A DNA stretch of 64,000 bases from Rhizobium aethiopicum (GTDB lineage Bacteria > Pseudomonadota > Alphaproteobacteria > Rhizobiales > Rhizobiaceae): the NCBI RefSeq assembly GCF_014197535.1, contig NZ_JACIFV010000024.1:1-64000 (forward strand). Direction: 5' to 3'. Numbering within the stretch: the stretch's first letter is position 1; every line of letters starts with the position of its first letter. The notes beneath the pieces are model-generated. The model did not search any database, was not told the origin of the DNA, and was given only the letters and a program-made list of their open reading frames with translations. The position numbers and the translations under genes are program-made. Positions 1 through 64,000 of this stretch are shown here, piece after piece.

Positions 1-91
1 CGCCTCCCGTCAATCCAAGCCGGCCAAAACCCAAAACATCGCCAAACCAAATGGCTTTCTTTTATGCCTGACAATTTCCCCGGACAGCCCT

Positions 92-202
92 GCCCCTTGT
101 GGGGAGGGGTTGGGGAGGGGACTTTCGCAAAGGTGGACGGGGGACGGAGAGGTCGCGGCATGGTCCCTTCGCCCCGCGAGCGGGAGAAGGCGGATGAGGG
201 GC
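92..202. repeat. GC-rich rhizobial intergenic repeat pieces
   Basis: Bases 92-120 carry a run of CCCCTTGT followed by GGGGAGGGG tracts that recurs almost unchanged at about 51340-51371, and in inverted form at 51200-51237. Bases 158-202 carry a second common motif (ccgcgagcgggagaagg followed by cggatgagggg) related to the palindrome at 52032-52155. No convincing gene lies in bases 1-316; a 60-codon frame across the repeat looks like chance. Confidence 0.6.
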
Positions 203-316
203 TGATCTCAAACGCCTGCTCGTATCTCAATGCACAGGATGCCTGAATGACGATTCCATTTCAGCCTCACGCAATCGAGACGAAATAGATTTGCCTCAGC
301 GTAAGGAAAGAGACCG

Positions 317-805
317 ATGCCGAAGGCGCTCCTGAACCCACATATGCGGCCATGTTTTACAGCAATTCTTGCGTTAATGGCTATCGGTCCAACGCCAGCA
401 GCCGGAATGGCTCGATGCCCTCCTCAGAATGAACTGCTGGCAAAAGCGGAAATCGTGGTCGAGGCGCGCGTGAAATCGCTGTCGATCGGTGAGTCCGGTT
501 TGCTCCTGAGAGCAAATTTTCCGACGCGAATGATAAGAGCAGATTTGGAGATCAAGAAAGTCATCAAAGGAAAATTTTCTGGAAAGGAGGCGATAGTATA
601 CGGCACGCTGTATCCCCCAGGGCCTTTGAGGGATCTGATGGCAATGGCGGTATTCTATGGTTTCGATGGCCGCGACACTTTCGAATGGGAGCTTTCGCGC
701 CAGCAAATAGCTGATGACGTCGCGTGGTTTTCGATGAACGCCTGCACCTATCACAAATTCCCCGACTGGGTGGCGGACGAGGGCTCCGCGGCCATAGAGA
801 AATGA
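317..805 (+). CDS. Putative secreted protein, unknown function (162 aa)
   Basis: The N-terminus has a positively charged start and a hydrophobic stretch at about residues 12-28 ending in an Ala-rich site, which fits a signal peptide for export to the periplasm. The mature part has two cysteines (in ARCPP and NACTY) that could form a disulphide, and a beta-rich pattern around EARVKSL and ADLEIKKVIKGKF. That pattern is reminiscent of small beta-sandwich proteins that are often annotated only as hypothetical. It stands alone; the next gene is the convergent ArsR regulator. I do not recognise a family and make no functional claim beyond probable export. The ATG at 317 is preceded by a weak GGAAAG-like ribosome site. 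Confidence 0.65.
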   Translation: MPKALLNPHMRPCFTAILALMAIGPTPAAGMARCPPQNELLAKAEIVVEARVKSLSIGESGLLLRANFPTRMIRADLEIKKVIKGKFSGKEAIVYGTLYPPGPLRDLMAMAVFYGFDGRDTFEWELSRQQIADDVAWFSMNACTYHKFPDWVADEGSAAIEK

Positions 806-855
806 CGCAGACGCCGGTCTCCGAACACCTGTCAGGTATGTATCCGGACTTTACA

Positions 856-1051
856 TCAAGCCCTGGGATGACGGAGAGTGGGGTGGCGTTCTCGCCAGAC
901 GCGCCGTCGGCGCAGCGGATAGGCATCGGGTAGCGTGAATGACGAAGTCTGGCAGAGAGACCAGAAAGCGTAATCGCATCCGGATTGCTCCATAGGTCGC
1001 CTATTGCCGCAGAGCGCCCCCCCTCCGTCGTCCTCGGGCTTGACCCGAGGA
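856..1051. repeat. Dispersed intergenic repeat (CTCGGG...CCCGAG palindrome and partner motif)
   Basis: Bases 1031-1051 form a hairpin with arms TCCTCGGG and CCCGAGGA around CTTGA. Bases 856-886 carry the partner motif (caagccctgggatgacggag). Copies of one or both motifs recur at about 2366, 2415, 3962, 30998, 42616, 42667, 42985, 43034, 43336 and 43386. This resembles the interspersed mosaic repeats known from rhizobial genomes; the family name is not asserted. Confidence 0.75.
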
Positions 1052-1090
1052 CCCAGCCTACCGTCGGCGGCGTCCATCTTCCAAGAGCCG

Positions 1091-1435
1091 TCACCCCGTC
1101 TTCAGTTGCTCGGGAAGTTGTCCGTAAGCCGTCAGAATCGCCCTGACCAGCCCGGGAAAGCGCTCGTCGAGCTCGGCGCAGCGGGTCTGATTGCGCATCT
1201 CGACGCCCTGGCGTTCGCTGCGGATCAGGCCGGATTCGCGCAGCACCTTGAAATGGTTCGACAGCGACGATTTCGGAATGACGCGGTCGCCGAGATCGGC
1301 GAGCGCCGAACAGGTGCCGCCGCAGGCGGTGCCGGCGAGTTTGGCGAAGATCGCGACGCGCTCCGGATCCGACAGCGCATAGAGGATCGCATCGGGCTTG
1401 ATATCCTCCAGGGCTGGGTGAAAGAACGGTCGCAT
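1091..1435 (-). CDS. ArsR-family winged-helix regulator
   Basis: This 114-residue protein has the ArsR layout. It starts with an early helix (DAILYALSDPERVAIFAKLA), then a recognition helix in SSLSNHFKVLRESGLI, and then a wing (RSERQGVEMRNQTRC). Such proteins repress neighbouring genes as dimers and lose DNA affinity on binding a signal. No clear metal-binding CxC motif is present, although Cys18-type cysteines occur in the TACGGTCSALAD loop. It is divergent from the SDR gene at 1543, with a 107-bp shared promoter region that holds a palindrome, so it most likely controls that gene and itself. Confidence 0.88.
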   Translation of the reverse strand: MRPFFHPALEDIKPDAILYALSDPERVAIFAKLAGTACGGTCSALADLGDRVIPKSSLSNHFKVLRESGLIRSERQGVEMRNQTRCAELDERFPGLVRAILTAYGQLPEQLKTG

Positions 1436-1472
1436 GAATTTTATATAGTGCCCCTTGACATCGAGATCAACA

Positions 1473-1497
1473 GTTCCGAATTTCTGAACTACGGAAC
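1473..1497. promoter_or_regulatory. Candidate ArsR operator between divergent genes
   Basis: Perfect inverted arms GTTCCG (1473-1478) and CGGAAC (1492-1497) are separated by 13 bases. An inner quasi-palindrome, TTCcGAAtTTCtGAA, overlaps the left arm. The site lies between the ArsR gene and the SDR gene, about 45 bases before the SDR start, where an autoregulatory operator would be expected. Assignment to the ArsR protein is inferred from position and symmetry. Confidence 0.5.
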
Positions 1498-1542
1498 AAT
1501 GCCGTCAATTCCGGCGGCCGTCCGGATCAGAAGGAACAAGAG

Positions 1543-2289
1543 ATGGCTAAGCTCACAGGAAAGGTCGCAGTGGTCACGGGTGCCTCGAAGGGCATCGGCG
1601 CCGCGATTGCCAAGGCGATGGCGGCCGAAGGCGCTGAAGTGGTGGTGAATTACGCCTCGAGCAAGGCCGGAGCCGACGCCGTGGTCGAGGCGATCGGCGC
1701 GGCCGGCGGCAAGGCCATCGCGGTGCAGGGCGACGTTTCCAAGGCCGAACAGGCGCAGGGGGTGGTCGATGCCGCGGTCAAGGAATTCGGCAAGCTCGAC
1801 GTGCTTGTCAACAACTCCGGCGTCTATGAATTCGCCCCGATCGGCGAGGTGACCGAAGAACACTATCGCCGCATGTTCGACGTCAATGTTCTCGGCGTTC
1901 TCCTGACCACCCAGGCGGCGGCCAGGCATCTCGGCGAGGGCGGCAGCGTCATCAACATCTCCTCGGTGGTCACCAGCCTCGGCCTGCCGGCCTCGGCCGT
2001 CTATACCGGCACCAAGGGAGCCGTCGAGGGCATCAACAGCGTGCTTGCCAAGGAGCTTGGTCCGCGCAAGATCCGCGTCAACGCCATCCTGCCGGGCATG
2101 GTCGAGACCGAGGGGACCCATACCGCCGGCGTCATCGGCTCGGATCTGCAGCAGACCATGGTCGCCCAGACACCGCTCGGCCGCATCGGCCAGCCGGACG
2201 ATATCGCCGACATTGCCGTCTTCCTCGCCTCCGACGATGCCCGCTGGCTGACCGGCGAACGGCTGGTGGCCAGCGGCGGTTTCCGCTAA
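1543..2289 (+). CDS. Short-chain dehydrogenase/reductase (SDR, classical)
   Basis: The 248-residue protein has every hallmark of a classical SDR. The cofactor loop TGASKGIG is at residues 12-19, NNSG (usual NNAG) at 90-93, the catalytic Ser at about 141, and the YxxxK pair at Tyr154/Lys158. A C-terminal SGG-type ending (LVASGGFR) completes the fold. Such enzymes oxidise or reduce a hydroxyl/carbonyl using NAD(P)H in the cytoplasm; the substrate cannot be told from sequence. It is the only gene rightward from the divergent ArsR promoter and may be the regulator's target. The start is supported by an AGAAGGAACAAGAG-type ribosome site 8-10 bases upstream. Confidence 0.93.
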   Translation: MAKLTGKVAVVTGASKGIGAAIAKAMAAEGAEVVVNYASSKAGADAVVEAIGAAGGKAIAVQGDVSKAEQAQGVVDAAVKEFGKLDVLVNNSGVYEFAPIGEVTEEHYRRMFDVNVLGVLLTTQAAARHLGEGGSVINISSVVTSLGLPASAVYTGTKGAVEGINSVLAKELGPRKIRVNAILPGMVETEGTHTAGVIGSDLQQTMVAQTPLGRIGQPDDIADIAVFLASDDARWLTGERLVASGGFR

Positions 2290-2354
2290 GGCTTGCGATG
2301 ACGGTGCGTGCGCCTTTGTGAAGGCGCGCGCATACTGTATCGACAGAAGGTTCA

Positions 2355-2452
2355 CCCCTCCGTCGTCCTCGGGCTTGACCCAGGACCCACGCCCGGCCCT
2401 CCTCGGTTGCTGCCATGGATTCCAGGCTCAAGGCCTGGAATGACAGAGAATG
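2355..2452. repeat. Dispersed intergenic repeat, both halves
   Basis: This copy has the imperfect CTCGGGCTTGACCC hairpin at 2366-2386 and the partner motif (gattccaggctcaaggcctgg) at 2418-2438. It fills much of the 295-bp space between the SDR gene and the convergent sulfite-oxidase-like gene. No other gene is seen here. Confidence 0.75.
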
Positions 2453-2584
2453 AGGGTGCGTTTCCGCCCAACTCGCCGGCGGCGGGGCGCCTCGCAAATC
2501 GCGACGATTATCGGCTTTGGCATGGCGCAGTGACAACGCGGGTCGCAGTGGCGCCAAGAGCCGCCATTCCGCCCATCCGGGTGA

Positions 2585-3693
2585 TTAGATCACGAATTCC
2601 TCCTCGTATGTCTGTGGCTCGGGAACGACGGTAACCTCCACCGGAATGATCCAATTGGCCGCGTAGCTCTCGCAATCGGAACGCTGGAGGTCGGGCTGCA
2701 CGCGCCCCGCGCCATCGGTCGCGCGGCAGCGCAGTGTATATCGCCCCACTTCTTCAGGGGTCCACATGTACTCCCACAAGCGCCATGCAAAGGGGCGTTC
2801 TGTTTCGAGGAGCCTTCCCTCGCGCCAGCCCCTGCCATCTCCGGTGCAGACCTGCACCTGCCGGATAGGAGCCTCTCCGCTCCAGGCGGCCCCGAAAATT
2901 CGATAGGGTTGGCCGACGCTGAGATGCGCCCCCTGTACGGGACGCGCGATCTGCGCTTTGACCTCCATCTCCGCAAGGGGGACCAGCGTGGGTTCCCCGA
3001 GGCTGCGCTCCCAACGGAAATAGTCGCGCGCCTGCCAGTAGCCAAGGAACGGTTGTTCCACAACCGTGATATCAGTGATCCACTTGACCCAAGCCATGCC
3101 GAACCAGCCACCCACGACCGCGCGTAGCGGGTAGCCGTGATCGCGCGTCAACGGCTCCTCGTTCATCGAATGGGCAAGGATCGTGCTGTCAGCGATAGCC
3201 TTCTCAAGCGGTAAACTGCGCGCAAAAGCGATGGGGCCGGGAGAAGCCGTTTTCTTGTTGGTGTCGACGACGCCGCTATCGGCGCCTGCGAGCAGAACCT
3301 CACATGCGGTTCGCTTAACGCCCGCCATTTCCAAAATCTCGCGCAGAAGAACACCTGTCCAGGCGGCATTGCCGACGGCTCCGTTCTGCCACTGCAACCC
3401 CTCCCTTGGCGGCTCATAGTAGACGCGCCCGTTCCCTGCGCACTCGACGACGGCGGTGAGAGTCGTGCTCCGCATCGCCTTGATGCTGTCGAGGTCAAGT
3501 TCGATCGGCCGCTCCACCGCCCCGCCAACGCGCAATTTCCAGTCTCGCGCATCGAGGTTCGGCGACGGAAAAGGTTTCGCACGAAGAACTGCTCGGTTGG
3601 GATCAGCCAATCGGAGAGCGACGCAAACGGAAACTCGATATTCGGTGGTGATTTCTGTCGAACTATCAGACTGGGTTGCTGTGGTGTCGGCAT
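2585..3693 (-). pseudogene. Sulfite-oxidase-family molybdopterin enzyme, frameshifted near its N-terminus
   Basis: Two minus-strand frames together make one sulfite-oxidase-like protein of about 369 residues. The first begins at ATG 3693 (ribosome site GGAAGGGGAG) and reads through WLIPTEQFFVRN. The second continues with PSPNLDARDWKLRVGG to the stop at 2585. Loss of one base near 3570-3575 (in AACCTTTTCCG) explains the break, since family members read about NHFP there. Downstream features are intact. They include the molybdenum-ligand region VECAGNGR, GGWFGMAWVKWI, and a C-terminal immunoglobulin-like dimerisation domain (IRQVQVCTGDGRGW to the end). The family oxidises sulfite or related substrates using Mo-cofactor. 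Either a real inactivating mutation or a base-call error would produce this pattern. Confidence 0.8.
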
Positions 3694-3864
3694 CGTTTCT
3701 CGTCTCCCCTTCCAAGAGCACAATGTCGGCTCTCGATCGCGCGAATTCTGGTTCGATAACACCGCCCCTTGCAGTGCTCCTGTCCCGTTCCGCCTTCGGT
3801 CGCATCCTAGCGTAGACCGCACGTCCTCGGATCGACCTCGAACGGCAGCAAAAGGGGCCAATCT

Positions 3865-3994
3865 CAGACCTCGGCGGCAAGAATTCTGATGTCCTCTTTT
3901 TCGTGTTGGGATGTCCCAGTGAGGACGGCCGGCCTTCGGCCCCAAATTGATCATTCCTTCTATCGATTCCAGGCTCAAGGCCTGGAATGACGGA
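3865..3994. repeat. Intergenic repeat shared with 16425-16512, plus dispersed motif
   Basis: Bases 3868-3960 (GGCGGCAAGAATTCTGATGTCC ... GATCATTCCTTC, discontinuous) closely match bases 16430-16512. The conserved blocks are ggcggcaaga, ttttcgtgttggg, ccggc-ttcggccc and tcattccttc. The motif ttccaggctcaaggcctgg follows at 3965-3983. The 465-bp space from 3694 to 4158 otherwise holds only the candidate promoter at 4104-4129. Confidence 0.7.
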
Positions 3995-4103
3995 GGTTGA
4001 ACTCGCCGCATTGAGCAGACGCCATCTGGGAACTCAAGCACTCGGAATTGCTGGGTCGACGCAATTCAAAAGTTATCTCAGCATTGTCACGAGGAAGGAC
4101 GCT

Positions 4104-4129
4104 GGAACGAAATCCTGCACGCACAGGTT
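4104..4129 (+). promoter_or_regulatory. Candidate EcfG/RpoE2-type stress promoter for the SDR-DoxX gene
   Basis: GGAAC at 4104-4108 is followed after 17 bases by GGTT at 4126-4129, i.e. GGAAC-N19-TT. Rhizobial general-stress sigma factors recognise GGAAC-N18/19-TT. The start codon at 4159 lies 30 bases downstream. Similar sites occur before five other genes in this window. Confidence 0.45.
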
Positions 4130-4158
4130 CGGGGCTTTTGAGTGCGAAGGTCGTCCAT

Positions 4159-5445
4159 ATGAAAATCCTTGTTACCGGCGCAACAGGACTTGTTGGCAGT
4201 GCCGTCTGCGCCCGGCTAGCGGCATGCGGACATGATATCATATGTGTGGTGCGTCCTGGAAAACGGCCGGTTGAAGGCACCGGCTGCTGGGTTGAAGTCG
4301 ATGTGGCCAAAGCAGTGGCGCCGTCTGCCTGGCTGCATCATCTCGAGGGAATGGACGCCGTCGTCAATTGCGCCGGGGCACTGCAGGATGGAGTGACCCA
4401 CAACATGGCGGGCGTCCACACGCAGGGACCGGGAGCGCTGTTTCGTGCATGCGAGCAATCCGGTGTACGTCGAGTTATCCATTTCTCGGCAATTGGAGTG
4501 GATCGGCAGCAGCCATCGACGTTCTCGCGGACGAAACTTTCCGGCGACATGGCCCTGATGGAGACGGATCTCGACTGGGTAATACTGCGTCCGTCCGTGA
4601 TCCTTGGTGATGCGGCCTTCGGCTCCAGTGCATTGTTTCGCGGACTTGCGGCGCTGCCGTTTCTGCCGTTGATGCCGTCGACCGGGAAACTTCAGGTGGT
4701 GCAACTCGACGACGTCGCCGAAACCGTCCTCCGGCTTATCGACAAAACAGAGCCCTCGAAGGTCTCGCTTGAAATCGTCGGTCCGCAGGCACTCGAGTTT
4801 GAAGAGATTGTGGGGCGATACCGGAGATGGCTTGGCTGGCGTTCGGCCAAGCGCTATCTGCTGCCCCGCCCGCTCGCCAGTCTTCTTTATTGGCTCGGCG
4901 ATATTGCCGGGTTGCTGGGATGGCGGCCGCCGGTTCGAAGCACGGCCGCAATGGAGATCGTCCGCGGCGCCGTCGGTGATCCCAGCGAATGGATAGCCGC
5001 TACGGGTATCCGGCCGTCATCGTTGGACGAAGCTCTGGCGCGTCGGCCTGTTTCGGTGCAGGAGCGTTGGTTTGCAAAACTCTACTTCCTGAAGCCCGTC
5101 ACTTTTGTGCTGCTGCCGATCTTCTGGATATCGACGGGAATAATTTCGCTGACATCGGGTTTCGAGCAGGGTGTCAAGCTGATGGTGGCGGGCGGGGCAG
5201 GTAGTTTGGCCGCACCAACCGTTATTGCCGGGGCACTTGCAGACATCGCGATAGGATGCGCCATCGCCATACGCCGCACTGCGCGGTGGGGCCTTTACGC
5301 AGCTATCCTGCTGTCACTCTTCTATGCGGCGGCCGGCACCGCGATATTGCCGGAGTTATGGAATGAGCCGCTCGGCCCGTTGACAAAGATATGGCCGATC
5401 CTCGTGTTGCACCTGGTTGCTCTCGCGATCTTGGAGGAGCGATGA
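4159..5445 (+). CDS. Extended/atypical SDR with C-terminal DoxX-like membrane domain
   Basis: Starting at ATG 4159 (AAGG ribosome site 8 bases before) gives 428 residues. Residues 1-290 form an NAD(P)-binding atypical SDR (MKILVTGATGLVGSAV glycine motif; NCAGALQDG; HFSAIGVD in place of the usual YxxxK region). The last 120 residues contain about four membrane segments, similar to DoxX-like domains. This fusion is commonly found next to a DUF2269 gene, as here, where the next gene starts inside the TGA. The pair is likely a membrane-bound redox unit of unknown substrate. An upstream in-frame start at 4048 would add 37 residues with no homology-like character. A stress promoter candidate precedes it. 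Confidence 0.85.
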   Translation: MKILVTGATGLVGSAVCARLAACGHDIICVVRPGKRPVEGTGCWVEVDVAKAVAPSAWLHHLEGMDAVVNCAGALQDGVTHNMAGVHTQGPGALFRACEQSGVRRVIHFSAIGVDRQQPSTFSRTKLSGDMALMETDLDWVILRPSVILGDAAFGSSALFRGLAALPFLPLMPSTGKLQVVQLDDVAETVLRLIDKTEPSKVSLEIVGPQALEFEEIVGRYRRWLGWRSAKRYLLPRPLASLLYWLGDIAGLLGWRPPVRSTAAMEIVRGAVGDPSEWIAATGIRPSSLDEALARRPVSVQERWFAKLYFLKPVTFVLLPIFWISTGIISLTSGFEQGVKLMVAGGAGSLAAPTVIAGALADIAIGCAIAIRRTARWGLYAAILLSLFYAAAGTAILPELWNEPLGPLTKIWPILVLHLVALAILEER

Positions 5446-5909
5446 CCTATTTCGTGCTGAAATTCCTGCATATCATCGGCGCCACCGTTCTCCTCGGCAC
5501 CGGCGCGGGCATCGCCTTTTTCATGTTGGTCGCGCATCGCACCGGCAATGCAGCGACTGTGGCCGCGGTCGCGCGGATCGTGGTCTTTGCGGATTTCGTC
5601 TTCACCACAACCGCCGTGATCGCTCAGCCGGTCACCGGCATAGCGCTCGCTTGGTATGTCGGCTATTCCCTTTGGGAGCGCTGGATCGTTTGGTCGATTG
5701 TTCTTTATCTCATCACGGGTGCTTTTTGGCTGCCGGTCGTTTGGATGCAGATGGAGATGCGCAAGATTGCGAAGGGAGCAGCGGCCAATGGTGAGCCGCT
5801 GCCGGCGCGATACCATCGGCTGTTCTGGACCTGGTTTTATTTCGGCTTTCCGGCTTTTGCTGCAGTGCTGGGAATTCTCTGGCTGATGATCACCCGCCCG
5901 GTTGGATAG
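5442..5909 (+). CDS. DUF2269-family integral membrane protein
   Basis: The start at 5442 overlaps the previous stop (ATGA), with GGAGG 5 bases upstream, giving 155 residues. Four hydrophobic segments can be seen (about 5-27, 45-70, 75-100 and 125-150), with conserved-looking KFLHIIGATVLLGTGAG at the N-terminus and the basic loop MQMEMRKIAK. This is the pattern of the DUF2269 membrane family. Translational coupling to the SDR-DoxX gene suggests the two work together in the inner membrane; the activity is unknown. Confidence 0.88.
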   Translation: MTYFVLKFLHIIGATVLLGTGAGIAFFMLVAHRTGNAATVAAVARIVVFADFVFTTTAVIAQPVTGIALAWYVGYSLWERWIVWSIVLYLITGAFWLPVVWMQMEMRKIAKGAAANGEPLPARYHRLFWTWFYFGFPAFAAVLGILWLMITRPVG

Positions 5910-6043
5910 TCAGGGTGCGCATTTGTTGAAGCTCACCAGCGAATCCTTCATTATCGACGCTCGTGTAAGATCATTAACGATCACGACCTTCTTCCTATCT
6001 TCTCTTCCAAGCTGTCCGATAACGGACCAACTATTACGGCTTG

Positions 6044-6068
6044 GGAACTCGGACAGCTGAAGACGGTT
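6044..6068 (+). promoter_or_regulatory. Candidate EcfG/RpoE2-type promoter for the DUF982 gene
   Basis: GGAAC at 6044-6048, sixteen bases, then GGTT at 6065-6068 (GGAAC-N18-TT). Transcription would start near 6075, just ahead of the ribosome site GAGG (6089-6092) and ATG 6099. This favours 6099 over the ATG at 6087 as the start. Confidence 0.6.
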
Positions 6069-6098
6069 GTCGGGGAAAACCTGGCAATGAGGTCTGCA

Positions 6099-6359
6099 AT
6101 GGAAAAGGTTATCAATATCGACTTCCATGTCACTTGGAAGCCACCGGTTTATGTCCGGATCGGCGACGGTATGCGTGAGCGCATTGAGGGTCCGGACGCG
6201 GCGCTTGCGGCGCTTCTCCATCGCTGGCCGTCGACCAATTCTCGTGAGTTCGGCATCGCCAAGCGCAGATGCGTCGATGCCATCGCTCGCCGTGGAAGTG
6301 CCGAGGGAGCCCGCAGGGCGTTCATGGAGGCGGCGCTCGCCGCGAGGGTATTCGCATGA
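6099..6359 (+). CDS. DUF982 domain protein
   Basis: An 86-residue acidic-to-basic small protein of the DUF982 family, typical of rhizobia and often present in many copies. Visible family features are W-K-P-P-V-Y-V near the start, IEGPDAALAALLHRWP in the middle, the C-VDAIARR segment, and EGARRAFMEAALAARV at the end. The function is unknown. A strong stress-promoter candidate lies 31 bases before the chosen ATG 6099. An alternative ATG at 6087 adds four residues. The stop overlaps the start of the next gene (ATGA), so the two are probably co-translated. Confidence 0.88.
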   Translation: MEKVINIDFHVTWKPPVYVRIGDGMRERIEGPDAALAALLHRWPSTNSREFGIAKRRCVDAIARRGSAEGARRAFMEAALAARVFA

Positions 6360-6574
6360 CCGTGCTTTCAATCGACGCACCGCACTGGGCGATACTTTTG
6401 GGGACGTTGACGCTTACATGCTGGATTGCTGCCGGCCTGGCGGCCGTTCTCGGCACCGCTGAGGAGATCAGGCACGGCCAAGCCGGGAGATTTGCCGGCT
6501 ATATGACAACGGGCCTTGCTGGGGCGGGCGTTGGCTCCGCACTAATGATGATCACCATCTTGGTATCCGCCTGA
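6356..6574 (+). CDS. Small two-helix membrane protein (72 aa)
   Basis: The ATG at 6356 overlaps the DUF982 stop. The protein has two hydrophobic segments, about residues 10-32 (WAILLGTLTLTCWIAAGLAAVLG) and 47-70 (MTTGLAGAGVGSALMMITILVSA), joined by a charged loop (AEEIRHGQAGRF). No family is recognised. Its coupling to the DUF982 gene under a stress-type promoter suggests a minor role in envelope or stress physiology; this is inference. Confidence 0.7.
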   Translation: MTVLSIDAPHWAILLGTLTLTCWIAAGLAAVLGTAEEIRHGQAGRFAGYMTTGLAGAGVGSALMMITILVSA

Positions 6575-6669
6575 AGAGCAACGGACGCCGGGCGGCTTCC
6601 GCGGAGCGGTCTACCTGGTCGATGCAGGCGATGTGAGTACGACATCTTGAGCGGCGACGGTCTGGAGAC

Positions 6670-7578
6670 ATGATGCGCGACTGCATTATCATCGGAGGTG
6701 GACCTGCTGGCTTGACTGCGGCCGTTTATCTTGCGCGCTACCACCTTTCGACAACCGTATTCGATGACCATAGCAGTCGTGCCGCCACCATTCCGGTTTC
6801 CCATAACCTCGCAGGGTTCCCGGAGGGTATCAGCGGAAGGGAGCTTCTCGCCAGGATGCGCACACAGCTTCAAAGGTACAAAGTTCAGATCCGCAGTGAG
6901 GGCGTCAGAAAGCTTCAGCAGGAGCATGTCGGCTTTCGAGTTGTCTCCAGCCGCGGCAGCATGCGAGCGCGAACAGTCCTTCTCGCCACCGGCGTCACCG
7001 ACCGCAAGCCACCGATGTTGGCCGAGCGTCATGACGAGGCTGTTGCGCGCGGCCTTATCCGCTACTGTCCTGTCTGCGACGGGTTCGAGGTCACCGACAA
7101 ACGTGTCGCCGTTATCGGTTGTGGATCGAGAGCGTTTGCAGAGGCGCTGTTCCTGCGGAGTTATACGACACACGTAACGATCATTACACCGCAAGAGGAA
7201 CACGAGCTATCGGAGATTGAGGTCAATGGGCTGCGGGACTTGCGGATCGGCCTCCAGCAAGGTCCGATAAAATCTATCGACCCTGAGCGCGATACGATCA
7301 CAATCGCAACAGCTTCGAGCATCGGCGTGTTTTCGTCTATTTACCCGGCGCTTGGATCGGACGTTCGGTCGGAACTGGCAGCTATGGTCGGCGCAGAATT
7401 GTCGGAGAACGGCTGCGTCATCGTCGACAGTCACCAAAGGTCAACCCTTCCTGGCCTTTATGCAGCCGGAGACGTGGTCATCGGCTTGGATCAGATCGGG
7501 ACCGCAATGGGGCAGGCGGGCATAGCGGCCACCGCGATCCGAAACGATCTGAACGAGGCTAGTCCTCTAGCGCGCTAA
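6670..7578 (+). CDS. Thioredoxin-reductase-like FAD/NAD(P) oxidoreductase
   Basis: The 302-residue protein starts with the FAD-binding motif IIIGGGPAGLTAAVYLAR. It has a redox-active CPVC pair (in YCPVCDGFEV, about residue 135), a second nucleotide site VAVIGCGSRAFAEA, and the FAD-closing motif GLYAAGDV near 270. This is the low-molecular-weight thioredoxin reductase architecture. However, its sequence looks more like the divergent TrxR-like enzymes of rhizobia than housekeeping TrxB, so the electron acceptor may not be thioredoxin. It lies about 95 bases after the DUF982 pair. ATG at 6673 is an alternative start that removes one residue. Confidence 0.9.
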   Translation: MMRDCIIIGGGPAGLTAAVYLARYHLSTTVFDDHSSRAATIPVSHNLAGFPEGISGRELLARMRTQLQRYKVQIRSEGVRKLQQEHVGFRVVSSRGSMRARTVLLATGVTDRKPPMLAERHDEAVARGLIRYCPVCDGFEVTDKRVAVIGCGSRAFAEALFLRSYTTHVTIITPQEEHELSEIEVNGLRDLRIGLQQGPIKSIDPERDTITIATASSIGVFSSIYPALGSDVRSELAAMVGAELSENGCVIVDSHQRSTLPGLYAAGDVVIGLDQIGTAMGQAGIAATAIRNDLNEASPLAR

Positions 7579-7652
7579 GGGATGCCGTCGCTGCACGGCA
7601 CCCGCGGTCGGTGCCTCTGACGCCTCCGCGGGTGCCACGATTACCAGCCACG

Positions 7653-8921
7653 TCAACGGACGCTGGCAGGCATTCTTGCCGCCGACATAAGCGGTTGAGC
7701 AAGCTGATCCAACAGATGGCCCGCATTCTGTTCCTCGCCCAGCGACAATGTCAGCAATCGAGCGACCGCCGGCTGTCCAAGCTGAAGGGCAAGATTACGC
7801 GCGGTGGTGTAAGCGGCAATTTCGTAATGTTCGACGCGCAATGCTGCACCGATGAGAGCCAGATCTGCAGGAGCGTCTTCTCTCTTCTTGCCTTCCGCCA
7901 TCACCTCTTCACCCTCCTCGATCAGGCCAGCCATTCCCTTGCAAGGTTTTGCTCTTGCCGCGGAGCCGAGTACTCGCAGACACTCGTTCAGCCGTTCGAC
8001 CTGCGCTTCGGTCTCGGCCAGATGTTTCTGCAGCAAAGTCTGCAGTTGCTGGGAGCGGGCTGCCTTCTGCAGCTTGGGGAGCGCTTTGAGCAACTGCTTT
8101 TCCGCATGCAGCAGGTCGCGAAGCTCGTCCACGAGCACCGCCTCGATCCCTTCCGATCTTTCCGGCGGCGCGCTTCGCGCGTCGATCACCGGTGCAGTCT
8201 CGTCGGCGCCCTTGAACGCCTGGAATGCCGGAGCCTCGACGAATTTCCAGGGCTCTCCTTCGTTCCACGGACCGCGAGCATCGACCTCACCGAGGTCGCC
8301 TTCGCCCGTCGAGTCGTTGAAGAATTGGTCGACGAGCCCCGGTGTGGGAGCGATTCTTCCAACACTGAGGGGAGGTCTACCCATGCTTTCGAGTGCGAGC
8401 TGGAATGCCCGCATATGGGTGATCTCTCTTGTCATGAGAAATTGCAGAGCGTCCTTCGTGCCGGAATCGCGGCAGAAGTCGATCAGGCGTTCATAGACGA
8501 TCTTGGCACGGGCTTCGGCTGCGATATTGCTTCGCAAGTCCACGTCCAGCTCGCCGGTTATCTTCAGATAGTCGGCCGTCCAAGGGTTGCCCATGGAATT
8601 GAAAAGGTTCACGCCGCCGCCGCCAGCAATAGCAATCAAAGGATCGGCTTCAGCCTCCTCGCGAACGGACTTCAACGGTTTGAGGTGCATCCTGGCAAGC
8701 GTGCCGACGATTTCGAGATGGCTGAGCTCCTCGGTGCCGATATCCATCAGCAGGTCTTTCCGCCCGGGATCCTCGCAGTTCAGGCCTTGGATCGAGTATT
8801 GCATCGCCGCCGCGAGTTCGCCGTTGGCGCCGCCGAACTGCTCGAGGAGCATATTTCCGAATCGGGGATCAGGCTCATCCACCCGAACGGTGTACATGAG
8901 CTTTTTGACGTGATGATACAT
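7653..8921 (-). CDS. Manganese catalase fused to a DUF892 (YciE/YciF-like) ferritin-like domain
   Basis: Start at ATG 8921 (AAGGAGG ribosome site) gives 422 residues. Residues 1 to about 270 are a dimanganese catalase. Candidate metal ligands are Glu35, Glu65/His68, Glu136 and His169, with the last two 33 apart as in characterised enzymes, so it should convert hydrogen peroxide to water and oxygen in the cytoplasm. After a linker rich in Pro, Ala and Ser, residues about 275-420 form a DUF892 four-helix bundle (AVLVDELRDLLHAEKQLLKALPKL, then RVEHYEIAAYTTARNLA). DUF892 proteins are usually separate stress-induced polypeptides. A GGAAC-N18-TT promoter candidate lies immediately upstream. A frame extending to 9014 adds only Pro-rich residues. 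Confidence 0.92.
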   Translation of the reverse strand: MYHHVKKLMYTVRVDEPDPRFGNMLLEQFGGANGELAAAMQYSIQGLNCEDPGRKDLLMDIGTEELSHLEIVGTLARMHLKPLKSVREEAEADPLIAIAGGGGVNLFNSMGNPWTADYLKITGELDVDLRSNIAAEARAKIVYERLIDFCRDSGTKDALQFLMTREITHMRAFQLALESMGRPPLSVGRIAPTPGLVDQFFNDSTGEGDLGEVDARGPWNEGEPWKFVEAPAFQAFKGADETAPVIDARSAPPERSEGIEAVLVDELRDLLHAEKQLLKALPKLQKAARSQQLQTLLQKHLAETEAQVERLNECLRVLGSAARAKPCKGMAGLIEEGEEVMAEGKKREDAPADLALIGAALRVEHYEIAAYTTARNLALQLGQPAVARLLTLSLGEEQNAGHLLDQLAQPLMSAARMPASVR

Positions 8922-8948
8922 GCTGCGTCCTCCTTTGAACTCCGGCCT

Positions 8949-8973
8949 AACCGCACTCGGTGGTGAATGTTCC
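8949..8973 (-). promoter_or_regulatory. Candidate EcfG/RpoE2-type promoter for the catalase-DUF892 gene
   Basis: On the minus strand, GGAAC (8973-8969), sixteen bases, then GGTT (8952-8949). The -10-like element ends 28 bases before the ATG, leaving a short leader that contains the AAGGAGG ribosome site. The element has the same GGAAC-N16-GGTT form as the sites at 6044 and 37373. Confidence 0.65.
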
Positions 8974-9220
8974 ACACGGGCCGGGGGAGCCGGCGGAGGA
9001 GGCGGCCTTGGCACCCAACCGAACTTTCATGCAGGTTCACGGCTACGGCGCGTGCGGTTGTCGACTAGCCGCTTTCGCTCCCTGATGGCTAATCAGGAAG
9101 CCACTCATCTTCCTAAGCTACGTTTGCACCAGGGAATTCCAGCCAACATTGAACCGAATCTTCGTCGGGCAGTTTTCGGCAAAGGTGGAAACCATCGTTT
9201 ACAGATCCGAGGATTGCGTA

Positions 9221-9772
9221 ATGAACGACGACCATCCGGAGCACAAAAGCCCAACAACACCGGCCGCGGAAGGATTAACGCCCGCGTTAACCCGTAACAT
9301 CGAAGCTATCATGCAGCGCCGCCGGCAGAGCCAAAATGCAGCGTCTGCTCAGGAGCGTTCCGCTGCTTTGATCAGCAAGTTCGCCGGTTCCATGATGTTC
9401 GTCTACATTCACGTCGTGTTTTACGGAGTCTGGATCATCGCCAATGTAGGATTGCTCCCACAGCTTCCACCCTGGGACCCCTCTTTGGTGATTCTCGCTA
9501 TGGAGGCTTCGGTCGAGGCGATCTTTCTCTCGACGTTTGTCTTGATCAACCAGAACCGAATGGCTGCACAAGACAATATCCGCGCCGACCTCGACCTCCA
9601 GATCAGCCTATTAAACGAACACGAGACGACACGCCTGATCGCCATGGTCGAAGCCATTGCAAAGAAGCTTGAAGTACCGACCGAGGCGGACCACGAGGTC
9701 GAAGAGCTGAAGAAGGACGTCGCGCCGGAAGCCGTGTTGGATCGCATCCAGGCGGAAGGGGAAGACAAGTAG
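9221..9772 (+). CDS. DUF1003 family membrane protein
   Basis: With ATG 9221 the protein has 183 residues. Two adjacent membrane helices (about 55-78, FAGSMMFVYIHVVFYGVWIIAN; about 88-112, SLVILAMEASVEAIFLSTFVLINQNRM) are followed by RADLDLQISLLNEHETTRL and an acidic coiled tail. This order is diagnostic of DUF1003. Members are inner-membrane proteins of unknown role, often in stress regulons. A longer frame from 9149 is possible but adds an unlikely leader. It is divergent from the catalase gene. Confidence 0.88.
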   Translation: MNDDHPEHKSPTTPAAEGLTPALTRNIEAIMQRRRQSQNAASAQERSAALISKFAGSMMFVYIHVVFYGVWIIANVGLLPQLPPWDPSLVILAMEASVEAIFLSTFVLINQNRMAAQDNIRADLDLQISLLNEHETTRLIAMVEAIAKKLEVPTEADHEVEELKKDVAPEAVLDRIQAEGEDK

Positions 9773-9951
9773 AAGTGGCAATGTTCGCGCTGTAAAGGCG
9801 AGCGGATGTTTGCTTCGCACCTTGACCAGGCGCGTATTGCCGTTCGAATAAAAGCGTGGTGACAGAGCTCGCCAGACCCTAGGAACTGGCTGGGCGACGG
9901 ACACGATAACGGATGTGTGTCAAATCGCTACGATTATCGGCTCTTGCGCAA

Positions 9952-10509
9952 TCATCGCGAGCGCTGTTTCGCCAACGGCGTGTCGATTACCCTGACAAGC
10001 TCCAGCTCGATCTCTGACGGCAAAACATCGAACAGCCGGCGGCCGCGACCGAGCAGCACTGGGATCAGATGGATCTGGATCTCGTCCAGCACCCCGGCCC
10101 GGAGTGCTTCTTGCGCCGTGTAACCGCCCCGCAGTTGCACGTCCCGATCGCCGGCCGCAGCCTTCGCCTGCGCCATCGCGCTCTCGATTCCGTCATTCAC
10201 GTAGGTCACCAACGGGTAACCCCAACGCGCGGCGGGCGGCGGAGGCCGGTGACTGGGCACGAAGATCGGGGCACCGTCATGACTGCCTCCCCAGTGATCC
10301 ATCAGCTCGGCGGTCCGCCGGCCGGCAAGGACTGAACCCGCCGCCTTCCATTCGGCTTCAAATTCACAGACGGGCCGGGCCTGAGCGGATCCCTCGTCCG
10401 CGCCCGCCCAGTGGTGCAGCCGCTCTCCATCCTCGCCTCCAAGATAATCGTTATCGTCGGCGATATAGCCATCGAGTGACATCGACATGTCGAGGATGGA
10501 TTTGGACAT
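9952..10509 (-). CDS. RibD C-terminal/dihydrofolate-reductase-fold protein
   Basis: Starting at ATG 10509 (AGGAG ribosome site), the 185-residue protein opens with SKSILDMSMSLDGYIAD, the signature of the RibD-C/DHFR-like family. The motifs VLAGRRTAELMDHWGG and LRGGYTAQEALRAGVLDEIQIHLIPVLLGRGRRLFD follow. Family members reduce pteridine- or riboflavin-precursor-like substrates with NADPH, but most single-domain bacterial copies are uncharacterised. No riboflavin gene is nearby. Confidence 0.88.
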   Translation of the reverse strand: MSKSILDMSMSLDGYIADDNDYLGGEDGERLHHWAGADEGSAQARPVCEFEAEWKAAGSVLAGRRTAELMDHWGGSHDGAPIFVPSHRPPPPAARWGYPLVTYVNDGIESAMAQAKAAAGDRDVQLRGGYTAQEALRAGVLDEIQIHLIPVLLGRGRRLFDVLPSEIELELVRVIDTPLAKQRSR

Positions 10510-10683
10510 TTCGTTCTCCTGTGACGAGGTCAAGTGTGCGAAGGATCCTGTCGGCAGGTGCCGTGAGCGCGGCGCCGAATCCGATCATTAGGCTCGTTAG
10601 ACGTATTCACGACGATCAATGTTGCACGGCAATTGGACTGTCGAAAGGACCGATTGTCACAAACGCGTCGGCCCCGCCCGCTG

Positions 10684-12390
10684 TCACGTCTCCGGCAGGC
10701 CTGCCTTTCGGAAGCCGTCGACAAAGTGGTCTCGTACAGATGCATCGCGCAGCGGCTGGGAACTGAGCCAATGGCCGATCGTGAAATGAGGGTGGGCGAT
10801 CAGGAACAATTCCGCCTCTCGCCGCGCCTCCTCATGGTGGCCCAATTGCGCAAGCGCAGCAGCCAGGAACTTGCGTGAGTTGGTACGATACGTTTCTTTC
10901 CTGCGCAGTGTAGCGGTTGCCGCCTCATAGTCACCCGCGGCGTATTGCGCCTGCCCAAGATGACAAAGATACCAGCAGGCTGGATAGGGATTGAGCCGCA
11001 GAGCTTTTTCGATCTGTGCCAGTCCGTCGGCAATCCTGCCGTCCAGCACGGACATATCAGACATGGCGGCCCAGGTGTCGGCGTGGTTGGGGTCGAGTTT
11101 CAGGGCCATGGCGAAGGCGGCCTCCGATTCCTCCCATCGCCGCTCATAAGCCAGGATGGTCCCCAGAACGTAACGGCAGCCGGCATCGTTGGGATCCAGG
11201 TCGACCGCCTTCTGCGCTGATGTCACCGCCATCCGACGATTCGGATCTTCGGGCTCGCCGAAATGAGTCCAGGCAAGCCAACGATTATAGGCGAGCAGAC
11301 CGAGCGCCTCGGCATATGACGGCTCGAGCTTGACCGCGCGTTGGAGCAGCAAATAGGCCTCACGCTCGGTTTGCGGCGACTCTTCCGTCAGGAGGCGGGC
11401 GCGCACACACAGATCGTAGGCCTCAAAGTTTTTCGGCCGATTGCGCGGCGTCGGGATGGTCAGCCGGCCGACGAGAGCTTCGACAATCTTGGCGTTGACC
11501 TCATCCTGCAACTCGAAAACATCTTCCAACGTCCTGTCAAACCGTTCGGCCCACAAGTGCTGGCCGCCAAGCGTGTCGACCAATTGGGCATTGATGCGGA
11601 CGCGGCCCATTGCGCGTCTGGCGCTCCCCTCGAGGACGTAGCGGACGCCGAGTTCCTGGGCGACGAGCCGTACGTCGACCGCCTTGCCCTTGTAGCCGTA
11701 GACGGAATTGCGCGCGATGACGAACAGGCCAGCCGTGCGGGAAAGGTCGGTGATCAGGTCTTCGGTCAAGCCGTCGACGAAAGGCTCGTCCGCTTCATTC
11801 CCACTCATATTCGTGAACGGCAATACAGCGATCGAAGGATTTTCCGGCAGCGGCAATATGCTCTGCAGCGCATCCGGCCAATGCCACGCGTGGACCGGGC
11901 GAGTCAGGTTCTTCAGGTGGCGTTCGCCCGCATCGAAGAACTGGTCGGCGATCTCACCGACGATCTCGCCGTGAACGCTGGCTGAAATGCAGATACCTCC
12001 CGGCGCGGCCTGCGTCTGGAGGCGGGCCGCGACATTGACCCCGTCGCCGAGGACGTCTGAACCGTCGTCAATGACATCTCCGAGATTGACACCCACGCGC
12101 AAAAGCAGCCGCCGGTCTTCGGAAGCCTCAACGGCAGTGGTGGCCTGTTGCATTTCCAACGCTGCTGCGACCGCTTCCACCGCGCTGCCGAATTCCATCA
12201 AGAAGCCGTCGCCCACGACCTTGAAGATGCGACCATTGTGACGCATCACAGCCGGCTCGATAGTGCCGGAACGGAGATCCCTGAGGTTATCAAGCGTTCC
12301 GACTTCATCAGCCTCCATCAGGCGCGAATATCCCACCACATCGGCAACGACGATGACGGCAAGGCGACGCTGAAGAGAATGGTTCGTCAT
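10684..12390 (-). CDS. Class III nucleotide cyclase with TolB-like and TPR domains
   Basis: The 568-residue protein has three parts. Residues 1-175 are a class III cyclase catalytic domain with both metal-binding aspartates (Asp17 in VVADVVGYSRLM; Asp61 in VVGDGFLMEF) and GDGVNVAARLQ. Residues about 188-330 are a TolB-like module typical of these rhizobial cyclases (NPSIAVLPFTNMSGN ... FVIARNSVYGYKGK ... YVLEGSARR). Residues 340-560 are tetratricopeptide repeats. It is probably a cytosolic adenylate cyclase controlled by protein contacts. A second cyclase gene lies 230 bases upstream on the same strand. Confidence 0.9.
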   Translation of the reverse strand: MTNHSLQRRLAVIVVADVVGYSRLMEADEVGTLDNLRDLRSGTIEPAVMRHNGRIFKVVGDGFLMEFGSAVEAVAAALEMQQATTAVEASEDRRLLLRVGVNLGDVIDDGSDVLGDGVNVAARLQTQAAPGGICISASVHGEIVGEIADQFFDAGERHLKNLTRPVHAWHWPDALQSILPLPENPSIAVLPFTNMSGNEADEPFVDGLTEDLITDLSRTAGLFVIARNSVYGYKGKAVDVRLVAQELGVRYVLEGSARRAMGRVRINAQLVDTLGGQHLWAERFDRTLEDVFELQDEVNAKIVEALVGRLTIPTPRNRPKNFEAYDLCVRARLLTEESPQTEREAYLLLQRAVKLEPSYAEALGLLAYNRWLAWTHFGEPEDPNRRMAVTSAQKAVDLDPNDAGCRYVLGTILAYERRWEESEAAFAMALKLDPNHADTWAAMSDMSVLDGRIADGLAQIEKALRLNPYPACWYLCHLGQAQYAAGDYEAATATLRRKETYRTNSRKFLAAALAQLGHHEEARREAELFLIAHPHFTIGHWLSSQPLRDASVRDHFVDGFRKAGLPET

Positions 12391-12621
12391 TTGAGGACAA
12401 GCCCAACGACCGGGTTCCCAAGTTATTGTTCGAGCGCGGGTGAGTCAACAAAAGGTAAGAGGTGCCCAGGCGACCTCCATCTCCATCAAGCCGTCTTTGT
12501 GACCGCCGGCGTCGAAGTGGACGACACGGAAATGTGTATCCACGGAAAGCGGATGGTTCTTGAACGTCTGGGTCGACGAGGTTGGTGCCTATGGAAGGCG
12601 ACAACCCGCGCGAACGTGAGC

Positions 12622-15090
12622 CTACGCCCCAGGCTTGTGACAAAGCCGATCGAGCGTGTCTCGAAGTGCGGCGGCGGCCTGATCGCGCTCATCGGTGGAC
12701 ATAAGCTCGGGCTCAGCTTCCAATCTCAGGTGCGGCAGTTCGGTCCGGACAGTACGACGGCTGCGGACCAGATTTTCCTTCAGATCGACCACGCGATAGG
12801 TGGCGACCGGATAGGCTATTCCCTTTACGAGGACATGCCCCAGTTCCTCACACTCGATCGTGTCCTTCACTTGCGCAAACGTCTCATAAGAAATGAGCAC
12901 GGTGCCCGGCGACGCTTCCTGCTCAAGGCGCGAGGCGAGATTCACGGCGCCGCCGATTATCGTGTAATCCATCCGGTCCTCGCTGCCGAAGTTGCCCACA
13001 GTGCAGTAGTCTGTGTGAATGCCGATGCGGCAGCGCAGCGGTGTTTCAATCCCGATATCGCGCCAGATTTCCCCAAGCTCGCTCATTCGCTTTTGCATGG
13101 CGAGAGCCATCTGCACGCAGGCGAGCGCGTCATCCTTGACGCCGCGGGTTTCCGGATCGCCGAAAAACATCAGGATGGCGTCTCCGACATACTTGTCGAT
13201 CGTCGCGCCGTGATCTGAAGCAATCTTCGACATTTCCGTCAGGTAGTGATTGAGGAGCTGTGTGAGATCCTCGGATTCCATTTTGTCTGTGGTTTCGGTA
13301 AAGCCGGCGATATCGGAGAAGCATATCGTCAGCTTCTTCCGCTGGCTGGCGATCCTGACGTCCTGGCGGCCGGTGAATATGGAGTTATACACCTGCGGCG
13401 CCAGGTATTTCGCCAGCTTGCTGGAAAGCGCCTCGAGAGCTGCGGATTTCTCGGCAAGGTTTTCCTCCCGTTGCTTCAGCTCGGTGATATCAGAGTAGAC
13501 GGCCACCGTGCCGCCACCCGTGATCCGCCGCTCGCTAATCATGATCCATCGCCCGTCGCGACGCCGCTGCACCCACGTTTCACCAGGGTTGCGATGCCGC
13601 GAAAGCCGCTCGGCAATCCACTCCTCGACTCGCCCCTCAGCATCCTTGATGTAGCCGCCCTCAGCGGACCGGCGAACAATCTGCTCGAATGTCGTGCCGG
13701 GTGTCATTTCCTCCAGGCCGGCGTACAACAGCTCGCGGTAGCGGCTATTGCTCAGCACGAGCCTGTCCTCGCCATCGTACAGAGCGAATCCTTCGGAGAT
13801 GCTCTCGATGGCATCCACAAGTCGCTGGCGCGCTTCCGCAACCTCGCGCAGGCTGTTTTCCTCCACCTCGACCGCAGTATCCCGGAACAGCCTGAGCGCC
13901 CCTGCCATGCGGCCGATTTCGTCGCGGCCTCCGACGGGCATCTGCGCTTGCAGATTGCCGCCCGCGATTGCCAGCATGCTTTGGCTCACCTCTCCCAGAC
14001 GGGCGAGAAGGCTGCGGTCGACATAGAGCCAGACAACCAGAACCGAACTCAGGAGGCTTAGAAGGGCGGAGCCAAGGACAATGCCGGTGCCGTAGCGCCG
14101 GACGACCGAGGCTTCGAGGGCGGACGCGGCGATCTCATGGTTTGCCTTTGCAACCAGGCGATCGACGGCCGCGGTAAGGTCGCGCGATAGTCGACTGTTT
14201 TCAGCCAGAAGCTGCTCGCCCTTTGCCAGGACAGCAAACTCGTCCTGTCGTACCTTCGGGATCGCGTTCTCACCGTCGGTCAGCGACTTTAACTCGTCCA
14301 ACCGTTGTTGGAAGCGGGTCCGCAACTTTTCATCGATCTCGGTGGAGACCGTTTCGAGTACGGCGAGCGACCGGCGCAGCGGAAACAGGATCAGCTTCAG
14401 ATCTCCCGGCGTACGCGCGTTGGCAGTCTTGACCAGCGCGTCGTTGACTGCTGAGATCTCCTGTTGCGCCCTCTGCTGGGGGATGTAGGCCGCGATTGCC
14501 TTGACCAGGTCGCTCGGCGCCGCAGCACGCGCGTCGGGTGGTGCGGCGGAATCAGTCGCCGCTGCACGCCACTGCGGGACCTTCGAGTTCATCACGGCGA
14601 TACCGGGCGCGATGAGACGCTGACTTGCATTTGTCGTATCCGATAAGCGGCGCAGCAACTCCTCCTTGCGCTGAACCATGGTAAGGCGAGCGGCGACAAG
14701 ATCGTCGAGAGCATCGAGGTTTCGTCGTAGACCAATCACCGCGTCTTCGATTTCAGTCACCGCCGTCGCGCTGACTGCGGTGCCTTTAAGTGCGGCGAGC
14801 AACTCTTCGAGACGCCCCATCTCGAGTCCGATCGCAGCCGAGACCTCGTTGTGCTGAACCGTGCTGGTCGCCGCCAGCACTGAGGGCGCGGTTGAGGCGA
14901 CCCTCTCAGCCTGGCGCGACAATTGGAGAGAGGCGAGCGCCGTCGGGACCCGTTCCTTGGTGATGCGATCGACCACGTCGCCGACCTGAAGGAAGGCATA
15001 GAGAGCTGCGGCGGTCGCGAGCACTGCGAAGGTGCTGATGCCGAAGAAAGCGAGCAACAAGCGCCCTCGTATGCCGACGCGTTCAAACAT
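12622..15090 (-). CDS. Membrane sensor adenylate/guanylate cyclase (HAMP-PAS-cyclase)
   Basis: The 822-residue protein has a first membrane helix at 11-34 and a long helical sensor region. A second helix follows at 335-357, then a HAMP linker at about 358-408, a PAS domain at about 423-540 ([20 protein letters not shown]), a coiled linker, and a class III cyclase domain at 584-770. The metal aspartates Asp593 ([11 protein letters not shown]) and Asp637 ([13 protein letters not shown]) are present. It should make cyclic nucleotide in response to a periplasmic or membrane signal. The extracytoplasmic part is all-helical, like chemoreceptor-type sensors. The branched-chain amino acid binding protein gene lies 83 bases upstream, and the three genes may form a unit. 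Confidence 0.92.
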
Positions 15091-15173
15091 AGCGGCAACT
15101 GCAAGGTCTTGCTTGCGCAGCCACTAAAGTCTGCACAGATTGGCCTAAAACGATCCACCCGGCCGGCGGTTGA

Positions 15174-16271
15174 CTATTCCAGCGGCACGTATTCGCCACC
15201 CTTCCAGACATACCAAATCCAGCTTTGCACGGTGAGGTCGCCCTTGTCGTCGAAATCCACCCGGCCCATTACCGTTTCAAATTGGTTACCTTGCATTGAG
15301 GCGATCACCTCTTGCGGCCTTAAAGAACCGGCCTTCTTCACCGCCTGCGACCAGACCTGGACGGCGGAGTAACTGAGCAGTGTGTAGCCTGCAGGCTCGA
15401 AATTCTCGGCACGGAAACGCTCGACGACTTGAGCCGCCTGAGGGACGCGCCGAGGGTCCGCGCTAAATGTGAAGAGGGTACCCTCCGCGGCAGATCCGGC
15501 GATCAGCGCAAAGTCCTCGCTCGCCATGCCATCGCCTGAGACGAGTTGAAGTGCGTAGGCACGGTCTCGCGAAGCGCGAACCATAAGCGCGACCTCGGGC
15601 AAATACCCACCAACATACAACACGGCGATGCCGGCGCCCTGTAACGCAGAGATCTCGGCCGTATAGTCGTTCTTCCCAGGGGTGAAGGCCTCGTAGATCG
15701 CTTCGGTGACACCCCGCTTATTCAACTGCTTCCTGGTCTCGTCGGCGAGCCCCTTCCCATAGGTGGTGTTGTCGTGAAGGATCGCTATTTTCTTGTCACC
15801 CCAATGATCGGCCAGATAGTTGCCGGCTACCACCCCCTGCGCGTCGTCGCGACCAATGACGCGGAAAACATTGGCACGACCTTGTTCGGTCAACAGCGGA
15901 TTGGTCGAACCGGGTGAAATCTGTAGAACTCCCGCGGCCTCGTACACCTTGGATGCCGGGATCGAGGCTTGGGAACAGTAATGCCCGATGACGAGCACCA
16001 CACCATCAGCCACCAGTTTCTGGGCGGCCGCCACAGCCTGCTCGGGATCGCAAAAGTCGTCGACCGTGATGAGTTGCACCTTCTGCCCGAGCACGCCGCC
16101 AGTCGCATTGATGTCGGCCACTGCCATCTCTGTGCCGCGCTGCATCTGCTCCCCGATCCAGGCAAGCGGTCCTGTGACCGGGCCTGCCGCTCCGATCAGG
16201 ATCTCCGCCCGCGCTATACTGCCAAGGGAAACGACGAGCGCGACGATAGCTGCAGTGATGCTGCTGCGCAT
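15174..16271 (-). CDS. Periplasmic branched-chain amino-acid-type binding protein
   Basis: The 365-residue protein has a signal peptide (residues 1-22, ending SIARA) and the periplasmic-binding-protein fold of the LivJ/LivK class (ILIGAAGPVTGPLAWIGEQMQRGTEMAVADINATGG; then CSQASIPASKVYEAAGVLQISPGSTNP). Cys74 and Cys98 could pair. No permease or ATPase genes are adjacent, so it is either an orphan binding protein for a transporter encoded elsewhere or a ligand receptor for the membrane cyclase downstream. The latter is inferred from adjacency and shared orientation. Confidence 0.9.
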   Translation of the reverse strand: MRSSITAAIVALVVSLGSIARAEILIGAAGPVTGPLAWIGEQMQRGTEMAVADINATGGVLGQKVQLITVDDFCDPEQAVAAAQKLVADGVVLVIGHYCSQASIPASKVYEAAGVLQISPGSTNPLLTEQGRANVFRVIGRDDAQGVVAGNYLADHWGDKKIAILHDNTTYGKGLADETRKQLNKRGVTEAIYEAFTPGKNDYTAEISALQGAGIAVLYVGGYLPEVALMVRASRDRAYALQLVSGDGMASEDFALIAGSAAEGTLFTFSADPRRVPQAAQVVERFRAENFEPAGYTLLSYSAVQVWSQAVKKAGSLRPQEVIASMQGNQFETVMGRVDFDDKGDLTVQSWIWYVWKGGEYVPLE

Positions 16272-16787
16272 GGTGAACCTCCTTCACAGCTTACGCCAAT
16301 TCTGTCCCCGCCGACAGCCCCTGCGCAGGCGCAGCTGCAGCGCGCTTGCCTCTTATCCGTATGGGCTGGTCAGCAGTTGACGTTCCTGCGGGTACCTCAT
16401 TGTCTGCTTTGGGCGAATCCCAGCCCTTGGCGGCAAGAACTTTGACGTCCGCTTTTCGTGTTGGGTTCCTAACAGCGCACTGCCGGCTTCCGGCCCAAAT
16501 CGGTCATTCCTTCTGCAGCCGAGCCGGCTGCTGATGCGCTTGCCGCCAAGCTGGCGCGGCAGCCCGCAAGTTCACGCCTAACTGCTTGTGGGAGTAGCTC
16601 CAGAGTCTCTGCATGGATCGTTTTGGATGCGTCTGCAGCCCCTGCGGTCAGCCCCGCTGGCAATTCGAGAACAGCTCCTACGCCTTTAGGTCAAAGCGTC
16701 TGTAACTAACGCCTCTGGCGCCTTGCAGCGGTTCAGGGCATCCTATGATGGCTGAAAGTTGTGTCTATGGCAGTTGGAGGAATGCCG
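16272..16787. repeat. Intergenic space with repeat copy (16425-16512)
   Basis: This 516-bp gap between divergent genes contains a copy of the repeat also seen at 3868-3960 (ggcggcaaga, ttttcgtgttggg, ccggcttccggccc, tcattccttc). No convincing coding frame was found. Promoters for the binding-protein gene (leftward) and the EF-G-like gene (rightward) must lie here but no clear box is recognised. Confidence 0.6.
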
Positions 16788-18749
16788 ATGCGTTGCTTTA
16801 CCGTTCTTGGACCCTCGCAGACTGGAAAATCAACAGTGGTCGAAAAGCTCGGCTCGTTGGAGGGAACGCCGAGAAAATCCAGCTCCCCTTATGGATTGAA
16901 CCTCACAGAATTCTCCTTTGGAAACGAGGCGTGGTGTGCGTTGGATGCGCCAGGACCCAACGAAGCGTTGGCGCATGTGCAGCACGCGCTTCTTGCCAGC
17001 GACGCCTGCATCCTGTGCGTTTCATCGGCACCCGAGGAGGCTGTGCTCGCCGCGCCCTATCTGCGGATAGTCGAAGCCTCGGGGACGCCGTGCATCCTCT
17101 TCGTCAACCGAATGGACGAACCGAGGGGGCGGCTGAGGGACGTGATCGCCGCGCTTCAAGATTACGCCAACCACTCGCTTTTGCTTCGCCAGATCCCGAT
17201 CCGCGAGGGAGACAGGATCATAGGCAGTTGCGATCTGATTTCGGAACGGGCGTGGCGCTACCGGGAAGGCCAGACTTCGGCGCTTATCGCAATCCCCGAA
17301 AGCGCCGCCGAGCGCGAGCACGAAGCGCGCAGCGAGCTCCTGGAACACCTGTCCGAATTCGATGACTGGCTTCTCGAGGAACTGGTCGAAGATCGCGAGC
17401 CGCCCAGCGACGCCCTCTATGCCATTTCATCGCGGATTCTCAGGGAAAACAGGATCATTCCAGTGCTGATCGGCGCCGCAAGTCACGGCAACGGCATGAT
17501 GAGGCTGATGAAAGCGCTGCGCCACGAGGCGCCGCCGGTAGGGATTCTCAGACAGCGCCTGGCTCGTGCGGGCAATGTCGATGAAAACAAGCTGACCGCC
17601 GTGAGCTTCCATGCCTATCATCGTCAGAATATCGGCAAGACTGTGCTCGTGCGCGCGTTTGGCGAGGGACTGCGGCAAGGCGCAGCACTGGGCGGCTCCG
17701 GCCTCGGCGCCGTGCAGGATCCTGCAAACGGACGGTCCAGCTCGGCGATCACGCCTGCACCCGGGGATGTCTTCGCAACAGTCAAGTCCGACCACTTGCC
17801 CGTCCCGTCGCTGTTGACATCAAACGCGACGGTCGCCCCGCCCGAATGGACCGAGCCACCAACGCCGATGCTTGAAAGAATCCTGGTCCCGGGCAGCGTA
17901 CGCGATGAAAACAAGCTCTCCGAAACGCTGGCAAAACTTTCCGAGACGGATCGCGGTCTTGTCGTTTTGCAGGAGGAAGGTACGGGCGCCCAGCTCGTCC
18001 GCGCCCAGGGCCCGGTACATCTGCGCGATCTCTGCCGAACCCTGTCCGACGTCTTCCACATCGACGTAACTGATCGAACGCCCAGCCCGATCTACCGCGA
18101 GACAATCGCGAAGCCGTCCGAGGTGCACTACCGGCATCGCAAACAGACCGGCGGCGCCGGGCAATTCGCGGATGTGAAGCTGAGCATTCGCCCCAACGAG
18201 CGCGGCCGGGGCTTCACCTTCAGCGAAACCGTCAAGGGTGGCGTCGTTCCGCGCAACTACATCCCTGCCGTCGAAGCAGGGGCGCGCGAAGCGATGGAGA
18301 AGGGGCCGCTCGGCTTCCAGGTCATCGATGTCGGCGTAACGCTGTTCGATGGTCAGCACCATGCCGTCGACAGTTCGGAACACGCCTTCAGGACTGCGTC
18401 GAGAATGGGAGTGCGACAGGCGCTTTCCGAAGGGTCGGCCGTTTTAATGCAACCGATCTTCCGCAGCGAAATTCACATTCCGTCGATCTATTCCGGCAGC
18501 CTCGTCCAGATCGTCTCCGCTCTCAAGGGTCAGGTTCTCGGCTTCGACCGGGATGAAACCGCCAAGGGATGGGACATCTTCCGGGCACTTGTTCCGGGCG
18601 GCGCACTTGACGATCTGGCGCGGGCGCTGCGCTCGGCGACGCAGGGCATTGGTTACTTTTCCAAGACCTTCGATCACTTCGAGGAGCTATACGGCAAGGA
18701 AGCGGACGCCATCGTGAGGGCACACGAGGAAACGGGCGGCGCACACTGA
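16788..18749 (+). CDS. EF-G-like translational GTPase paralogue
   Basis: ATG 16788 has GGAGG seven bases upstream; earlier GTG/ATG starts at 16761/16767 lack one. The 653-residue protein follows the EF-G domain plan. The GTPase has a P-loop GPSQTGKST, a G3-like DAPG, and NRMD in place of NKxD. Domain II is followed by the fourth domain (YRHRKQTGGAGQFADVKLSIRP) and the EF-G C-domain (IPSIYSGSLVQIVSALKGQVLGFDRDE). Effector-loop residues differ strongly from housekeeping EF-G, as in the EF-G-like clade of unknown role. It is not in a ribosomal operon here, so it is not the main fusA. Confidence 0.87.
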   Translation: MRCFTVLGPSQTGKSTVVEKLGSLEGTPRKSSSPYGLNLTEFSFGNEAWCALDAPGPNEALAHVQHALLASDACILCVSSAPEEAVLAAPYLRIVEASGTPCILFVNRMDEPRGRLRDVIAALQDYANHSLLLRQIPIREGDRIIGSCDLISERAWRYREGQTSALIAIPESAAEREHEARSELLEHLSEFDDWLLEELVEDREPPSDALYAISSRILRENRIIPVLIGAASHGNGMMRLMKALRHEAPPVGILRQRLARAGNVDENKLTAVSFHAYHRQNIGKTVLVRAFGEGLRQGAALGGSGLGAVQDPANGRSSSAITPAPGDVFATVKSDHLPVPSLLTSNATVAPPEWTEPPTPMLERILVPGSVRDENKLSETLAKLSETDRGLVVLQEEGTGAQLVRAQGPVHLRDLCRTLSDVFHIDVTDRTPSPIYRETIAKPSEVHYRHRKQTGGAGQFADVKLSIRPNERGRGFTFSETVKGGVVPRNYIPAVEAGAREAMEKGPLGFQVIDVGVTLFDGQHHAVDSSEHAFRTASRMGVRQALSEGSAVLMQPIFRSEIHIPSIYSGSLVQIVSALKGQVLGFDRDETAKGWDIFRALVPGGALDDLARALRSATQGIGYFSKTFDHFEELYGKEADAIVRAHEETGGAH

Positions 18750-18976
18750 AACGTTCGCGCCAATATCTCGACGGCGTGGGGGACAGCATGAGATCGGGGC
18801 CGGTCAGTTCGTGCTGGTTTTCGGAATGCGCCTGAGCTCCGATTTCGCTTTCGAGGATGGGCGCGCCGCGGAACCATTGATTACCTTGCGAAAATTTATA
18901 ATCTGCCGCTCATTACGGTGACCGGCTTGCTTTTCTCCTAAACTACCTTGTCCCACCAATGTGACACTCGGATTTG

Positions 18977-19011
18977 GAGGTTTCGCTGCTATCTTGGCAG
19001 ATGGAAACCTC
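18977..19011 (+). promoter_or_regulatory. Inverted repeat upstream of the TTG-start gene
   Basis: GAGGTTTC (18977-18984) and GAAACCTC (19004-19011) are perfect inverted arms, with an inner CTGC/GCAG pair. The hairpin ends 32 bases before the TTG at 19043. It could be an operator or mRNA structure; there is no further evidence. Confidence 0.35.
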
Positions 19012-19042
19012 TCGGCTGAAAGCCGCGACTTAGGAGCGCCTC

Positions 19043-19456
19043 TTGAGCAATTATCGTGTCTTTCGGTTGCTGATCATACTTTGTATTTCTGCGTGGTGTT
19101 ACCCCGCCAAAGCGGCGGCCTTAAGCGCTGGCAGCCAACCGCCGCTCCGCGTCAAGGAATATGAGCGATGGGTGGATAACCTTGTAAGTGAAGCGAACGG
19201 CAATCCAGCTCTCCTCGCCAGTAAGCTGCAGGCATTTGGCTTTACTTGTACGCCCTCCGATGCCGTACACCTCCGATGTGTTCGGTTCGGTTGCCAGAAG
19301 CTGGCAGGTATGTTTTGGCGAGGAGCTTTGCTGCAGTGGTCCGTCAACGAATTCCAAGGGAAGTTTGATAGAGTCGCATTCAGCTATAGCTGGGCGAAGG
19401 GTTGCTATCCACCGGAACGTGTCGAGCAAGAGCAGAAGCGCTTCGTTTTACAATAG
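19043..19456 (+). CDS. Putative secreted protein with TTG start (137 aa)
   Basis: No ATG suits this frame; TTG 19043 is placed six bases after AGGAG, so TTG is the probable start. Residues 1-25 form a signal peptide (VFRLLIILCISAWCYPAKAAA). The mature part has four cysteines (FTCTP, LRCVRFGCQ, KGCYP) that probably pair in the periplasm. The family is not recognised. The neighbouring downstream gene also begins with TTG. Confidence 0.65.
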   Translation: MSNYRVFRLLIILCISAWCYPAKAAALSAGSQPPLRVKEYERWVDNLVSEANGNPALLASKLQAFGFTCTPSDAVHLRCVRFGCQKLAGMFWRGALLQWSVNEFQGKFDRVAFSYSWAKGCYPPERVEQEQKRFVLQ

Positions 19457-19593
19457 TTGCCACGAGGCGGACGTCCTTTGATGAAAGCAACGGCGTTGCG
19501 ACGCCATAAGGTTTATCGTCCGGGAGTGGACGGAGAAGAACACTTCCGGTGCACGAACTGGACGAAGATGGCGATGTTGATGGGGAAGCTTGA

Positions 19594-19878
19594 TTGAGCG
19601 AAGATCGAATTCAGCTATGGATTGCTCTGTGCATCGTGGGCCCCTTTTGCGCCTACTACTGGTATTGGTTCATCAGGTCGATCATCTTCTACAGTAGAAA
19701 CGGCTTCAATTTCACCGAAGATTTCGGGCCTGAGGCCCACTGGGCCGATCGCGGAGGTGATGATGATTGCGTGTTGATGAAGCCAAAAGAGAAGTTCTTT
19801 ATCGCCGGACCTTCTTTCGTGGTAGTGACCTCCGTTATGTTGATTTTCATAATTTTAGGCCTGGCGGGAACTATTTAG
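19594..19878 (+). CDS. Small membrane protein, TTG start (94 aa)
   Basis: TTG 19594 follows a GGGGAAG ribosome site. Two hydrophobic helices, about 8-30 (IALCIVGPFCAYYWYWFIRSIIF) and 70-93 (AGPSFVVVTSVMLIFIILGLAG), flank an acidic hydrophilic loop. The function is unknown. A 38-codon frame (ATG 19481 to 19597) ends over this TTG and might be a coupled leader peptide, but nothing else supports it. Confidence 0.55.
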   Translation: MSEDRIQLWIALCIVGPFCAYYWYWFIRSIIFYSRNGFNFTEDFGPEAHWADRGGDDDCVLMKPKEKFFIAGPSFVVVTSVMLIFIILGLAGTI

Positions 19879-19952
19879 CCTTGCCGTTTTAAGTCAAAAA
19901 CAGCCGCGTTATCCGACACCTCGCGCAGCCCCTTATATGACGGATGGCGCCC
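19875..19952 (-). pseudogene. C-terminal remnant of an ATP-dependent DNA ligase (LigD type)
   Basis: The minus strand reads GRHPSYKGLREVSDNAAVF and then DLKRQG-stop. This matches the end of the LigD/LigC OB-fold region, where the pattern is R-H-x-S-[YF]-K-G-L-R-E followed by a short tail. Nothing ligase-like is readable upstream of it. A second, longer copy of the same segment lies at 20566-20772 in the same orientation. Confidence 0.55.
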
Positions 19953-20089
19953 CCAGCAACACGACGAGTATTTCATGCACCGAGTCGTAAGCAATGCCAG
20001 AAGAAACAAAAAAGCGGAACTGGGCCGTGAACCTATGCTTGATGACACGTCGAGTGGAAACCGTCATGCAATTCGGCTAGTCCTCGTCC

Positions 20090-20569
20090 ATGCTAAAGTT
20101 TGTAGAACTACAGCTCGGCCAGGGTTGGGTTGCCGAGCCAAATGCCCCCGCGCCTCAGGTTTCAGTTGCGGGCTCCAAGGTCAACGTCTGTTTCCGCTCG
20201 CATAGGCCCGCGCGCGACGAAAAACCGTCGGGTATTCTCAGGACTTTGAACCTATTTTGGAAGGCCGGTCCGAAGTTTGATGAGACATGGGGCACTCTAA
20301 GCTTCATTGGCTGCAGCCGGTGGCGCTGGGACGACACCAACGATCATGAATGGTATAAGGTAGATGGCCATGGTCGCTACAGTGGCATAGCTCCGCGTTG
20401 GGGCGAATTTTATGAGTTAGTTGGCCACGACCCGATCCGCGATGCCGTGCCGTGGGAAACAATCCATTCAGACACCGCTAACTCACGACATTTTCTCTAC
20501 TATTTTCGCGACGAAACGCTTGAGTTCATGGCCGAGGAGTGGTCGTTCATACCTAGCTTGACGGTCTAA
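20090..20569 (+). CDS. Hypothetical protein (159 aa)
   Basis: This soluble protein, rich in Trp and aromatic residues (WGTLSFIGCSRWRWDD, HEWYKVDGHGRYSGIAPRWGEFYELVG), begins at ATG 20090 and ends at 20569, three bases into the opposite-strand ligase remnant. The aromatic-rich beta pattern resembles uncharacterised proteins of plant-associated bacteria, but no family is recognised. It sits between two decayed ligase fragments. Confidence 0.6.
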   Translation: MLKFVELQLGQGWVAEPNAPAPQVSVAGSKVNVCFRSHRPARDEKPSGILRTLNLFWKAGPKFDETWGTLSFIGCSRWRWDDTNDHEWYKVDGHGRYSGIAPRWGEFYELVGHDPIRDAVPWETIHSDTANSRHFLYYFRDETLEFMAEEWSFIPSLTV

Positions 20570-20772
20570 TTTTGGGTTGGTTTGGCGCTGAGACTTTCCT
20601 GTCGTGACGGTCTGGCCCGAGTTCCATGACCATCCTTCTCCTCCCTCAACTCCTTATATGACGGGTGCCGGAGCTTCTCGTCATGCGTCCAGCCTCCGTA
20701 TTGGATCTCGGCGACGAGTTTCGGCTTGATCGCGATCAGGTTCTTGCGGCTTGCCTTAAAGCCAGTTCCGAC
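20566..20772 (-). pseudogene. Second ATP-dependent DNA ligase C-terminal remnant
   Basis: In a minus-strand frame open from 21024, the part from about 20772 reads VGTGFK, then KPKLVAEIQYGGWTHDEKLRH and PSYKELREEKD. These are hallmark segments of the ligase OB-fold domain of LigD enzymes: V-G-T-G-F, the P-K-L-V-A-E strand, W-T, and L-R-H-x-S-Y-K. The ~25 residues normally between VGTGF and PKLVAE are missing, and no nucleotidyltransferase domain is upstream, so this is a deleted fragment. Confidence 0.65.
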
Positions 20773-20955
20773 TGGGAAGGCTTGCGAGGCGGCTTTGTCA
20801 TACCGCCAGTTGATCAGCCATATCTTAAAAGGCAATTGACCCATATGGAGTATTGGCGCTTCACAAGTGCCGGCGGGGAAAACATTTCGGCTGCCTTGAC
20901 CTGCTGAGGGAGGGTTATATCTAAATAAGTAGTCTCCCCCCCCACGGAATACCGA

Positions 20956-21687
20956 ATGTGTAGTCGCGTTTATATCAAAGAATCGCTTCACGACCTCGCG
21001 CGTAGTTTCGCTTTCGCCGGACAAGGCGAGCTTGACGGCTTGATTGACCGCATCCCTCGATACAACGGCTCACCAAGCCAAGTCTATCCGATCATCATCC
21101 AAGAAGCAGCGCCGGGAACCGGTATCGTTGCCCCGGTCTTTGTAATAGCAAAGTGGGGGCTGGTGTCGGCATCTAGAACGCCCAGCGACCGGCGTCTCCC
21201 ATTGGTCGATGTCCGCTGCGAAAAGATTGCCTCACACAAACTCGCCGGACCTGCCTACCGGTCTCGCCGCTGCTTGATCCCAGTCAACGGATTCTTTGGG
21301 TGGAAATCGTCCCCCCACAGCCGAGAAAAACAACCCTATGCTATCGCGATGAAGACGGACGTTTTGTTTGCTCTCGCAGGCATTTGGGAGGTCTGGCGCC
21401 ACCCGGCCGGCATCGATATCCGTACCTTCGCCGTCATCACCTGCGCGCCGAATGAGATGATGAAGACGCTCAGTGAACGAATGCCAGTCATTCTCCGTCG
21501 GCAGGAGTATGAGCGCTGGCTATCTCCTGATCCAAATCCATTCGACCTGATGAAGCCATACTCGGCCGACCTTATGACCATGTGGCCGATCGGCACGGGC
21601 GTTGACAATCTGAAGAATACCGGCCCCGAGATCATCAGCCCGGTCAATCTAGATCCGCAGCGGCATCGGAACCGTCGCCTTAGCTGA
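20956..21687 (+). CDS. SRAP/YedK-family SOS-associated protein with altered catalytic residues
   Basis: The 243-residue protein is a clear SRAP (YedK/HMCES) member. It has Cys2 after Met1, RYNGSPSQVYPIII, YRSRRCLIPVNGFF, ALAGIWEVW and RMPVIL. The family shields abasic sites in single-stranded DNA by linking them to Cys2, with help from an Asn, a Glu and a His. Here those three positions read Asp85 (VDVR for usual INAR), Gly115 (FFGW for F[YF]EW) and Ser173 (LSERMP for xHxRMP). Cys2 could still react, but cross-link resolution should be impaired. It lies next to ligase fragments, consistent with a decaying DNA-repair locus. Confidence 0.9.
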   Translation: MCSRVYIKESLHDLARSFAFAGQGELDGLIDRIPRYNGSPSQVYPIIIQEAAPGTGIVAPVFVIAKWGLVSASRTPSDRRLPLVDVRCEKIASHKLAGPAYRSRRCLIPVNGFFGWKSSPHSREKQPYAIAMKTDVLFALAGIWEVWRHPAGIDIRTFAVITCAPNEMMKTLSERMPVILRRQEYERWLSPDPNPFDLMKPYSADLMTMWPIGTGVDNLKNTGPEIISPVNLDPQRHRNRRLS

Positions 21688-21831
21688 GGGCCGGAACCGC
21701 CGTTCATTCATGGCCGAGGTGTCGGGCAGCGCAGAAGCAAGGTTTTGGTCCACTCCCCTGCCTCTTTGCACATGTGCGGGCCGACCGCTCATTTAAGCCC
21801 CAGCCGGCGTCGAGTTCGGCTTCGCAACCGC

Positions 21832-22881
21832 TCACTTACCAGTTCCGTCTTGTTGCACAGCAGGAAACAACGAGTATTCCTTCGGTGTGATCCGTGTTGA
21901 CAAGACTCGCCCCGCTTTGGCCGGTGGCCCCAAAAGCGAAGACTGTGGTGAGGATTCCAGGAGGCTCTCGCCACGCAGAAGATTCAGCCAGGCCTGCGAC
22001 ACTTTCTCCCCGGCTGTGCCACCGAAGTGGCAATCGTCGTAGCGGTCGTCTCCATCGAGTAACGCGTCAGAATTGACGCCCTCTCGGATACCCTGGCCGC
22101 TTCTTGATAGGGCCAGTTGCGCCCGTACGATCGCATTGTCCGGAATGTGCTCCTTGAAGCCGCCGTTGCTCGGTTCCAGGCATTTCGATGCGATCGAAAT
22201 GTAAACGGGTGCTTCGACGCCGTTCTGACGTAATGTGTCGACCATCGACAGGAAACGTTCCTGATAGGCCTCCCCGGTGGTGCCGTGAACGAGGTCCGCC
22301 TCTCCTTGCACCCAGAGGACGCTCGTTACCCGATAACCGGAATCGTGAAGCTGTGTCACTGTATCGACCAGCATAGGATTGAGGTCCCCGCCTGGCGCCC
22401 ATCGTGCGACCTGAGATCCGGAATATGCGAGAGGTGCGAGGATGACGCTGTCGTTTTGTCCCGATTCGATCAATTTGTTCCCGAGAAGCGTCCAGTACTC
22501 TCCCCTGGTATCGGTCGATCCAAGAAGTGGCGATGCCGCGATGAAGCACCGTTTGTCAAAGGCGTTTACAACGCGCGCGCCATAATTTGACCGGTACCGT
22601 TGTCCGCCGTGGTTGGCCGCGTTCGATTGGCCAAGAATGAGCAAGACAGCAGTTCGATCAGTTTGAGCAGGGCAGGTCACAAGCGTTTTCGATTCATCCC
22701 CGATGAGTCGTTGCTTGTCGTCGAAAGTATAACGGCTTGGAGCCGCAGCCTTCTCTCCGACAACCATTTTCTTCATCGCGGAAAGTTCTGGCCAGGGAAA
22801 GATCTCATGTCTCGCGCTCATGCCGCCGAGAAAGTACATTGCGATCACGGCGGCCCCGCCGACTGCTAGCATTGTACGCAT
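21832..22881 (-). CDS. Exported SASA/CE6-like carbohydrate esterase
   Basis: The 349-residue protein has an N-terminal hydrophobic segment (residues 5-20) for export or anchoring, then an SGNH-type esterase of the sialate-O-acetylesterase-like (SASA) class. The nucleophile block is LLILGQSNAANHG, the oxyanion/Glu block WVQGEADLVHG, and the Asp-His pair is in YDDCHFGG. It probably removes acetyl groups from a surface or plant polysaccharide. The last ~20 residues (from about VLSTRITPKEYS) run through a dispersed DNA repeat that has another copy at 24536-24606, so the natural C-terminus may have been replaced. Confidence 0.87.
   Translation of the reverse strand: MRTMLAVGGAAVIAMYFLGGMSARHEIFPWPELSAMKKMVVGEKAAAPSRYTFDDKQRLIGDESKTLVTCPAQTDRTAVLLILGQSNAANHGGQRYRSNYGARVVNAFDKRCFIAASPLLGSTDTRGEYWTLLGNKLIESGQNDSVILAPLAYSGSQVARWAPGGDLNPMLVDTVTQLHDSGYRVTSVLWVQGEADLVHGTTGEAYQERFLSMVDTLRQNGVEAPVYISIASKCLEPSNGGFKEHIPDNAIVRAQLALSRSGQGIREGVNSDALLDGDDRYDDCHFGGTAGEKVSQAWLNLLRGESLLESSPQSSLLGPPAKAGRVLSTRITPKEYSLFPAVQQDGTGK
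21842..21912. repeat. Dispersed repeat copy 1 (partner at 24536-24606)
   Basis: Conserved blocks shared with 24536-24606 include GATCCGTGTTG, CAAGACT-GCCCCG and CAGGAAA-CA-G. The two copies are roughly three-quarters identical by eye. This copy encodes the tail of the SASA esterase on the minus strand. Confidence 0.6.
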
Positions 22882-23148
22882 AACTTTACCTTTTAATTGT
22901 CATACGGCCGTGTCACATAAAAGTATGGTGGGGTTCTGTAGATGATCAATTGCCTAAACTTACTAACTTGCGAACCTCCCGCCGGGTAACCACCTTCAGC
23001 AATGGTGGACCGGAGATTATCAATCTGGTTGATCTCAGCGCGACCTAATTTCCACAACAAGATTAGCATTTAAGGCTAGTTGAACCGCCAGAGAAACATG
23101 TCATTCTTCTACAAGCCGCGACTCCTCCGGTTGGCGGCACGTTAGTAC

Positions 23149-23186
23149 AAAATGCCCCGTGCGCTTACCTGCGGGGCATTTTCTCT
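23149..23186. terminator. Strong hairpin/terminator between divergent genes
   Basis: AAAATGCCCC (23149-23158) pairs with GGGGCATTTT (23173-23182), followed by TCTCT, and AAAA flanks the other side, so it could work in both directions. It lies in the 326-bp gap between two divergent genes, where no protein-coding transcript should end. It may end a small RNA or leader transcript. Confidence 0.6.
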
Positions 23187-23207
23187 GTATCGGCGCCGGG
23201 CGCTAAT

Positions 23208-23390
23208 GTGATCATTGAGCACTACTGCGAGGAAGAGGGTTGCGGCGAGTGGGGCGGCTTCGGCCACAGCCCCTCGAAGGCGATACCGGTTCACTGGTGG
23301 TGCTGGGAGCATTTTCCTCACAAGACCTACGAGCAGGAACAGGCTTTGAGACGAAAGCTCGAGGTAAGAGAGAACCGACTGAAGTGTTGA
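23208..23390 (+). CDS. Small Cys/Trp-rich conserved-type protein, GTG start (60 aa)
   Basis: It begins with GTG 23208. The sequence has HYCEEEGCGEWGGFG and WWCWEHFPHK. The spacing of three cysteines and two histidines (C-x4-C ... C-x2-H) suggests a single small zinc-binding unit. Similar short proteins with a C/H signature are common in rhizobia. The function is unknown. It lies just after the hairpin at 23149-23186, which may act as an attenuator. Confidence 0.6.
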   Translation: MIIEHYCEEEGCGEWGGFGHSPSKAIPVHWWCWEHFPHKTYEQEQALRRKLEVRENRLKC

Positions 23391-23393
23391 ACA

Positions 23394-23603
23394 ATGACGC
23401 AATCCCGCGCCTTGACCGATGCCGCCTCTGCGGTCGCCGTCGCGAGCGTCTTACGGCGCTATCTCGATCATTTCGTGCCAATGCGGGGAACAAGTCGCCG
23501 TCGAGACGCCGCTGTGAAGGCATTCGACGGCTTCGGGAGCGAACGTGATCGCCGAGCACTGTTGCTGTGTCGTCGGCTGCCGCAAGTGGTCCTAACGGGA
23601 TGA
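23394..23603 (+). CDS. Uncertain small ORF (69 aa)
   Basis: ATG 23394 lies three bases after the previous stop, which would fit a coupled pair. The Arg/Ala-rich product has no recognisable motif, and the opposite strand is also open here, so coding status is doubtful. Confidence 0.25.
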   Translation: MTQSRALTDAASAVAVASVLRRYLDHFVPMRGTSRRRDAAVKAFDGFGSERDRRALLLCRRLPQVVLTG

Positions 23604-23660
23604 TGACATAAGTATAACATCATAGATCACTCAAACCAAAGAAAATTGGCTGGCTTCTCA

Positions 23661-24344
23661 ATGCTGAATAGTCTCGACACCTTCGTGATGAAGCTGATGG
23701 CTCAGTATTCATCAAGGTCGATTACAGCGAATAAGCTAATTATTCATTTTCTTGACTTGAACACCGTAAAATTTCTGACTTTATTTATATTATTGTGGTT
23801 TCTATGGTTTTTTCGAAATAAGTGGAAGTCAGTTGTTGTCGAATGCATCATAGACATGTTCTTCGGAATTGGCATATCTCGATTTATACAACTGTTTCTG
23901 CCAGAGCGTCTCAGGCCGCTGCATTCAGGCAATCCCGACTTCGTGCTGCCTTTGGGCGTTGATCCGAAAGCGCTTGAGCATTGGAGTTCATTCCCCAGTG
24001 ACCATGCCGCGCTGACCTTCGCGGTATCGACAACGATGTGGCGTGCATCCCGACGGCTTGGTGCGGCCTGCTTCATCTGGTCGACGTTCGTGATTTGCCT
24101 GCCGCGCATCTATGCTGGCTATCATTATGCGACCGACATCCTGGGTGGCGCTTTTGTAGGCGTGTGCACAGCCCTTCTGGTTGCACGCCCTCTTCAGAAG
24201 CTATTGATGCCGTCTGTGCTAACGGTTGAGGAGCGCTTTCCAGGTTTGTTCTTCTCTGGTTTCTTTGTCATATCGTATGAATTTGTGACGCAGTTCGACG
24301 AACTGCGGCTCGTCGGAAGGGCCATTCAACACCTCATCTCGTGA
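23661..24344 (+). CDS. PAP2-superfamily membrane phosphatase
   Basis: The 227-residue integral membrane protein carries three phosphatase motifs. These are an ERLRP-LH version of the first (lysine replaced), FPSDHA with the catalytic His as the second, and RIYAGYHYATD with the nucleophile His as the third. Five to six membrane helices surround these. It probably removes phosphate from lipid carriers such as undecaprenyl or phosphatidyl phosphates on the periplasmic face. The first ~250 bases are notably AT-rich for this genome, suggesting acquisition. A TTG at 23646 is an alternative start. Its 3' end overlaps an IS5-type transposase remnant on the other strand. Confidence 0.87.
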   Translation: MLNSLDTFVMKLMAQYSSRSITANKLIIHFLDLNTVKFLTLFILLWFLWFFRNKWKSVVVECIIDMFFGIGISRFIQLFLPERLRPLHSGNPDFVLPLGVDPKALEHWSSFPSDHAALTFAVSTTMWRASRRLGAACFIWSTFVICLPRIYAGYHYATDILGGAFVGVCTALLVARPLQKLLMPSVLTVEERFPGLFFSGFFVISYEFVTQFDELRLVGRAIQHLIS

Positions 24345-24427
24345 TTGCGAGTTCGACGAGCTCGGATAAACGGCACATCCTTCCACTGCAGGCCGTTTCG
24401 GATCACATAGACGAAGCTTGGGCGGCC
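24326..24427 (-). pseudogene. IS5-family transposase N-terminal remnant
   Basis: The minus strand reads GRPSFVYVIRNGLQWKDVP and then IRARRTRNHEMRC-stop. VIRNGLQWKD-P is the conserved early segment of IS5-group transposases. Everything downstream (the DDE domain) is missing and no terminal repeats were found. It marks an old insertion whose deletion reached the PAP2 gene end. Confidence 0.6.
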
Positions 24428-24535
24428 GGCTGGCGAAAATCAAAATCGTAGCAAGCGGAGATTGGCCAATTAAGAAGGCCGAAGCTGAGTTCAACGATCT
24501 CCACGCTGTAACGGAACCTAGCCGGTCCCTGTTTC

Positions 24536-24606
24536 GTTGAGGCAACAGGAAAGCACGGGTGTTCCTCCTGTGCGATCCGTGTTGTCAAGACTTGCCCCGT
24601 TTCGGC
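24536..24606. repeat. Dispersed repeat copy 2 (partner at 21842-21912)
   Basis: Shares GATCCGTGTTG, TCAAGACT-GCCCCG and the CAGGAAAGCACGGGTGTTCC region with the copy at 21842. It overlaps the start of the hairpin terminator at 24594. Minus-strand reading gives VLTTRIAQEEHPCFP, similar to the SASA tail VLSTRITPKEYSLFP. Confidence 0.6.
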
Positions 24607-24617
24607 GGGGCTTTTTT
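24594..24617 (+). terminator. Rho-independent terminator
   Basis: GCCCCG (24594-24599), loop TTTCGG, CGGGGC (24606-24611), then six T. This is a textbook terminator on the plus strand, 250 bases after the PAP2 stop and the only obvious end for that transcript. Confidence 0.75.
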
Positions 24618-25021
24618 CCGGCATCGTACCGGAACCGCACTACGCCCGATCACCCCGCCGTTGATCAGGAAGCGATCGACAAGCTGATCGATCTTGACGA
24701 GACTGCCCGAGTCCACTTCCAAGATCGTTCGAAAGAAATCGCCGAATGATCAGTCGAGCTCATCCTAGGATCTTATCAAAGTGAAGGGTTTTAACACCCG
24801 CGGCCTCATGCCGCCGTTTCTGTTTGAGGCGCCATCAAGCGGACGCGTCCAGCTCGCGAGTTCGACGGGACAGCCTCGATCCACAGTAGGTACGACGGCA
24901 GACATTTAAGTCGCTGCTAATGCTCCCCATATAACATGCTGCGCCGGTCGGGTTTTTCGTCCGGCGTAGCGGCGTGCTCCTGCGTTCATGGATGGTGCAG
25001 TTGAGCCGCCGCACTTCTTTC
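24618..25021. other. Gap with no confident gene
   Basis: A plus-strand frame ending at 24749 (tail AVDQEAIDKLIDLDETARV) looks protein-like in its last 35 codons but has no good start beyond the terminator, so it may be a gene fragment. The rest, to 25021, shows nothing recognisable. Confidence 0.4.
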
Positions 25022-25096
25022 TCAACGGAAGCCGAAGAAGCTCAGGATAGCGAGCACGATGACTACGGCGCCGACGAGCCAGATTAAGTTATTCAC
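25022..25096 (-). CDS. 24-residue membrane microprotein
   Basis: GTG 25096 follows AAGGAG by seven bases. The product begins MNNLIWLVGAVVIVLAILSF and ends with FGFR, a single membrane helix with a short basic end. Very short proteins of this pattern recur in rhizobial genomes as unannotated frames. A GGAAC-N18-TT promoter candidate lies 44 bases upstream. It may be a stress-induced membrane modulator; that role is inference from promoter and form. Confidence 0.7.
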   Translation of the reverse strand: MNNLIWLVGAVVIVLAILSFFGFR

Positions 25097-25139
25097 GTGG
25101 AATCTCCTTCAATGGGAATGAGCCATGTTGCAAGCACAT

Positions 25140-25164
25140 AATGTTTGGCGGCGGCTCATGTTCC
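25140..25164 (-). promoter_or_regulatory. Candidate EcfG/RpoE2-type promoter for the microprotein
   Basis: On the minus strand, GGAAC (25164-25160), then 18 bases, then TT (25141-25140); the -10 box reads CATT. It is weaker than the GGTT sites but spaced identically. Confidence 0.45.
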
Positions 25165-25242
25165 AATGTCCACAATGCCTGGCGCTGCTGTTCACGACGA
25201 CTGACTGATCCGTGCCACCAATCCCCTCCCGAATGCTGCGGC

Positions 25243-28200
25243 TCAAGTCGGTGTCAACAGGGTCGCGCCGGTCGGCGCATTGGGGTCTGCCCAGCGACGG
25301 ATAGTGCCGGTGCCCAAATCGGCACCGTAAAGCCAGCCGTCAGGTCCCTTCTGAATGTCTACCAGATAGGGGACGCCCGTATCGAAGACCTGTACGTTCG
25401 AGATCTGCCGGCTTGCGTTCATCGTTGCGGTGTAGACATTGCCATTGACAAGATCCGCAAACATCAGGGTGTTGTCGTTGTAGAAGTCCCCGACGGTGAT
25501 CGCAGTGGCGTTGTCGGGCGAACCGTGGCTTCTCGATAGCAGCGGAAAAACAGCAGGCTGATCAGAAGGGCTGTTTCGGTTCCCATTGTTGTAGAAGCTG
25601 ATCGCTTGAGGGAGATCCTGGTAGCCGCCCGTTCGGCCGGGACCTTCCAGATACGGCCAACCGAAATTCGATCCTGCAGGGCCGGTATTTATTTCCTCCC
25701 AAGTGGTCCAGCCGACATCTCCGAGCACGGGCAGGTTGGTCACTGGATCGAAGGTGAAGCGATAGGCGTTGCGCACGCCCGAATAGAATACCTTGGACTG
25801 ATTGCTGTTCGGATCTGCGGGGTCATAGAAGGGGTTCCCCGGAACGCCCGCGCCGGTCATCGGATCTATCCTCAGGACTTTGCCGGACAGATTGTGAACG
25901 TCTTGAGCGCGAACCGTGCGAGGGTCCATGAAATTGTATGAGGTGCCGTCTCCGTTGCTGAAGTACAGCATGCCGTCGGGCCCGAAATGGAGTGCTCCAT
26001 TGGAATGGGAGTCACTGTCCGTCGCCAGATAGTCCCGAATATTCTGGTTCTGAATTCCGGCGCGATCTGGATCGTTGTCCTGCGTTCCCACCTCGATCTG
26101 GCTTGCAGGGGCGGTAATGGTGGTGCCGTTGACGATGCCGGACGGCGGTATGTTCACAGCGCCGGTACTGTCGAGATCCGGACGGCTGGTGTATGCCCAG
26201 GTGCTGTTGGTACCGGCCAGCACGACCATGCTGGCCGGATCGGCAATCATCGTGTTGGGATTGACCGTAAGCCGAACGAGGCGCGAAGGACGGTTCCCTT
26301 TGGTATCCGGTCCCGCCAGGCCGGTTCCATTCGCGGTTTCCGGGGGATCGTAAGTGTAGAGCAGATAGACGTATGGATTTGCCGCGAAGTTCGGATGAAT
26401 TGCCAGCCCCAGCATCCCCCGATCTCCGGGCGTATAGTTGACCTGGCTGGACAGATCGACAAGCGGTGTCGATCGCAGCGTGCCGTTGTCCACCACCCGC
26501 ACAATGCCATTCTGTTGCGCGACAACCATATAGCGGCCATCGGGAGTCCAATCGAGGGCCGTTGGCTCGGTCAAGCCGGACACGACGGTCTGTCGGACCA
26601 GATTGCCGAGGTTGCTGTCGTCGTCCAGGATGTTGACGGTCGCAGTCGTTTGGCTCCCCAGGACAGCACCTGTCGGGTTGCTCAAGGTTAAAGTGAAGCT
26701 TTCGTTGCTCTCGGCCGCCGTGTTGTTGAGCAGCGGAACAGAAATGGTCTGGATCGCTTGCCCTGCGGCAAAGGTGAGCACGCCCGTTGTTGTCATATAA
26801 TCGGAGCCCGCGATCGCGCTGCCATTGCTCGTTGCATATGCGACGGTGGCCGTGGCATCGATGTTTCCACTGCGCTGAACCGTGATGGTGGCGGCGGCGG
26901 CCGCCTCCGACAAGGTGATGACCGGATTGTTCAGGGAGATGGTCGGTGCGGAATCGTTGTCGACGATGGAGACCAGAACAGTCCGCGGCGCTGCCAGGGA
27001 GCCACCAGGTCCGGGATTCTGGATGCCGACAGAAAATGTCTCGGTCCCTTCGGCATCAGGATCATTGACGATCGGGATGGCAAACGTCTTGCTGCTCTCG
27101 CCGTCCTCGAAAACAACTTGCCCGGTATTGGCTCGGCCATTGAAGGTCGGCAACGTATAGTCCGCTCCAGCCTGTGCCGCTCCGGCTCCGCCGATCTCGT
27201 TGGTCGTGTACTCCAGTGTCAGCTGTCCGCTCGTACTGCCTGTGCGAACGACGGTGATTGTTGCAGCGCCCGCTGTTTCACTGACGTAGATGGTGGCGTT
27301 GTCCCGCAAGGCAACGCTTGATCCAGCAGAGAAGACGACGTCGCGGAAGTAGTTTTCGTTCTGGTAGACGAGGGCTGGAAACGTGCCGATGGTTTCGTTG
27401 TAGACACCGGCGCCGACCGGGGCGGTCAATCCGCCATTGCTGATCGGGTTGGCGAAGCCGTTCGAGGTCAGCGAATAGTAGCTGTTGGCATTGACCGAGA
27501 CGACATAGGTGGTGCCGGCATTGATGACCAGCGGGCTTGCCAAAGTCTGTTGCTGCCAGCCCGAGGCCGTCTCGTTGGTGAAGGTGACGCTTGCCAGCTG
27601 CTGCCCGGTAGCCGACCAGATGCGGCCGACATGCGTGCCGGTCTCGCTGGGAGACTTGTAATAGCGGACCGCCTGGATCGAACCGGTATTGCTGCTGACG
27701 AAGCGCATCCCGACTTCCCAGTCCACTCCAGGCCCGTCGGTGAAGTTGGGTTGGGCCGGTGTCTGGGTGGTGAAGAGGCTGACGGGGCTGGAGCTTACTG
27801 AGGTAATGGGCGCAGTCGCCGCGCTCACGACGGTCTCGCCAGTGCCACGCAGGTCGGTATAGGTGGCATTCACCCGCACGCGCTTGCCGACGAGACTGCT
27901 GCCGAGGGTCAGGCTTTGCCCGCCGGCGACGTCACTCCACGTAGTGCCGTTGTCGCTGCTCTGCCACAGGTAGCTGACGCTTGCCGGCAGGCCATCGATG
28001 TCACTGAGGCTGGCGGTCAAGGTCTGGCCTTGGCTCGCTATGCCAGTGATCGAGATCACGCCGGGATCATTGACATTGGCGACTGCCGAGGGCGTCGCCG
28101 GGCTGGTGACATTCTCGCTGTTGCCCAGATTGTCGATGTAACTGGCCGTTGCCCGCACGAAATTGCCGACCTGGGCCTGCTGCAGGGTCAGCGTCTTGGC

Positions 28201-30573
28201 AGTCGCTCCGCCGATATTGCTCCAGGTGGTGCCGTTGCTGCTCTGCTGCCACTGATAGGTCACCGATCCCGGCACACCGTCCGCGTCGGTGACGGCGGCC
28301 GTCAACACCTGACCTTGCGTCGCGGTCCCGGTGATGCCAAGCACACCCGGGTGGTTGTCGGGATTCGCCGCCGCAGCAGAAAACACGACATCACGGAAGT
28401 AGTTTTCGTTCTGGTAGACAAGGGTTGGAAACGTGCCGATGGTTTCGTTGTAGACACCGGCGCCGACCGGGGCGGTCAATCCGCCATTGCTGATTGGGTT
28501 GGCAAAGCCGTTCGAGGTCACCGAATAGTAGCTGTTGGCATTGACCGAGACGACATAGGTGGTGCCGGCATTGATGACCAGCGGACTTGCCAAAGTCTGC
28601 TGCTGCCAGCCTGAGGCCGTCTCATTGGTGAAGGTGACGCTTGCCAGCTGCTGCCCGGTAGCCGACCAGATGCGGCCGACATGCGTGCCGGTCTCGCTGG
28701 GAGACTTGTAATAGCGGACCGCCTGGATCGAACCGGTATTGCTGCTGACGAAGCGCATCCCGACTTCCCAGTCCACTCCAGGTCCGTCGGTGAAGTTGGG
28801 TTGGGCCGGTGTCTGGGTGGTGAAGAGGCTGACGGGGCTGGAACTTACTGAGGTAATCGGGGCAGTCGCCGCGCTTACGACGGTCTCGCCAGTGCCACGC
28901 AGGTCGGTATAAGTGGCATTCACCCGCACGCGCTTGCCGACAAGACTGCTGCTCAAAGTCAGGCTTTGCCCACCCGCGACGTCACTCCACGTAGTGCCGT
29001 TGTCGCTGCTCTGCCACAGGTAGCTGACGCTTGCCGGCAGGCCATCGATGTCACTCAGGCTGGCGGTCAAGGTCTGGCCTTGGCTCGCTATGCCACTGAT
29101 CGAGATCACGCCGGGATCATTGACATTGGCGACTGCCGAGGGCGTCGCCGGGCTGGTGACATTCTCGCTGTTGCCCAGATTGTCGATGTAACTGGCCGTT
29201 GCCCGCACGAAATTGCCGACCTGGGCCTGCTGCAGGGTCAGCGTCTTGGCAGTCGCTCCGCCGATATTGCTCCAGGTGGTGCCGCTGCTGCTCTGCTGCC
29301 ACTGATAGGTCACCGATCCCGGCACGCCGTCCGCGTCGGTAACAGCGGCCGTCAACACCTGACCTTGCGTCGCGGTCCCGCTGATGCCAAGCACACCCGG
29401 GTGGTTGTTGGCGCTGACAATCGCTGCGGTCGGCGCGCTCGCCCGGTTGGTTTCGATACCACCCAGCTGATCGGTGTAAGTGGTCCTCACACGGACTTGC
29501 CTGCCCACCTGCGCCGCCTGGAGTGTCCAGTTCGGACCGGTGGCTCCGGCGATGTCGGTCCATGTCGTCCCGATCAGCTGCTGCCAGCGATAGGTGATCG
29601 ACACGTTGGCGAGCCCATCGAGGTCGGTAACGGCCGCGGTCAGGGCTTGGCCTTGAACCGGCGTACCGGTGATCGTCGCCACGCCTATGTCGTTCAGGTT
29701 GGCGACTGCCGTCGTCGGACCGCTGGCGACCGTCTCGTTGTTCCCAAGGGCATCGGTGTAGGTGGCGGTCGCTCGAACCTGCTTCCCAACCAGTGCTTGC
29801 TGCAGGCTGAGTGTTTTCGCAGTGGCACCGGCAATGTTGCCCCACGTGCCGCCGCCATCGCTGCTTTGCTGCCATTGGTAAGCGACGATGGTCCCGGTCG
29901 GGAGCCCGTCGACATCGGTAACACCAGCCGCGATCGTCCGATTTTGAGTTGCGGCCCCGATGATGGAAACGACGCCAAGGTCGTTGCCGGCAGGATTACT
30001 CGCGACGATCGGGGACGTGGCCAGGCTGGTTCGATTGTTTTCGGTTCCTCCCGACTGATCTTTATAGGTTACCTGGACGCGGACTTGCCTGCCGACCTGC
30101 GCTGCCTGAAGTGTCCACGTTGAACTGGTGGCGCCCGCGATGTTGCTCCAGGTGGTTCCGATCAGTTGCTGCCAACGATATGTGATCGACACGTTGGCGA
30201 GCCCATCCGGTTCCGAGACCGCGGCGGTCAGGGCTTGGCCTTGTAGGGGTGTACCGGTGATCGTGACGACGCCGATATCGTTCACGTTGGCGACGGCGGC
30301 ATTGTTGGTGCTGGCAACCAGTTCCTGGTTACCCAAAGCATCGGTGTAAGCAGCGGTTGCCCGCACCCGCTTCCCGACTTGGGCTTGCTGCAAGGTCAGG
30401 GAGGCTGTGGCTGCACCTGTTATGTTGCTCCATGTGGCACCGTTATCGCTGCTCTGCTGCCACTGATAGGTAATGACCGTCCCCGATGGTAACCCGTCAA
30501 CATCCGTGACGTTTGCCGCCAAAGTCTGATCTTGAGTCAGAGTCCCGCTGAGAGAAACAACGCCCTGCGCCAT
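25243..30573 (-). CDS. Giant secreted-type protein: 8 Ig-like repeats, 2 DUF4082, 2 Calx-beta, PQQ-dependent sugar dehydrogenase
   Basis: ATG 30573 (GGAGG seven bases upstream; a GTG lies one codon earlier) gives 1,776 residues. Six Ig-like repeats of ~90 residues (each starting like GVVxIxG and containing YQWQQSSDxGxTW) lead into a DUF4082 domain (about 582-733). Two more repeats and a second DUF4082 (about 932-1083) follow. Two Calx-beta domains come next (about 1088-1318), then a glucose/sorbosone-dehydrogenase-like beta-propeller (about 1320-1776: DRGMLGLAIHPNF, LHFGPDGMLYFSNGDG, NFGWPYLEG). There is no N-terminal signal peptide, so a non-Sec route such as type I secretion is plausible. 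The dehydrogenase would oxidise a sugar in the matrix or on host polysaccharide, with the repeats acting as an adhesive stalk. Confidence 0.9.
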   Translation of the reverse strand: MAQGVVSLSGTLTQDQTLAANVTDVDGLPSGTVITYQWQQSSDNGATWSNITGAATASLTLQQAQVGKRVRATAAYTDALGNQELVASTNNAAVANVNDIGVVTITGTPLQGQALTAAVSEPDGLANVSITYRWQQLIGTTWSNIAGATSSTWTLQAAQVGRQVRVQVTYKDQSGGTENNRTSLATSPIVASNPAGNDLGVVSIIGAATQNRTIAAGVTDVDGLPTGTIVAYQWQQSSDGGGTWGNIAGATAKTLSLQQALVGKQVRATATYTDALGNNETVASGPTTAVANLNDIGVATITGTPVQGQALTAAVTDLDGLANVSITYRWQQLIGTTWTDIAGATGPNWTLQAAQVGRQVRVRTTYTDQLGGIETNRASAPTAAIVSANNHPGVLGISGTATQGQVLTAAVTDADGVPGSVTYQWQQSSSGTTWSNIGGATAKTLTLQQAQVGNFVRATASYIDNLGNSENVTSPATPSAVANVNDPGVISISGIASQGQTLTASLSDIDGLPASVSYLWQSSDNGTTWSDVAGGQSLTLSSSLVGKRVRVNATYTDLRGTGETVVSAATAPITSVSSSPVSLFTTQTPAQPNFTDGPGVDWEVGMRFVSSNTGSIQAVRYYKSPSETGTHVGRIWSATGQQLASVTFTNETASGWQQQTLASPLVINAGTTYVVSVNANSYYSVTSNGFANPISNGGLTAPVGAGVYNETIGTFPTLVYQNENYFRDVVFSAAAANPDNHPGVLGITGTATQGQVLTAAVTDADGVPGSVTYQWQQSSNGTTWSNIGGATAKTLTLQQAQVGNFVRATASYIDNLGNSENVTSPATPSAVANVNDPGVISITGIASQGQTLTASLSDIDGLPASVSYLWQSSDNGTTWSDVAGGQSLTLGSSLVGKRVRVNATYTDLRGTGETVVSAATAPITSVSSSPVSLFTTQTPAQPNFTDGPGVDWEVGMRFVSSNTGSIQAVRYYKSPSETGTHVGRIWSATGQQLASVTFTNETASGWQQQTLASPLVINAGTTYVVSVNANSYYSLTSNGFANPISNGGLTAPVGAGVYNETIGTFPALVYQNENYFRDVVFSAGSSVALRDNATIYVSETAGAATITVVRTGSTSGQLTLEYTTNEIGGAGAAQAGADYTLPTFNGRANTGQVVFEDGESSKTFAIPIVNDPDAEGTETFSVGIQNPGPGGSLAAPRTVLVSIVDNDSAPTISLNNPVITLSEAAAAATITVQRSGNIDATATVAYATSNGSAIAGSDYMTTTGVLTFAAGQAIQTISVPLLNNTAAESNESFTLTLSNPTGAVLGSQTTATVNILDDDSNLGNLVRQTVVSGLTEPTALDWTPDGRYMVVAQQNGIVRVVDNGTLRSTPLVDLSSQVNYTPGDRGMLGLAIHPNFAANPYVYLLYTYDPPETANGTGLAGPDTKGNRPSRLVRLTVNPNTMIADPASMVVLAGTNSTWAYTSRPDLDSTGAVNIPPSGIVNGTTITAPASQIEVGTQDNDPDRAGIQNQNIRDYLATDSDSHSNGALHFGPDGMLYFSNGDGTSYNFMDPRTVRAQDVHNLSGKVLRIDPMTGAGVPGNPFYDPADPNSNQSKVFYSGVRNAYRFTFDPVTNLPVLGDVGWTTWEEINTGPAGSNFGWPYLEGPGRTGGYQDLPQAISFYNNGNRNSPSDQPAVFPLLSRSHGSPDNATAITVGDFYNDNTLMFADLVNGNVYTATMNASRQISNVQVFDTGVPYLVDIQKGPDGWLYGADLGTGTIRRWADPNAPTGATLLTPT
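27325..29408. repeat. 1,050-bp tandem duplication inside the giant gene
   Basis: Bases 27325-28358 and 28375-29408 are nearly identical at an exact offset of 1,050 bases (350 codons). Each unit encodes two Ig-like repeats plus one DUF4082 domain. Only scattered, mostly silent differences are visible, so the duplication is recent or kept similar by recombination. Confidence 0.9.
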
Positions 30574-31084
30574 CACGCTACCTCCGCATCAACCTGTCGA
30601 TGTTGCCTGCTAAGTCGTCGAGGCGTGGCCGCAGGAGTCCAGTGTCCCGCATTTCCCCACGCGCGCTGAACTCCACTGGGCGGACTATGCTCCGATCCTT
30701 TGGACTTTCCAATTAGCTCTTTATGGGTAGAATTCTGTCACTCCTCACACGTCCTGAGTGCGCTGGAGCTCAGTTGCAGGCTGGCAAATGGATGCGGACG
30801 ACGCGGCTTTTGTCACTCTGTGCGCCAATGAAGTCGAGGCTTTCGTGGCTCTGCTGCGTGGCCGGCAAGTGCCATGTCGATCGCGCGCGTTTCCTGAGCA
30901 AGGACTAGCGAAGAGTGCACGCGGCAAGGCGCAGGGCAGGGCGGCGCCTTTCGCTGTCGTTCCCCAAGGATCTGCCCTTAGCGTGATCGGCCAAGGCCAT
31001 GGATTCCAGGCGCAAGGCCTGGAATCACGGAGAGTGGGGGTGCGTCTCGGCCGAACTCGCAGCCCGCGCACCGCAAGAGCGTCT
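30574..31084. repeat. Intergenic space with dispersed motif (30998-31033)
   Basis: The 511-bp gap holds one copy of the ttccagg...cctggaa motif at 31003-31024. The upstream part should contain the promoter of the giant gene, but no clear box is seen. Open frames here look like chance. Confidence 0.5.
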
Positions 31085-31522
31085 TTAGTTCTTGATCACA
31101 TTGATATTGACGGTGACGTCCTTCACGGTTCCCTCACCGTAAGACACTCTGACCTTGTACATGTCTTTTCCAAAATAGCCGGTTTGGGAGCTGTAGTATT
31201 CCGAAACGCCTGGAGATTTTCTGGAATTGCACTTCACGCGCTGCGACTCTTTATAGTTTGAATAAACACCTTCGCTGACAAAATTCACCGACCCATGCGC
31301 CGGCGCTTGCACCAGCCGCACCTTGGGTATTGTCGCGGCTGTGCAATCGGCATTCAGATTGTAAGACTGACCCATTTTTGTCCGCTCTCCACTCAGAGCG
31401 CGACTTTGATCCTGAGATTTTTGAATGCCGTCGGTGCTGGTGACGCATCCGGACAGGCCCAAAATGACGGAAATCAGAGAAATCGAGATATGATTCTCTT
31501 TCAAAAATCGCAGACGCAGCAT
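31085..31522 (-). CDS. Putative lipoprotein (145 aa)
   Basis: Residues 1-26 form a lipoprotein signal (basic start, hydrophobic ISLISVILGLSG, then Cys26 in the lipobox LSGC), so the mature protein should be membrane-anchored. The mature part has CTAAT and VKCNS cysteines and a beta-rich C-terminus (GKDMYKVRVSYGEGTVKDVTVNINVIKN). A match to small Ig-like lipoproteins is possible but not certain. The gene is more AT-rich than its neighbours. Confidence 0.75.
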   Translation of the reverse strand: MLRLRFLKENHISISLISVILGLSGCVTSTDGIQKSQDQSRALSGERTKMGQSYNLNADCTAATIPKVRLVQAPAHGSVNFVSEGVYSNYKESQRVKCNSRKSPGVSEYYSSQTGYFGKDMYKVRVSYGEGTVKDVTVNINVIKN

Positions 31523-31728
31523 TATTTCTTTCGCCCCATGGTTTTAGCAATATACAAACTCACGTTTATCTTATGCTCAGGTGATTGCAATGTGAGATAT
31601 CGCGCCAACCGCTGCGAGCTCGGAGAGAGTTGCCGCGTTACCTCTGCCTTGTGCAGGCATGGGTTGCGGATTGACCGCACGATGGATGGTTGCAAATATT
31701 TCCTGTCGGTCGGCAACGAGGGTTTGGC

Positions 31729-32067
31729 ATGTCTATCGCGACCTTACCTGCACCACCCTATTACGTCGTCTGCTTCTCATCGCAACGGACGGAGATCGAG
31801 GACGGCTATGGTGACGTCGGGGCTGCGATGGTGGAACTGGCAAGGCAGCAGCCCGGATTTCTGGGTTTCGAAAGCGCCCGCCGTGCTGATGGTTTCGGCA
31901 TCATCAACTCTTATTGGCGGGACGAAGAAAGCATCCGCGCCTGGAAAGCGGTTGTCGATCATGTCGAAGCACAACGCCGGGGCCGGGCAGCCTGGTATAC
32001 GCGTTATGAAATCCGCGTGGCGCTCGTTGAAAGAGCCTATGGTTTCGAAGCCGAACCATCGCGATGA
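31729..32067 (+). CDS. Antibiotic-biosynthesis-monooxygenase (ABM)-fold protein
   Basis: ATG 31729 gives 112 residues with the ferredoxin-like ABM pattern (PYYVVCFSSQR, QPGFLGFESAR, INSYWRDEESIRAWK, TRYEIRVALVERAYGF). Members are small homodimeric oxygenases or isomerase-like proteins; the substrate is unknown. Its last 31 bases overlap the convergent hydrolase gene, so the two may affect each other's mRNA. Confidence 0.82.
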   Translation: MSIATLPAPPYYVVCFSSQRTEIEDGYGDVGAAMVELARQQPGFLGFESARRADGFGIINSYWRDEESIRAWKAVVDHVEAQRRGRAAWYTRYEIRVALVERAYGFEAEPSR

Positions 32068-32933
32068 TCTTCGCCGTCAGACCGGGTCCCGCCGGGAACC
32101 GGCTCCCGTTCGTGACGGGATCTCGGGCCGTTTCCTTTCAGCGCTTCGACGAAACGGATGACGTCAGCGACCAGGCTGCCGCTGAAAATATCGTTGTGGC
32201 CAACACCGTCATAGATCACCATTCGCTTGGGCTCGGGTGCGATCTCGTACAGTGCCTGCCCTGAAGACAGCGGGATGCTGTCATCAAGCCGGCCGTGCAG
32301 GAACAACTTCGGTTGTCTGACCTTGCCGATGTTGAGGTCCGATCGAAACGGATCCTTGAGAAGAATTTCAGCCGGGAGGTACGGAAAACGCGCCTGCGCA
32401 ACCGACAGAACCGACAGGTACGGCGATACAAGAATGACGCCAACGGCCGGCCTGTTCGCGGCCGTGTTCACAGCAACGCCGGTGCCAAGTGACCGGCCGA
32501 GCACGACGATCTCGCTTCCGTCGTGTGCCGAAAGCCAGTCGAATGCGGCGATACCGTCCGTCAGCAGCCCCTGCTCGCTGGGTGAGCCGGTCGATCCGGG
32601 ATAGCCGCGATAGGAAATCGCCAGCAAGCCGATCCTGTGTGCGGCCAGCGCCTGAGCGAGAAAGGCGTAATTGTCGACGCGGTCGCCGTTGCCGAAAAAG
32701 AGGAGAACGCAGGGCTTGTCGCTGTCGCCCTGGCTGTACAGTCCCTGAAGCATCTCGCCGTCGGGCGTCTTGACTTGGACCGCCTCGCCCCAAGCCGCGT
32801 GCTCAGCAGCAGGTGTGGCACCAGCTCCGGGATAAAGCAGGCTCCGCTGCGAAAAATAGACCAGAGCCACGATCGCCATGTAGGCAATGGCCGCCATTAG
32901 CGGCAATATCAGCAAGTATCTTGTGGTGCTCAC
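32037..32933 (-). CDS. Membrane-anchored alpha/beta hydrolase (ABHD13/BEM46-like)
   Basis: A GTG at 32933 gives 298 residues; a TTG at 32960 adds nine. One N-terminal membrane helix (about 5-28) anchors an alpha/beta hydrolase. The oxyanion region is LLFFGNGDRVDNY, the nucleophile elbow LGRSLGTG, the acid is in HGRLDDSIP and the His in DGVGHNDIF. Related proteins are esterases/thioesterases of unknown substrate. The start codon is uncertain because no clear ribosome site precedes either choice. Confidence 0.85.
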   Translation of the reverse strand: MSTTRYLLILPLMAAIAYMAIVALVYFSQRSLLYPGAGATPAAEHAAWGEAVQVKTPDGEMLQGLYSQGDSDKPCVLLFFGNGDRVDNYAFLAQALAAHRIGLLAISYRGYPGSTGSPSEQGLLTDGIAAFDWLSAHDGSEIVVLGRSLGTGVAVNTAANRPAVGVILVSPYLSVLSVAQARFPYLPAEILLKDPFRSDLNIGKVRQPKLFLHGRLDDSIPLSSGQALYEIAPEPKRMVIYDGVGHNDIFSGSLVADVIRFVEALKGNGPRSRHEREPVPGGTRSDGEDHRDGSASKP

Positions 32934-33089
32934 GAGAGAATGTACCCGCCGGTTTGGCAATGCTCAGGGTGCTTTGCAGCAACGCGGCCTATTGCGGCGT
33001 GGTGTGCTCGGCATAGTGGCAATATATACACGAATCGTTGCTGCGGAGAAGAGGTCGAGAGACGACGATGTTCTCAGAGACTTTACCTC

Positions 33090-33695
33090 TCAGGCTGGAA
33101 AAGGGTTTTGCCAAGCATTCAGTTCTTCAAGCCGTCCGTACCACTTTTGGATATGCCGGAATTCGGCGAGTGGTATGTCGGCATCGGTTGCATAAGGAAG
33201 CGCGGCGGCCAATGCGAAATCTGCGACGGTCAGTGTCTTGCCGACGGCGACGCTGTTGGCTGCCAGATGATCGTCGAGCACCCGGGCATGGAGCCGAAAA
33301 CTCGTCTTCGCGTCTTCGATCACGGCGACGTCAGGCTCTCCGCCGAACAACGGCTTGATCAAGGTTTCAAACCACAGCGTCGCCCCGTGCCGGGTGAAAT
33401 GGCTGGCATCCCAGCTCAACCAGCGCAGCACGTCGATCTGCCGGTGGTCATGCGGCCAGAAATCCGACGCGACTGCGTCAGACAGCCTGCACATGATGGC
33501 GTTCGCTTCCCATAAGGTTCCGGCATCATCCTGCAGCACCGGGACTTTGCCGTTCGGGTTCAGCGCCAGGAATTCCGCGCTGCGCTGCTCTCCGCTAGCC
33601 AGGTCAACCCTGACGAACTCGACGTCGGCCTGAAGAAAACGAGCGGCGGCGCAGGCCTTCCGCGGATTGAGCGTCTCGCAATAGTAGAGCTTCAT
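33090..33695 (-). CDS. Glutathione S-transferase family protein
   Basis: The 201-residue protein begins MKLYYCETLNPRKACAAARFL, a GST N-domain with Tyr/Cys near the active site. It continues with NPNGKVPVLQDD (cis-Pro motif), the ExNAIMCRL helix and a helical C-domain (LTVADFALAAAL). An upstream ATG at 33710 would overlap the SRPBCC stop and is also plausible. It is the last gene of a leftward cluster with ArsR and AHSA1 genes, which suggests detoxification. Confidence 0.88.
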   Translation of the reverse strand: MKLYYCETLNPRKACAAARFLQADVEFVRVDLASGEQRSAEFLALNPNGKVPVLQDDAGTLWEANAIMCRLSDAVASDFWPHDHRQIDVLRWLSWDASHFTRHGATLWFETLIKPLFGGEPDVAVIEDAKTSFRLHARVLDDHLAANSVAVGKTLTVADFALAAALPYATDADIPLAEFRHIQKWYGRLEELNAWQNPFPA

Positions 33696-33702
33696 CGCCG
33701 CC

Positions 33703-34188
33703 TTACGCATGGTTCGGCCCTTCGGGTTCAGCTCCGAGAAAAAAGCTCAATCGCTCGAAACTTTGCGACCAACCGGATTCGTGACCCTCAAGTGAGGATG
33801 CGCTTGCAAATCCACTCTGCCGAAACGTCATTTCCGTGCCTCCTTCGCTTTCCCTGAAGGTGATGGTGACGATCGTTTCGGGGCTGGTTTCGCCTGATAC
33901 GATCTCCCAGGCATGGGTGAAGACAAGCCTGTGCGGCGGCTCGACCTCCAGATATTTTCCGCCGACCCAATGCTCTTCTCCGTCCGGTGCGATCAGACAG
34001 GCGCGGTGTCTGCCGCCGGGCCAGGCTTCCAGCCTGTCGCCTACAGCCTTGAAGCCGTGAGGACCACACCATTGCACCAAGGCTTGCGGGTCGGTCCATG
34101 CCTTGAAAACGAGATCGCAGGGGGCATCGAACCTTCGCACGAGAACCAGGTCGTGGCTGTTGTCGCTGGCGGTCTCTGGATTGGTCAT
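33703..34188 (-). CDS. AHSA1/SRPBCC-domain protein (cassette 1)
   Basis: This 161-residue SRPBCC fold protein has FDAPCDLVFKAWTDPQALVQWCGP at the start and GGKYLEVEPPHRLVFTHAWE in the middle. The amphipathic C-terminal helix (ESGWSQSFERLSFFLG) is typical of the family, which binds hydrophobic ligands. Its start overlaps the stop of the upstream ArsR gene (ATGA), a pairing widespread in rhizobia. Confidence 0.9.
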   Translation of the reverse strand: MTNPETASDNSHDLVLVRRFDAPCDLVFKAWTDPQALVQWCGPHGFKAVGDRLEAWPGGRHRACLIAPDGEEHWVGGKYLEVEPPHRLVFTHAWEIVSGETSPETIVTITFRESEGGTEMTFRQSGFASASSLEGHESGWSQSFERLSFFLGAEPEGPNHA

Positions 34189-34514
34189 TTTTCGTATCCT
34201 TGTACCTTGGAGAGATAGTCATCGAGACGGTCGAAGCTTTCATCCCAGAAGCGCCGGTAATCGGCGACCCAATCCGCAATTGTCTTCAAGGCTGCCGGCT
34301 CCAGGATGCGGGGACGCGAATTCGCTTCCCGGCCAGAACGGATCAAGCCGGCCTGTTCCAGGACCTTGAGATGCTTTGAGATGGCGGGCTGAGACAGTTC
34401 GAAGGGATCCGCAAGCTCGGCTACGGTCGCCTTGCCGTTGGCGAGCCGCGCGAGAATTGCTCTCCGTGTGGGGTCTGAGAGGGCGGAAAAAATCGCATCG
34501 AGTCGCTCGTCCAT
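34185..34514 (-). CDS. ArsR-family regulator (cassette 1)
   Basis: The 109-residue winged-helix protein has SALSDPTRRAILARLANG, a recognition helix ELSQPAISKHLKVLEQAGLI and wing EANSRPRILEP. No metal-site cysteines are present, matching the subgroup that pairs with AHSA1 proteins. It probably represses its own operon (ArsR-AHSA1-GST). The AT-rich run just upstream (atatagctaaatggttatat) could hold promoter and operator. Confidence 0.92.
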   Translation of the reverse strand: MDERLDAIFSALSDPTRRAILARLANGKATVAELADPFELSQPAISKHLKVLEQAGLIRSGREANSRPRILEPAALKTIADWVADYRRFWDESFDRLDDYLSKVQGYEK

Positions 34515-34705
34515 GCATCACCAATCAGCTATATAGCTAAATGGTTATATTCTGTGCGGCGAAATGTCAAAGACAATTTTGCGCTGGATCGGCAATGACA
34601 GGAAGAAACTCGACCCCTGGTGGGCAAGCGACGATGTCGTGAGCGGAACCTTCCCCGCTCGCGACCGAGTACCCGAGAGACCATTTTGCGGGCGCTGCGC
34701 CTGCC

Positions 34706-35122
34706 TCACATCGGCGGCATCTTTTCGAAGTTTGGCACATCCGGGTCGACCCGATCCCAGGCGAGGCCGCGCACGGTGTAGGTTGCCATTTGTGGCTGAT
34801 ATCGCTCCGGCTCGTCGAGGCTGGCGGCGTGGATGGTGAAGAAATCGGGCATATAGGAGAAGGTCAGGTAAACAGGCGCGCCGCAGGCCGGACAGAAGCC
34901 GCGGGTTTTGACATTGCCGTTGTCGGCGACCATCTGCCAGTGGCTGGCCTCGCCTTCAAGCTTTACCGCCTGCCGGCTCGGGAAGGTCAGATAGGATCCG
35001 TGACCGGTGCCGCTCGTCCGCTGGCAGTCGCGGCACTGGCAGTCGTTCATCGCAATCGGCTCGGCGGCGATCTCGTAATGGATGGCGCCGCAGGCGCAGC
35101 CGCCGGTATAGGGCTTGCTCAT
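34706..35122 (-). CDS. GFA/CENP-V-fold zinc protein
   Basis: The 138-residue protein shows the cysteine pattern of the GFA family: GGCACGAIHYEI, CQCRDCQRTSG and GFCPACGAPVYL, which bind two zinc ions. Family members include a glutathione-formaldehyde adduct enzyme, but most are uncharacterised. It sits between the two ArsR-AHSA1 cassettes, same strand, and may belong to the second. Confidence 0.92.
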   Translation of the reverse strand: MSKPYTGGCACGAIHYEIAAEPIAMNDCQCRDCQRTSGTGHGSYLTFPSRQAVKLEGEASHWQMVADNGNVKTRGFCPACGAPVYLTFSYMPDFFTIHAASLDEPERYQPQMATYTVRGLAWDRVDPDVPNFEKMPPM

Positions 35123-35163
35123 TGCTTTCTCCTGAACAATTCGGTGATGTGGCTGACGCTGGA

Positions 35164-35628
35164 TCAGTCCTCGCTGCCGGCGAGGGCGCCGATATTCTTC
35201 ACGACCTTCTTCCAGCCTTCGCCCATCTTCTGGAAGGCGGTTTCGTTTTTCGGCAGGACGAAGCCGGAATGGACGAGGCGCAGGCGGGTGCCGTTTTCGG
35301 CTCTGGAAAGGATGAAAGTGACGACGGTGTCGAGCGGCGAGCCGTAGCCGGTATTGTCCGCATGCCCGCCCTTCCAGGCATAGGAGAGACGCTCGTTCGG
35401 CTGCACCTCCAGCACCTCGCAGTGAATGGTGCCGTCCCAGCCGCCGGCCGGCGTCGTCTGATAGGTGAAGCGCTTGCCCTCGACCGGCTCGAATCCTTCA
35501 GGCATCATCAGCCAGCGGCCCATCAGCTCGGCGGTGGTTAGCGTTTTCCAGATCGTTTCCGGCGCGTGCGGGAACACTTCGTCGACGACGATCTGCTGCG
35601 TGTCGGGCTTCAATGCGGTGTCGGTCAT
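35164..35628 (-). CDS. AHSA1/SRPBCC-domain protein (cassette 2)
   Basis: The 154-residue protein has VFPHAPETIWKTLTTAELMGRWLM at the start and WDGTIHCEVLEVQPNERLSYAWKGG in the middle, a clear AHSA1 fold. Its start overlaps the upstream ArsR stop (ATGA). It is only distantly similar to the cassette-1 protein, so the two pairs are probably not a recent local duplication. Confidence 0.92.
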   Translation of the reverse strand: MTDTALKPDTQQIVVDEVFPHAPETIWKTLTTAELMGRWLMMPEGFEPVEGKRFTYQTTPAGGWDGTIHCEVLEVQPNERLSYAWKGGHADNTGYGSPLDTVVTFILSRAENGTRLRLVHSGFVLPKNETAFQKMGEGWKKVVKNIGALAGSED

Positions 35629-35954
35629 GGATCGATTTCCTTCAGCAAGGTTCTGAGATCGGCAAAACGTTCGCGCCAGAAGGTGCCGTAATGGCTCATC
35701 CAGTCGACAAGCGGCGCAAGCCCCTCGGGCTCGGCGCGGTAATAGACATTGCGGCCTTCGGGGCGCTCAGTGACCAGGCCCGCCAGCTTCAGCGCCTTGA
35801 GGTGCTGCGAGACGGCGCCCTGGGTGACGGTGCTCGCCCGTGTCAACTCGACGACGGTGATCTCCTTGGAGAGGACGATCTGCTCGAACATGGCCCGCCG
35901 GGTGGGATCGGCAAGGGCGCGCATGACGGTAGTGATGGGGGCGGTCTGGATCAT
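35625..35954 (-). CDS. ArsR-family regulator (cassette 2)
   Basis: The 109-residue winged-helix repressor has RALADPTRRAMFEQIVLSKEI, recognition helix TVTQGAVSQHLKALKLAGLV and wing ERPEGRNVYYRAEPEG. It heads the operon ArsR-AHSA1, perhaps with the GFA gene. The upstream palindrome-like AT-rich sequence near 35975-36000 (gctaattgatgagtcaagactaattg) may be its operator. Confidence 0.92.
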   Translation of the reverse strand: MIQTAPITTVMRALADPTRRAMFEQIVLSKEITVVELTRASTVTQGAVSQHLKALKLAGLVTERPEGRNVYYRAEPEGLAPLVDWMSHYGTFWRERFADLRTLLKEIDP

Positions 35955-36197
35955 GCGGAAACAATAGGTATCGCTAATTGATGAGTCAAGACTAATTGTT
36001 TTTAGCGTCTTTGAACCATCGTTCCGGGGATGCGATCGCTGAGCCGCGGTTTGTCATCTTACGGATATCCGCGAATTCGGCGGGGAGCCGACACCATGAC
36101 ATCGCACGGGATTGCGAGGCGGGCTGGAACCTCGCCAAACCTGCGAAGTTTGCGGAAGGAGGAGAATTCCACGTGCTCTAACCGCCCGGAAGCCTCC

Positions 36198-37361
36198 ATG
36201 GACATGCAAATGCGCCATCTTGAAATCTACCGCAGACAGGGTGAGTTCGCAGCCTGGCCGGCAAATTATGGCCTCTGGTCCTGGGGTGACGAAATCGTCG
36301 TCGTCTTTGCGCGCGGCAAACTCGGAGCCAAGGGGGAGTTGCACGAACTGGACCGTGATTATCCATTCGTACCCTGGCAGGCACGCAGCCTGGACGGCGG
36401 ACTGACATGGATGGGCGAGCCGTTCCGCGGCCATGTGCCGGGTGGGCACTCGCTTTCGGCCGACGAGCACCTGAACGCCGATCTCAAGATTCGTCCCCAT
36501 CTGTCGGTCCGTGATGACCTCTGCGTTCTGGATGAGCCCATGGACTTTCTCGATCCCGAGACGATAATCATGTGCGCCAGAACCGATGTGGAGGGCGATG
36601 CTGTCAGCTGGTTCTATGTCAGCCGGGATCGATGCCTGACATGGCAGGGTCCATATCGTTTTACCGGCTTGCATCTTCCGATCTCGGCGCGCACCGATGT
36701 CGTGCCTCTTGGCAGGGAGCATGCGCTCTTCATGCTCAGCACCTCCAAAGAGGGCGGCGCGGAAGGTAGAGTGTTCTGCGCGCGCACTGGGGATGGCGGG
36801 CGCAGCTTCGTCCTTCAAGGCTTTGTCGGCCCGGAACCTGAGGGCTATTCGATCATGCCGGCATCCACGGCACTTTCCGGTGGCGCCATACTGACCTTGA
36901 CGCGCTGCATGGGGAAGGGCGGCGGCAAGGGGTGGATAGAAGCCTTCACCTCCGACGACGAAGGCAAGACCTGGACTGGGAAAGGCTGCATCGTCGGCGA
37001 CACGGGCAGCAATGGCAATCCGCCAGCGCTCGCACGGATCGAAGACAGGCTACTCCTCGTCTACGGCTACCGTGATCCGCCATTTGGCATCAGGATGCGC
37101 ATGAGTTTCGATGACGGCCAGACATGGGGCGCCGAGAAGGTCATCCGCAGCGACGGCGGCACGGCTGATCTCGGTTATCCCAGAATCGCGGAATGCGGTG
37201 AGGGATCCCTGCTCGCCGTCTACTACTTCAACGATGGCGACAGGGAGGAGCGTTACCTCGCAGCATCCATTCTCACGCCTGCCAGAGATCAAGAAGGAGG
37301 CGAGGACGGCGCTGCTTCATCGCAGTCGCAGTTCTGCGCCATGCCGAAGAGGAACGTTTGA
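36198..37361 (+). CDS. BNR/Asp-box beta-propeller, sialidase-like protein
   Basis: From ATG 36198 the protein has 387 residues and five Asp-box repeats (SLDGGLTW, SRDRCLTW, TGDGGRSF, TSDDEGKTW, SFDDGQTW) spaced as in six-bladed sialidase propellers. No signal peptide is seen from this start; an upstream frame from 36030 adds a poorly conserved leader. Catalytic Arg/Tyr residues of true sialidases cannot be confirmed by eye, so the substrate is open. The C-terminus (QEGGEDGAASSQSQFC) is divergent. Confidence 0.8.
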   Translation: MDMQMRHLEIYRRQGEFAAWPANYGLWSWGDEIVVVFARGKLGAKGELHELDRDYPFVPWQARSLDGGLTWMGEPFRGHVPGGHSLSADEHLNADLKIRPHLSVRDDLCVLDEPMDFLDPETIIMCARTDVEGDAVSWFYVSRDRCLTWQGPYRFTGLHLPISARTDVVPLGREHALFMLSTSKEGGAEGRVFCARTGDGGRSFVLQGFVGPEPEGYSIMPASTALSGGAILTLTRCMGKGGGKGWIEAFTSDDEGKTWTGKGCIVGDTGSNGNPPALARIEDRLLLVYGYRDPPFGIRMRMSFDDGQTWGAEKVIRSDGGTADLGYPRIAECGEGSLLAVYYFNDGDREERYLAASILTPARDQEGGEDGAASSQSQFCAMPKRNV

Positions 37362-37372
37362 AGCGCATTCGG

Positions 37373-37397
37373 GGAACAAAGCGGGGCACCCGTGGTT
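37373..37397 (+). promoter_or_regulatory. Candidate EcfG/RpoE2-type promoter for the envelope-stress operon
   Basis: GGAAC (37373-37377), sixteen bases, GGTT (37394-37397). The start codon at 37439 follows 41 bases later, after the ribosome site GGGAGG. It matches the sites at 6044 and 8949 in both boxes and spacing. Confidence 0.65.
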
Positions 37398-37438
37398 CGG
37401 GGCTGCCGCAGTCGCCGGCACGACATGGGAGGTTAGAC

Positions 37439-38005
37439 ATGCAAAACGATTTCACGGATCCGGCAGGAAGAAGCACATCGGCGCCGACACCGTCCTCATC
37501 CCCAGGTTTCGGTTCTTCGCCGGAGACGCGCACGTCCATTTCCGATCTGGAAGCGAAGGTAAGCGAAGATGTTTCCGCCGCCAAAGAAGTGATCAAGGAA
37601 GGCACCGACACGGCCGTCGAGAAAGCCAAGGAAGTCTTTTCCGAACGCACCAGCTTCGCTGCTCGCCAGGTCGGCGGCGTTGCAACGGCACTTGAGAAAG
37701 CCGGCGCCGAAATGGAAAGCTCCGGTCAGGCTGAAGTCGGGCGATACGCCAGGCAAATCGGGCGCAGCGTGCAGACTGTCGCTCGGCGGATGGAAGGCAA
37801 GGACATCGGCGAAATCGCCACCATGACCGAGGATTTCGGGCGCAAGCAACCGCTCGCCTTTCTCGGGATCGCCGCACTTGCAGGCCTGGCAGCAAGCCGC
37901 TTCCTGACAGCCTCCGCGAAAAGGCAAACAGCTGCCGCGCCGCGTGAGCCATCGATTGGCCTCCGCCCCGGCACCCCAACGACCGGAGGCGAGGATAATG
38001 TCTAA
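37439..38005 (+). CDS. YqjD/ElaB-like stress-associated membrane protein
   Basis: ATG 37439 follows GGGAGG. The 188-residue protein starts with a disordered Ser/Pro-rich segment. A long amphipathic helix region follows (DLEAKVSEDVSAAKEVIKEGTDTAVEKAKEVF) and one C-terminal hydrophobic helix (LAFLGIAALAGLAASRFL). This matches the style of YqjD-like membrane proteins, though the match is by architecture. It is the first gene of a three-gene operon with overlapping junctions. Confidence 0.75.
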   Translation: MQNDFTDPAGRSTSAPTPSSSPGFGSSPETRTSISDLEAKVSEDVSAAKEVIKEGTDTAVEKAKEVFSERTSFAARQVGGVATALEKAGAEMESSGQAEVGRYARQIGRSVQTVARRMEGKDIGEIATMTEDFGRKQPLAFLGIAALAGLAASRFLTASAKRQTAAAPREPSIGLRPGTPTTGGEDNV

Positions 38006-38414
38006 ATCTTCAGAGAACACGCCCCTCTCCGAGCTCGTCAGTGGCCTCGTAGGTGATGTCACGGGCCTGCTCCGCAAGGAAATCGATCTTGCCAAGACGG
38101 AAGCTTCGGAAAAACTTTCACAGGCGCTCAGCGGCGTGGAGATTCTCCTATTCGGATTGGTGCTGGCGATCGGGGCTGTCGGCGTCCTGCTGAGTGCCCT
38201 TGTCGGCGGTCTCGCGGCCTTCCTCGTGACACAGGGTTTTACCCAAACCACTGCCAGTGCGCTCGCCTCTCTGATCGTCGGCGTCATCATTGCCGGCATC
38301 GCTTGGGGCTTGGTCTCCCGGGGTCTCGCCGCACTTCGCGCCAACAACATGAAATTGGATCGTACTGCGACCTCGCTTCGCCGCGACGTTGATGTTGTGA
38401 AGGACAAAATCTGA
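37998..38414 (+). CDS. YqjE-like/phage-holin-superfamily membrane protein
   Basis: The start at 37998 overlaps the previous stop by eight bases. The 138-residue protein has an N-terminal amphipathic helix (SELVSGLVGDVTGLLRKEIDLAKTEASEKL, a known signature), two membrane helices (about 49-72 and 78-103), and a basic tail. This is the YqjE (putative superfamily holin) family, an envelope-stress component rather than a lytic holin. Confidence 0.88.
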   Translation: MSKSSENTPLSELVSGLVGDVTGLLRKEIDLAKTEASEKLSQALSGVEILLFGLVLAIGAVGVLLSALVGGLAAFLVTQGFTQTTASALASLIVGVIIAGIAWGLVSRGLAALRANNMKLDRTATSLRRDVDVVKDKI

Positions 38415-39424
38415 TGGAAAATTCAATGGAAAAAACATCGGCAGAGCTTCAGCGGGAGATCGACCAGGACCGCCGCCGCATAGGAGATCGGATTGACGCG
38501 ATCCAGGAACGGATGTCGCCGGGCCAGCTCATCGATGAGGTCATCGCATACGCCAAGGGAAGCGGCGGCGCAGAGTATGTCAGCAATCTTGGCCGCGCCC
38601 TTAAGGAGAACCCTCTGCCGGTCGCGCTGATGGGCGTGAGCCTGGCCTGGCTCATGGCAAAAGGCAGTCCGTCACCAGGTGACACGGCGATCTGGAGCAA
38701 GGATCCTGAATACCCGCTTTATCCGGCGACTGGCCGGGTTCGCAGGATTGGTCCGCCGGCAATGGAAAACGGAGCGCGTTACAGCCATTTTGCTGATGAA
38801 TCCGGCAAGAGGTTGAAAGCGTTGACAGACGAAACAGGAGGTCGTGCCGGCGATTTCATGGACGAGGCGGGCAAGACCTATCGTGGCTTCGCCGACGCCA
38901 GCGGAAAGCAGATCAATCAGATCGCCGACGAGACTGGTGCAATCCTCGACGCGGCCACCGGCTGGGCGGCGGAGAAATGGGAGCAGGCGAAAAGCGCCGC
39001 GAGTGACCTCGGCGCCCGTGCGTCTGACGCGGCGAGCTCGCTGTCGAGCCGATCCTCCTCGGCGGCGACCAGTCTTCAGGAGCAAACGAGCAAACTCAAC
39101 GAGGCGATCCTCACCCATTTCCGCGACCAGCCGCTCGTCGGCGGTGCCCTGGCTTTCGCGGTCGGTGCTGCGATCGGCGCGGCGCTGCCCCATACCGACG
39201 CCGAGGATGAATTGGTCGGCGAAGCCGCAGATAGCACGAGAGATAGCCTCAGCCATCAGGCTCAGGACGTCGTCGCGCAGGGTAAAGAGGTAGCGTCGGA
39301 AGTCTATCACAAGACCGTGGACGTTGCCTCCGATGCTCATGATGTTATCAAGGAACGCGTGGTGGACGAAGCAGAAGCTTTCATAGATCGCAAGGATGGC
39401 CTCGGCGGAACCGATCGGCGGTAG
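38414..39424 (+). CDS. DUF3618 protein, nutrient-deprivation-induced type
   Basis: Start 38414 overlaps the stop of the previous gene (TGATG). The 336-residue protein begins with the DUF3618 helix (LQREIDQDRRRIGDRIDAIQERMSPGQLIDEV). It has two hydrophobic helices (about 60-78 and 238-255, FAVGAAIGAALPH) and long Ala/Ser/Lys-rich coiled helices. Members are often annotated as nutrient-deprivation-induced. Under the stress promoter candidate upstream, this operon probably reinforces the inner membrane in stationary or osmotic stress. Confidence 0.87.
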   Translation: MENSMEKTSAELQREIDQDRRRIGDRIDAIQERMSPGQLIDEVIAYAKGSGGAEYVSNLGRALKENPLPVALMGVSLAWLMAKGSPSPGDTAIWSKDPEYPLYPATGRVRRIGPPAMENGARYSHFADESGKRLKALTDETGGRAGDFMDEAGKTYRGFADASGKQINQIADETGAILDAATGWAAEKWEQAKSAASDLGARASDAASSLSSRSSSAATSLQEQTSKLNEAILTHFRDQPLVGGALAFAVGAAIGAALPHTDAEDELVGEAADSTRDSLSHQAQDVVAQGKEVASEVYHKTVDVASDAHDVIKERVVDEAEAFIDRKDGLGGTDRR

Positions 39425-39636
39425 AGGATCCATACCGGTCGGTCCCAGGGAAGGTTCCACGGACTGTCATCGCTGACCATCAGCTTCATGTCCTTGAAAG
39501 CGGTGCGCCATACGGAAGCCCGCCGCGGGCGCGGAGGCAGGAGGCGCGTGAGCGGCAGCAGGGTATCGCGAGCGATGGTGCCCTGAGTCCGCCCGGGAGC
39601 ATTGACTCCGGGTCGTGTCCTGCTGATCGTTGGCCG

Positions 39637-40441
39637 ATGACCGCTCCGCACTTTCACACCCGTCTCTCGCTCAGCAAGGATCTGGAAAAGCTCGGACTTC
39701 GCGCCGGCGACATGGTCATGGTTCATGCCGCCATGAGCAGGCTGGGGCGGTTGCTCAACGGTCCCGACATGTTCATCGATGCGCTGCGCGATGTCGTCGG
39801 CCCGTCGGGCACCGTCGTCGCCTATACGGACTGGAACGGCGCCTATGACGAACTGCTCGACGAGAACGGCCGCGTTCCTCTTGAATGGCGCGACCATATC
39901 GCACCCTTCGATCCCACGACCTCCCGGGCGATCCGCGATAACGGCATCTTCCCGGAATTCCTTCGAACCACGGCAGGGTCGCGGCGCAGCGGCAATCCGG
40001 GCGCCTCGGTCGCGGCGATCGGCGCCAGGGCCGACTGGCTCACCGCCGACCACCCGCTCGACTACGGTTATGGCGAGGGCTCGCCGCTCGCCAAACTCGT
40101 GGCGGCCGGCGGCAAGGTCCTCATGGCCGGAGCCCCGCTCGACACGATGACGCTTCTCCATCATGCCGAGCACCTGGCTGAAATCCCGAACAAGCGCCTG
40201 CGCCGCTACGAGGTGCCCTTTGCCACACCGGCCGGCGTGGTATGGCGCATGCTCGAGGAATTCGACACGGCCGACCCGGTTGTGCCAGGCCTCGAAAGCG
40301 ATTACTTCGCCCGGATCGTCAGCGCCTTTCTCGCCGGCGGGCAGGGCGCACTAGGGCCTGATCGGAGACGCGCCATCGGTGCTGGTCGATGCGGCCTCGA
40401 TCTGCAGCTTCGCTGTCGATTGGATGGAGCATCACGCCTGA
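39637..40441 (+). pseudogene. Aminoglycoside 3-N-acetyltransferase-like gene, frameshifted near its 3' end
   Basis: From ATG 39637 the frame encodes an AAC(3)-fold protein (GLRAGDMVMVHAAMSRLG; FDPTTSRAIRDNG; GNPGASVAAIG; LMAGAPLDTMTLLHHAEH) to about residue 238. Then at CTAGGG (40351-40356) the family sequence continues in the +1 frame as GLIGDAPSVLVDAASICSFAVDW to the stop at 40441. One extra G would explain it, and the restored protein would have 267 residues, the usual length. Read in the original frame it ends at 40554 with an unrelated tail. True enzymes acetylate aminoglycosides using acetyl-CoA, but environmental copies are often related acyltransferases. Confidence 0.8.
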
Positions 40442-40509
40442 GCAGGCTGAGCGGCTCCGCGCTGCCGTGCCAGGCTCTTGCGCTTCTGCGCCGGCTCCGC
40501 CAGCCTCAC

Positions 40510-40534
40510 GGAACAAAATCCCGATGGCGATGTT
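40510..40534 (+). promoter_or_regulatory. Candidate EcfG/RpoE2-type promoter
   Basis: GGAAC (40510-40514), sixteen bases, TGTT (40531-40534); GGAAC-N18-TT. It precedes the secreted protein gene at 40572 by 37 bases. Confidence 0.45.
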
Positions 40535-40571
40535 GGTATGGCGATAAGCAATAAGGCCATGGGAGGAATCC

Positions 40572-40913
40572 ATGCATAAGTCTCTTCAGTTCGTGTTGAT
40601 CGGCCTGGCCTCGATGACCGGCCTGACGATCGCGCCGACGATCGCCGCCGCGCAGGATATGGAGTTGCGCATCGGCCCCGGCGGCGTCGGCGTTTATGAC
40701 CGCGACCGTGACCGTGACCGTTACGACCGCTACGAGCGCCGCGGACCACGCGGCTGCGATCCCGACGATGCGCTCGACATCGCTCGCAGCGAAGGCCTGC
40801 GCCGCGCTCAGATCGTCCGCATGTCGCCGCGCAGGATCGTCGTCGAGGGGATGACGCGCCGCGGGCCGGATCGGATGGTCTTCGCCAACCGGCGCGGTTG
40901 CCCGGAAATCTGA
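40572..40913 (+). CDS. Secreted small protein with charged repeat (113 aa)
   Basis: A signal peptide covers about residues 1-27 (FVLIGLASMTGLTIAPTIAAA). It is followed by a DRDRDRDRYDRYERR stretch and a C-terminal module with paired cysteines (GCDPDDALDIARSEGLRRAQIV ... RIVVEGMTRRGPDRMVFANRRGCPEI). This small C-terminal module occurs in many rhizobial exported proteins of unknown function. A stress-type promoter candidate lies just upstream. Confidence 0.8.
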   Translation: MHKSLQFVLIGLASMTGLTIAPTIAAAQDMELRIGPGGVGVYDRDRDRDRYDRYERRGPRGCDPDDALDIARSEGLRRAQIVRMSPRRIVVEGMTRRGPDRMVFANRRGCPEI

Positions 40914-41053
40914 ACCGACTTGTGACAGTCGAACAATGCCGCCGGCACGGGCCATTGCGCCCGTCGGCGGGAGCTTTCCACGATTGTGAACTTTCGCCCA
41001 TTCAGCACTCCGGCTGGCGTTAACCCCACGGAGCACCACAGGAGGATTTCATC

Positions 41054-41587
41054 ATGATGAGCGGTCAAATGAAGGCGCTTCTCGCCGTTCTTGCCGTTGC
41101 CGGTTACCAGAACAGGGACAAGATCCGGGAGCTCCTGCGGGGTCTGCAGAACCCGCAGCAGGCGGGCGCCGGAGGCCAGCCATCAGGCGGCCTCGGCGGC
41201 ATTCTCGGCGGACTGGGCGGTTCCGGGGGTCTCGGCGGCCTTCTCGGTGGATTGACCTCCGGCAGCATCGTCAGCGGCGGCCTCGGCGACCTCCTGAAGA
41301 CCTTTCAGCAGAACGGCCAGGGCGACAAGATGGAATCCTGGGTGCGCCGCGGGCAGAATGCCGACATCAATGACGGCGAACTTGCCACAGCCCTCGGCCC
41401 GGATGTCCTGGACGAGATCGCCAGGAATACCGGCCTCTCGCATCAGGAGATCCTCGGCCGGCTGAGCCGCGATCTTCCCAAGGCCGTCGACGATCTGACC
41501 CCGGAGGGAAAAGTGCCGAGCGCAGAGGAGGCGTTCACGTCCTCGGCGAGCCAGGCAACGACGTCAGGGCGGCCGGGCGGCGTTTAG
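41054..41587 (+). CDS. YidB-family protein
   Basis: The 177-residue protein has a hydrophobic start, a long Gly/Leu-rich low-complexity region (about 40-80), and the YidB signature FQQNGQGDKMESWVRRGQN. The LGPDVLDEIARNTGLSHQEILGRLSRDLPKAVDDLTPEGKVP segment follows. This conserved C-terminal domain (DUF937) is common in proteobacteria; its function is unknown. AGGAGG eight bases before ATG 41054 supports the start. Confidence 0.9.
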   Translation: MMSGQMKALLAVLAVAGYQNRDKIRELLRGLQNPQQAGAGGQPSGGLGGILGGLGGSGGLGGLLGGLTSGSIVSGGLGDLLKTFQQNGQGDKMESWVRRGQNADINDGELATALGPDVLDEIARNTGLSHQEILGRLSRDLPKAVDDLTPEGKVPSAEEAFTSSASQATTSGRPGGV

Positions 41588-41612
41588 TCCTAGGCAAACG
41601 CGCCGTTTGAGA

Positions 41613-42470
41613 TCAGTTCGCCAGATATCTTCGAAGAAAGGCGTAAACGCTGCGCATGGACTTCGCCGCAGCGTCGGGGTCGTATTTTTCGATATGACCC
41701 AGCACCCTCCTTCCCACCAGGAACTCCGGCGCATCGAAATTGTGATAGATGCCCTTGTAGACATTGAGCTCGACGGGCGGGGCATTGTCGCTGAGGCGGG
41801 CAAGCCGCTTCTGGCACCGTTCGGCCCGGCTCCAATTGTCGCGCTCGCCTGTCATGATCAAGATCGGTATCGTCGGGTCGCCCCGATCGGCGTCACAGGC
41901 GGGATAGTAGGCAACCGCCGCCCTGAACTTGCGCTCCATAAGCTGCTCATTGCCGTCGTTTTTTGTGGCGTCCAGCGTCGCGGTGCCGCCGGCCGAAAAG
42001 CCCATCAAGGCGACGCGCCTGATATCGACAAAGCTTGATTTCGATAGAAAATCCAAAGCGCCATAGGCATCGAAGACGCGCTCGGGAAGAGCGCTTCGAC
42101 AGGTGTCGTCGAGCTTGCGGGTGGTGAAACTGTCGACAACGAGCACGACATAGCCCCATCTGACCAGCCGTTTCGGCCATAGCTCTTTGACGCTCAAGCG
42201 CAGGTGATCGCAGCCATGCAGGAGAACCACCGCCGGGAAGGGGCCGTCGCCGGGAGGGCGGGATAGATAGCCGAGCAACGGCGTGCCCCGCGGTTGAGAT
42301 AGAATTTCTCCTTGTTCTGCAGCCTTGCGGATTCGAAACGCGCTGAGCTTGACGGGGGCGCTTTCGAACCGCACCAGTTCGTCGGCATCGGCGGGGTCCG
42401 CGGACATGGGGACGCCGAGAAAAGTGGCGAGGCAAAGAAAGAGTCCTGCAGTTTTCACCGACGCCTCCAT
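41613..42470 (-). CDS. Exported dienelactone-hydrolase-like protein
   Basis: The 285-residue protein has an N-terminal signal-like segment (AGLFLCLATFLGVPMSA) and an alpha/beta-hydrolase fold of the dienelactone hydrolase class. The oxyanion loop is VVLLHGCDHL, the nucleophile region MGFSAGGTATLDA, the acid is in MTGERDNW and the His in YKGIYHNFD. The nucleophile is Ser in GFSAGG, whereas classical dienelactone hydrolases use Cys, so a general esterase role is more likely. It is convergent with the YidB-like gene. Confidence 0.85.
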   Translation of the reverse strand: MEASVKTAGLFLCLATFLGVPMSADPADADELVRFESAPVKLSAFRIRKAAEQGEILSQPRGTPLLGYLSRPPGDGPFPAVVLLHGCDHLRLSVKELWPKRLVRWGYVVLVVDSFTTRKLDDTCRSALPERVFDAYGALDFLSKSSFVDIRRVALMGFSAGGTATLDATKNDGNEQLMERKFRAAVAYYPACDADRGDPTIPILIMTGERDNWSRAERCQKRLARLSDNAPPVELNVYKGIYHNFDAPEFLVGRRVLGHIEKYDPDAAAKSMRSVYAFLRRYLAN

Positions 42471-43505
42471 CGTTTGGCCGACAGCCTGCTATTTGTACGC
42501 CGAAGCTGAAGCTTGGCAAAGCGGGCGGGGCATGCTGCTATCAAATGCGGGAGGCGTGATTTCAAAAGTGGTCTGCACCACCGTGGGTGTGGAGCACTCA
42601 CCCCTTGCTCCGTCCTCCTCGGGCTTGACCCGAGGATCCGCGTCGGCCTCCACCAAGGGAGCGGACATGGATCCCAGGCTCAGGCTGGCTCAGGCCTGGG
42701 ATGACGGAGGGTGGAGGGATGTTTTCGCCAAACGCTTGACGAATTCGTCTTCGCCGGTTTGGAACCGGCGTCGAAAGCAATTTCTGTGCTCGAAAGTCCT
42801 TGATCACCCCCCGGCGGATCATTTAATCCTACCGTAAATCCAAGCTGCGAAATTTGAGTCCAGAGGTGATGTCGACGGTGAAGGCCGGCGACGCTTCGAT
42901 GGCTTGCGTCATTTGCCAGGATTTCCGGCCGGCGTCATCGAACACCACGTGGGTTTGGCACAGCGCCCACCCCTTGCTCCGTCTTCCTGGGGCTTGACCC
43001 GAGGATCTACCTTTGGCCTCTACCAGCATCGGCATGGATCCCAGGGTCAAGCCCTGGTATGACGGAGGGTGGAGGGATGTTTTCGCCAAACGCTTGACGA
43101 ATTCGTCTTCGCCGGTTTGGAACCGGCGTCGAAGGCAATTTCTGTGCTCGAAAGTCCTTGATCACCCCCCGGCGGATCATTTAATCCTACCGTAAATCCA
43201 AGCTGCGAAATTTGAGTCCAGAGGTGATGTCGACGGTGAAGGCCGGCGACGCTTCGATGGCTTGCGTCATTTGCCAGGATTTCCGGCCGGCGTCATCGAA
43301 CACCACGCGGGTTTGGCACAGCGCTCACCTCTTGCTCCTCGGGCTTGACCCGAGGATCCACGTCGACCTCCGCCAGCGGCGGGCATGGATCCCAGGTCAA
43401 GCCCTCGGATGACGGGGATGGGGAGCGCGCTTGGCGAAATCTAGCTAAGCAGCGCCCGACGCGACCGCGTCGGCAGGACATCCACCCCTTACAAGGAGAT
43501 TTGCA
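42471..43505. repeat. 358-bp tandem repeat block next to the prophage
   Basis: The 1,035-bp gap holds two nearly identical copies of a ~358-bp unit (for example GAGGGATG at 42714 and 43072; CGGATCATTTAATCC at about 42814 and 43172) and a partial third. Each unit contains the CTCGGG...CCCGAG hairpin (42616, 42985, 43336) and the ccagg...cctgg motif (42674, 43039, 43389). No gene is seen. It forms the left flank of the prophage and could be an old recombination site. Confidence 0.8.
43456..43473. promoter_or_regulatory. Perfect palindrome ahead of the first prophage gene
   Basis: CCGACGCG and CGCGTCGG are separated by two bases, 33 bases before ATG 43506. It may be an operator or hairpin at the prophage edge; no tRNA was found here. 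Confidence 0.4.
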
Positions 43506-43742
43506 ATGGACCCTTCGATTGCTCCGGCCTCGCGGGCCGCTGTGGTGACGCCGAACGATAGCGCCATTGTCGGCGCCCGCGCACTTTATATCGGCACGGC
43601 CGGCGATGTGGCGATTGCGCCGCGGCGGGACGTGGATCCGGTCGTCTTCAAGAGCGTGCCGGCCGGGACGATCCTTCCCGTGCATGCGGCGATCGTGGCG
43701 CTGACCGGGACGACGGCCTCCAACATCATTGCCTTGTTCTGA
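43506..43742 (+). CDS. GTA-type spike base protein (RCAP_Rcc01079-like)
   Basis: The 78-residue protein has AVVTPNDSAIVGARALYIGTAGDVAIAP and VVFKSVPAGTILPVHAAIVALTGTTASNIIALF. This is the compact beta-sandwich pattern of the head-spike base of the Rhodobacter gene transfer agent and related phage proteins. It probably sits at capsid vertices and holds a fibre. AAGGAG lies seven bases before the ATG. It stands first in the prophage, before the terminase genes, and its usual fibre partner is not adjacent. Confidence 0.75.
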   Translation: MDPSIAPASRAAVVTPNDSAIVGARALYIGTAGDVAIAPRRDVDPVVFKSVPAGTILPVHAAIVALTGTTASNIIALF

Positions 43743-43759
43743 GCGTCAGACCCTGACCG

Positions 43760-44230
43760 ATGGGCAGGCCGAGCAAGTTCAGCCAAGCGCTGGCGGAAAA
43801 AATCTGCGCGCGCATCGCCGACCGGGAAAGCCTGCGCTCGATCTGCCGGGACGAGGACATGCCGGCGAAATCGACGGTGCTGTCCTGGCTGGCGGACGAG
43901 GAGAAGGCGGCGTTTCGGGCGCGGTATGCACTGGCGCGCGAGATCATGGCCGACAGCTTCGTCGACGAGATGGTCGAGATCGCCGACAACAGCAGCGACG
44001 ACTGGATCGAAAAGAAGAATGCGGCCGGCGAGACCACCGGCTGGCAGGAAAACGGCGAGGCGATCCGGCGCTCGCAGCTGCGCATCGCCACCCGCCAATG
44101 GGTCGCCGAGAAGCTGCGGCCGAAGAAATATGGCGCCAAGGTCGAGTCCGAACAGAGCGTGACCGGCGAAGTCTCGCAATTGCTGGAGGCGGTCAATGGC
44201 AGGACGCGCGGACTTCCAAACGGCGGTTGA
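43760..44230 (+). CDS. Terminase small subunit (Sf6-type)
   Basis: The 156-residue protein starts with a helix-turn-helix (SQALAEKICARIADRESLRSICRDEDMPAKSTVLSWLADE), then a helical oligomerisation region (ADSFVDEMVEIADNSSDDW) and a C-terminal tail (RQWVAEKLRPKKYGAK). This matches phage DNA-recognition subunits such as Sf6 gp1. It binds pac DNA and loads the large subunit. The last 35 bases overlap the large-subunit gene. Confidence 0.88.
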   Translation: MGRPSKFSQALAEKICARIADRESLRSICRDEDMPAKSTVLSWLADEEKAAFRARYALAREIMADSFVDEMVEIADNSSDDWIEKKNAAGETTGWQENGEAIRRSQLRIATRQWVAEKLRPKKYGAKVESEQSVTGEVSQLLEAVNGRTRGLPNGG

Positions 44231-45767
44231 CCAGTTTTCCGACTGGCGCTGGCGGCTGAACAATCTCTACTGGATCACCGACAAGGCGGGCAGGCGCGTC
44301 AGGTTCGAGATGAACGTGATGCAGATGAGCCTTTTCGAGGAGATGCATTATCTCAACGTGCTCCTGAAGGCCCGCCAGCTGGGGCTGACCACCTTCATTC
44401 AGATCTTCATGCTCGATGCCTGCGTCTTCAACCGCGATATCAGGGCCGGCACCATCGCCCATACGCTCGGCGACGTGCAGACGATCTTCCGGGACAAGAT
44501 CAAATATCCCTATGACAATCTGCCCGAAGCCATCCGCAACGCCGTGCCCGTCGTCAGGACCAACCAGAGCGAATTGCTGCTCGCCAACAATTCGAGCATC
44601 CGCGTCGGCACGTCGCTGCGTTCGGGAACGCTGCAATATCTGCATATCTCCGAATATGGAAAGCTCTGCGCCAAATTTCCGGACAAGGCGCGGGAAGTCA
44701 GGACCGGCGCCTTGAACACGGTGCAGGCCGGCCAGATGGTCTTCGTCGAAAGCACGGCGGAAGGCCAGGAGGGGCATTTTTATGCGCTCTGCGAGGATGC
44801 CCAGGTCAAGCAGCGCCAGGCGCTTGAGCTGAGCGAGCTCGACTTCAAATTCCACTTCTTCCCCTGGTGGAAGGAGCCGCAATATTCGATCGCGCCCGAG
44901 GGCGTCATCATCAGCGACGCTTTCGTCAAATATTTCCGCCAGCTCGCCGAGCAGGGGATCACGCTGAGGCCGGGGCAGAAGGCCTGGTACGTCAAGAAGG
45001 CCGAGATCCAGCTCGGCGATATGAAGCGCGAATATCCATCGACGCCTGATGAAGCTTTTGAGGCGAGTGTCGAAGGCGCTTATTACGCCGACCAGATGGC
45101 GATCGCCGACGCCGAGGAGCGCATCGGGGTGTTCCCGCATGTCGAAGGTTACCCGGTCCACACCATCTCCGACATCGGCATGGACGACACCAACAGCGTC
45201 TGGCTGTTCCAGGTGCTGCCCGGCCGCGTCAGGATGATCGGCTATTTCGAGCATACCGGCACCGGCATGGACGGCATGCTCGACGAGCTGGAGCGGCGGG
45301 CCACCGAGCATGGTTATATCTACGGCGCCCACAACATGCCGCACGACATCAAGGTGCGGGAATGGACGCGCGGCGGCATGACCCGCATCGAAATCATGCT
45401 GAAAGAGGTCAAGGCGCGTGGTCTCGGCACGGTGCGCAAGGTTGAGCGCGCCTATGTCCACGACCGCATCAACGGCACGCGGCGCATCCTGGCAAAAGTC
45501 GAGTTCGACCAGGCCGGCTGCGCCCAAGGCATCAAATGCCTGCGCAATTACCGCAAGGACTGGGACGAAGATCTCGGCGTCTTCCGCGACGAGCCGCTGC
45601 ACAACTGGGCCTCGCATGGCGCCGACGCGTTCGGCGGTCTGGCGATCATCTTCACCGGCCTGGCGCCCGAACCGCTGAAGCCCGAGCGTAAGCCGCTGCC
45701 GACATTCCAGACGATGACATTCAACGAATTTGCCGATTCCACTCCGAGACATAGCGAGCGTGTTTGA
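44196..45767 (+). CDS. Terminase large subunit
   Basis: The 523-residue packaging motor has an ATPase N-domain and an RNase-H-like nuclease C-domain. The P-loop-like segment is KARQLGLTT (classical GK replaced by LG, as in several phage terminases), and the adenine/coupling region follows near VGTSLRSGTLQYLHISEYGK. The nuclease domain includes DIGMDDTNSVWLFQ (catalytic Asp), DELERRA and HNMPHDIKVREW. It cuts concatemers and pumps DNA into the prohead through the portal encoded next. Confidence 0.92.
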   Translation: MAGRADFQTAVDQFSDWRWRLNNLYWITDKAGRRVRFEMNVMQMSLFEEMHYLNVLLKARQLGLTTFIQIFMLDACVFNRDIRAGTIAHTLGDVQTIFRDKIKYPYDNLPEAIRNAVPVVRTNQSELLLANNSSIRVGTSLRSGTLQYLHISEYGKLCAKFPDKAREVRTGALNTVQAGQMVFVESTAEGQEGHFYALCEDAQVKQRQALELSELDFKFHFFPWWKEPQYSIAPEGVIISDAFVKYFRQLAEQGITLRPGQKAWYVKKAEIQLGDMKREYPSTPDEAFEASVEGAYYADQMAIADAEERIGVFPHVEGYPVHTISDIGMDDTNSVWLFQVLPGRVRMIGYFEHTGTGMDGMLDELERRATEHGYIYGAHNMPHDIKVREWTRGGMTRIEIMLKEVKARGLGTVRKVERAYVHDRINGTRRILAKVEFDQAGCAQGIKCLRNYRKDWDEDLGVFRDEPLHNWASHGADAFGGLAIIFTGLAPEPLKPERKPLPTFQTMTFNEFADSTPRHSERV

Positions 45768-47848
45768 TGGAAGACGAGACGATGGCTTTGGAAGGCGGGC
45801 AGCACTGGGACCCGGCGAAGGTCGGCGCCCATTGGCAACAGGAGCTCGAACGCGCCCAGCGCTACTTCAAGTCCTGGCACGACCGCTGCGTCAAGATCGA
45901 GAAGATCTATCTCGACCAGCAGTCGGACCAGACGAGCGCCGCCAAGCGCCGCTTCCCGATGCTCTGGGCCAATACCGCGGTGCTGCAGCCGGCCGTCTAT
46001 GCCCGCGTGCCGCAGCCGGTCGTCGAGCGCCGCTTCAAGGATGCCGACCCCGTCGCCCGCATCGCTTCGGAAATTGTCGAACGCAATCTCGCCTATGCCG
46101 GCGACGAGGCCGATCTCGATTCGATCATGCGGGCGGTGCGCGACGATTTCCTGCTCTGCGCCCGCGGCACGGTGTGGCTGCGCTACGAGGCCGATTTCGA
46201 ACCGCTCGACATTGATGTCGCGCCCTCGGAGCCGCCGGCGGAAAACGGCCCGCTCGGTGGATTGGGCGCAGCCCTCGAAACGATCGCCGACGAGCGCGTC
46301 TGCGTCGACTATGTCCATTGGTCGGATTTCCTGCATTCGCCGGCCCGCCGCTGGAAGGATGTGACCTGGGTGGCGCGACGCGTGCCGATGACCGGTGAAG
46401 AAATGGAAAAGCGCTTCGGCCGTGAGGCGATCGCGTCGGGCGCGGCCGAGGCCGCCGGTGCCCGCAAGGGCGAAAGCCAGGCCGAGCGCGCCGAAAATGA
46501 GGGCAAGACCCATGTCTGGGAGATCTGGTGCAAGAGCGAGAACTATACCGTCTGGATCGCCGACGGCTCGCCGGTGGCGCTGGAAGTCTCCGAGCCGCCG
46601 CTCGAGCTGACGCATTTCTGGCCTTGCCCGCGCCCGGCCTATGGCACGATGTCGACCAGCTCGCTGATCCCGGTTCCCGACTATGTCTATTACCAGCAGC
46701 AATGCGACGAGATCGATCTTCTGACCAGGCGCATCAACAACCTGACCGACCAGCTGCGGCTGAAGGTCTTCTATCCCTCCGGCGACGGGGCGATCTCGCC
46801 GGCGATCGAAAAGGCGATGCGGCCCGAAAACGACATGGTGATGGTGCCGATCCCGGAATGGGCTGCTTTCACCGACAAGGGCGGCTCGAAGGCGGTGGTG
46901 ACGCTGCCGATCGACGAGGTGCAGAAGGTGATCGTCGCCTGCATGGCGGCGCGCAAGCAGCTGATCGAGGACGTCTACCAGATCACCGGCATCTCCGACA
47001 TCGTCCGCGGTGACACCCAGGCCTCGGAGACGGCGACGGCGCAGCGCATCAAGAGCCAGTGGGGCTCGATCCGCATCCGCGACCGCCAGGCGGAGCTGGC
47101 CCGTTTTGCCCGCGACATCATCCGCCTTGCCGGCGAAATCATCTGCGACCAGTTCCAGCCGGAAACGCTGATGCTGGTGAGCGGCATCAAGCTGCCGAGC
47201 ATGGCCGAGAAGCAGCAGGTTGAAATGCAGATGCAGCAGATGCAGATGGCGGCGCAGCAGGCGGTCATGCGGGCGCAGCAGACCGGTCAGCCGATGCCAC
47301 CGTCGCCCGAATTGCCGTCGCAGCTGCAACAGATGATGGCGCAGCCGACGATCGACGAGGTGGTGCAGCTCCTGCGCAACGACAGCATTCGCGGCTTCCA
47401 GATCGACATCGAAACGGATTCGACGATCGAGCCCGACGAGGACGCCGAAAAGCAGCGGCGCATGGAATTCGTGCAGATGGTCGGCGGCTTCATGCAGCAG
47501 GCGGGTGCGATGGCGCAACAATCCCCGATGCTCGTGCCCGTGATGGTCGAGACGCTGCTCTTTGCCGCCCGCGGCTTCCGCGCCGGCCGCCAGCTCGAAA
47601 GCATGCTGGAGCAGGTGGGCGCGCAGCTCTCCGAGGCAGCCAGCGCGCCGAAACCGGAGCCGCAGCCGCAGCCTTCGCCCGCCGAGATGCTCAGGCTGAA
47701 GACGGCCGAGGTGAAGGCCGGCGCCGAACAGCGGAAAGCCGAGCTTGGCGTGGCGCAAGCCGAGATCGAGCTTCGCGCCACGGTCGAGCAGGCACGCGGC
47801 GAGGCGGCGGCGCAGACGATCGACCATATGCGCGCGCGCTATCAATAA
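45767..47848 (+). CDS. Portal protein (P22-like)
   Basis: ATG 45767 overlaps the terminase stop by one base. The 693-residue size is close to P22 portal. It has a conserved-looking stem region (YYQQQCDEIDLLTRRINNLTDQLRLKVFYP), the helix DVYQITGISDIVRGDTQASETATAQRIKSQWGS typical of P22/N4-type portals, and a long Gln-rich C-terminal coiled barrel (QMQQMQMAAQQAVMRAQQ). It forms the twelve-subunit DNA channel. Confidence 0.9.
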   Translation: MEDETMALEGGQHWDPAKVGAHWQQELERAQRYFKSWHDRCVKIEKIYLDQQSDQTSAAKRRFPMLWANTAVLQPAVYARVPQPVVERRFKDADPVARIASEIVERNLAYAGDEADLDSIMRAVRDDFLLCARGTVWLRYEADFEPLDIDVAPSEPPAENGPLGGLGAALETIADERVCVDYVHWSDFLHSPARRWKDVTWVARRVPMTGEEMEKRFGREAIASGAAEAAGARKGESQAERAENEGKTHVWEIWCKSENYTVWIADGSPVALEVSEPPLELTHFWPCPRPAYGTMSTSSLIPVPDYVYYQQQCDEIDLLTRRINNLTDQLRLKVFYPSGDGAISPAIEKAMRPENDMVMVPIPEWAAFTDKGGSKAVVTLPIDEVQKVIVACMAARKQLIEDVYQITGISDIVRGDTQASETATAQRIKSQWGSIRIRDRQAELARFARDIIRLAGEIICDQFQPETLMLVSGIKLPSMAEKQQVEMQMQQMQMAAQQAVMRAQQTGQPMPPSPELPSQLQQMMAQPTIDEVVQLLRNDSIRGFQIDIETDSTIEPDEDAEKQRRMEFVQMVGGFMQQAGAMAQQSPMLVPVMVETLLFAARGFRAGRQLESMLEQVGAQLSEAASAPKPEPQPQPSPAEMLRLKTAEVKAGAEQRKAELGVAQAEIELRATVEQARGEAAAQTIDHMRARYQ

Positions 47849-47864
47849 GCCCGGGAGCAACAGC

Positions 47865-48176
47865 ATGAGAGAACGTTATTGCCGCGTCTGCGGCGGCTGG
47901 CACACGCTCGACGCCTGGCCGCACAACTGCATGCCGGTGAAAAACCTTGCGCAGTCGGACCTGCCGGCGCCGCATTTCGTCAGCGACACGATCGACATCC
48001 GGTCGATGCATGATGGCCGGCACTACACTTCGAAAGCCAAGCTGCGCTCCGCCTATCGGGCGGCCGGCGTGGTCGAGATCGGCAATGAGCAGCCGCAGCC
48101 GATCGAAAAGCCGAAGACGGACCGAAAGGCGATCCGCAACGAATTGCGGCGGGTCTACGCCGAATACAACGCCTAA
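47865..48176 (+). CDS. Small phage protein with Cys/His knuckle
   Basis: The 103-residue protein begins RERYCRVCGGWHTLDAWPHNC, a likely zinc knuckle (C-x2-C ... H ... C). The rest is basic (SKAKLRSAYRAAGVVEIGN ... RKAIRNELRRVYAEYNA). Similar short proteins sit between portal and scaffold in rhizobial prophages; function unknown. Confidence 0.75.
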   Translation: MRERYCRVCGGWHTLDAWPHNCMPVKNLAQSDLPAPHFVSDTIDIRSMHDGRHYTSKAKLRSAYRAAGVVEIGNEQPQPIEKPKTDRKAIRNELRRVYAEYNA

Positions 48177-48223
48177 TGCATGTCGCCCGGAAGTGTGCAG
48201 CGGTTCCGGGATAACGACATGCA
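48177..48223. repeat. Rhizobial palindromic element inside the prophage
   Basis: TGCATGTCG at 48177 and CGACATGCA ending at 48223 form the outer stem; CCCGG/CCGGG form the inner stem. The agtgtgcagcggtt loop is characteristic of a palindrome found between host genes of rhizobia. Confidence 0.7.
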
Positions 48224-48274
48224 TAAAACAAAGGCCTGAACGGGCATCAATCCCCGAAATAGGAAATCCCCAAG

Positions 48275-49321
48275 ATGGATATGGAAGACCTCAACGAGGC
48301 CGGCAACGGCAGCGAAGATTTTGGCGCGGAGAAGCCGGTCAGCGTCCGCGACAGCCTGAAGGCGGCGATCGACACCATCGAAGGCGGGCCGGGCGATCTG
48401 CCGGGCCAGCCGCGCGACGGCGAAAACGGCCGCTTCCTGCCCAAGGGGCAGGAGCAGGCCGCTGCTGCGCGGACAGGGCAGACGGCTCCCGAGGCTCGTG
48501 GCGCACAGCAGACAGGCGAGATCGACAACCGTCAACAGCCCGTTTCCACCGTCAACCGGGTTCCGCCCGGCTGGTCGGCGGAAGCCAAGGCGCAGTTTTC
48601 TAGCCTGCCGAACGAAGTGCAGACAGCGATCGCCAAGCGGGAGCAGGAGGTCGATCGCGGCTTCCGCGTCCTGCAGGATTACAAGGGGCTCGAGGAATTC
48701 ACCCCGATCGTCCGCCAGGCCGGCATCACCCATGCCGATGTCATGCGCCGGGCGATCGAATGGGAAAACGCGCTGATCCGCGATCCCGTCAACACCGTCC
48801 TGCACGTCGCCAAGGTGGCCGGCGTCAATCTTCACGCTCTGGTCAACGGCCGGGCGGGGGAGGCGATGCAGCGCCATGAACAGGCAGGGCCGCAGCCCCA
48901 ACGCCAGACCGGGCCGATCAATGTCGAGGCCACGGTCGAACATGTTTTGAGGAAGAGGGACACCGAAACTCAGGTCGATGCCTTTCTTTCCGATCCGGCC
49001 AATGCGCATGCCGAAGACGTTCTCGACGACATGGTCGCCCTCATCAATGCCGGGCGGGCATCGACACTTCAGGACGCCTACGACGCCGCATGCTGGATGC
49101 GCCCGGACATCCGACAGCAGTTGATCAGCCAGACTGCGCCGGCCTTCGTCCACCAGCAGCAAGCCCAGAGGGCCGCAGCGGCAGATCAAGCCCGCCGCGC
49201 CTCGCGATCCATTTCTGGCTCTTCCGCCCCGGGCCCGACCCGCGACGCGGCAAGAGGCCAGCCCAGTTCAATCCGAGACTCGCTTCGCGACGCCATGCGC
49301 TCCGCGCGCGGTCAAGTCTGA
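48275..49321 (+). CDS. Probable scaffolding protein
   Basis: The 348-residue acidic, Gln/Ala-rich helical protein (PGWSAEAKAQFSSLPNEVQTAIAKREQEVDRGFRVLQDYKGL is its best-ordered part; Ser/Gly-rich disordered ends) lies between portal and major capsid genes, the usual place for scaffold. No protease motif is seen. The role is based on position and composition. Confidence 0.7.
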   Translation: MDMEDLNEAGNGSEDFGAEKPVSVRDSLKAAIDTIEGGPGDLPGQPRDGENGRFLPKGQEQAAAARTGQTAPEARGAQQTGEIDNRQQPVSTVNRVPPGWSAEAKAQFSSLPNEVQTAIAKREQEVDRGFRVLQDYKGLEEFTPIVRQAGITHADVMRRAIEWENALIRDPVNTVLHVAKVAGVNLHALVNGRAGEAMQRHEQAGPQPQRQTGPINVEATVEHVLRKRDTETQVDAFLSDPANAHAEDVLDDMVALINAGRASTLQDAYDAACWMRPDIRQQLISQTAPAFVHQQQAQRAAAADQARRASRSISGSSAPGPTRDAARGQPSSIRDSLRDAMRSARGQV

Positions 49322-49336
49322 TCAAAGGAATGATCA

Positions 49337-50311
49337 ATGCCCATTTCGCCCAACCTCTCTGAAATCGTCACCACGACGCTGCGCAACCGCAGCGGCACGG
49401 TCGCCGACGACGTGACGAAGAACAACGGTCTTCTCACCCGTCTCAACAGCCGCGGCCGCAAAAAGCCCGTCTCCGGCGGCCGCACCATCGTCCAGGAGCT
49501 GCAGTACCAGGAAAACTCGACCTTCAAGCGCTATTCCGGTTACGATATCCTGAACGTCCAGCCCTCCGACGTCATCACCGCCGCCGAATACGACCTCAAG
49601 CAGGCTGCGGTCGCCGTCTCCATGTCCGGCCTCGAACAGCTGCAGAATTCCGGCGAGGATGCGATCCTCGATTTGCTCGAGCAGCGCATCGAGAATGCCG
49701 AAACAACGCTGAAGAACAACATCGCGCTCGACTGCTATTCCGACGGCACGGCCGATGGCGGGCGTCAGATCGGTGGCCTGCAGCTCTTGATCTCGACTTC
49801 GCCGACCTCCGGCACGGTCGGCGGCATCTCGCGCGCCACCTGGGGCTTCTGGCGCAACCAGAAATTCTCGGCCTCGGCCGATGGCGGCGCGGCGGCCACC
49901 AATGCCAACATCCAGAGCTACATGAACCGGCTCTATATGTCCTGCGTGCGCGGCTCCGACGCGCCCGATCTCGTCGTCGCCGACAACAACTTCTTCCGCC
50001 TCTACTGGGAATCGCTGCAGGCGATCCAGCGCATCACCTCGGCCGACAAGGGCATGGCCGGCTTCCAGTCGCTGCAATATATGGGCGCCGACGTGATCTT
50101 CGACGGCGGCTTCGGCGGCGGCGCGCCTTCCAACCAGATGTTCTTCCTCAACACCCAATACCTGTTCTACCGCCCGCACCGCGACCGCGACATGGCGCCG
50201 ATCGGTGATGAGCGCATGAACACCAACCAGGATGCCTTCGTCCAGCTGATGGGCTTTGCCGGCAACCTCACCATGAACAACGCCTTCCTGCAGGGCGTGC
50301 TGTTCGCCTGA
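49337..50311 (+). CDS. Major capsid protein
   Basis: The 324-residue protein has the phage capsid pattern: an N-terminal arm and a strand (KPVSGGRTIVQELQYQENSTFKRYSGYDIL). The spine helix is DVITAAEYDLKQAAVAVSMSGLEQLQN, and an insertion with NTQYLFYRPHRDRDMAPIGDERMNTNQDAFVQLMGFAGNLTMNN follows. It is of the HK97-fold type seen in podovirus-like prophages. Confidence 0.87.
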   Translation: MPISPNLSEIVTTTLRNRSGTVADDVTKNNGLLTRLNSRGRKKPVSGGRTIVQELQYQENSTFKRYSGYDILNVQPSDVITAAEYDLKQAAVAVSMSGLEQLQNSGEDAILDLLEQRIENAETTLKNNIALDCYSDGTADGGRQIGGLQLLISTSPTSGTVGGISRATWGFWRNQKFSASADGGAAATNANIQSYMNRLYMSCVRGSDAPDLVVADNNFFRLYWESLQAIQRITSADKGMAGFQSLQYMGADVIFDGGFGGGAPSNQMFFLNTQYLFYRPHRDRDMAPIGDERMNTNQDAFVQLMGFAGNLTMNNAFLQGVLFA

Positions 50312-50333
50312 TCGAACGAAAGGATCAACATCC

Positions 50334-51119
50334 ATGACCATCGCAACTTCCCAAACCGATCGTCTTGGCGCGAACCCGTTCGTCGTCGAAGGCCCGATCG
50401 TTGCCGGCTCCGGCATTCCGGGGCCGAACTTCGCCCTCGGCGCGGTTGCCGGCGGCGAGCGTGAATCCGAATGGGTCTATTGCCAGCTGGTGCTGGCGTC
50501 GCAGACGACCCTGCAGCCCGGCCAATGGTTCCAGTGGAGCCGGGATTATGTCGCCTCGCTGCTGACCACGGCCGCCGCCGTCGTCGGCCAGCGCTGCGGC
50601 GTCTTTTCGGGGGCTGCTCAGCCGCCGACCATCACCGGCGGCCCGGTCGGTGCCGTGACGCTGCAACCCGGCACCTATTACATCTGGCTGCAGCGCAACG
50701 GCCAGGCGCCGGCGCAGGTGGCGACCGCAACGGCGGCCCTCGTCGTTGCCGAAACCACCACCACGGCGGGCCAGGCAAGTGCGCCTGCCTCGGCGACCGT
50801 CGGCACCAAGGCGATCGCCAACGTCAACTTTGCAGCCGCCAACCAGACGTTTGCGGCAACGACGGTCAACGGGTCTCCCGTGCTGACGAACCTTTCCGGC
50901 CTCAATGCCGGATCCGGTCCGTTCATCGGCGCCGCCGTCGCCTGCACGGGTATTGCGGGCGGCACTACGATTGCTGGCATCAGCTACAGCCCGAACGGCG
51001 TCGTCCAGAGCATCACGCTCTCGGCCAATGCCACCGCCAACGGCACCGGCATCACCATCACGGCGACCGGCGTGCTCGAGGCGACGCTGATGCGGCCGTA
51101 TCTTTCGAAGGTGAACTAA
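50334..51119 (+). CDS. Putative head decoration or accessory capsid protein
   Basis: The 261-residue protein has an N-domain with YCQLVLASQTTLQPGQWFQW and a Thr/Ala/Gly-rich repeat-like C-half (GTKAIANVNFAAANQTFAATTVNG, GSGPFIGAAVACTGIAGGTTIAGISYSPNG). Its place directly after the major capsid gene suggests a decoration or head-completion protein. A terminator follows. Confidence 0.65.
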   Translation: MTIATSQTDRLGANPFVVEGPIVAGSGIPGPNFALGAVAGGERESEWVYCQLVLASQTTLQPGQWFQWSRDYVASLLTTAAAVVGQRCGVFSGAAQPPTITGGPVGAVTLQPGTYYIWLQRNGQAPAQVATATAALVVAETTTTAGQASAPASATVGTKAIANVNFAAANQTFAATTVNGSPVLTNLSGLNAGSGPFIGAAVACTGIAGGTTIAGISYSPNGVVQSITLSANATANGTGITITATGVLEATLMRPYLSKVN

Positions 51120-51130
51120 ACCATAGCAAT

Positions 51131-51159
51131 CAACGGGCGTTTCGGCGCCCGTTTCGTTG
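51131..51159 (+). terminator. Rho-independent terminator after the capsid genes
   Basis: CAACGGGCG and CGCCCGTTTCGTTG form a stem of at least seven pairs (ACGGGCG/CGCCCGT) with a T-rich end, 12-20 bases after the stop at 51119. It probably separates head and tail transcription. Confidence 0.75.
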
Positions 51160-51199
51160 ACGTCTTCGTATGTGGCGTGCCCCTCATCCGGCTGCCGCT

Positions 51200-51371
51200 C
51201 ACCCCTCCCCAACCCCTCCCCACAAGGGGGAGGGGCTAATATGCCGCACCGCTTTACGCAGCATCATCGTCCCAAACCGTCGAGAGTGACAGCCGACAAG
51301 ACCTTCCTTTTGATCGCCGTCGGAATGACGGGTTAGCCCCTCCCCCTTGTGGGGAGGGGTTGGGGAGGGGT
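51200..51371. repeat. Inverted GC-rich repeat pair in the prophage
   Basis: ACCCCTCCCCAACCCCTCC at 51200 is the inverse of GGAGGGGTTGGGGAGGGGT at 51352-51370, and the AGCCCCTCC/GGAGGGGCT ends match too. The ~97-bp centre shows nothing recognisable. It is the same motif as at 92-120, of host-genome type. Confidence 0.75.
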
Positions 51372-51448
51372 CTTCACGGACCGCACGACATCACAGCAGC
51401 GCCTCAGCGCCCATCCACATCTCCCGCCATCAACAGCGAGCAAACACC

Positions 51449-52015
51449 ATGCCCGACAGCAACACCGGAATTTATGCCTCCTTCAGCCTCGAGCCGGTCG
51501 AACAGACCTTCCTGACCGAGAAGGAGGGCCGGCCGATCTTTGCCGACAAGGAATTCGTCCGTATCTTCATCGCAGGCGATAAGCACACCGAAGTTTATCG
51601 CGAGGTGACCGACAACGACAAACAGCGTTTTGCCGATGCCTATAAGCGCTTCAAGGACGGCGCTGCCGCCCGCGAGCAACTGACCGGCACGCCGCTTGCG
51701 CAATGGCCCTATCTGAAGCCCAGCCAGATCAAGGAGCTGGAGGCGATCAACATCTACACGGTCGAGCAGCTCGCCGCGCTTTCCGACACCGCCAAGCAGA
51801 AGGTCGGCATGGGCGCCAACGAGCTGACCGCCGCTGCCCGCGCCTATCTGGCGACGGCAGAGAACTCCAGCGCAGCCTCGGCCTTTGCCGCTGAAAACGA
51901 GCGGCTGAAGGGCGAGGTCGGGCGTCTGCAGGAGCAGATGAAGGAGATGGCCCTGCGCTTCGAGGCGATCGAAAAGGACGGCGAGGGCAAGGGCCGTAGC
52001 CGGCAAGTGGCCTGA
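51449..52015 (+). CDS. Coiled-coil phage protein
   Basis: From ATG 51449 the product has 188 residues. The N-half (GIYASFSLEPVEQTFLTEKEGRPIFADKEFVRIFIAGDKHT) is a beta-rich phage-like domain. A helix follows (TAKQKVGMGANELTAAARAYLATAENSS), then a long coiled coil (AAENERLKGEVGRLQEQMKEMALRFEAI). The role is unclear; minor structural or assembly protein is the best guess from its place between head and adaptor genes. Confidence 0.65.
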   Translation: MPDSNTGIYASFSLEPVEQTFLTEKEGRPIFADKEFVRIFIAGDKHTEVYREVTDNDKQRFADAYKRFKDGAAAREQLTGTPLAQWPYLKPSQIKELEAINIYTVEQLAALSDTAKQKVGMGANELTAAARAYLATAENSSAASAFAAENERLKGEVGRLQEQMKEMALRFEAIEKDGEGKGRSRQVA

Positions 52016-52031
52016 CGAAGCGCCGACACAA

Positions 52032-52155
52032 GCAGCCCCCTCATCCGGCTGCCGCCACCTTCTCCCCGCTGGGGAGAAGAGACTCGCGGCGACGTCTCGA
52101 CTCCCTCTTCTCCCCTCGGGGAGAAAGGTGCCCGTAGGGCGGATGAGGGGGCTGC
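52032..52155. repeat. Host-type palindrome inside the prophage
   Basis: Perfect 16-base arms GCAGCCCCCTCATCCG (52032-52047) and CGGATGAGGGGGCTGC (52140-52155) enclose a second hairpin (TTCTCCCCGCTGGGGAGAA and TTCTCCCCTCGGGGAGAA). It matches the family of palindromes scattered between rhizobial genes. Confidence 0.8.
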
Positions 52156-52215
52156 ACGGCACAACCTTCAAGCGAATTTCACCCACGCCAACCGCTCTGA
52201 ACCGGAGATCCCCGC

Positions 52216-52920
52216 ATGTCGCTGCTGACCATCATTCAGAACGTCTGCGCGGAGATCGACCTCGATCCGCCGACGGCAGTCATGTCGTCTGCGGATCCGC
52301 AGATCATGCAGCTGCGCATCCTTTCCACCCGCGCCGGCCGCGACCTGATGCGGGCGCATGACTGGTCGGCGCTGATGGTGCGGCGACAATTCGAAGCGAC
52401 GGGTGCTGCCCCCGAGCCAGCCGAGCCGCCTGCCGACTGGGACCGCTTCGCCGCCAATGCGCGCATCTGGAACGTCTCCCGCCTCTCAGCGCTGAACGGC
52501 CCGGTGGAGCCGCAGACCTGGCAGCGCCACACCATTCTCAATGCCAATCCGGTGCCGCAGATCTGGCGGATGGCGGCGGGCAGGCTCGACATCTATCCGA
52601 ATGTTGCAGGGGAGACGATCGAATATGCCTATGTCTCCGGCTTCTGGGTGGCGGTGAACGGTGGCGCGGCCACTGCCGCCAACTGGGCTGGTGACACCGA
52701 CACAGCGCTCTTTCCCGAAGAGCTGCTCGAACTCTCGCTGATCTGGCGCTGGAAGCGGGCCAAGGGCCTCGATTACGGCGAGGAGCTCGCCTCTTTCGAA
52801 CGATCCAAGGAAGCCGCCATCGGCGCCGACCGCGCCGCGGGCCCTGTCGACCTTTCGCTGCCGGCGAGAGGACAGACGCCTGAAAATTATTGGCCCGGCA
52901 CGATCACGGTGACGCCATGA
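52216..52920 (+). CDS. Head-tail adaptor (P22 gp4-like)
   Basis: The 234-residue protein starts with SLLTIIQNVCAEIDLDPPTAVMSSADPQIMQLRILSTRAGRDLMRAHDWSALM. This is the helical opening of podovirus adaptors that attach the tail below the portal. The middle carries the LEYAYVSGFW-like strand (IEYAYVSGFWVAVNG) and the C-terminus WRWKRAKGLDYGEELASFER. It overlaps the next gene by four bases. Confidence 0.8.
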   Translation: MSLLTIIQNVCAEIDLDPPTAVMSSADPQIMQLRILSTRAGRDLMRAHDWSALMVRRQFEATGAAPEPAEPPADWDRFAANARIWNVSRLSALNGPVEPQTWQRHTILNANPVPQIWRMAAGRLDIYPNVAGETIEYAYVSGFWVAVNGGAATAANWAGDTDTALFPEELLELSLIWRWKRAKGLDYGEELASFERSKEAAIGADRAAGPVDLSLPARGQTPENYWPGTITVTP

Positions 52921-54740
52921 CCCGCAGACCTGTCCCCCCGAACGGCCGCACCCGCCGCATTTCGCCCGGCAAAGACTGGATCGCGCCGATCGGCGGCTGG
53001 CGAACCGATGTCGAGATGGCCGATATGCCCGAGGACGCCGCCTTCCAGCTCGACAACTTCTTTCCCGAGGCCAACCGCGTGCGCGCCCGCTATGGCTTCC
53101 TCGCCTTTGCCACCGGTCTTAACGCCGACGTGCAGACGGTCATTCCCTATTCCGGCGTGAGCAACCGGCTGTTTGCCGCCGCCGGCGACAAGATCTTCGA
53201 CGTGACAGTGAGCGGTGCGGCCGGCGCGCCTGTCGTCTCCGGCCTCGCCAGCGCTCACTGGTCGGTGCAGCAATATACCAACCCGGCCGGCCAGGAATTC
53301 CTGCGTCTCGTCAACGGCCTCGACACGCCGCTGATCTTCAACGGCAGCTCCTGGACGAATAATTTCCTGGTGGGCACGGCGACACTCGCCAGCCAGAATG
53401 TCGCAGTCCGCAACACCGCCTATACGCTGAGCTTCTTCGGCACCGGCTCCGTGACGCTCTCCGGCGCCTTCGCCGGCACGCTGAACGGAACGGGCGCCGG
53501 CAACCGGGTGTCGCTCACCTTCACCCCGGCGGCCGGCACGCTCACCGTCACCGTGACGGGAACGGTGACCAATGCCCAGCTGGAAAAGGGCTCGGCCGCC
53601 ACGCCCTATGTCGCCTCGACGATGATAACAGGCATACCGGATGCCTCGCTGCTCAGCGCCGTCACCGCCTATCGCTCGCGCCTGTGGTTCATCGAAAAGA
53701 ACTCGACGAATGTCTGGTACCTTGCCACCGACGCCGTCAGCGGCACGGCGACGGTTCTGCCCGTTGGCGGCAACATGAAATATGGCGGCACGCTTGTTGC
53801 GATCAACGTCTGGACGATTCCGGTTTCCACGGGCCTGCAGCAGTGCCTGGTGCTGATCTCCTCGGAAGGCGAGGTGATCGTCTTCCAGGGTTCCGATCCT
53901 TCCAGTGCTTCGAATTGGGGGCTGATCGGCACCTTCAAGCTCGGCCGGCCGCTCGGCACCGATCGGTGCCTGCTGTCGGTCGGCGCCGATCTCGCGATCA
54001 TGACCACCGATGGCATCGTGCCGATCACCAAGGCGGTGCAGCTCGATCGCGGCGCCACCAGCCTCGGCGCCATTACCGCCAGGATCGGCCCGACATGGCG
54101 CGCGACCGTGGCGGCGACCGGCACGACCTCTGAGGAATGGCAGCTTTCGAGCTTCCCGGCGCGGCAGATGGCGATCGTCAATCTGCCGTCCTCCTTCGGC
54201 CCCTATCAATATGTGATGAACACCGAGACCGGCGCCTGGTGCCGCTTCGTCGGCATGCCCGCCTCCTGCTGGGCGACATGGCAGGACCGGCTGTTCTTCG
54301 GCGCCGCCGACGGCACGCTTTACGAGGCCGAGGTCGGGGCAAACGACAATGGCGCGGCGATCGACGCGCTGATGGTCGGCGCCTGGAGCCGCTTCGGCGA
54401 CGGGCTCTCGACCAAGCTCTCCAAGCTGATCGGGGTGACGGCCGAGATCGGCGTGTCCACGCTGATGTATGGCGGCATCTCGGTCGACTACCAGACGAAG
54501 GTGCCGACAGCGCTTCTGTCGTCCGTCGAGAACAATGCGGCGGCGAAATGGGGAACGGCAATCTGGGGCGTTTCGAAATTCCCCGGCATTTCGCTGGTGC
54601 GCAAATTCGCCTCCGCCGGCGGCGCGGGTTCGGCGCTTGCACCGACCATCCGCGCGCTGATCTCCGGCTCGTCAGGCTCGGTCTCGGAAGCCGCCGTTGT
54701 CGGCGGCTCGCTGCTTTACGAGAGGGGCGCGCCGATTTGA
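52917..54740 (+). CDS. Tail-nozzle/DNA-stabilisation-like podovirus protein
   Basis: The 607-residue beta-rich protein begins with a basic leader, then WIAPIGGWRTDVEMADMPEDAAFQLDNFFPEANRVRARYGF. That opening is typical of the large ring-forming tail proteins of short-tailed phages (P22 gp10/T7 gp12-like). Many repeats of strand-turn units follow. The assignment is by position and style. Confidence 0.65.
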   Translation: MTRRPVPPNGRTRRISPGKDWIAPIGGWRTDVEMADMPEDAAFQLDNFFPEANRVRARYGFLAFATGLNADVQTVIPYSGVSNRLFAAAGDKIFDVTVSGAAGAPVVSGLASAHWSVQQYTNPAGQEFLRLVNGLDTPLIFNGSSWTNNFLVGTATLASQNVAVRNTAYTLSFFGTGSVTLSGAFAGTLNGTGAGNRVSLTFTPAAGTLTVTVTGTVTNAQLEKGSAATPYVASTMITGIPDASLLSAVTAYRSRLWFIEKNSTNVWYLATDAVSGTATVLPVGGNMKYGGTLVAINVWTIPVSTGLQQCLVLISSEGEVIVFQGSDPSSASNWGLIGTFKLGRPLGTDRCLLSVGADLAIMTTDGIVPITKAVQLDRGATSLGAITARIGPTWRATVAATGTTSEEWQLSSFPARQMAIVNLPSSFGPYQYVMNTETGAWCRFVGMPASCWATWQDRLFFGAADGTLYEAEVGANDNGAAIDALMVGAWSRFGDGLSTKLSKLIGVTAEIGVSTLMYGGISVDYQTKVPTALLSSVENNAAAKWGTAIWGVSKFPGISLVRKFASAGGAGSALAPTIRALISGSSGSVSEAAVVGGSLLYERGAPI

Positions 54741-55153
54741 TCGTCTGCGAACCCAGCGCCGAGATCGCCGCCTGGGTGGGCGCGAGGATCGGCGTCACCT
54801 TTCACCCGCCCTACACGACGCTTGCCCACGTCGACCGCGGCCGGATCATCGCCGGCTTCGTCTTCAACGTCTGGACCGAGCACGATATCGAGCTCTCGCT
54901 TGCCGCCGACCGGCTGTCGCTGACGCTGATGCGCGCCGTCTCCGACTATGTCTTCAACCAGCTCGGCTGCCGCCGCGCCACCTGCCGCACCCGCGCCGAC
55001 AACAGCAGCGCCCAGAGGCTGCTCGCCAGAGTGGGCGCCGAGCCGGAAGGCCGCCAACGCGGCTATTTCGGCGATTGCGACGGCCTGCTTTACGCCATCA
55101 CGAAGGAGGATTTTCCCTATGGTCTCCACGCCAAAGGCCCCCAAAGCGCCTGA
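54737..55153 (+). CDS. GNAT-fold acetyltransferase-like protein (TTG start)
   Basis: TTG 54737 overlaps the previous stop (TTGA), giving 138 residues. The segment FVFNVWTEHDIELSLAADRLSLTLMRAVSDYVFNQLGCRRATCRTRADNSSAQRLLARVGAEPEGRQRGYFG has GNAT features. These are strand-helix order, N-S-S-A-Q-R-L-L, and the late-beta Gly. Such phage GNATs are common; the acceptor is unknown. It overlaps the next gene by 35 bases. Confidence 0.75.
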   Translation: MIVCEPSAEIAAWVGARIGVTFHPPYTTLAHVDRGRIIAGFVFNVWTEHDIELSLAADRLSLTLMRAVSDYVFNQLGCRRATCRTRADNSSAQRLLARVGAEPEGRQRGYFGDCDGLLYAITKEDFPYGLHAKGPQSA

Positions 55154-56126
55154 TCCGACCCAGACCGCGGCGGCGCAGACCGCCACCAACGTCGATACCG
55201 CCATCGCCAATGCGGGCTTGAGCCACACCAACCAGTACACGCCGGATGGTTCGCTGGAATACAAGGTCAGCGGCTATCAGACGATGACCGACCAGAACGG
55301 CAAGACCTATAAGCTGCCGACCTATTCCGCCTTTCAGACCTATTCGCCCGAGAACCAGGCGATCTACGACCAGACACAGCAGACGCAGCTCGGCCTAGCG
55401 AGGCTCGCCAACGACCAGACCGCCAAGGTCTCCGGCATCCTCGGCACCAATGTCGACCTCAGCGCCGGCAATGTCGACAAATATGTCAATGATCACTGGC
55501 GTTCCGGCTTCGACAACCAATGGAACCGCGACCAGGCGAGCCTCGAGCAGAGCCTGGCCGACAAGGGCATCGCGATGGGCTCGGCGGCTTACGACAACGC
55601 CATGCGCGATTTCTCCACCCGCAAGCAGGCCGCCTCCGACCAATATCTCGGCGACATGTATTCGAATGCACAGAATTCGATCCTGACCGAGCGCAACCAG
55701 CCGCTGAACGAGATCTCGGCGCTGATGTCCGGCTCGCAGGTCCACCAGCCGAACTATGTCAACACGCCGACGACGCAGCTTCCCACCGTCGACCAGGCCG
55801 GCCTGATCAACGAGAACTTCAATCAGAAGATGGGCCTCTACAACCAGCAGCTCGCCCAGTCGAACGCCGCCATGGGCGGCCTCTTCGGCCTCGGCGGCTC
55901 GCTGCTCGGTGGCTGGGCAATGAAATCCGACCGGCGGCTGAAGCAAGACATCAGCCGCGTCGGCACTCTGGACAACGGCCTGCCGGTCTACGCCTTCCGC
56001 TACAAGGACGGCGGCCCAATGCAGATCGGCCTGATGTCGGATGATGTGCGCGAGATTCACCCCGACGCAGTGTTCGAACATGCAGACGGCTTCGACCGTG
56101 TCAACTACGAAAGGGCAGTGGGCTGA
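55119..56126 (+). CDS. Virion protein with S74 intramolecular chaperone domain
   Basis: ATG 55119 follows AGGAGG. The 335-residue protein has a helical N-part (DQTQQTQLGLARLANDQTAKVSGIL). A short hydrophobic Gly-rich stretch follows (AAMGGLFGLGGSLLGGW), then a C-terminal peptidase-S74 chaperone (SDRRLKQDISRVGTLDNGLPVYAFRYK ... HPDAVFE). S74 domains assemble trimeric fibres and cleave themselves at the conserved Ser of SDRRLK. The helical rather than beta N-part is unusual for a fibre and may point to an internal virion protein. Confidence 0.8.
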   Translation: MVSTPKAPKAPDPTQTAAAQTATNVDTAIANAGLSHTNQYTPDGSLEYKVSGYQTMTDQNGKTYKLPTYSAFQTYSPENQAIYDQTQQTQLGLARLANDQTAKVSGILGTNVDLSAGNVDKYVNDHWRSGFDNQWNRDQASLEQSLADKGIAMGSAAYDNAMRDFSTRKQAASDQYLGDMYSNAQNSILTERNQPLNEISALMSGSQVHQPNYVNTPTTQLPTVDQAGLINENFNQKMGLYNQQLAQSNAAMGGLFGLGGSLLGGWAMKSDRRLKQDISRVGTLDNGLPVYAFRYKDGGPMQIGLMSDDVREIHPDAVFEHADGFDRVNYERAVG

Positions 56127-56491
56127 TGGCATATATTTTCGCCGGCGATACCGGCAAGACGCAGATCGATGTCAAAGACCAGCGCAAGCGGCTGGCCTAC
56201 GCCATGCTGCAGCAGGGCATGGATGCGAGCCCGGTGCAATCTCCGTGGCAGGGCGCGGCGCGGCTGGCGCAGGCCCTGATGGGTGGGTTGGCGATCAGGC
56301 AAGCGGATCAGGAGCAGAAGGCGGCTACAGCTGAAGCTCCCGCTGTGTCGACAGGCGCGCCTTCAACTCCGCCGGCAAAGGCTCCTGGCCTCCTGCCGTC
56401 GTTGTTCGGTGTATCGAAAGAGACGGCACCCTACTCGTCGATCCCGAAAAGGAAGCTACCAGGAAATGTCGCCCTTCCAAGAATTTTCTGA
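56126..56491 (+). CDS. Short phage protein, probably truncated (121 aa)
   Basis: The start overlaps the S74-gene stop (TGATG). Residues 1-62 (IDVKDQRKRLAYAMLQQGMDASPVQSPWQGAARLAQALMGGLAIRQADQEQ) look like the N-terminus of a typically longer phage virion protein. From residue ~68 codon use and composition change abruptly. The end (PYSSIPKRKLPGNVALPRIF) has no family character, as if a recombination event replaced the 3' part. Confidence 0.65.
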   Translation: MAYIFAGDTGKTQIDVKDQRKRLAYAMLQQGMDASPVQSPWQGAARLAQALMGGLAIRQADQEQKAATAEAPAVSTGAPSTPPAKAPGLLPSLFGVSKETAPYSSIPKRKLPGNVALPRIF

Positions 56492-56546
56492 CCCCGGCAG
56501 GGGTCCTGGTCAATTATGGGCGCGATGACGCCAGCGGAGCGTAACT

Positions 56547-58580
56547 ATGACAGAATTGACACCTGAGCAGTTGCAAGCCCTTGCCCGCGCACGGGCCGGG
56601 GTGCAGACGAAGCAACTACAAAATCCGACGCCGCAGCTACCTTCCGGGCGTCATCTAACTTATGAGGAGGGGTTGGCGGCTCTTAAAACCGAGGGACTCT
56701 ATGGCCAGGCCCTAACCGGCCTGAGTGGCGTCGTCGATGGCATTCCCATTGCCGGCCCATATCTCCTCGAGGGCGTGAAAAAGGCAGCGGCTCATCTCCG
56801 TCCCCTCATACACGGGGGGGCTTATGAGGATCAGCTCAGGGTTGTGAATGCCCGCGATCGGGAGGCCAAGATTGCGCATCCTAATGTCAACACGATAGGG
56901 CAGGTGGCCGGTGCGGTTGGTGGAACTATTCCGGCCGTCGTCGCTGCACCAGAATTATTCGGTGCTGGCGGGGGCAGTATGGTGGCGCGCTCGCTGGTTT
57001 CAGGCTTGACCGGCAGCGGCATTGGTGCCGCGGATGCTCACGTGAGGAGTGCCGGCGATCCTGAAAAAACTCGCCGGGGCGCTATTGAGGGGGGCCTGCT
57101 TGGATTAGCTGGTCCCTTAGCGGGGGAAGTCATAGGAGCCGGTGTGAAAGCAAGTGCACAGGGCGCAAAGGCTCTCACCCGCGCGCTCCTTGGAGAAGAA
57201 GTAGCTTCAAAGCCGGCGCGGGATATACTTGCAGACCTGACAAGGGATGCTCGTAATTGGCTCGCGAAGAACGTTTCTGATGCGGATAAGCTCGCCGCGA
57301 ATCGTGACCGTTTCGACAAGCTCGGATCTGAAGCGATGCCAGCAGACGTCTCGCCAGAATGGCGCGGCGCCGCCAAGAGCGGTGCAGTCCGGGAATCGAC
57401 ACGCAACAAGGTCGTGGGACCTCTGAATGAGCGCGGCTCCCTGGCAGGTAGTCGCCTTAAGTCGGACTTCGAGACAAGTCTTGGACCCGATCCGGTTCCG
57501 TCCATGATCGACAGCGACCTGAAAGCAAGCCAGGCGCAAGTGAACAGTCAGTACCGGCCCGCGGTCGTGGAACAGCCGCCCTACGACTTTACGCCCATTG
57601 CGGAGCATCTCGATAGATTGATTCCGTATCGGCGCGGTAGCGAACAGACCGACCTTCTTAACGTTAGAAACATGCTCAATGACTTTGGGAAAGACACCGT
57701 CTCTTCCGACTCAGCCATTGCGTACGAAACACGCCGCGCAATCGATCGAATTCTGACGACGGCTAAAGATCCCGAAGTCATTGAGACACTCGGCGGCGTT
57801 CGTGGGATGATCGATGAAAGGCTTGCTCGATCTGCCCCCGGCGTGAAGGAGCTTGACGCGCAGTTTGGGGAGTTAGGCCGACAAAGGGAGGGCTTACTGC
57901 AGGGGCAGTCTGTTCTCGCCGATGGACCACGCGCCATGCGCCCCGCAGAGCTTCAGGAGAAATTGGTGGCGGGTGCCGAACCGCAGGGTATGCTGATTGG
58001 TCCCTCTGCTGAATCAACGCGCATTCGCCAGGGGGCCCTTGGCGAGATCTATCGTGCGGCTGGAACCGAAGGTGGTGATATAAACGCGCTACTCAAGATT
58101 ATTCGCGGCAAAGGCGACTGGAACGGCGAAAAGCTTGGCATGATGTTCGGACCCGAGAAGGCTGATGCCTCACTCAATGCCCTAGATCGCGAAGCCCTTT
58201 TTGCCAACACGAAAAATGGCGTAACCGGCGCAGCTGACACGGCAGGGGAGGCCGGGTTCGAGCAGTATCTCGGCAAGGTTTCCAAGCCACAAGAAGTTCC
58301 GACGGAAAAAAGTTGGACCGATCTCGGCCTAACCACGGCTCGACGTCTTGCGCGATCTTTCCTTGAGGCGAATGCAAGCGCCCACGCAGCTCGCGTTGCC
58401 GACGAAGTCGCTCCGTTGAGTGTGCTTCGAGGTGAGCAGCGTGATGCGTTAATGGAGGCGCTCATGCGCCTAGGACGCGACCACATCGTCGACCAACAAC
58501 GCATGGCGCTGATCAACGCATTCGTCCAGGGTGGGGGAAGGGCAGCCTATCCGCTTTTATCAAACGAGAAGAATAAATGA
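56547..58580 (+). CDS. Probable ejection/internal virion protein (677 aa), divergent
   Basis: The large protein has a Gln/Pro-rich opening. A Gly/Ala-rich membrane-active stretch follows (GQVAGAVGGTIPAVVAAPELFGAGGGSMVARSLVSGLTGSGIGA, about 118-160), then long helical regions. Proteins of this build are injected with DNA by podoviruses. The region is clearly less GC-rich at codon third positions than the prophage genes on both sides, so it was likely exchanged in from another phage. No catalytic motif was recognised. Confidence 0.7.
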   Translation: MTELTPEQLQALARARAGVQTKQLQNPTPQLPSGRHLTYEEGLAALKTEGLYGQALTGLSGVVDGIPIAGPYLLEGVKKAAAHLRPLIHGGAYEDQLRVVNARDREAKIAHPNVNTIGQVAGAVGGTIPAVVAAPELFGAGGGSMVARSLVSGLTGSGIGAADAHVRSAGDPEKTRRGAIEGGLLGLAGPLAGEVIGAGVKASAQGAKALTRALLGEEVASKPARDILADLTRDARNWLAKNVSDADKLAANRDRFDKLGSEAMPADVSPEWRGAAKSGAVRESTRNKVVGPLNERGSLAGSRLKSDFETSLGPDPVPSMIDSDLKASQAQVNSQYRPAVVEQPPYDFTPIAEHLDRLIPYRRGSEQTDLLNVRNMLNDFGKDTVSSDSAIAYETRRAIDRILTTAKDPEVIETLGGVRGMIDERLARSAPGVKELDAQFGELGRQREGLLQGQSVLADGPRAMRPAELQEKLVAGAEPQGMLIGPSAESTRIRQGALGEIYRAAGTEGGDINALLKIIRGKGDWNGEKLGMMFGPEKADASLNALDREALFANTKNGVTGAADTAGEAGFEQYLGKVSKPQEVPTEKSWTDLGLTTARRLARSFLEANASAHAARVADEVAPLSVLRGEQRDALMEALMRLGRDHIVDQQRMALINAFVQGGGRAAYPLLSNEKNK

Positions 58581-58582
58581 TG

Positions 58583-58729
58583 TCAGCCGCCCTCAAAGGC
58601 GATCTGCATCGGTATGGCGACCAGCAGCAATGTTGCGAGTCTGACCATCAAAGCAAGCGCGCCCCCCAAAAGGTAGTTGATGACGCTGAAGTAAATCCCC
58701 TCACCGTTCGCGCGCGCGCCTGCTTCCAT
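58583..58729 (-). CDS. Possible small membrane protein on the minus strand (48 aa)
   Basis: From ATG 58729 the minus strand encodes a basic N-terminus and a long hydrophobic helix (YLLGGALALMVRLATLLLVAIPMQ). It is convergent with the ejection-protein gene and would be the only early minus-strand gene in the structural block. The plus strand is also open, so coding is uncertain. Confidence 0.3.
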   Translation of the reverse strand: MEAGARANGEGIYFSVINYLLGGALALMVRLATLLLVAIPMQIAFEGG

Positions 58730-58811
58730 CCGCGGATTGGCAGCAGGAACACTGCGAAGGGTTTTCAGCTGGTCATCGATTTGTATGCCGCAACCGATAT
58801 TATACGTTTTG

Positions 58812-58836
58812 AGGCCTCGCAATCGCGGGGCTTTTC
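58812..58836 (+). terminator. Rho-independent terminator before the tail-fibre gene
   Basis: GCCTCGC (58814-58820) pairs with GCGGGGC (58825-58831), with one G-T pair, followed by TTTTCCTTT. It lies 230 bases after the ejection-protein stop and 23 bases before the tail-fibre start. Confidence 0.6.
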
Positions 58837-58853
58837 CTTTCGGAGCAAGATAA

Positions 58854-60212
58854 ATGCCCAGAAACCCCTCAACCGGCGTCTATTCGAAACCCGCCGGAAC
58901 GACACCATCTGTCGGCCAGGTCATTGACCCGGCACCTTGGAACGCGCTGACCACCGACCTCGGCAACGAAATCACCAACTCGCTGCCGCGCGACGGCTCG
59001 GCGCCGATGACCGCGCCACTCAAAGTGGCAAGCGGTACGGTTTCGGCGCCCGGCATCGGCTTCGCCACCAACCCTCAGACAGGCCTTTATCTGAAGGGCG
59101 GCGGGCTCTTAGGGTTCACGCAGAACGGCGCCGACGTCGGGTTCGATAAGGCGTCGGTTTATGCGGCGAAGTCAGGCGATTACACGGCGCTTGCGTCAGA
59201 CGAAAACGCGGTTCATCGCTTCACCGCAGCAGCGACGCTCACCCTCAGCGCAGCGGCAACGCTCGGCGCAAACTGGCACTATTGCGTCATTGCCGATGGT
59301 GGCGACGTGACGATTGATCCCACCGGCTCGGAGACGATCGATGGCGCGGCCACGCTTGTCCTCAAGAACGGCTATAGCGTCAACATCATATGTTCGGGTG
59401 CCGCCCTCTTCACCGATAAGCTTTCCGCCAGGATCCAGAGTAAAGCCGACAGTTCGGCCGTAGGCGATTTCGTTGTCGGCCTCATCCTTTCCAATAACGG
59501 TAACAGCCCGAACACCCATATCGACTTCACCTCCGGCTCGGCCAGGTCAGGGTCGAGCTTCGTTTCCAGCGCGGCGTCATTCACCAAAAGGGTGACGGGA
59601 ACATTTACAGCCGGAACGGGCGCGGGCGGCCTCGATGCCGGCGCCGTCGCGGCAAATGCGACATACTTCGCCTATGCGTTGCGCAAGGACGCCGACCTGT
59701 CTTTCGACGTGGTTTTCTCGACCTCGTCAACCATCGGCGGCATCACCACGACACTGCTCACCGGCTATACCATTGTGAGATGCATCGGCGTTGTGCTGAC
59801 GGACGGAAGTTCGAACATTCGGCCGTTTGTTCTGTATCCACGTGACGAATATACCTTCGTGACGCCGGCCAAGGATGCGGTCAGTGCCGCTATCTCTACG
59901 ACCTCGACCCTTCTGGCGCTAACAGTGCCAAATGGGGTGAAAGTCAAAGCGAAGCTGCGTTTCGAGTTCACATCGTCGGCAACGACTAACGCGGCTCTGC
60001 TATCCGATCCTGCACAAGGTGCGCTTGTTGCCGGCCTCGGCAATGACGGCGCCAACGTCGGCTCTATCCAGGTAGCGAGCGGTTACGCAGTGGGATCACA
60101 GGAGATATATACAAATACAAGTCGGCAAATTCGCATGGTATTGGGCGGCTCTACCGGCAGCATCTGGATCTGGACCGATGGTTTCCATTTCCCCTGCGGA
60201 AGGGGCTCTTGA
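58854..60212 (+). CDS. Tail fibre or spike protein
   Basis: The 452-residue beta-rich protein starts with PRNPSTGVYSKPAGTTPSVGQVIDPAPWNALTTDLGNEI, the virion-attachment opening common in podovirus fibres. It continues with PMTAPLKVASGTVSAPGIGFATNPQTGLYLKG. The later half is Ser/Thr/Gly-rich repeat-like sequence ending in WIWTDGFHFP, likely the receptor-binding tip. No lyase motif is visible. Host-range function is inferred. Confidence 0.8.
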   Translation: MPRNPSTGVYSKPAGTTPSVGQVIDPAPWNALTTDLGNEITNSLPRDGSAPMTAPLKVASGTVSAPGIGFATNPQTGLYLKGGGLLGFTQNGADVGFDKASVYAAKSGDYTALASDENAVHRFTAAATLTLSAAATLGANWHYCVIADGGDVTIDPTGSETIDGAATLVLKNGYSVNIICSGAALFTDKLSARIQSKADSSAVGDFVVGLILSNNGNSPNTHIDFTSGSARSGSSFVSSAASFTKRVTGTFTAGTGAGGLDAGAVAANATYFAYALRKDADLSFDVVFSTSSTIGGITTTLLTGYTIVRCIGVVLTDGSSNIRPFVLYPRDEYTFVTPAKDAVSAAISTTSTLLALTVPNGVKVKAKLRFEFTSSATTNAALLSDPAQGALVAGLGNDGANVGSIQVASGYAVGSQEIYTNTSRQIRMVLGGSTGSIWIWTDGFHFPCGRGS

Positions 60213-60262
60213 ATAAGCTCCACACCTGTGTTTGACATGCTGCCATCACGCCAGGAGTAGAA

Positions 60263-60823
60263 ATGGCACAGGTCGACAAAGCATCGTATCGTAATCGAGG
60301 CGGCGTAATCCAGCGGCTCGTCACTGCTTATAAGCGCTTCCGCTACTTCACAGCGGCTGGCGAAAATCTCGTGGTGAAGCCCAGCGCCGAGTTTCGCCTG
60401 GTCGGTCATGCCGTCCTTGAGGTTGGCGATAACGTCACCATCCAAGACCAGTCGTTCTTCCAACTTACAATGCCAGAGCCCAAAGTCTTCATCGGCAACA
60501 ACACCGTAATCGGCCGGCGCAACATCATCACGGCGAAAAACCGGATATCAATTGGCAATGATGTCCTGATCGGCTCAGATGTCCAGATCATCGATCACAG
60601 CCACGGTATCAGACGAGACGTTCCAATCAGGCTTCAAAAGGCCGAAATCGGCTTTGTCGAAATTGGTGATGATGTCTGGATTGGTGCGGGCGCCAAAATA
60701 TTGATGAACGTTACGATAGGGACGGGAGCCGTGATCGGAGCAAACTCCGTCGTTACGACCGATATTCCCGACTATGCAATCGCCGTTGGCTCGCCGGCGA
60801 AAGTCGTTAAATACCGCGTCTAA
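60263..60823 (+). CDS. Left-handed beta-helix acyltransferase (hexapeptide repeat)
   Basis: The 186-residue protein has many hexapeptide repeats ([IV]G-x4 units: VFIGNNTVIGRRNIITAKNRISIGNDVLIG). The catalytic His lies in QIIDHSHGI, and the end is a typical GVVVVTTDIPDYAIAVGSPAKVV. Such enzymes acetylate sugars with acetyl-CoA. Following the fibre gene, it likely modifies host surface polysaccharide in lysogens (a moron gene). A second, membrane acyltransferase lies on the opposite strand 137 bases further on. Confidence 0.85.
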   Translation: MAQVDKASYRNRGGVIQRLVTAYKRFRYFTAAGENLVVKPSAEFRLVGHAVLEVGDNVTIQDQSFFQLTMPEPKVFIGNNTVIGRRNIITAKNRISIGNDVLIGSDVQIIDHSHGIRRDVPIRLQKAEIGFVEIGDDVWIGAGAKILMNVTIGTGAVIGANSVVTTDIPDYAIAVGSPAKVVKYRV

Positions 60824-60905
60824 TCAGATGTGATAGTACGTGGCGTAGTATCGGGGCGGTGCTGCTTCAAGCATTGGAGACTTAGCCAATGGTAGGCCAC
60901 CCGAA

Positions 60906-61000
60906 GTAGGTAACGCGATCGCTGCCGCAGGAATCGCTGCCGTCAGCACCTTTGAGGGGCTACGCACCGTCGCGTATGGCGATCCCATCCCGTTCTTCCA
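60906..61000 (+). pseudogene. N-terminal remnant of a second endolysin
   Basis: The plus strand reads GNAIAAAGIAAVSTFEGLR followed by TVAYGDPIP. This parallels the opening of the intact endolysin at 62250 (AAAAMAVALVGSFEGLRQHAYPDP), including the catalytic Glu. The homology ends near 61000, inside the minus-strand acyltransferase gene. The fragment suggests insertion or recombination into a lysis gene. Confidence 0.6.
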
Positions 61001-61958
61001 AGCGGCGTCTTGCCTCCAACTGCTCCATCGTTGCTTTGGCACGGCGAGCGGCGGCATGGCACGGCTTTTCGATCCATCGGTAGAACGGATAGACGAGCGC
61101 CAGCGACAGGGCGCAAACGACGATCGGCGTCGTTACGAACCATCCAATCGCCCCGGCCGCAATCACGTGGACGAGATAAATTGAAAAACAGGCGCCACCG
61201 ATGGCCTCCAAGGCATGGATAGGGCCTTTTTCAGAGGCGTTCCTGATCTCCGCCAAAATCCAACAACCGGCGAGTGCCGAGAACGGCACCATGGTGAGGT
61301 AAAAGCCAGCGGCGGAGTTCATCGTCGCCCAATAAAGAGCGGACGCAGTTGCGGCAGTCCCGGCGCGCCAGCTCCAGACATTGCCTGGCAGCTTCAGACG
61401 ATGGAGATTTTCGGCGAGGTAGCAGCCGAGGAGCCATGCGGGGAGCCCGACGACCCAATTGAGTTGTGGCCCGTAGGCTTTGGCGTTTCCGTATTGGTCA
61501 GAGCCAACGCCTATCGCCACACCATATGAGGCCAGGACAGATGCCGCGATGAGCAGGGGCCATCCGATCCGGCGAGAGGTGGCTAGGATAAGCGGATACA
61601 GGCAGTAGTAAACGGCCTCGCAAACGACGGACCAGAGAATATAGCCGTCGATCGGATTATAGGCTCGCATCCCCAGCGATTGCGCCAAGATGAACGCTGC
61701 GGCGGCTGGCGGCACTATCCGAATAAAGCGGCCGGCAAGAAATGGCCCGACTTGAAGCATGCGGGTCCGGTACGGGTAATGGATGCAGAAGCCGGAAACC
61801 ACAAAGAAGGCAATCACCGCCGGATGGCCTGTGAACAGGTATTTCGAAAGTCCGGGCATCGAGGGGCCAAGAAGATGCGCGAATACAACAGACAGGGCGG
61901 CAACCGCTCTGACGGTATCGATACCTTCGACTTTACCCGAATTTTGAAGTGAACGCAT
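60960..61958 (-). CDS. Membrane O-acyltransferase (acyltransferase-3/OafA-like)
   Basis: From ATG 61958 (a TTG at 62000 adds 14 residues) the 332-residue protein shows the acyltransferase-3 fold. The catalytic His lies in LSVVFAHLLGPS, with FFVVSGFCIHYPYRTRM, FIRIVPPAAAAFILAQ and eight to ten membrane helices. It would acetylate lipopolysaccharide or exopolysaccharide and block superinfecting phages. It is the only confident gene on the minus strand of the prophage, as expected for a lysogenic-conversion gene with its own promoter. Confidence 0.88.
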   Translation of the reverse strand: MRSLQNSGKVEGIDTVRAVAALSVVFAHLLGPSMPGLSKYLFTGHPAVIAFFVVSGFCIHYPYRTRMLQVGPFLAGRFIRIVPPAAAAFILAQSLGMRAYNPIDGYILWSVVCEAVYYCLYPLILATSRRIGWPLLIAASVLASYGVAIGVGSDQYGNAKAYGPQLNWVVGLPAWLLGCYLAENLHRLKLPGNVWSWRAGTAATASALYWATMNSAAGFYLTMVPFSALAGCWILAEIRNASEKGPIHALEAIGGACFSIYLVHVIAAGAIGWFVTTPIVVCALSLALVYPFYRWIEKPCHAAARRAKATMEQLEARRRLEERDGIAIRDGA

Positions 61959-62008
61959 GCGGCCAAGTAACCTCGGCGCGAACACTTTATCAAGAGACAA
62001 CTATTAGT

Positions 62009-62022
62009 GTACTTGTGAGTAC
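62009..62022. promoter_or_regulatory. Short palindrome between acyltransferase and lysis genes
   Basis: GTACT (62009-62013), TGTG, AGTAC (62018-62022). It lies between the divergent acyltransferase and holin genes and might be a repressor site or part of the acyltransferase promoter. Confidence 0.35.
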
Positions 62023-62056
62023 TCTAATAAGCCGCCGACGCTGAGGCAAAAATCCC

Positions 62057-62272
62057 ATGAAATTGATCCGCAACAAGCGCCGCGTGCTCACGTGGTCGCT
62101 GTCCATGTGGTGCGTCTATTTGGCAGGCTTGTTCGAGCTGCTGCCGTATGTCGTGCCGTACCTCGATGACTTCATTCCGAAATGGCTGTCGATCGCCATC
62201 CTTCTGATGTCCCCGATCGCGCGCATCATTCATCAGGAGAATCTCAAAGATGAACAGGCTCAAGAAAGGTAG
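62057..62272 (+). CDS. Holin-like protein (DUF7940-type)
   Basis: The 71-residue protein has a basic N-terminus (MKLIRNKRRVLTW) and two hydrophobic segments (about 13-33 and 41-58), ending in a charged tail (RIIHQENLKDEQAQER). This and its place before the endolysin identify it as the pore-forming holin or pinholin. It overlaps the endolysin gene by 23 bases. Confidence 0.8.
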   Translation: MKLIRNKRRVLTWSLSMWCVYLAGLFELLPYVVPYLDDFIPKWLSIAILLMSPIARIIHQENLKDEQAQER

Positions 62273-62711
62273 CGCCGCTGCCGCGATGGCCGTTGCATTG
62301 GTCGGAAGCTTCGAAGGGCTCCGGCAGCACGCCTATCCGGATCCGGCCACTCAAGGCCAGCCGTGGACGATCTGCTACGGCAGCACCAACGGTGTGAAGC
62401 CGGGTGACTATAAGACGGTGGGAGAGTGCAAGGCGCTGCTTTCGCTCGAGCTGCAGCAGTATGCCAATGGCATAGAGCGGTGCGTGACGGCCCCGCTTCC
62501 GGATGCCCGCTTCGTGGCGCTGACCTCCTTTGCCTATAATGTCGGCGTGAGGGCGGCCTGCGGCTCGAGCGCGGTGAAGCTCATCAATCAGGGCCGGACG
62601 GCCGAGGGCTGTGAGGCTCTCCTTAAATGGAACCGCGCCGCCGGCATCACCTTTCCCGGCCTGACGCGCCGCCGGCAGAAGGAGCGCGCCTTCTGCCTGG
62701 AGGGCATCTGA
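62250..62711 (+). CDS. GH24 endolysin with SAR-like N-terminus
   Basis: The 153-residue lysozyme has the catalytic Glu22 in SFEGLRQHAYPDPATQ and Asp31, with Thr40 in WTICYGSTNG (the usual loop is three residues longer here). The body is FAYNVGVRAACGSSAVKLINQGR and the end is GLTRRRQKERAFCLEG. The first 20 residues are Ala/Gly-rich and weakly hydrophobic, matching signal-arrest-release endolysins that are held in the membrane until depolarised. It cuts peptidoglycan. Confidence 0.92.
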   Translation: MNRLKKGSAAAAMAVALVGSFEGLRQHAYPDPATQGQPWTICYGSTNGVKPGDYKTVGECKALLSLELQQYANGIERCVTAPLPDARFVALTSFAYNVGVRAACGSSAVKLINQGRTAEGCEALLKWNRAAGITFPGLTRRRQKERAFCLEGI

Positions 62712-63073
62712 TGTTCGGCCTTCTCGACGCGCTGAAGATGGGTGCCGGCATCGCCGCAGGCCTCGTGCTCTATCACCTCTATGCGGTCTCGATCGGCTAC
62801 CCCTCGGCGGCGCGTCAAGCGCGCGCCGGCTACGTCCTTATGTCCGAAAAGACCGCGGCCGAAGCCAGGGCGGCCGAGATGGAGCGCCAGCGCGATGCAG
62901 CGGCCGGCGCCGGCGAGGAGCACCGCAAGCGCCTGGAGGCCGCCAAGGCCGCCGAGCAGGACGCCAGAAACACATTGGAAAACGAGATCCGATCCTATGA
63001 ACTCGAGCTTTCGCAAAAGAACCGCGCTTGCGCTGTCACTGCTGCTGACCGTGACTGGCTGCTCCGCCACTGA
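62711..63073 (+). CDS. i-spanin (Rz-like)
   Basis: ATG 62711 overlaps the endolysin stop (TGATG). The 120-residue protein has one N-terminal membrane helix (LLDALKMGAGIAAGLVLYHLYAV) and a long periplasmic coiled coil (SEKTAAEARAAEMERQRDAAAGAGEEHRKRLEAAK). This is the inner-membrane spanin form that fuses the outer membrane at lysis together with the lipoprotein encoded in another frame within it. Confidence 0.85.
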   Translation: MFGLLDALKMGAGIAAGLVLYHLYAVSIGYPSAARQARAGYVLMSEKTAAEARAAEMERQRDAAAGAGEEHRKRLEAAKAAEQDARNTLENEIRSYELELSQKNRACAVTAADRDWLLRH

Positions 63074-63305
63074 GCGCCTGAACAAGGCGGCGGTCGCGAG
63101 CGGGCAGGCGGCAGCGGGCATCGTGCTGCCGCCGCTGCCAGACGATCTCAGAAAGCAGGAAGCGCATGCGCCCGTCCTTGAAGGCGAGCCGCTGATTGCG
63201 ATCCTCGCCCGCGAGCGCCAGGCGCTCGACCGCGCCAACGCCCGCCAGGAGCGCAGCGTCAAATTCTATGATGACCTCACCAGCCGATACGGAACACGCC
63301 GATGA
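62997..63305 (+). CDS. o-spanin lipoprotein (Rz1-like)
   Basis: ATG 62997 lies 77 bases inside the Rz-like gene in another frame. The 102-residue product has a lipoprotein signal ending LTVTGC, then a Pro-rich stretch (VLPPLPDDLR), and a helical tail (LIAILARERQALDRANARQERSVKFYDD). The overlapping, out-of-frame layout is the classic Rz/Rz1 arrangement. It is longer than lambda Rz1, giving a larger periplasmic arm. Confidence 0.85.
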   Translation: MNSSFRKRTALALSLLLTVTGCSATERLNKAAVASGQAAAGIVLPPLPDDLRKQEAHAPVLEGEPLIAILARERQALDRANARQERSVKFYDDLTSRYGTRR

Positions 63306-64000
63306 TGAATGCCATTTCGCTCGCCCTTGCCAATCCGATGCTGAACGGCGCGGGCGGCAGCGCCGGGGACCCCGACCGCTACATGTTCTTCGCCACCCGC
63401 AACCGCATGCCGTCGGGCGCGATCGTCACCGCCGCCTCCGGCACGAATTATGTCTGCACCAAGATCGTCGTCAACACGCCGCAATATAAGACGCGGACCT
63501 TCCGCTTCCATCTTTCCGGCTTCGCCTCGACGGAAGGCGGAAATTCGCCGCAGGAAACCGTCGTCACCGGCACGATCGGCACGCCGGGCAATTCCGTGGT
63601 CGCCGACGCCATGTTCGTCCGCGTCGCCGGCGTCTTCTACCGGTGCACCTTCGCCGGGCTCGACACGGTAACCGTCGCCGACCAGACGAACGGCGCCTGG
63701 ACGGACGAGCTGACCATTCCTGACGTGGCGCCGGAAAGCGAAATCGAAATCTGGCTGTTTTATCACACCGCCGTCGGCGAGAAGATCTGGCCGGTTTATC
63801 GCATGCAGAAACATCGCGGCGAACGCGTCTGGGGCGCCGGCGATCTCGCCTCGCTGCTTGCCTTCAAGGATAGCCCGCTCGCCGACAGCACCGCCAGCCT
63901 CGATACCGGCTACGGCACGCAGGCGCAGCCGCAATATTGGGGGGCCGATTTCATGGTCGCCAAGGGCGACTGGGATGGAAGGCCGGTCGCGCTGGCTTTC
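63302..64000 (+). CDS. Phage virion protein, cut by the window end
   Basis: ATG 63302 overlaps the previous stop (ATGA) and the frame stays open for all 233 codons to 64000. The sequence has DPDRYMFFATRNRMPSGAIVTAASGTNYVCTKIVVNTPQYKTRTFRFHLSGFAS and EIEIWLFYHTAVGEKIWPVYRMQKHRGERVW. It looks like a beta-rich spike or fibre component. Nothing enzymatic is visible in the part present. Confidence 0.75.
   Translation, partial: MMNAISLALANPMLNGAGGSAGDPDRYMFFATRNRMPSGAIVTAASGTNYVCTKIVVNTPQYKTRTFRFHLSGFASTEGGNSPQETVVTGTIGTPGNSVVADAMFVRVAGVFYRCTFAGLDTVTVADQTNGAWTDELTIPDVAPESEIEIWLFYHTAVGEKIWPVYRMQKHRGERVWGAGDLASLLAFKDSPLADSTASLDTGYGTQAQPQYWGADFMVAKGDWDGRPVALAF

Follow-up and report, generated by a model that had tools for sequence, protein, structure and literature searches.

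Does a giant Rhizobium protein that joins a long adhesion-type stalk to a sugar-dehydrogenase-type domain carry a PQQ-dependent enzyme, and how would a protein of this size leave the cell? The question is raised by a gene in a 64,000-nucleotide stretch of Rhizobium aethiopicum DNA (the window; contig NZ_JACIFV010000024.1, positions 1 to 64,000), for which a sequence-only reading had proposed an enzyme that oxidises polysaccharide from the end of an adhesive stalk.

Coding sequence and domain layout

The open frame comprises 1,781 codons from stop to stop and has two candidate start codons, GTG and, at the end coordinate of the sequence-only reading, ATG (Table 1). The spacing to the upstream GGAGG favours the ATG. 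An in-frame TGA at 30591-30589, read from the sequence ahead of the start codon, excludes an upstream signal peptide, and no Sec signal can be read in the protein itself (184 kDa, pI 4.4, 0.8% Lys), which is acidic and Cys-free; the earlier view that a signal peptide is absent is thus borne out. The frame is not chance, since R. sophoriradicis holds an intact frame of the same length and dN/dS over propeller plus stalk is 0.11-0.18 among three Rhizobium copies.

Pfam matches on the protein comprise two DUF4082 (1.3e-81), two Calx-beta (8e-40) and one GSDH domain (9.5e-32), with weaker matches to Ig/PKD models across the N-terminal part. The GSDH (PF07995) profile scores 111 bits against a cut-off of 25, which places the C-terminal domain in that family. 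Frame and domains on the minus strand confirm the proposed giant Ig/DUF4082/Calx-beta protein with a sugar-dehydrogenase-type C-terminus, and the first propeller residue, 1322, agrees with the ∼1,320 residues of repeats claimed for it. An Ig + DUF4082 unit is repeated 1050 bp apart (27324 and 28374; 96% over 300 nt). In the Rhizobium genome G009 the copy has a single DUF4082, and its open frame spans 1,432 codons, compared with 1,781 in the window (both stop to stop), a difference in stalk length of roughly one such unit.

Table 1. Coordinates of the giant gene and its parts in the window
Feature	Position	Strand	Basis or remark
Whole coding sequence	25243..30576	-	1777 codons from GTG; 1776 from ATG at 30573
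GGAGG, ribosome-binding-site-like	30581..30585	-	Read from sequence; 7 nt before ATG
N-terminal Ig/PKD-like repeats, residues 1-583	28828..30576	-	Outer limits from DUF4082 start
DUF4082 copy 1, residues 584-733	28378..28827	-	Pfam
Ig-like repeats separating DUF4082 copies, residues 734-933	27778..28377	-	Pfam
DUF4082 copy 2, residues 934-1083	27328..27777	-	Pfam; within 1050-bp repeat unit
Calx-beta copy 1, residues ~1094-1207	26956..27297	-	Pfam; approximate limits
Calx-beta copy 2, residues 1206-1320	26617..26961	-	Pfam
GSDH (PF07995) six-bladed propeller, residues 1322-1777	25246..26613	-	Pfam, model, structure matches
His1524 (domain H203), aligned with sGDH His144, kept	26005..26007	-	Alignments
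Arg1602-Asn1603 (domain R281-N282), aligned with sGDH Arg228-Asn229, kept	25768..25773	-	Alignments
Tyr1737-Leu-Val1739, site of Arg-x-Arg in ordinary GSDHs	25360..25368	-	Alignments

Selection was compared between the two parts of the protein. Over six comparisons dN/dS was 0.07-0.15 for the propeller and 0.16-0.32 for the stalk, the propeller being lower in all six, of which the sixth (window versus L052) is rough, with dS > 1; for the propeller, the three Rhizobium pairs gave 0.11-0.15 and the two Bradyrhizobium pairs 0.07-0.10. The propeller is under purifying selection, and by this sequence measure the head is a working part. Broken copies also occur: a gene in two overlapping frames in G093, a genome from another family of the order (L038:3652-9101), and a 187-aa C-terminal remnant in B. 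hereditatis (L070:7926-8486).

Fold and pocket of the propeller

A propeller model built from 32 sequences reached a pLDDT of 81 and a pTM of 0.86; the 25 close sequences alone gave a pLDDT of 65, which rose to 81 when seven distant rows were added. The model matches 3a9g (VIA Z 40.7, rmsd 2.0 over 320 residues) and 2ism (VIA Z 40.5). HHIP propellers also rank high among the matches (Z 27.3-32.0, the top one being heparin-bound 7pgm at 32.0), and AA12 fungal pyranose dehydrogenase follows with Z 30.9 (6h7t) and 28.8 (6jt5). As modelled, the propeller has the sGDH/Asd fold, with loops 137-156, 168-194 and 200-202, beside the pocket His, of poor quality.

Pocket residues were counted over 61 aligned rows, namely 25 close, 24 other Rhizobiales GSDH and 11 distant rows, and L038, which was put in no group as its frame is broken ahead of the tested columns. 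L035 (split frames), the remnant L070, L078-L081 (N-terminal part unmatched) and the same-gene duplicates L001 and L007-L012 were left out. The columns for His144 and Arg228-Asn229 were set by counting along the sGDH alignment. Those for Arg-x-Arg, which we take to be Arg406 and Arg408 in sGDH numbering, were taken from the motif in L043, the short GSDH encoded in this genome, which as a control aligns with the same motif in five solved structures (7cdy, 2g8s, 2ism, 3a9g and 3das; the entry title of 3das describes a PQQ-bound form). No alignment of sGDH itself covers this part, and when the family is aligned directly with Asd, the score across it is weak (9.5 bits).

Loss of PQQ and calcium ligands from the propeller had been named as grounds for rejecting the proposed enzyme, and such loss is found in part: the counterparts of His144 and Arg228-Asn229 and the Gly-Trp-Pro calcium loop are kept in 25/25 close rows, but Arg-x-Arg is gone from every one of them. 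Arg stands at neither column in any close row, the first being occupied by Gly (10), Tyr (8) or Phe (7) and the second by Val (24) or Ala (1). The motif is complete in 21 of the 24 other Rhizobiales rows, L043 included; L028 is truncated at the site, and L013 and L014 are without it. Both arginines occur together in none of the 11 distant rows (L039-L041, L069, L071-L077), so that the loss marks a group wider than the close family. Gln occupies the His144 column in 14/24 of the other Rhizobiales rows. A pattern opposite to that of the window protein is seen in the short GSDHs of 13 Rhizobium-genus genomes (L043:7390-8580, L021-L025, L027, L029-L032, L034, L036), which keep Arg-x-Arg and carry Gln at the position of the sGDH catalytic His144.

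The available text of one study names Arg408 and Lys377 as PQQ-binding in sGDH and describes PQQ in AA12 enzymes as bound by a partly different residue set (PMC6881789). Lys377 was considered as an argument against PQQ and dropped, Lys being found there in just 15/24 control rows. Two residues that are invariant in alignment A1, R65 and H363, might compensate for the lost PQQ ligands. From the aligned residues, PQQ use by the propeller is doubtful because Arg-x-Arg has been lost, but not impossible because AA12 binds the cofactor with a different set.

PQQ supply in host genomes

No match to pqqB or pqqC was found in the window's genome or in G009, while G093 has strong matches to both. Across 25 host genomes, several of which are drafts, pqqC scored over the cut-off in 10, all of them Bradyrhizobium (10/10 searched, of 11 such hosts, that of L054 being left out). 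The four Rhizobium hosts gave no match, none of ten cyanobacterial hosts passed the cut-off (one weak match, 55.6 bits versus a cut-off of 240), and the same holds for the single planctomycete host. It is possible that hosts scavenge PQQ. With the anchoring motif missing from all close relatives and neither biosynthesis gene matched in this genome, PQQ-dependent oxidation as originally put forward is not supported.

Domain partners, distribution and history

A Pfam scan of 11 relatives (four of ten cyanobacterial, three rhizobial, the rest relatives at 42-49%) found Calx-beta together with GSDH in every protein, 12/12 when the window protein is counted. Calx-beta directly precedes the propeller in 10/11, a legume lectin intervening in L069. 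Among the cyanobacterial proteins, DUF4347 is combined with a legume lectin (L058), with CBM6 and CBM35 (L064) or with a C-terminal C-type lectin (L061), and L049, a contig-end fragment, has a malectin match. The three rhizobial proteins carry DUF4082 and Ig-type models, and the 42-49% relatives carry CBM60, RTX, cadherin, Ig or legume lectin domains. A polysaccharide- or glycan-facing role seems reasonable from this sequence context, mainly because some relatives join the head to lectins or CBMs; no result points to the root or a biofilm matrix as its site. A literature search returned no paper joining sorbosone dehydrogenase with Calx-beta, and none joining a PQQ-dependent sugar dehydrogenase with type I secretion.

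Queried with the propeller, 2/60 genomes of the genus have close copies, the own genome and G009 (96%). A search of 40 genomes from the order's other families yielded a copy at 79% in G093, where it is broken into two frames, and more distant ones, at 42-43%, in G074, G080 and G094. A scan of a species-genome collection by a method that finds close relatives, in which a missing locus is not proof of absence, yielded 36 loci: R. sophoriradicis and R. esperanzae at 96-97%, Bradyrhizobium at 71-76% (remnant L070 counted) and cyanobacteria at 68-76%, below which the next matches are at 45% or less. In the tree, the rows from Rhizobium, Bradyrhizobium and G093 group together (100/98). When rooted, the rhizobial rows lie beside Pseudanabaena inside a paraphyletic cyanobacterial set (93/91); a single cyanobacterial clade survives the test (p-AU 0.075), and with the outgroup removed the rhizobial and cyanobacterial sets part at one branch. 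Transfer between phyla, in either direction, appears likely because 68-76% identity is seen in an accessory exoprotein.

All seven gene-less Rhizobium regions, chosen by their match to the right flank, retain it (about 31.6-34.6 kb), and a piece of the left flank is present in one of the seven within the sequence fetched; R. sophoriradicis is also without the window's left flank. The gene thus lies at the edge of a variable stretch. A plasmid origin was rejected, no plasmid record among the 53 with a match having an identity of at least 60%. Near the gene, a short stretch at 30985-31070 matches many Rhizobium genome sites and is perhaps a dispersed intergenic repeat. A 661-aa EF-G-like GTPase (16764-18749, plus strand; EFG_IV, EFG_C, GTP_EFTU, EFG_III) is encoded in the window, and such a gene is found near the propeller gene in G009 and R. 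esperanzae as well. A SASA (sialic-acid-type acetylesterase) domain is encoded at 21835-22881 on the minus strand, a possible glycan-modifying neighbour.

Route of export

The lack of a Sec signal, the acidity and the absence of Cys are features of type I substrates. The RTX-like or C-terminal secretion signals that the sequence-only reading had proposed to look for did not appear: the window protein has no Pfam match to RTX repeats, which are present in the distant relative L039, and no ending like that of neighbouring cargo. A search for HlyD-type genes (TIGR01843) gave 32 matches in the genome, 4 over the cut-off, with 0/32 on the window's 104-kb contig. As far as tested, the gene does stand apart from secretion genes as first described, and the four HlyD-type genes over the cut-off supply the type I candidates looked for elsewhere in the genome.

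One of these HlyD-type genes lies beside an ABC exporter, recognised by an LSGGQ motif read from the sequence, followed by a CobW-like gene and two DUF4082 giants of 1,655 and 1,434 aa. In R. leguminosarum, according to the text available from PMC2275737, pRL90159 and pRL90161 are very large, have ∼140-aa repeats and no classical RTX domain, and lie just upstream of bltDE. Their repeat may well be DUF4082, because its length and the layout of the present locus match. DUF4082 giants are found near BltD/BltE-like genes in 8/9 regions (this genome and Bradyrhizobium among them); in G093, BltD/BltE-like genes are present and no DUF4082 was found beside them. On this pattern DUF4082, a domain with no assigned function, would be a component of surface proteins that leave by type I systems. 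Two genes for CobW-like GTPases, so named from their sequence (L042:7447-8679 and 13430-15034), are interspersed with the DUF4082 genes and the BltDE-like exporter; they recur in G009 and G034 and could supply metal to exported proteins.

In Bradyrhizobium, an HlyD-like gene is located 1.5-6.8 kb past the propeller gene in 9/11 loci, with an ABC gene as well in 8; L055 and L048 have no HlyD-like gene within about 5 and 8 kb, respectively. This adjacent pair is nearest to L131 of the present genome (ABC 58-61%, HlyD 52-54% in most pairings) and is only about 25% identical to BltDE in the ABC component (34% for a partial L053 copy); we call it PrsDE-like, a label given here without comparison to PrsDE. 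An exporter pair also lies about 120 bp from the gene of L040, a relative at 43%. A dedicated propeller exporter in this position is weakened as a candidate by the exporter's own cargo-like protein, which ends in DFHFA, since propeller proteins end otherwise. DUF4082 proteins adjacent to BltDE-like genes have no DFHFA-type ending either. In 4/5 Bradyrhizobium regions (L053, L056, L067, L068) the contig of the BltDE-like exporter equals in length that of the propeller gene, which would place the two about 31-38 kb from each other. The presence of BltD was discarded as a discriminator, BltD-like exporters being found in 3/3 checked Rhizobium genomes without a close copy (G034, G012, G026). Type I export is our best guess for the giant protein, and we think a BltDE-like exporter likelier than a PrsDE-like one.

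Function of the head and alternative explanations

Taken together, the balance tips modestly towards an exoprotein without a leader, exported by a type I system and interacting with glycans, its propeller being something other than a standard PQQ dehydrogenase. Such a protein would leave through a type I secretion system and act on glycans outside the cell; the Ig/DUF4082 part would be a stalk of variable length, and Calx-beta plus the GSDH-fold propeller a conserved head module, to which lectins or CBMs are joined in some other lineages. The former active-site pocket of the head would hold a sugar-type ligand, to be bound or acted on without standard PQQ anchoring. A purely ligand-binding, HHIP-like head without catalysis, which overlaps this explanation as both binding and catalysis are allowed there, is a serious though less favoured option: the HHIP propellers, heparin-bound 7pgm included, match the model, lectins or CBMs are partners in some relatives and Arg-x-Arg is lost, whereas the pocket His, Arg and Asn are invariant in all close rows, beyond the needs of a bare scaffold.

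An active PQQ/Ca2+-dependent sugar dehydrogenase on an adhesive stalk, taking PQQ from the surroundings if its host makes none, is unlikely. The loss of Arg-x-Arg throughout the close family, the lack of pqqB and pqqC matches in the window's genome and pqqC over the cut-off in 0/14 Rhizobium and cyanobacterial hosts weigh more than the GSDH fold, the kept His, Arg-Asn and Gly-Trp-Pro, purifying selection, pqqC in the searched Bradyrhizobium hosts and the AA12 precedent for other PQQ ligands (in the text available from PMC6881789). Less probable still is a cytoplasmic or useless acquired gene that has no working exporter in Rhizobium; the contig without an HlyD-type gene, the missing RTX and cargo-like C-terminus and the broken copies in G093 and L070 would fit, but not the low dN/dS over propeller and stalk in three Rhizobium copies or the equal-length intact frame in R. 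sophoriradicis.

More broadly, and tentatively, these proteins could form a distinct class of exported GSDH propellers, coupled to Calx-beta and often to glycan-binding modules, which would dispense with PQQ (in favour of a different cofactor, of metal hydrolase/lactonase chemistry or of ligand binding alone) and would have passed between cyanobacteria and root-nodule bacteria, the latter having a DUF4082/Ig stalk at the place of the lectin/CBM part. Family-based annotation labels such domains PQQ sugar dehydrogenases, several database matches here included; if the clade is PQQ-free, many secreted proteins annotated as 'dehydrogenases' may be of another kind, and cyanobacteria and legume symbionts would have in common a glycan-facing module that is directly testable. 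For the window protein, we conclude that a conserved GSDH-fold head with an altered PQQ pocket is probably exported on a variable adhesive stalk.

Comparison with known systems

The window head resembles sGDH (1cru/1c9u) and the Asds (2g8s, 2ism, 3a9g, 3das) in its six-bladed fold, His, Arg-Asn and Gly-Trp-Pro; unlike them, the protein has no C-terminal-side Arg-x-Arg and no Sec signal, and carries a stalk of ∼1,320 residues. The HHIP propeller, compared here by its fold, shares a GSDH-like architecture and has other partner domains. The AA12 enzymes (6h7t, 6jt5) are likewise GSDH-type in fold, and the available text of PMC6881789 describes PQQ held without a Lys377 counterpart and Arg430 and Arg621 as conserved with sGDH and Asd; Arg621 would be the 406-type arginine that is absent from the window's bacterial family. 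As for pRL90159 and pRL90161, these adjoin exporter genes, unlike the window gene, and a GSDH propeller goes unmentioned in the portion of PMC2275737 available; together with bltDE, they show a layout similar to that of the DUF4082/exporter locus of this genome.
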